DNA from: Eimeria necatrix
Lineage: Eukaryota; Apicomplexa; Conoidasida; Eucoccidiorida; Eimeriidae
Direction of reading: 5' to 3'
Assembly: GCF_000499385.1 (NCBI RefSeq)
Contig: NW_013651868.1
Span: 1 to 12,694 of the forward strand
Length of the DNA: 12,694 nt
The notes under the pieces are model-generated. The model saw only the letters and a program-made list of their open reading frames with translations, had not been told where the DNA came from and made no database searches. Below are positions 1-12,694 of the stretch, piece by piece (position 1 is the stretch's first letter; each line of letters starts with the position of its first letter). A program made the translations under genes and the position numbers.

Positions 1-2
1 GA
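1..2 (+). other. Partial 3-nt exon, Gly (GGA, last two bases)
   Basis: The window opens inside the left copy of a duplication whose right copy reads CAG|GGA|GTGAGG at 325-335. Bases 1-2 match the GA of that codon and the donor GTGAGG follows at 3-8. The acceptor is upstream of the window. No X or Y exon is seen between here and 327, so this Gly is either an extra residue, an alternative exon, or a dead copy. Confidence 0.4.
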
Positions 3-205
3 GTGAGGATCAATAAGCGTGAGGTTTGAGAGAGTGGACAGCGTTGCGACCATGCGCTTCTGCTTGACACTCTTGTGCACCCTAGTCCCTCTAATGCTCA
101 TGTTGGCTGATTCTCGCAACATGCTATCGTGTGCGGAAGCAGTGACTGGTGTTTTTAGATTGTTGCCTCCCTGCTTGTTGCTTTTTTGCTTAATTAGTAC
201 TGAAT
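1..205 (+). repeat. Tandem duplication, left copy
   Basis: Bases 1-205 match 328-532 with no indel and five differences (at 47, 59, 85, 159 and 189), about 97.6% identity, offset 327. The left edge may lie upstream of the window. The copy carries the end of a Gly exon, its donor, and the first 200 bases of the following intron. It contains an ATG at 51 followed by a hydrophobic, signal-peptide-like open frame, judged accidental. Confidence 0.95.
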
Positions 206-3200
206 GCGAATATACATCGTGCCAGCGATGTATCCTGACCCTTTGAAGTCGTTATACAAGAGCTGGCGGACTCTTGCCGCTGTCGCACAGTTCATATAGA
301 TTCTGAATGAAGCGTCACGTTTCCAGGGAGTGAGGATCAATAAGCGTGAGGTTTGAGAGAGTGGACAGCGTTGGGACCATGCGCTGCTGCTTGACACTCT
401 TGTGCACCCTATTCCCTCTAATGCTCATGTTGGCTGATTCTCGCAACATGCTATCGTGTGCGGAAGCAGTGACTGGTGTTTTTAGGTTGTTGCCTCCCTG
501 CTTGTTGCTTTTTTGTTTAATTAGTACTGAATTTGCTTCTTGTGGTCTGATGAAATCGACGCATTAAAGTATTAGATAGAATTGAATACCATGAACCGAG
601 AATGCGCTAGCTCGTCGGCTTCTGGTCAGACATAGTGCTTCCCGTGCTGCTGACAGGGATTGTGCCACCGTGCTTTTTTACCGACGTCGCTCTGATTTTG
701 TGAAGGAGGTGCGTTTATGCAGTACAAAGCTTCTTGTTTGTCCTTGCAAAACAACAGATGATGCCAAAGCGATGCAAATTCGCGGATTATATGTTACCTG
801 CGAGTTTTGTGATATCTTGAAATCCACGATTCTCCTGTGGCGACAGAACATGAGAACGCAATCCACGGAAGAAGTTTGGGAAGCCGCTATTTATGTGGAG
901 AGCGGAGTCTCTAATCAATGTCACAAACGGAGCTCATGCGTTTTCAAACAGTCTTATATCTTAGCTTCGTGTGCAAAACACATATTTGACGGATTGCGTT
1001 TACCTCTAGCGTCCCTACAATGACAAATTCTTTTCCCCAGAAGCTCCTCTCGTTTCTATGATCTGCTGTTGTGAATGAGGTGGCATGATATGATGCACCA
1101 GGAAGGATGACGGCTTGCCTGAGATGTCCACTTATTTTTGCTGAATACAGATGGTATGTGAATAGATGTGACGTTGGTTCCTGGTAAATAAAGGCTGACC
1201 GCTTGTAAATTTGTTGTTTGTTGAAGAGCAGCGGATGAGAGGCTGTTCCTTTCTCATTTCGGAAACGACTGCAATTAGCAAGATTAAAAAATTGGTGTTG
1301 CAATAATCTCGTCGAAGTAGTGTATACGGCGACGTCTATTGCGTGCCTTTTTTGCCCATTCTCTTTATCATAAATTACTTCATTATTAACATTTTCCGAT
1401 CTTGCTGGCGTTTACGTATGCACATTGAAAATGCAATAAAAAGATTAGTTGCTACAAAACGAAGATAGATGTTTGCTCAAACGGCCTACCGGATACTGGG
1501 AACCTGACCAAGAAATCTACTGACCGTCACATCCATGCGCAGCTTAAACGGATCTTGGCAATTAGACTTTAGACTACAGTAGCTCTCATTTGTGGTTGTA
1601 CGGTGAATGGAGTTCGACGCTCTGTCGCTTTAATTATTTATATACTTGCATTATTGTTTTCTTCCGTTAGCAGGCATCAAGTGCACATCCGATGATTTGT
1701 TTCGCATGCTGAGATACGTATTAGATTGCTCTGCAACTGCCACAAATTGTTTGAAAGAGGGTGGTCCGTCCTTGAAACAGATGAACCTGGGACGAGCTAT
1801 ATATAGAGCACTGGTTTGCTAGGGCGTACGTTGAGGTATCTAAGGGATGTCAGGATGCTGTGAAACTTGTGGCCATGCAGCCTACGTCCTACTCCAAGGT
1901 GATACCATCATCCTGAGCTTCGTGTTGCATGCGCGACATCGTCTGGCATCAGCTGCAGGAGTTTCCCCAAGACGAGTCTTAATTATTATAAACGCCGGCT
2001 TAGTTGTAGATACATGGATGACCACATTTGGTCATTTGGCTGACTATTATTCTCATCAAACAGTGCAATCCAGTCATTTGAGGTCTGATATAATCTTGGC
2101 AGCTGCGCGGGGCAGGTTCTTTGCTTTCTGGCAGTGTTGAATTCCGAAAGAATTGAATGGCTTCACTTGTCGTTTCCATGTTCCATGTCAAGTGCGCTGC
2201 TTTCTGAGGCTCCGGTGATTGTAATTTTAGACAATGTTGCATATCCTTTTAACAGTACGTGGGTAGATGCAGTGTGACACTTTGTGTCGATACTTGGACA
2301 ACAACAAATGACAAGGAAGCGTTTGAAAGGGTTCGTCCCTGCGTTTATTGTGTCTCATATACCAAACTCAAATTCGAAGCTTTTCCCTAGGTCACACTTA
2401 AATAATAAATGAACAAATATTAGATGAACCGGATCTGTGCAGGGGAACATGTGCTGTGTTTAACTATCGGCTTAGTACCTCTGCCGCGTTTCTTCTCTCT
2501 GATGGGGAGGAGTTTTGAAGCCTTGCGTCTCTGGCCGCACTTCCTGCTTAGCATTTACCGAATATGTATCTTGAGAGATGTTGCTCATTTGTTTCGATGG
2601 ACTTCTTTTGGCTACAGAAATCTTACCAGTTGTTGAAATGACTTCAGTTCTCTGAAGGAAACACGCCTGCGTCGGATGTGCGGCTATTTTTTCATGGCGT
2701 GCAGCCAGTATGTTATGTTTCATATCGTTGGGCCCTGTTAACGTTGTAGGCTTGAACAGCTCATGTGTTTCCGTTTCATTACTTTATATGGTTAGGCGAA
2801 GAAATCAGGTACGTTTATATGTTATTTCTGGATAAGCTTCTATACGCAAGGTGAAACGATTGATTTGGTGGTATAGTGTGCAGTGCAGCACGTATAGCAC
2901 GTTCTTTCTATTCAGGTTTTCTGGATATTTCTGCTTGCGTATAATCTCAGTTTTATTGGGGTTTCCCTATATGCAGTTCAAGTGCAATGAAGAGCACACT
3001 TGCCCAATTCTAAGGCGATAAAGCCCATAGGCTCAGTCGGCCTAGAAGATTCTAGACGTCGCTCACACAGTTTTGGGCCGTGTTAACTAAGCAGAGTTTG
3101 AGAACGTCCTAACCAATGAAGTTGAATTTAGGTTGGACGATTTTTGCAGTTGTAGGAGATGTTGATACCCAGGTATTCACAGCGCAGTTTCCGTGTGCAG

Positions 3201-6200
3201 AGAGTTTGCACATTTGCATGTCTTCGTTGTTCGTTCACAGATATTAAGAGCAACGTCAGCGAACAAGCTTGAAGGCACTGTTGAGCATTTCGTATAAATT
3301 TTATGCTATTATGATTAGAAGATGGATAACGTCAAAAGAAAAGTAACGTGTTATTTATGCAGCGTTCCATTTTTTTCAGGGAGTAAGCTATGGTAAAATT
3401 TAAATATTTTAGAGTCACTGAGGCTGCGACAGCGCTTAGCTGCTATCCATTGCTGATAAGCTCTTCTAGCTAGTTATGTTATTGCGATGTATATGCGAAC
3501 CGCAGACGTTCTGTGTGTTTGCTGGGCTAGTAAGCATCTGCGTCGACGAAACGGTTAGGCCTGGCTGCCAGTTTCGCAGTTGCATGCAGCATGCGTCTGC
3601 ATCTTTAGTGCGTCATGTGAGCAAGAGCACCGCAACGCCAACTCTGTATTCAAAAGCTCACTAGCTACAGGGCATCTAGCATACCCTAACCTGTCAAACC
3701 AAAGTTCTACATGCTGCTTACTTTGTGGCCCAAAATCTTCGTGGCACCTTGCCCCATTGCACGACGTTTCATTGCTTTGACGCAGATAGTGAGAGCATTC
3801 ATGGAGCTGGACACCGCCAGAGAATGCATGCAATAATACGCTTCCTGTTTCTGTTTTCATAAACAAGAGAGGAAAGGAAAACGCTTACTCGGTTTTGCAT
3901 GGCGGTTAGGTGTCTGTGTTGCTCTACAAAAATCCAGAGCGCTGCCCAGAATTCAGCTAAAATTGTTCTTCAAACGCTACTTAACTGGAAAAAACCTGTG
4001 AAGGCAGATATTTTTCTTGTTGATACCACTACGCAGTAACATTATTGCGTGGCCAGAAGGTAGTTCTTGTCTAACGCTTCAGCCGCTCGTTAAGAAAGAA
4101 GTTTCTAATTCAGTGCTATTCGTGTGAAATAATGATCGTTTTGTTCTACGGAGGCATGTTTTCACGTCTTGTTACGCCAGTAATTGAACGCCTATGATGT
4201 TTATGAAAGGCACAGTGCGTGCGTAAGGGCCTGCTTCTTTTTCCACGCCGTGTAGCCGGTATGTACTTAGGTGTAATGCAGATTATTTGTGCCTGAAACT
4301 GCAGAGATTCGGATTTGTTGCGTTTCTGTTCTGTGTGTCCAGTGCTCTTTGTTAAGCTGGAGGTTTAGTCCATTTCTCGCACGTGAGTTTAGTGTTAGGA
4401 AGCTGAGTCTGTTTCTGACAATCTGACAGGCAAAACAGCGGGTACAGCACGCTTTTGCTGTTTTTCCTAATTTCTGGACGTGTCGTTTTGGGTGGCGGCA
4501 CTGAGTTTGTTATTGCCGAGTTGTTGCTGACCGTGCAGAAGCTGTGCGTTTGCTTGTTTGCAAGTTAATCTTCGACTTTAGAGCGACGAAATTGAAGGTT
4601 TCTAGTAACTTCGTAGATGCCTGTTGACCTTGACCGCCAAGGGGACCTTAAACATAACTCGGCAGGTTCCTTTTGGACTTGAGGTATCTTGCACTAGCAG
4701 ATGCATAATTGCAATGGTTTTTGGTATTTTTGGTTTAGCTAGCCTTAGGCTCTCACATGCGTGCGTATCTTCCTGCGTTTGCAGGCATCAAGGGCATAAT
4801 CAGCGACGTGTGCGTTTCGCTTCGTTTATCGCACGCCTCAGCCTTCGTTTTCACCGTTTAAGAAGCGCCTCGACGACGTTGGCAACAAGGACGTTAGATG
4901 GAGTCACGAAGCCGTTCGTTTACAAGGGTGTAGGTCTCAATTGCGGCAAGGAATCAGCAGGCGGTCAACGGTGCTGGTCATTTTACGTTTGCTATTGTTA
5001 GTTATTGCAAACTATTCGGATGTTTGAACTCGACATGCGGCAGCATCTAGCCCCCCACTCATTTGCATTCATTCACTAGAATTTTCTAAACACGTGAGGC
5101 AGACGTGTCGCTTTGCTTCGCCATTGATAGCTATGGAGAGAGGGTGGGAGTTTGAGATTTCGCCAAAATTTGGCAACTTTGTATGACAACGTTTGTGCAT
5201 CTTATGAAGGGTTACTGAACACTGCGTACGAAGCTGCTAGCAATCTTTTAGTTGTTGTGTCCAGCTCAAGGATGCTGTCTCAGGGAGTGTCGGCGGCTGT
5301 GGCAAGCTGTGCATTTGGATGATCTTGCATTGCTTTTCCAAAGCCCGTGAGTGCAAGCAGTACAATCCTCCTTTTTTGGACTTGCTGAAAAACAGCCGAG
5401 TGGGTGCCGTGCAAAAGACACTGATTACGCGTTCGAGCAGACTCGCGAGTCAGACCAAAATCTACACTTCTGCCGTAAACTGAGCTTAAACCTGTCGACG
5501 ATTGGGAAAGCGTATCGTGAGTAAACAGGATGCTTGATATTTTGTTACAACTCACCTGACGGATCGTCGATAGGGGCTTCTTGCAGGTCAAAGTATCCCT
5601 GCAGTCCTCTAACGCCTACGACCCCTTTGAACGGGAATATGCTTGTGCGGAATGCAGCCAGTGCGTGAAAACAACGACACCAGCAATTAAGAATTGAGAC
5701 TGAGAAGCGTTCAGTGCCGCATGACTTTGTTTGCTGAGCAGATGTATTGGAATAGCGACTGAACGTCTGCTCTTTTGTCAAGTCAAAGCCAACTCCTACC
5801 AGCAAGTTTGAAAAGTTTTTGTTGAGGTGCTGCTGCCAGTAACCTCTGCAGCTTAGCAAGTGCAACCCACCTGGTCTAGTTTCTGTGGTTTTGCTGCTTT
5901 CCGTGATCGGCAAATTTGGGTTAAGGCTGCAGTAGAGCAGGAGCTGGCTGAGCTGCAAGGCAGGCTTTGTAGAGTCCTGGAAGTATCATCGAGAAATGGA
6001 GTAGCCGTACCAAAGATGGGATCTCTAAGCGGATACAGGGAACTGCAGTTTAGACTCAAGAAAGGCTGTTATGTAGGTGTGAAGAAAAAGATATTTGTGT
6101 TTCGCTGCTAACGTGTATGAAATGTTTACATCTAGTTGTTTCTAACAAGAAAGCAGATACAAAATCAGCCGCCTGCATGCTACGCATGTTTCTTGATTAG

Positions 6201-9200
6201 GTACATGCGTCGCCTCCTTCCCAGTTTCTACACAATTGGCTGGAAAGCGTTTAACACAAATTGTTGGTCTATACAGATTCTCTTGGGACGCCTTCTTTGA
6301 GGGAGTAAGTTGAAGTAGAGCTGATGTATCGGGAGGTGGTGAATGCCGCCGTGATGCATTTATTTTTGGTATAACTGGGTACATCAATCTATCGTGTGAC
6401 TTCTGTTGCATGCGCAGCCACATCTGGCCTTCGCATCAAATGCTTTTCGTAATTGCGGCCCTACGGCAGAAAGGTGAAGCATAGATATTCAGTCTTTTCT
6501 GCTGTTCTGTTTTGCAAAGCCAAGAGTCATTGGAATGAGCAAAAACTTCGATATTTGCCAGACATTTTGCACATACATGTGGACAATTTTGAGCTTGCAT
6601 GTAGCGCCAAACAGAAACGAGCACCGAAGGACTAAGCACGCGCTTGGTTGGTGTCTTCAGCACGAGCACAATGCTTGTGTAGACGCCAGCAGTTGCGAAA
6701 CGTTGCATGTTTAAATGATGCTTTACTGTTTCCGCGCAGTCTGTGAGTGCTTAGAATGCGATGTTCCTACATGATGCAATCAACATGAGACACAGTGAGA
6801 AGATACTTGATTGATATTGGTTGTACATTTGATGTGGTGCCGAGTTCGCACCGCGCTTTTGCGAAGATTGGAGAAACTTATTCCGGTGATTGTGATTTAT
6901 ATAGTAGGGGAAACACTTCTTATGAAACGATACATGATCTCCTTTTCTAGCCTGATAGCCTTAACTGGGTGTGAAGCCGCGCGCTTCACTGATTCCCTTA
7001 TGTGACGTTGATCGTTTGTAGCAACGTCAGCTGCTTCTGCTGCTGCAGCAGCAAGCAGCAAGGGGGCACCAGGGGGGCCCCTAAAGGGTCTTTGAGGGCA
7101 CCCTGGGTGCCCCCGTGGGGCCCCACAGCTGGTTCTTATTCTCCTGAAAGCAAGCATGTGGACTGCTTAAAAGGACGTGAGCTAGTGTTAGGGAACTAGC
7201 AATTTTTTCGTATCTCTCAGCACATTTGTTTAAACGCATTATGCTGCAGACTGGTGGTTCAGTTTGTTGTGCCTGTGATATAATGAAGGTTTGTTTCTTG
7301 AACTTTTTCCATGAATTGGCAAATGAAATTCTCGAGTGTCATGGCGTCTGCTGAGAGCTTTGAAGGCAAAATGAAACGGTCAGCTTGTCGATATCGTCAC
7401 TGCTCTGGTGTGCAACACTGCAATCGTCGCGAAAAGATGGGCTTTCTTCGGGCTTTCGGCTTTCTTCGGGCTTTCCAGCAAAGTCTCGTTTCGCGGACGG
7501 CCGTGACTGTTTTGTGGTCTTCGCGTACACATACAATGTGCGTTAAAGTGTTCCTTAGTCCAGCTAAAGGGAAGCGATCGAGTTTTGCTTGAAGGTTAAA
7601 GATTGTAGAGACGAAAGGTTAACTTTTGGAGATGTACTACCAAAGCATCGAAACAAAATTTGAAAGGGATTGGCGCGTGCAAATGGAAGATGGGTGCTTG
7701 CTTACTGATGCCTGCACTCATGAAATCTTTTCGCCGTTGCGAACTGTCGTTCTTTAAAATAAATCGACACAATGTCGCTAGGCATTTGTCGAATATCTCT
7801 TTTTCTTCACAACTGATGCACACGCGCTGGCCGGCGCCCGGAAAAAATTTTATTGACAGATATTTGTGGAGCGCTGGGCGTCCAGGGAGTACGTTTTCGC
7901 GAAGCAGTGTTTGCTGTGCATTCGTGAGGGCCACTAGCCGTCACGTCAGCCACTTTTACTAGTCACGGTGCTGAGGTGGGCGCGCAACTCACAGGCAGTC
8001 TGTTTTCATTCTTGTTGTATTTCTAGTCATGTATCTGTTGGTGGTCGTTGATGGTATGCATTCTAGGAAACTTTAAGTATCTGTGCTGCAATGACAGTTA
8101 AAACGCTGTTTGCCCTATTTTCAGGTCCTACTTAAGTGATTTATCTTGCACAAAAACATCTGCTTGGCGAAAAAGATGTCGTGGTTTTGTCCTAGTCTGG
8201 TTACAGATATCACAGTTCAGGTTCGTTTAGCAACTCTTGAAGAAGTTTTGAAGTAAAGTGTTTATTCCTAGTTAGTTTGTTGCGATTGACCACATCTCCA
8301 ATCCCTGAGTATCACGATGCTCTTCACATTTACTCTGAGTAGCCTGTAGGTTCTTTGGCATGTGCCTCTAGCTCGATTTCACATTGTTCAACAAGGGGCA
8401 GAAAGTTCCTAGAATGCCTGTTACTTTTCAGCTCGCTGCTTCGATGTGAAGTGAATTTGCATTCATCTCTAAATAGTGAAATGGGCTCAACGAATGGAAT
8501 GTGAGATATTGAAGCCAGAGTAGTGTTCTTTTGCGGAACATATAAGTGCATTTAGCTCAATTGCCTTCGAATCATTACGCTTCTCGATATTCAGCAACAT
8601 TTTTCTCTTACTTGGCGTCGCTTGTTATTTTTGCTTACCCGTTCAAAGCTCCAAGCATTTAGCATGAGCAAAGCTTTTGCCAGGAACAACAAGCATCCAG
8701 TAACGCATTAAAGGCACGCAAATCAGAGGAAACCAATCTCAAAACTAGGAAAGCACTTGGCAGCAAAGTATCTGTTGCCGTTTTTTATCTACGGGCCCAG
8801 AATATATGATTCCAGTTTTCAATTTTGATCCCGCAACATCAGTTTTTTGCGGAAATTGCACATTTACTGCCAGCATAACGCATGTATTTGGAGCAGGGTG
8901 AGAGCTCGTTCTGACATGCAGCCAGTGTGTCACCGCGTGCTCGTGTGGAACGCTCCAGAGCGCAAAGTTGGGTAGTATCGCTGCCGTAGCTTCGTAGACT
9001 ACTCGCATTAGAACTCCGCAATGGGGTCGCCCAATGCATTTTGGAACCGGACTTACACTGCATATGTTGCGGAAGTCTAGCACTTGGCAATACACTGGAG
9101 GTAATTTGGTCAAGTGCGCCTGATGCGCAGTCGTGCGGTTACACCACGATTGACTATAAAGCTTTTGGGCATGCACTGCTGGCACGGTTGTTTGTATTCG

Positions 9201-12200
9201 CGTTTTTGTCTTAAGAACAAGTATTCGTACATGATAAGAGTACTGCAGCTTTTTATTTAAAAGCGCAGATGTCGTTACTCAGCTAGACACGATTTGTCCG
9301 TGATGTCGGACCTCAAACAATGCTGCGCCTCACGCTCATGTAGTAGCGAGTTGCTACGAGACTCTCATAGTTTTTGCTTTCAAATGTTATCAATGTTTTA
9401 TACAGTTTACTTTGCTTCATAATCAATCCACCGTGTCTTCTGCGGGGGCGCATATGCAGCATTTTGTTGATCTGGTTCAAGAGCACTGCTTCTCCAGGGA
9501 GTCTTCAGTGACCAATGCAAGGTTCAGAAAGTCATTCAATGTCATGGCAAGGCATGAGCTCTTTACAGTCGTTCAGTACACGCACTATCTTTGTAATAAA
9601 TAATGCGTGTGAAGCCTTCAAATCAAGCACGGTCGATCGTTAAGCCTTCTTGATAGCGTGTGCCACCGCTGAACGGAAGGCGAACTACATGCGGTTTTTA
9701 TTAGATTGTCTAGCATTATTGTTGCAGTTGAAGACGTTGCGATGCGTTCCAATCTCAAGAAGTGGCTTTGGATCTACTTTCTAATATCCTTAAATCTTTG
9801 TGCTGCATTCTCAGTTTGCGTCGCAGTATGCCCTTGCGTATTGGCTTTACACTAAGCATGTGATTTGCTGCCAGCGGCTGCGTAATGCTTCACGGCTGAC
9901 CCACAACGTTCTGGCTCAGGCCGTACGCGAATTGCAAGAGTAGCACATTCACACGGTAGGCGCTCAACACTGAGTCATCGGATGCATCTCCAAATCTCTT
10001 GCTGTCCGTGGTTTGTGACTGAAGTCATGCATCATCGGCATGCTAAGACCATATTCATTAGGTCTCAATAACGGCAACTATCCTTTTTCTGAGTTAGACG
10101 GCGTTTTTTAAAGCATACGTCATCTTCGCCGAGTCACCAGCTTCTGACTATATAATGCTGCGCTTCATTGGGATTCTGTCTTCGCCCTGCGTTTTTCCCA
10201 AGCAAATTATTTCTCAACGACTTGAGGGGCGTTTCTGAAGAGCATATTTTTGTGCATGATACACTTGGTTGCTTTCTTGCCAGCAGTAGAAACAAGGCAA
10301 ATATATTTCTCGCAGCTTCTTGATCACAACATCTCGTTTCGTAGAAATCACCAGCTTATGTAGCTATGCGGTGGCTCTACTACTCAGGCAAAACAAAGCG
10401 GCGACAGGAAAAAACAATGTTGACTCTGTAGGGAGTACGTAACGAACGATGCGGGCTTTTCCGTAATATCTTGCCATTTGCATAACACAGCAATTGCTTT
10501 TATTTGGACATACAATTATCGGCTATTATAGATGCCACTTGTTTAGCAGTGTGATGAGCTAGAGTGACTCGTATCCTGTCGAAGTGTTGCACTTGAAGGC
10601 AAGTGCATCCCCACTACTTTCTGCTGTATTAGATATGCTAGGAGTGGGTTAAAAACTATAGCCAACACACAGTTGGTGCTCGTTCGTTCAGCATGACCTG
10701 GGAAATTGCTTTACTTGTCAGATCGCTGTCTCCCACATTGAAGGTTCGCAGCACTTCAGGCTTAAAGGCCAGTTGTCTCACCTGCACACACTGTGCAAGT
10801 GCCAAGAAGGCAGGAAACACGCAAATAAAGCAAAGCATGGTTCATTGTCGCGATGTAGCCTGTGAGTGTACGGGAGGCGCTGTCTTGTTACTCTGAAATT
10901 AAAAGGGAGCCATGCATGTGCATTAGGATGAGCTTTCGGGCTAGCGGATGTTCCACGCCTGTAGTGGAGGTGAAACTTCTGACTCAAAAGCCTATTGTTG
11001 ACGATTCAGTGAATCACAATAGTGTTGGAGTATATCTCTGTTAGGAGTCTCTGGCGATGTTTTCTTTGGCCTGTTTGACGTGAATTATATTTTTCTTTGG
11101 AGATGCCTCTGTTTTGCTTATCCGCCGCATTTGTTGTAGTGACATGCCGATCATCCCTTTTGATTTGCTATTTGAAACGAATAACGCTCTGAGAAGTGTT
11201 GCTGGATGCAAAACATTTTATCGAGGCTCATTGTGTGTTTTTGAAAGATTGTGGGAATTTTCTGCCAGCAAAACCTTGGGGGCAGCGAGTACGAAATACG
11301 GTGTTCGATATGAGCTTCCCCATGCACAAAGTAGCGTTGTGAGTCCTATAGGGCTTTATTGTGAATCACAGCTGGAGTACGTACCAACAGTTACCTAAAT
11401 GCGAGCTATCGACTGTAGCGTGTTATTGAATTCGCCCTTGTGCAAAGGCTCACGTTCAGTTACCCATACAAAAGGTTAACACAAACTAAAAGGAAATCTT
11501 TTTTTCGCAGGGAGTAGGCTGCGGTGTATGCAAATGGTGCAACTGTCGATCATATAATATTTGGCCATTAGCTTCAATGACGAATTGGCCATTAACATTA
11601 TGCGGGCGTACAATAGCTTGGGCAGTCACAGTTGCAACTTGCATTTTGGTTTGACACTGATCGTAGATTTGCGCATTATATTAATGTCCGAATCACAGGC
11701 ATACCTTCCCTCTGCTGCTTGATACAGTAAGCTTGATATGGTGTTTAAGAGCCAAACACCGCTACATTTTATGCATCTCAGAGTTGCGGTCATTCAGCTC
11801 TCCTTGGACGAGTTGCTATGCAGCCAGCTACTCTTCGTTCATTACGCAAACGCACATGAATCTCTCTATTTTTTGAATGGTTTCTGCAGTGTAGTCTTCG
11901 TTTATTACGCAAACGCACATGGCTTTATCTATTCTTTCAGTGGTTCCAGCAATCGGGAGCCGGAGAACACCGGGCTGCAATGTGTTCCGTTACTACTACG
12001 CAAACTTCAGGGTCCAAGAATGTAGAACATAATATACTCGGATATTCTGCGATGGTGCGGTGCAGCCCGTATGTTAGGTTAAAGCTCTTGGGTTCCACTG
12101 ACAGGGTAGAGCAGCAGCATACGATCACAGTGACATCAACGTTTACGAGCTCACGGTTGCCAGCATGTCACCTGGTGAATCGAAACGACAGACTTGAGGG

Positions 12201-12694
12201 TGCGTGTGTATTGTTTCGAGCACTGCATGCACTGCAGCCAGTACGAAACGCAACAATATATATGGGCTTCAATGCACATGAAACAGCATATTGGGACGGC
12301 ATTTCTAGTCTGCCTGTGACGAACACAGTGATGCTGGGTCTCGGGGCACCCGCCCTTTGTCGGCACTCTTGACATAGGTGTGGAATGGCTCCGTTGCGCA
12401 TGCAGAAGGGAGTTTCTTGCTAAAATGTGCCGTGTTTTGCAGGGAGTAGGCATTGCTCTATGCGAAGGATCGAAATGTTCCTTGTGCAATATCTAGCCGT
12501 TGCTTTTTTAACGCGTTAGCTGTGAATATGTCTTAGTCTTCCGATGGCACTGATGATCACAGTTGCGCTCAAAAGCTTGTTTCGATTTGGATGCATATGT
12601 AGGCACTGAGTAGGCGACTGTGTTGAATAGGTGTGCCTTGTGGCTGCCTCCTGCGTGTGCAGACCTGATTAATGGTGTCTCATCTGAACGGTGC
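1..12694 (+). CDS. Collagen-like Gly-X-Y protein gene made of single-codon (3-nt) exons; internal part, both ends outside the window
   Basis: Seen: about 28 sites where an acceptor-like AG is followed by three bases and then a GT donor, mostly GTRNG, all on the + strand. Taking each three-base piece as one phase-0 codon gives Gly at every third position from 327 to 12443 with two residues between. Triplets are GEM, GYP, GKP, GPP (327-5658), GSD, GPP, GRA (6302-9920) and GPR, GPP, G (10432-12443). Known: Gly-X-Y repeats rich in Pro at X and Y form the collagen triple helix, usually in secreted or extracellular structural proteins; which kind this is cannot be told. Inferred: introns of about 160-710 bases separate the exons, and each junction must act first as acceptor and then as donor. 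The start codon, any signal peptide and the stop are not in the window. Alternative: the sites are recursive-splicing stepping stones or a DNA motif that is not translated. Confidence 0.55.
206..326 (+). other. Intron remainder between the duplicated Gly exons
   Basis: Unique sequence ending in the pyrimidine-rich acceptor CACGTTTCCAG at 316-326. No AG-NNN-GTRNG site is seen here, so the X and Y exons expected between two Gly exons are missing from this 327-base interval. Confidence 0.4.
327..329 (+). other. 3-nt exon, Gly (GGA)
   Basis: Acceptor TTTCCAG ends at 326 and donor GTGAGG starts at 330, close to the ideal GTGAGT. It is the first Gly in the unbroken register. The next exon is GAG at 706, so the following intron is about 376 bases. 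That intron includes the right copy of the duplication (328-532) and an unremarkable stretch to 705. Confidence 0.55.
328..532 (+). repeat. Tandem duplication, right copy
   Basis: Near-identical to 1-205 (five substitutions, no gaps). Identity stops abruptly at 532. The copy begins inside the Gly exon at 327-329, so the duplication event copied a splice acceptor/donor junction or its right half together with intron sequence. Confidence 0.95.
706..708 (+). other. 3-nt exon, Glu (GAG), X position
   Basis: Context is AAG|GAG|GTGCGT: a T-rich run (TGATTTTGTG) precedes the AG at 704-705, and a GTRNG donor starts at 709. It is the only AG-NNN-GTRNG site between 330 and 1148. Glu is common at the X position of collagens. 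The following intron is about 442 bases with nothing else recognised. Confidence 0.4.
1151..1153 (+). other. 3-nt exon, Met (ATG), Y position
   Basis: Context is CAG|ATG|GTATGT with a T-rich tract (TTATTTTTGCTGAATACAG) just before it; GTATGT is the donor also used at 2708, 4259 and 12069. The following intron, 1154-1822, is about 669 bases. It contains an open frame 1634-1822 without a start codon (49 codons from 1673), probably accidental. Confidence 0.45.
1823..1825 (+). other. 3-nt exon, Gly (GGC)
   Basis: Context is TAG|GGC|GTACGT, the same donor as the Gly exons at 7886 and 10432. A third base differing from the usual GGA fits a synonymous Gly codon. It restores the triplet register between the Gly exons at 327 and 3380. 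The following intron is about 430 bases with nothing else recognised. Confidence 0.5.
2256..2258 (+). other. 3-nt exon, Tyr (TAC), X position
   Basis: Context is AACAG|TAC|GTGGGT after the pyrimidine-rich CATATCCTTTT. It is the only AG-NNN-GTRNG site found between 1829 and 2700. Tyr is uncommon but allowed at X. The following intron is about 446 bases with nothing else recognised. Confidence 0.4.
2705..2707 (+). other. 3-nt exon, Pro (CCA), Y position
   Basis: Context is TGCAG|CCA|GTATGT after a tract with six T (2691 region). The word TGCAGCCAG recurs five times on the + strand against about 0.05 expected. The surrounding sequence resembles the sites at 4256 and 12066 (GTGYAG-CCN-GTATGT). 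The following intron is about 672 bases with nothing else recognised. Confidence 0.6.
3380..3382 (+). other. 3-nt exon, Gly (GGA)
   Basis: Context is CATTTTTTTCAG|GGA|GTAAGC, one of the best acceptor and donor pairs in the window. The following intron of about 674 bases (to 4056) contains two TGCATGCA words at 3581 and 3825 and no other recognised feature. Confidence 0.65.
4057..4059 (+). other. 3-nt exon, Lys (AAG), X position (weak)
   Basis: Context is GGCCAG|AAG|GTAGTT. The donor lacks the G at position 5 and the acceptor tract is poor. It is chosen because one exon is needed between Gly 3380 and Pro 4256 and because GKP is a common collagen triplet. A rival, CAG|TGC|GTGCGT at 4216, would leave an intron of only about 37 bases before 4256. 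Confidence 0.25.
4256..4258 (+). other. 3-nt exon, Pro (CCG), Y position
   Basis: Context is GTAG|CCG|GTATGT after the pyrimidine-rich CTGCTTCTTTTTCCACGCCG. The site matches those at 2705 and 12066 except at the codon third base, as expected for a synonymous Pro codon. The following intron is about 668 bases; a 95-codon ATG frame at 4714-5001 lies partly in it and is judged accidental. Confidence 0.6.
4927..4929 (+). other. 3-nt exon, Gly (GGT)
   Basis: Context is CAAG|GGT|GTAGGT, with a strong donor. It fills the Gly slot of the register better than CAG|GGA|GTGTCG at 5284, which lies only 57 bases before the Pro exon at 5344. The acceptor tract (CGTTCGTTTACAAG) is modest. The following intron is about 414 bases with nothing else recognised. 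Confidence 0.5.
5344..5346 (+). other. 3-nt exon, Pro (CCC), X position
   Basis: Context is TGCTTTTCCAAAG|CCC|GTGAGT. The donor GTGAGTGC is shared exactly with the X exon at 6740 and nearly with that at 10859. The following intron is about 311 bases with nothing else recognised. Confidence 0.55.
5658..5660 (+). other. 3-nt exon, Pro (CCA), Y position
   Basis: Context is TGCAG|CCA|GTGCGT, a member of the TGCAGCCAG family. With 4927 and 5344 it forms the triplet GPP. The following intron is about 641 bases with a TGCATGC at 6174 and nothing else recognised. Confidence 0.6.
6302..6304 (+). other. 3-nt exon, Gly (GGA)
   Basis: Context is CGCCTTCTTTGAG|GGA|GTAAGT: a perfect metazoan-style donor and a pyrimidine-rich tract, although the acceptor is GAG. 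The following intron is about 435 bases and holds a TGCATGC at 6407. Confidence 0.6.
6740..6742 (+). other. 3-nt exon, Ser (TCT), X position
   Basis: Context is TGTTTCCGCGCAG|TCT|GTGAGT. The donor GTGAGTGC equals that of the Pro exon at 5344. TCT differs by one base from the CCT used at X elsewhere, so this looks like a Pro exon mutated to Ser. The following intron is about 431 bases and contains the GC-rich hairpin at 7031-7124. Confidence 0.5.
7031..7124. repeat. CAG/CTG palindrome plus GC-rich hairpin cluster
   Basis: TGCTGCTGCAGCAGCA at 7038-7053 is a perfect 16-bp palindrome. GGGCACCC at 7096-7103 and GGGTGCCC at 7105-7112 form a perfect inverted repeat around one base. GGGGGCACC at 7062-7070 can pair with GGTGCCCCC at 7106-7114, and GGGGCCCC occurs at 7074 and 7117. 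The composition is sharply different from the surroundings. It lies inside the intron before the GAC exon. Confidence 0.9.
7174..7176 (+). other. 3-nt exon, Asp (GAC), Y position (weak acceptor)
   Basis: Context is TTAAAAG|GAC|GTGAGC. The donor is good but the acceptor lacks a pyrimidine tract. It is the best site in register between Ser 6740 and Gly 7886; AAG|CAT|GTGGAC at 7155 is a rival. The following intron is about 709 bases and holds an 18-bp tandem repeat at 7440-7475. Confidence 0.3.
7440..7475. repeat. Perfect 18-bp tandem repeat, two copies
   Basis: GGCTTTCTTCGGGCTTTC occurs at 7440-7457 and again at 7458-7475. The sequence is pyrimidine-rich on the + strand. It lies within an intron of the proposed gene and no function is apparent. 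Confidence 0.95.
7886..7888 (+). other. 3-nt exon, Gly (GGA)
   Basis: Context is GGCGTCCAG|GGA|GTACGT; the donor equals those at 1826 and 10435. The following intron is about 454 bases with nothing else recognised. Confidence 0.6.
8343..8345 (+). other. 3-nt exon, Pro (CCT), X position
   Basis: Context is TTTACTCTGAGTAG|CCT|GTAGGT, with a pyrimidine-rich tract (CTCTTCACATTTACTCTG) upstream. The third-base T is another synonymous Pro variant. The following intron is about 576 bases with nothing else recognised. Confidence 0.55.
8922..8924 (+). other. 3-nt exon, Pro (CCA), Y position
   Basis: Context is CATGCAG|CCA|GTGTGT, a member of the TGCAGCCAG family, completing GPP with 7886 and 8343. 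The following intron is about 573 bases and holds a GCATGCA word at 9169. Confidence 0.6.
9498..9500 (+). other. 3-nt exon, Gly (GGA), poor donor
   Basis: Context is CTGCTTCTCCAG|GGA|GTCTTC. The acceptor is strong but the donor deviates from GTRNG. It is the only Gly candidate between 8925 and 9917, and its downstream sequence shares the ATGCAA at +18 seen after other Gly sites, so it belongs to the family. It could be a weak or dead exon. About 157 bases follow to the next proposed exon. Confidence 0.4.
9658..9660 (+). other. 3-nt exon, Arg (CGT), X position (weak)
   Basis: Context is CCTTCTTGATAG|CGT|GTGCCA. The tract is pyrimidine-rich but the donor lacks G at position 5. Chosen because one residue is needed between Gly 9498 and Ala 9920. 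CGT is one base from the CCT used at other X exons. The following intron is about 259 bases; it contains an ATG at 9742 opening a hydrophobic 37-codon frame, judged accidental. Confidence 0.25.
9920..9922 (+). other. 3-nt exon, Ala (GCC), Y position
   Basis: Context is TCTGGCTCAG|GCC|GTACGC, a GTRNG donor. Ala is common in collagen triplets. If the weak Arg exon at 9658 is wrong, this would be X and a Y exon would be missing in the next 509 bases, where I see no AG-NNN-GTRNG site. Confidence 0.35.
10432..10434 (+). other. 3-nt exon, Gly (GGA)
   Basis: Context is TTGACTCTGTAG|GGA|GTACGT. Downstream intron sequence resembles that after the Gly exons at 11511 and 12443 (ATGC at +18 from the first G of GGGAGT, then AATAT and GCC-rich words). 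The following intron is about 424 bases with nothing else recognised. Confidence 0.6.
10859..10861 (+). other. 3-nt exon, Pro (CCT), X position
   Basis: Context is TCGCGATGTAG|CCT|GTGAGT. The donor GTGAGTGT matches the X-family donors at 5347 and 6743. The following intron is about 424 bases; nothing else is recognised in it. Confidence 0.55.
11286..11288 (+). other. 3-nt exon, Arg (CGA), Y position
   Basis: Context is GGCAG|CGA|GTACGA. GCAG-CGA-GTACGAAA here differs by a single base from GCAG-CCA-GTACGAAA at the Pro exon 12238, so it appears to be a Pro codon changed to Arg. GPR is a common collagen triplet. The following intron is about 222 bases. Confidence 0.5.
11511..11513 (+). other. 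3-nt exon, Gly (GGA)
   Basis: Context is CTTTTTTTCGCAG|GGA|GTAGGC: a very strong tract, and a donor identical to that after 12443. The following intron of about 552 bases holds a 10-bp direct repeat (TTGGCCATTA at 11561 and 11585) and a 63-bp tandem repeat at 11833-11958. Confidence 0.65.
11833..11958. repeat. 63-bp tandem repeat, two diverged copies
   Basis: Copies run 11833-11895 and 11896-11958. The first 26 bases (around ATTACGCAAACGCACATG) differ at one position, then similarity falls. A TACGCAAAC echo occurs at 11997. It lies in the intron after the Gly exon at 11511. The period is a multiple of three, but no gene is evident. Confidence 0.85.
12066..12068 (+). other. 3-nt exon, Pro (CCC), X position
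   Basis: Context is GTGCAG|CCC|GTATGT. It matches the site at 2705 over GTGCAG-CCN-GTATGTTA with only the codon third base changed. The following intron is about 169 bases. Confidence 0.55.
12238..12240 (+). other. 3-nt exon, Pro (CCA), Y position
   Basis: Context is CACTGCAG|CCA|GTACGA, a TGCAGCCAG family member that completes GPP with 11511 and 12066. The following intron is about 202 bases. Confidence 0.6.
12443..12445 (+). other. 3-nt exon, Gly (GGA), last in the window
   Basis: Context is GTGTTTTGCAG|GGA|GTAGGC. The last 249 bases of the window show no further AG-NNN-GTRNG site, so the next X exon should lie beyond 12694 if intron lengths stay typical. Confidence 0.65.

Follow-up and report, generated by a model that had tools for sequence, protein, structure and literature searches.

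The window analysed here, a 12.7-kb stretch of Eimeria necatrix DNA (12,694 nucleotides), carries on its plus strand 29 sites of the form AG-NNN-GTRNG. The minus strand holds 5, and in 200 order-1 Markov simulations the count averages 5.8 and reaches at most 14. The enrichment claimed in the original prediction, about 26 sites against roughly 6 expected, is therefore real, its count being corrected to 29. When the spacing between AG and GTRNG is varied from 0 to 24 nucleotides on the plus strand, a spacing of 3 yields these 29 sites and every other spacing yields between 2 and 11, while three unrelated 8-kb stretches contain six sites of this kind with both strands pooled. The predicted dominance of GGN and CCN is borne out by 18 of the 29 plus-strand triplets, compared with 0.49 in simulation and none of the five on the minus strand. 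Equal numbers of such sites on the minus strand or in unrelated introns of the same genome had been named as evidence against the prediction; AG-(GGN or CCN)-GTRNG occurs nowhere on the minus strand and three times when both strands of 24 kb of unrelated DNA are counted.

A paralogous contig, C972, is 65.7% identical to the window, and 26 of the 29 sites are also sites there. Each is a predicted one-codon exon on the plus strand, and nine of them, all with a GTRNG donor, encode Gly. GGA at 327..329 (preceded by AG and followed by GTGAG), 3380..3382, 6302..6304, 10432..10434, 11511..11513 and 12443..12445 meets the same codon in C972; GGC at 1823..1825 and GGT at 4927..4929 meet the synonymous GGT and GGA, and GGA at 7886..7888 meets CGA (Arg). 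The predicted Pro exons CCA at 2705..2707, 5658..5660, 8922..8924 and 12238..12240, CCG at 4256..4258 and CCC at 5344..5346 are likewise unchanged in C972, as are ATG (Met) at 1151..1153 and TCT (Ser) at 6740..6742. CCT (Pro) at 10859..10861, CGA (Arg) at 11286..11288 and CCC (Pro) at 12066..12068 are replaced by the synonymous CCA, CGG and CCT. The remaining sites are kept with another residue: GAG (Glu) at 706..708 is CCT (Pro) in C972, TAC (Tyr) at 2256..2258 is CAC (His), GAC (Asp) at 7174..7176 is GAA (Glu), CCT (Pro) at 8343..8345 is CTT (Leu), and GCC (Ala) at 9920..9922 is ATC (Ile), with GTT (Val) at the apparently matching place in a third contig, C1040. At 3786..3788 the window has ATA (Ile), aligned to CCA (Pro) in C972, in the third triplet, where the original prediction placed a Lys that was probably AAG at 4057 and is not conserved. 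In all, 12 codons differ between window and paralogue, 7 of them changing the residue and 5, at Gly, Pro and Arg codons, being synonymous. Three further window sites, TGC at 4214, AGG at 5139 and ATT at 11246, are out of register and are not sites in C972.

Among the 26 shared sites, 7 of the 8 Gly-to-Gly steps are of exactly three exons, a result equalled in 3 of 200,000 shuffles. The original prediction had ten Gly exons with two others between each; nine hold, and the tenth, GGA at 9498..9500 on the plus strand, has a conserved acceptor followed by a poor donor (gtcttc) and lacks GT in C972, so that it may be a decayed or weak exon and is left uncounted. The same applies to a possible Arg exon, CGT at 9657..9659 (plus strand), whose donor gtgcc is weak and whose counterpart in C972, tagCGTgcgc, has a GC donor. 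Thus, of the Gly-Arg-Ala proposed as seventh triplet, the Ala at 9920 is confirmed and the Gly and Arg are not. Spliced together, the 26 three-nucleotide sites, each lying between sequence like the end of an intron and sequence like the start of one, would encode a collagen-like protein.

The sequence around the sites agrees with GT-AG introns, having GTRNG donors and pyrimidine-rich YAG acceptors. The letters AG and GTRNG were themselves selection criteria and so are uninformative in position counts. Outside them, positions -14 to -5 are mostly T or C except at -9; with pseudocounts added, C occupies -3 in about 55 and T occupies +6 in about 40 of the 71 cases. At the left edge of the window (1..532, plus strand) positions 1-205 repeat 328-532 with 98% identity at a shift of 327 nt, which equals one intron plus one codon, and position 1 corresponds to the middle base of the GGA exon. 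Further along, 15 predicted introns between 330 and 7885 on the plus strand have lengths that repeat in threes, with class means of 412, 419 and 672 nt. In chosen stretches of the window contig (C342), C972 and C1040, 11, 7 and 0 of 20,000 shuffles respectively were as regular, the window test covering 15 of the 25 introns that separate conserved exons. Conventional content of the window was also considered: of 30 stop-to-stop frames of at least 80 aa, the longest 177 aa, four were compared with Pfam and none matched, and no Rfam family reached its gathering score.

The same organization recurs in related contigs. Sense and antisense counts are 29 and 5 in the window contig, 43 and 2 in C972, and 42 and 5 in C1040, whereas sites at which AG touches GT number only 6, 2 and 6. 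The introns of C1040 can hardly be aligned with those of the window or C972, yet it carries the same kind of Gly-X-Y string. Long runs with glycine in every third place, as in collagens, are present in C972, in C1040 and, on conserved sites, in the window. Interruptions exist: one Gly site of C972 is the CGA noted above and another Gly is missing, C1040 has gaps and missing Gly exons, and contig C327 has Ala in place of Gly. Seven collagen-like contigs taken together contain no stop in 156 decoded codons. Two others with short or patchy arrays were left out of that count, C744, with no stop in 7 decoded codons, and C1027, with one in 13, at 10465, outside its Gly/Pro array.

Three further loci, C200, C561 and C798, share the core of these sites, although their DNA is unrelated and their triplets are varied and not collagenous. 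Together their stretches hold 296 YAG-NNN-GTRNG sites in sense and 13 in antisense, and each of the other spacings between 0 and 15 nt gives 6-22 (6 at spacing 0). No second enriched exon length was found, either here over spacings of 0-15 or in the collagen-like contigs over 0-24. Decoding the three gives 323 codons without a stop, where 10.9 would be expected, and 87-122 exons per locus; the decoder accepts 3-nt exons only, and its gaps may conceal others. The decoded C200 and C561 proteins can be aligned, 6, 3 and 9 shuffles in 2000 doing as well under the three gap costs used, while their DNA does not align. This likeness is significant with the longer decode and not with half of C561 (120 of 2000); decoded C798 resembles neither. 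For the conventional first exon of C200 the best-scoring donor among 20 GTs is TCC/GTAAGT, in phase 0. By eye, the start of that exon looks like a signal peptide and is followed by a hydrophobic stretch. In the remaining loci the start is missing, and no ends were found for the collagen-like ones.

A splice model trained solely on the non-collagen locus C200 was applied to nine collagen-like contigs at three decoding thresholds. It reads C972 as GAPGNPGPMGHPSGEPGPPGPPGERRLPIGPRGPPGPPG, 39 codons against none in antisense, in which 9 of the 11 steps from Gly to Gly are of three (no shuffle in 20,000 as good), and it recovers 6 of 10 such steps in C1040 (29 of 20,000). Gly spacing is significant at all three thresholds in just these two of the nine. 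For the window alone it is not, with 2/7, 3/7 and 3/6 steps (6013, 1646 and 1069 of 20,000 shuffles as good), since the model passes over true exons and picks up chance ones; significance is also lacking in most of the six contigs with short or patchy arrays.

Against the Collagen profile PF01391, with a cut-off of 27.2 bits, the decoded string of C972 (38 residues) scored 22.9, those of C342 (26 residues) 17.1 and C1040 (36 residues) 25.7. These strings were assembled by hand with off-register sites omitted, and are short and incomplete; since they fall below the cut-off, we use "collagen-like" rather than assigning them to the family. Decoded C200, C561 and C798 matched no Pfam family, one E-value of 0.18 arising with a shorter C561, and solved structures offered no convincing match (best E-values 1, 0.23 and 0.44). 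Among 5.8 billion proteins, in a search limited to candidates of similar length that have 5-residue words in common with the query, decoded C200 and C561 found nothing except the first exon of C200 itself. Conventional collagen elsewhere in the genome was considered as well, but the 116 matches to PF01391 (150 of 418 candidates scored) are taken for G+C-rich low-complexity DNA, since many fall on the same spots in more than one frame and on either strand. Genome-wide counts of the site pattern exceed those of a reversed-pattern control; one count visibly includes CAG repeats and another may, and for that reason no gene number is given. Searches of an open-access library turned up no gene of serial one-codon exons.

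Four other explanations deserve weighing. That the sites are a chance cluster of splice-like words in T- and G-rich intronic DNA has hardly any probability left: such a composition on the sense strand does raise random matches, but to 5.8 rather than 29, and it does not account for enrichment of spacing 3 alone or for the same pattern in C972, C1040, C200, C798 and C561. The controls already refute this reading. A degenerate non-coding tandem repeat, holding the AG-NNN-GTRNG core by accident and never spliced, seems extremely improbable even though the units did arise through tandem duplication, for the core and the Gly-X-Y order persist between C342/C972 and C1040 where introns are almost unalignable, and the core recurs in the unrelated DNA of the non-collagen loci with varied triplets and no stops. 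The juxtaposition of acceptor and donor recalls recursive splice sites, by which long introns can be removed stepwise, and the three bases might then have no coding meaning in long non-coding introns. We regard this as very unlikely, as spacing 0 is not enriched, whereas known recursive sites leave a zero-length exon, and the triplets follow Gly-X-Y order, avoid stops and yield two proteins that can be aligned.

A less remote, though still unlikely, alternative is that these were once genes of one-codon exons and are now pseudogenes or remnants, neither spliced nor translated. Degraded sites such as 9498 in the window, the CGA of C972 and the missing Gly exons of C1040 would fit decay, as would the residue changes at 7 of the 12 altered codons and the failure of decoded C200 and C561 to find a homologue. 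Against decay stand the stop-free decodes of both the non-collagen loci (323 codons) and the seven collagen-like contigs (156 codons), the retention of 26 of 29 splice sites though flanking sequence is 66-68% identical, and the synonymous nature of 5 of the 12 changes at Gly, Pro and Arg codons. Serial three-nucleotide exons spelling Gly-X-Y, supported by strand, spacing, conservation in C972, recurrence in C1040 and freedom from stops, remain the best reading of the window. As originally proposed it was too narrow in being confined to collagen, because non-collagen codons are spelled in this manner at other loci of the genome. The window is likely to lie inside a gene whose predicted splicing adds a single codon at each step, and this coccidian is likely to have genes built of long runs of single-codon exons.

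We suggest that the ordinary spliceosome would process the transcript. Only 3 nt separate an acceptor from the donor after it, probably too little for both to be occupied simultaneously, so the introns would leave in 5'-to-3' order. At each step one codon would join the growing upstream exon and the next donor would be exposed, a ratchet akin to recursive splicing in which three bases remain each time. The arrays themselves probably grew by tandem duplication of units of intron plus codon. In C798 a 131-nt tandem unit carrying one site is present in 8 copies, and there, as at the start of the window, the duplicated unit would be one codon, compared with three in the collagen genes. A unit made of an intron and whole codons would add one residue or one Gly-X-Y triplet and leave the frame unshifted.

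Animal fibrillar collagen genes share with the window both the Gly-X-Y string and duplication of exon units that keeps Gly in register, but their exons are tens of bases long, typically 54 or 45. In the recursive splicing of Drosophila, an acceptor touches a donor and a long region is removed stepwise around a zero-length exon, while here the predicted exon has three bases and is coding. The MEG genes of Schistosoma mansoni are described in PMC10526429 as having 10-20 short exons of 6-81 bp (3-81 in its abstract), mostly 15 bp and mostly multiples of three, with much longer introns between them and secreted products, and as difficult for automatic annotation. The present loci resemble them in their serial short exons but fall outside that description, 3 nt being the sole enriched exon length, with 87-122 decoded exons, in a protist, and with both collagen and non-collagen strings. 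That a one-codon exon can be spliced is reported for Drosophila homothorax (PMC7392893), and RPS24 (PMC12686416) is a further case of a 3-bp exon. There a lone 3-nt exon sits in an otherwise ordinary gene, with alternative splicing in homothorax, whereas here nearly every codon of the stretch would be an exon.

Single-codon exons can with good confidence be proposed as a gene architecture of its own, occurring at several loci, collagenous or not, that would spell long proteins through 87-122 or more splicing steps in a row and that grow by duplication of intron and codon. If so, it would test the minimum exon size that the spliceosome can use in series and demand an ordered, ratchet-like model of splicing, and proteins could lengthen by single residues as units are duplicated. 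Exons would cease to be units visible to gene finders, spliced aligners and homology searches; as a 3-nt exon has no alignable sequence, such genes would largely escape annotation. Judged by its Gly-X-Y sequence, the product of the window is likely to be a secreted or surface triple-helical structural protein, and the loci as a whole would give an animal parasite a hidden group of proteins predicted to be structural or exposed at the surface.

The window, which is the entire contig C342 (12,694 bases) of a 44.0 Mb assembly in 1148 contigs, carries 29 AG-NNN-GTRNG sites on the + strand, 26 of them taken as predicted one-codon exons between acceptor-like and donor-like sequence, against five on the - strand and a simulated mean of 5.8 (maximum 14, 200 runs). 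Eighteen of the 29 triplets are GGN or CCN, compared with 0.49 in simulation, and none of the five on the - strand is; the original prediction of about 26 sites where about 6 were expected, dominated by GGN and CCN and without equal numbers on the opposite strand, is borne out. The sharpest control is the spacing. When AG-N{k}-GTRNG is counted for k from 0 to 24, the window holds 29 at k = 3 and 2-11 at any other k, with similar results for two further collagen-like contigs, C972 (43, and 2-16) and C1040 (42, and 5-13); C1027, most of which is not array, has 13 at k = 3 against 3-13 at the other spacings.

C972 (18.4 kb) was found by DNA search of the same genome and has 43 sites on its reverse strand against two on the other. 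Its alignment, in segments 66-78% identical, covers some 11.6 kb of the 12.7-kb window, and 65.7% of window positions are identical when gaps are counted as different. MAFFT places 26 of the window's 29 sites on sites of C972, the remaining three (4214, 5139 and 11246) being extras outside the Gly-X-Y order. The conserved codons spell GEM GYP GIP GPP GSD GPP A GPR GPP G. The predicted order stands for these sites, where seven of eight steps between glycines are three (matched by 3 of 200,000 shuffles), and is broken only at the lone A. Fourteen of the 26 codons are identical between window and C972, five differ synonymously (GGC/GGT, GGT/GGA, CCT/CCA, CGA/CGG, CCC/CCT) and seven change the residue (GAG/CCT, TAC/CAC, ATA/CCA, GAC/GAA, GGA/CGA, CCT/CTT, GCC/ATC). 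The AG and GT letters agree in 52 of 52 cases, which is true by selection of the shared sites, and identity 60-120 positions away is 66-68%. C972 carries an additional triplet (G-E-P) within the stretch matching window 3380-4256 and another near the end, which implies gain or loss of entire triplets.

C1040 (16.3 kb; 42 sites, five on the opposite strand) can be aligned to the window and C972 solely in short pieces of 59-89 bases. Read with a splice matrix from those two contigs (threshold score >= 8), it nevertheless gives a Gly-X-Y string from 38 sense against 5 antisense sites; leaving out each of the others in turn gives 35 against 0 for C972 and 22 against 2 for the window. As a cross-check, nine contigs were read with a matrix trained only on C200, whose codons are not collagen-like. 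C972 then reads GAPGNPGPMGHPSGEPGPPGPPGERRLPIGPRGPPGPPG, with nothing antisense, and 9 of its 11 Gly steps have the length three (as many in 0 of 20,000 shuffles, or in 2 and 0 with two stricter thresholds); in C1040 6 of 10 do (29 of 20,000; 20 and 129 with the stricter thresholds). Of the nine contigs, only this pair is clearly significant. The window alone fails this test (2 of 7 steps; 6013 of 20,000 shuffles) because some true exons fall below threshold and chance sites are included. Shorter runs of like kind occur in C593, C327, C437 (13 sense, 4 antisense sites) and C873, and patchy arrays in C744 and C1027; with the C200-trained matrix the steps of three number 2/2, 2/3 and 1/2 in C593, C437 and C873 (680, 1443 and 6492 of 20,000 shuffles) and 0/1 in each of C327, C744 and C1027. 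No stop occurs among the 156 codons read from seven collagen contigs.

The region 8924-10432 is irregular across all three paralogues, reading G-P-P-(G?)-(R?)-A-G in the window, R-L-P-I-G in C972 and P-P-V-G in C1040, and represents either a true helix interruption or decayed exons. After the irregular gap a small aliphatic residue precedes Gly in each (Ala at window 9918, Ile at C972:14483, Val at C1040:7581), possibly as a conserved helix interruption. The collagen-like strings score under Pfam's cut-off, and a function for these genes, whose ends were not found, is suggested by sequence character.

The layout extends beyond collagen. C200 was located by looking for CCN and GGA sites spaced at roughly 200 nt, C798 and C561 by another pattern, and having been chosen for holding matches they are uninformative on how common the layout is. 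The last 18.5 kb of C200, where the codons are varied, has 91 sense sites against 7 antisense. Across 65.4 kb of the three loci taken together, YAG-N{3}-GTRNG occurs 296 times in sense and 13 in antisense, other values of k (0-15) giving 6-22 in sense each, and three unrelated 8-kb stretches hold six sites, both strands summed. A decoder permitting 3-nt exons only, in which gaps of 500-1000 nt may conceal missed codons or longer exons, yields 122 codons against 9 antisense in C200 (median intron 151 nt; matrix trained on C200 itself) and, with the same matrix, 114 against 16 in C561 and 87 against 3 in C798. None of these 323 codons is a stop, where position-specific composition predicts 10.9 (P = 1.5e-5).

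Ahead of its one-codon series C200 has an ordinary first exon (L029:2343-2900; C200:232343-232900), an open frame with a signal-peptide-like start and then a hydrophobic stretch, as judged by eye. The best of 20 GTs scored as donors (...TGC TCC/GTAAGT) is in phase 0, as is the second best, and the first one-codon site follows it at L029:3162. Among 5.8 billion proteins the sole match to this exon at E 0.01 is a 126-aa protein, identical across the whole query. Decoded C200 and C561 can be aligned: depending on the gap cost (three were tried), 6, 3 or 9 of 2000 shuffles scored as well. With an earlier, shorter decode of C561 the similarity fell short of significance (120 of 2000), blastn gave no DNA match between the two, and decoded C798 resembles neither.

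From the sites, their order, their conservation and the absence of stops, we infer that the one-codon exons are transcribed, spliced and translated. Acceptor and donor three bases apart are probably too close for joint binding, so splicing would proceed intron by intron from the 5' end; every removal would append a codon to the lengthening exon and bring the following donor into play. Among titles and abstract beginnings from the open-access literature there were 3-nt microexons occurring singly and the micro-exon genes of schistosomes, and no gene of serial single-codon exons; no open-access paper was found on Eimeria and microexons together.

Several other features were observed in this genome. 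A G+C-rich palindromic patch at window 7030-7132, 84-89% identical on C483, C986, C27, C420 and C443, is likely a dispersed element within an intron. A repeat of roughly 175 bp is dispersed over C1040 (4750-4926), C253, C299, C327 and C352, its copies 69-90% identical and often about 1 kb apart. C1027, which also bears a short collagen array, has two open frames on the minus strand (L015:746-2349) that, by their motifs, look like a retroelement gag with zinc knuckles and a protease. The Eimeria surface-antigen family PF11054 has at least 131 matches among the 150 candidates scored out of 158, and many of them crowd together on a few contigs, including C38, C26 and C79; for Cyclospora cayetanensis only four such antigens, without a cluster, are reported (PMC4851813).

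The first 15 of the 25 introns between conserved window exons measure 376, 442, 669, 430, 446, 672, 403, 467, 668, 414, 311, 641, 435, 431 and 709 nt. Grouped by triplet place, their within-class spread is as small in 11 of 20,000 shuffles, and that of C972 (n = 24) and C1040 (n = 21) in 7 and 0, for stretches and exon lists picked by hand with regions of missing exons and off-register sites excluded. Similarity between C1040 introns is slightly higher at lags 3, 6 and 9 (mean local scores 19.8, 21.9 and 22.7) than at lags 1, 2, 4, 5, 7 and 8 (17.6-18.8), as it is in C972 at lags 6 and 9. Together, the period-three lengths and lag similarity indicate that the collagen-like genes grew by duplicating a unit of three exons and three introns, some 1.0-1.5 kb long. 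C327 has two copies of a three-site unit about 1.6 kb apart and 80% identical, the first reading G-P-P and the second A-A-P; in the window, bases 1-205 match 328-532 at 98% identity, an offset equal to a single intron and a single codon. The array at C798:101944-102986 (L033:3944-4986), eight tandem copies of a 131-nt unit with one YAG-NNN-GTACG site each, decoding to P A A A P A A P, is a snapshot of intron-plus-codon units multiplying. Such duplication would leave the reading frame unshifted. Among the 323 non-collagen codons G is first in 122 and A last in 139, a bias that makes GGA, GCA, GAA and AGA common; in this way the preferences of splicing may promote Gly and hence collagen-like strings.
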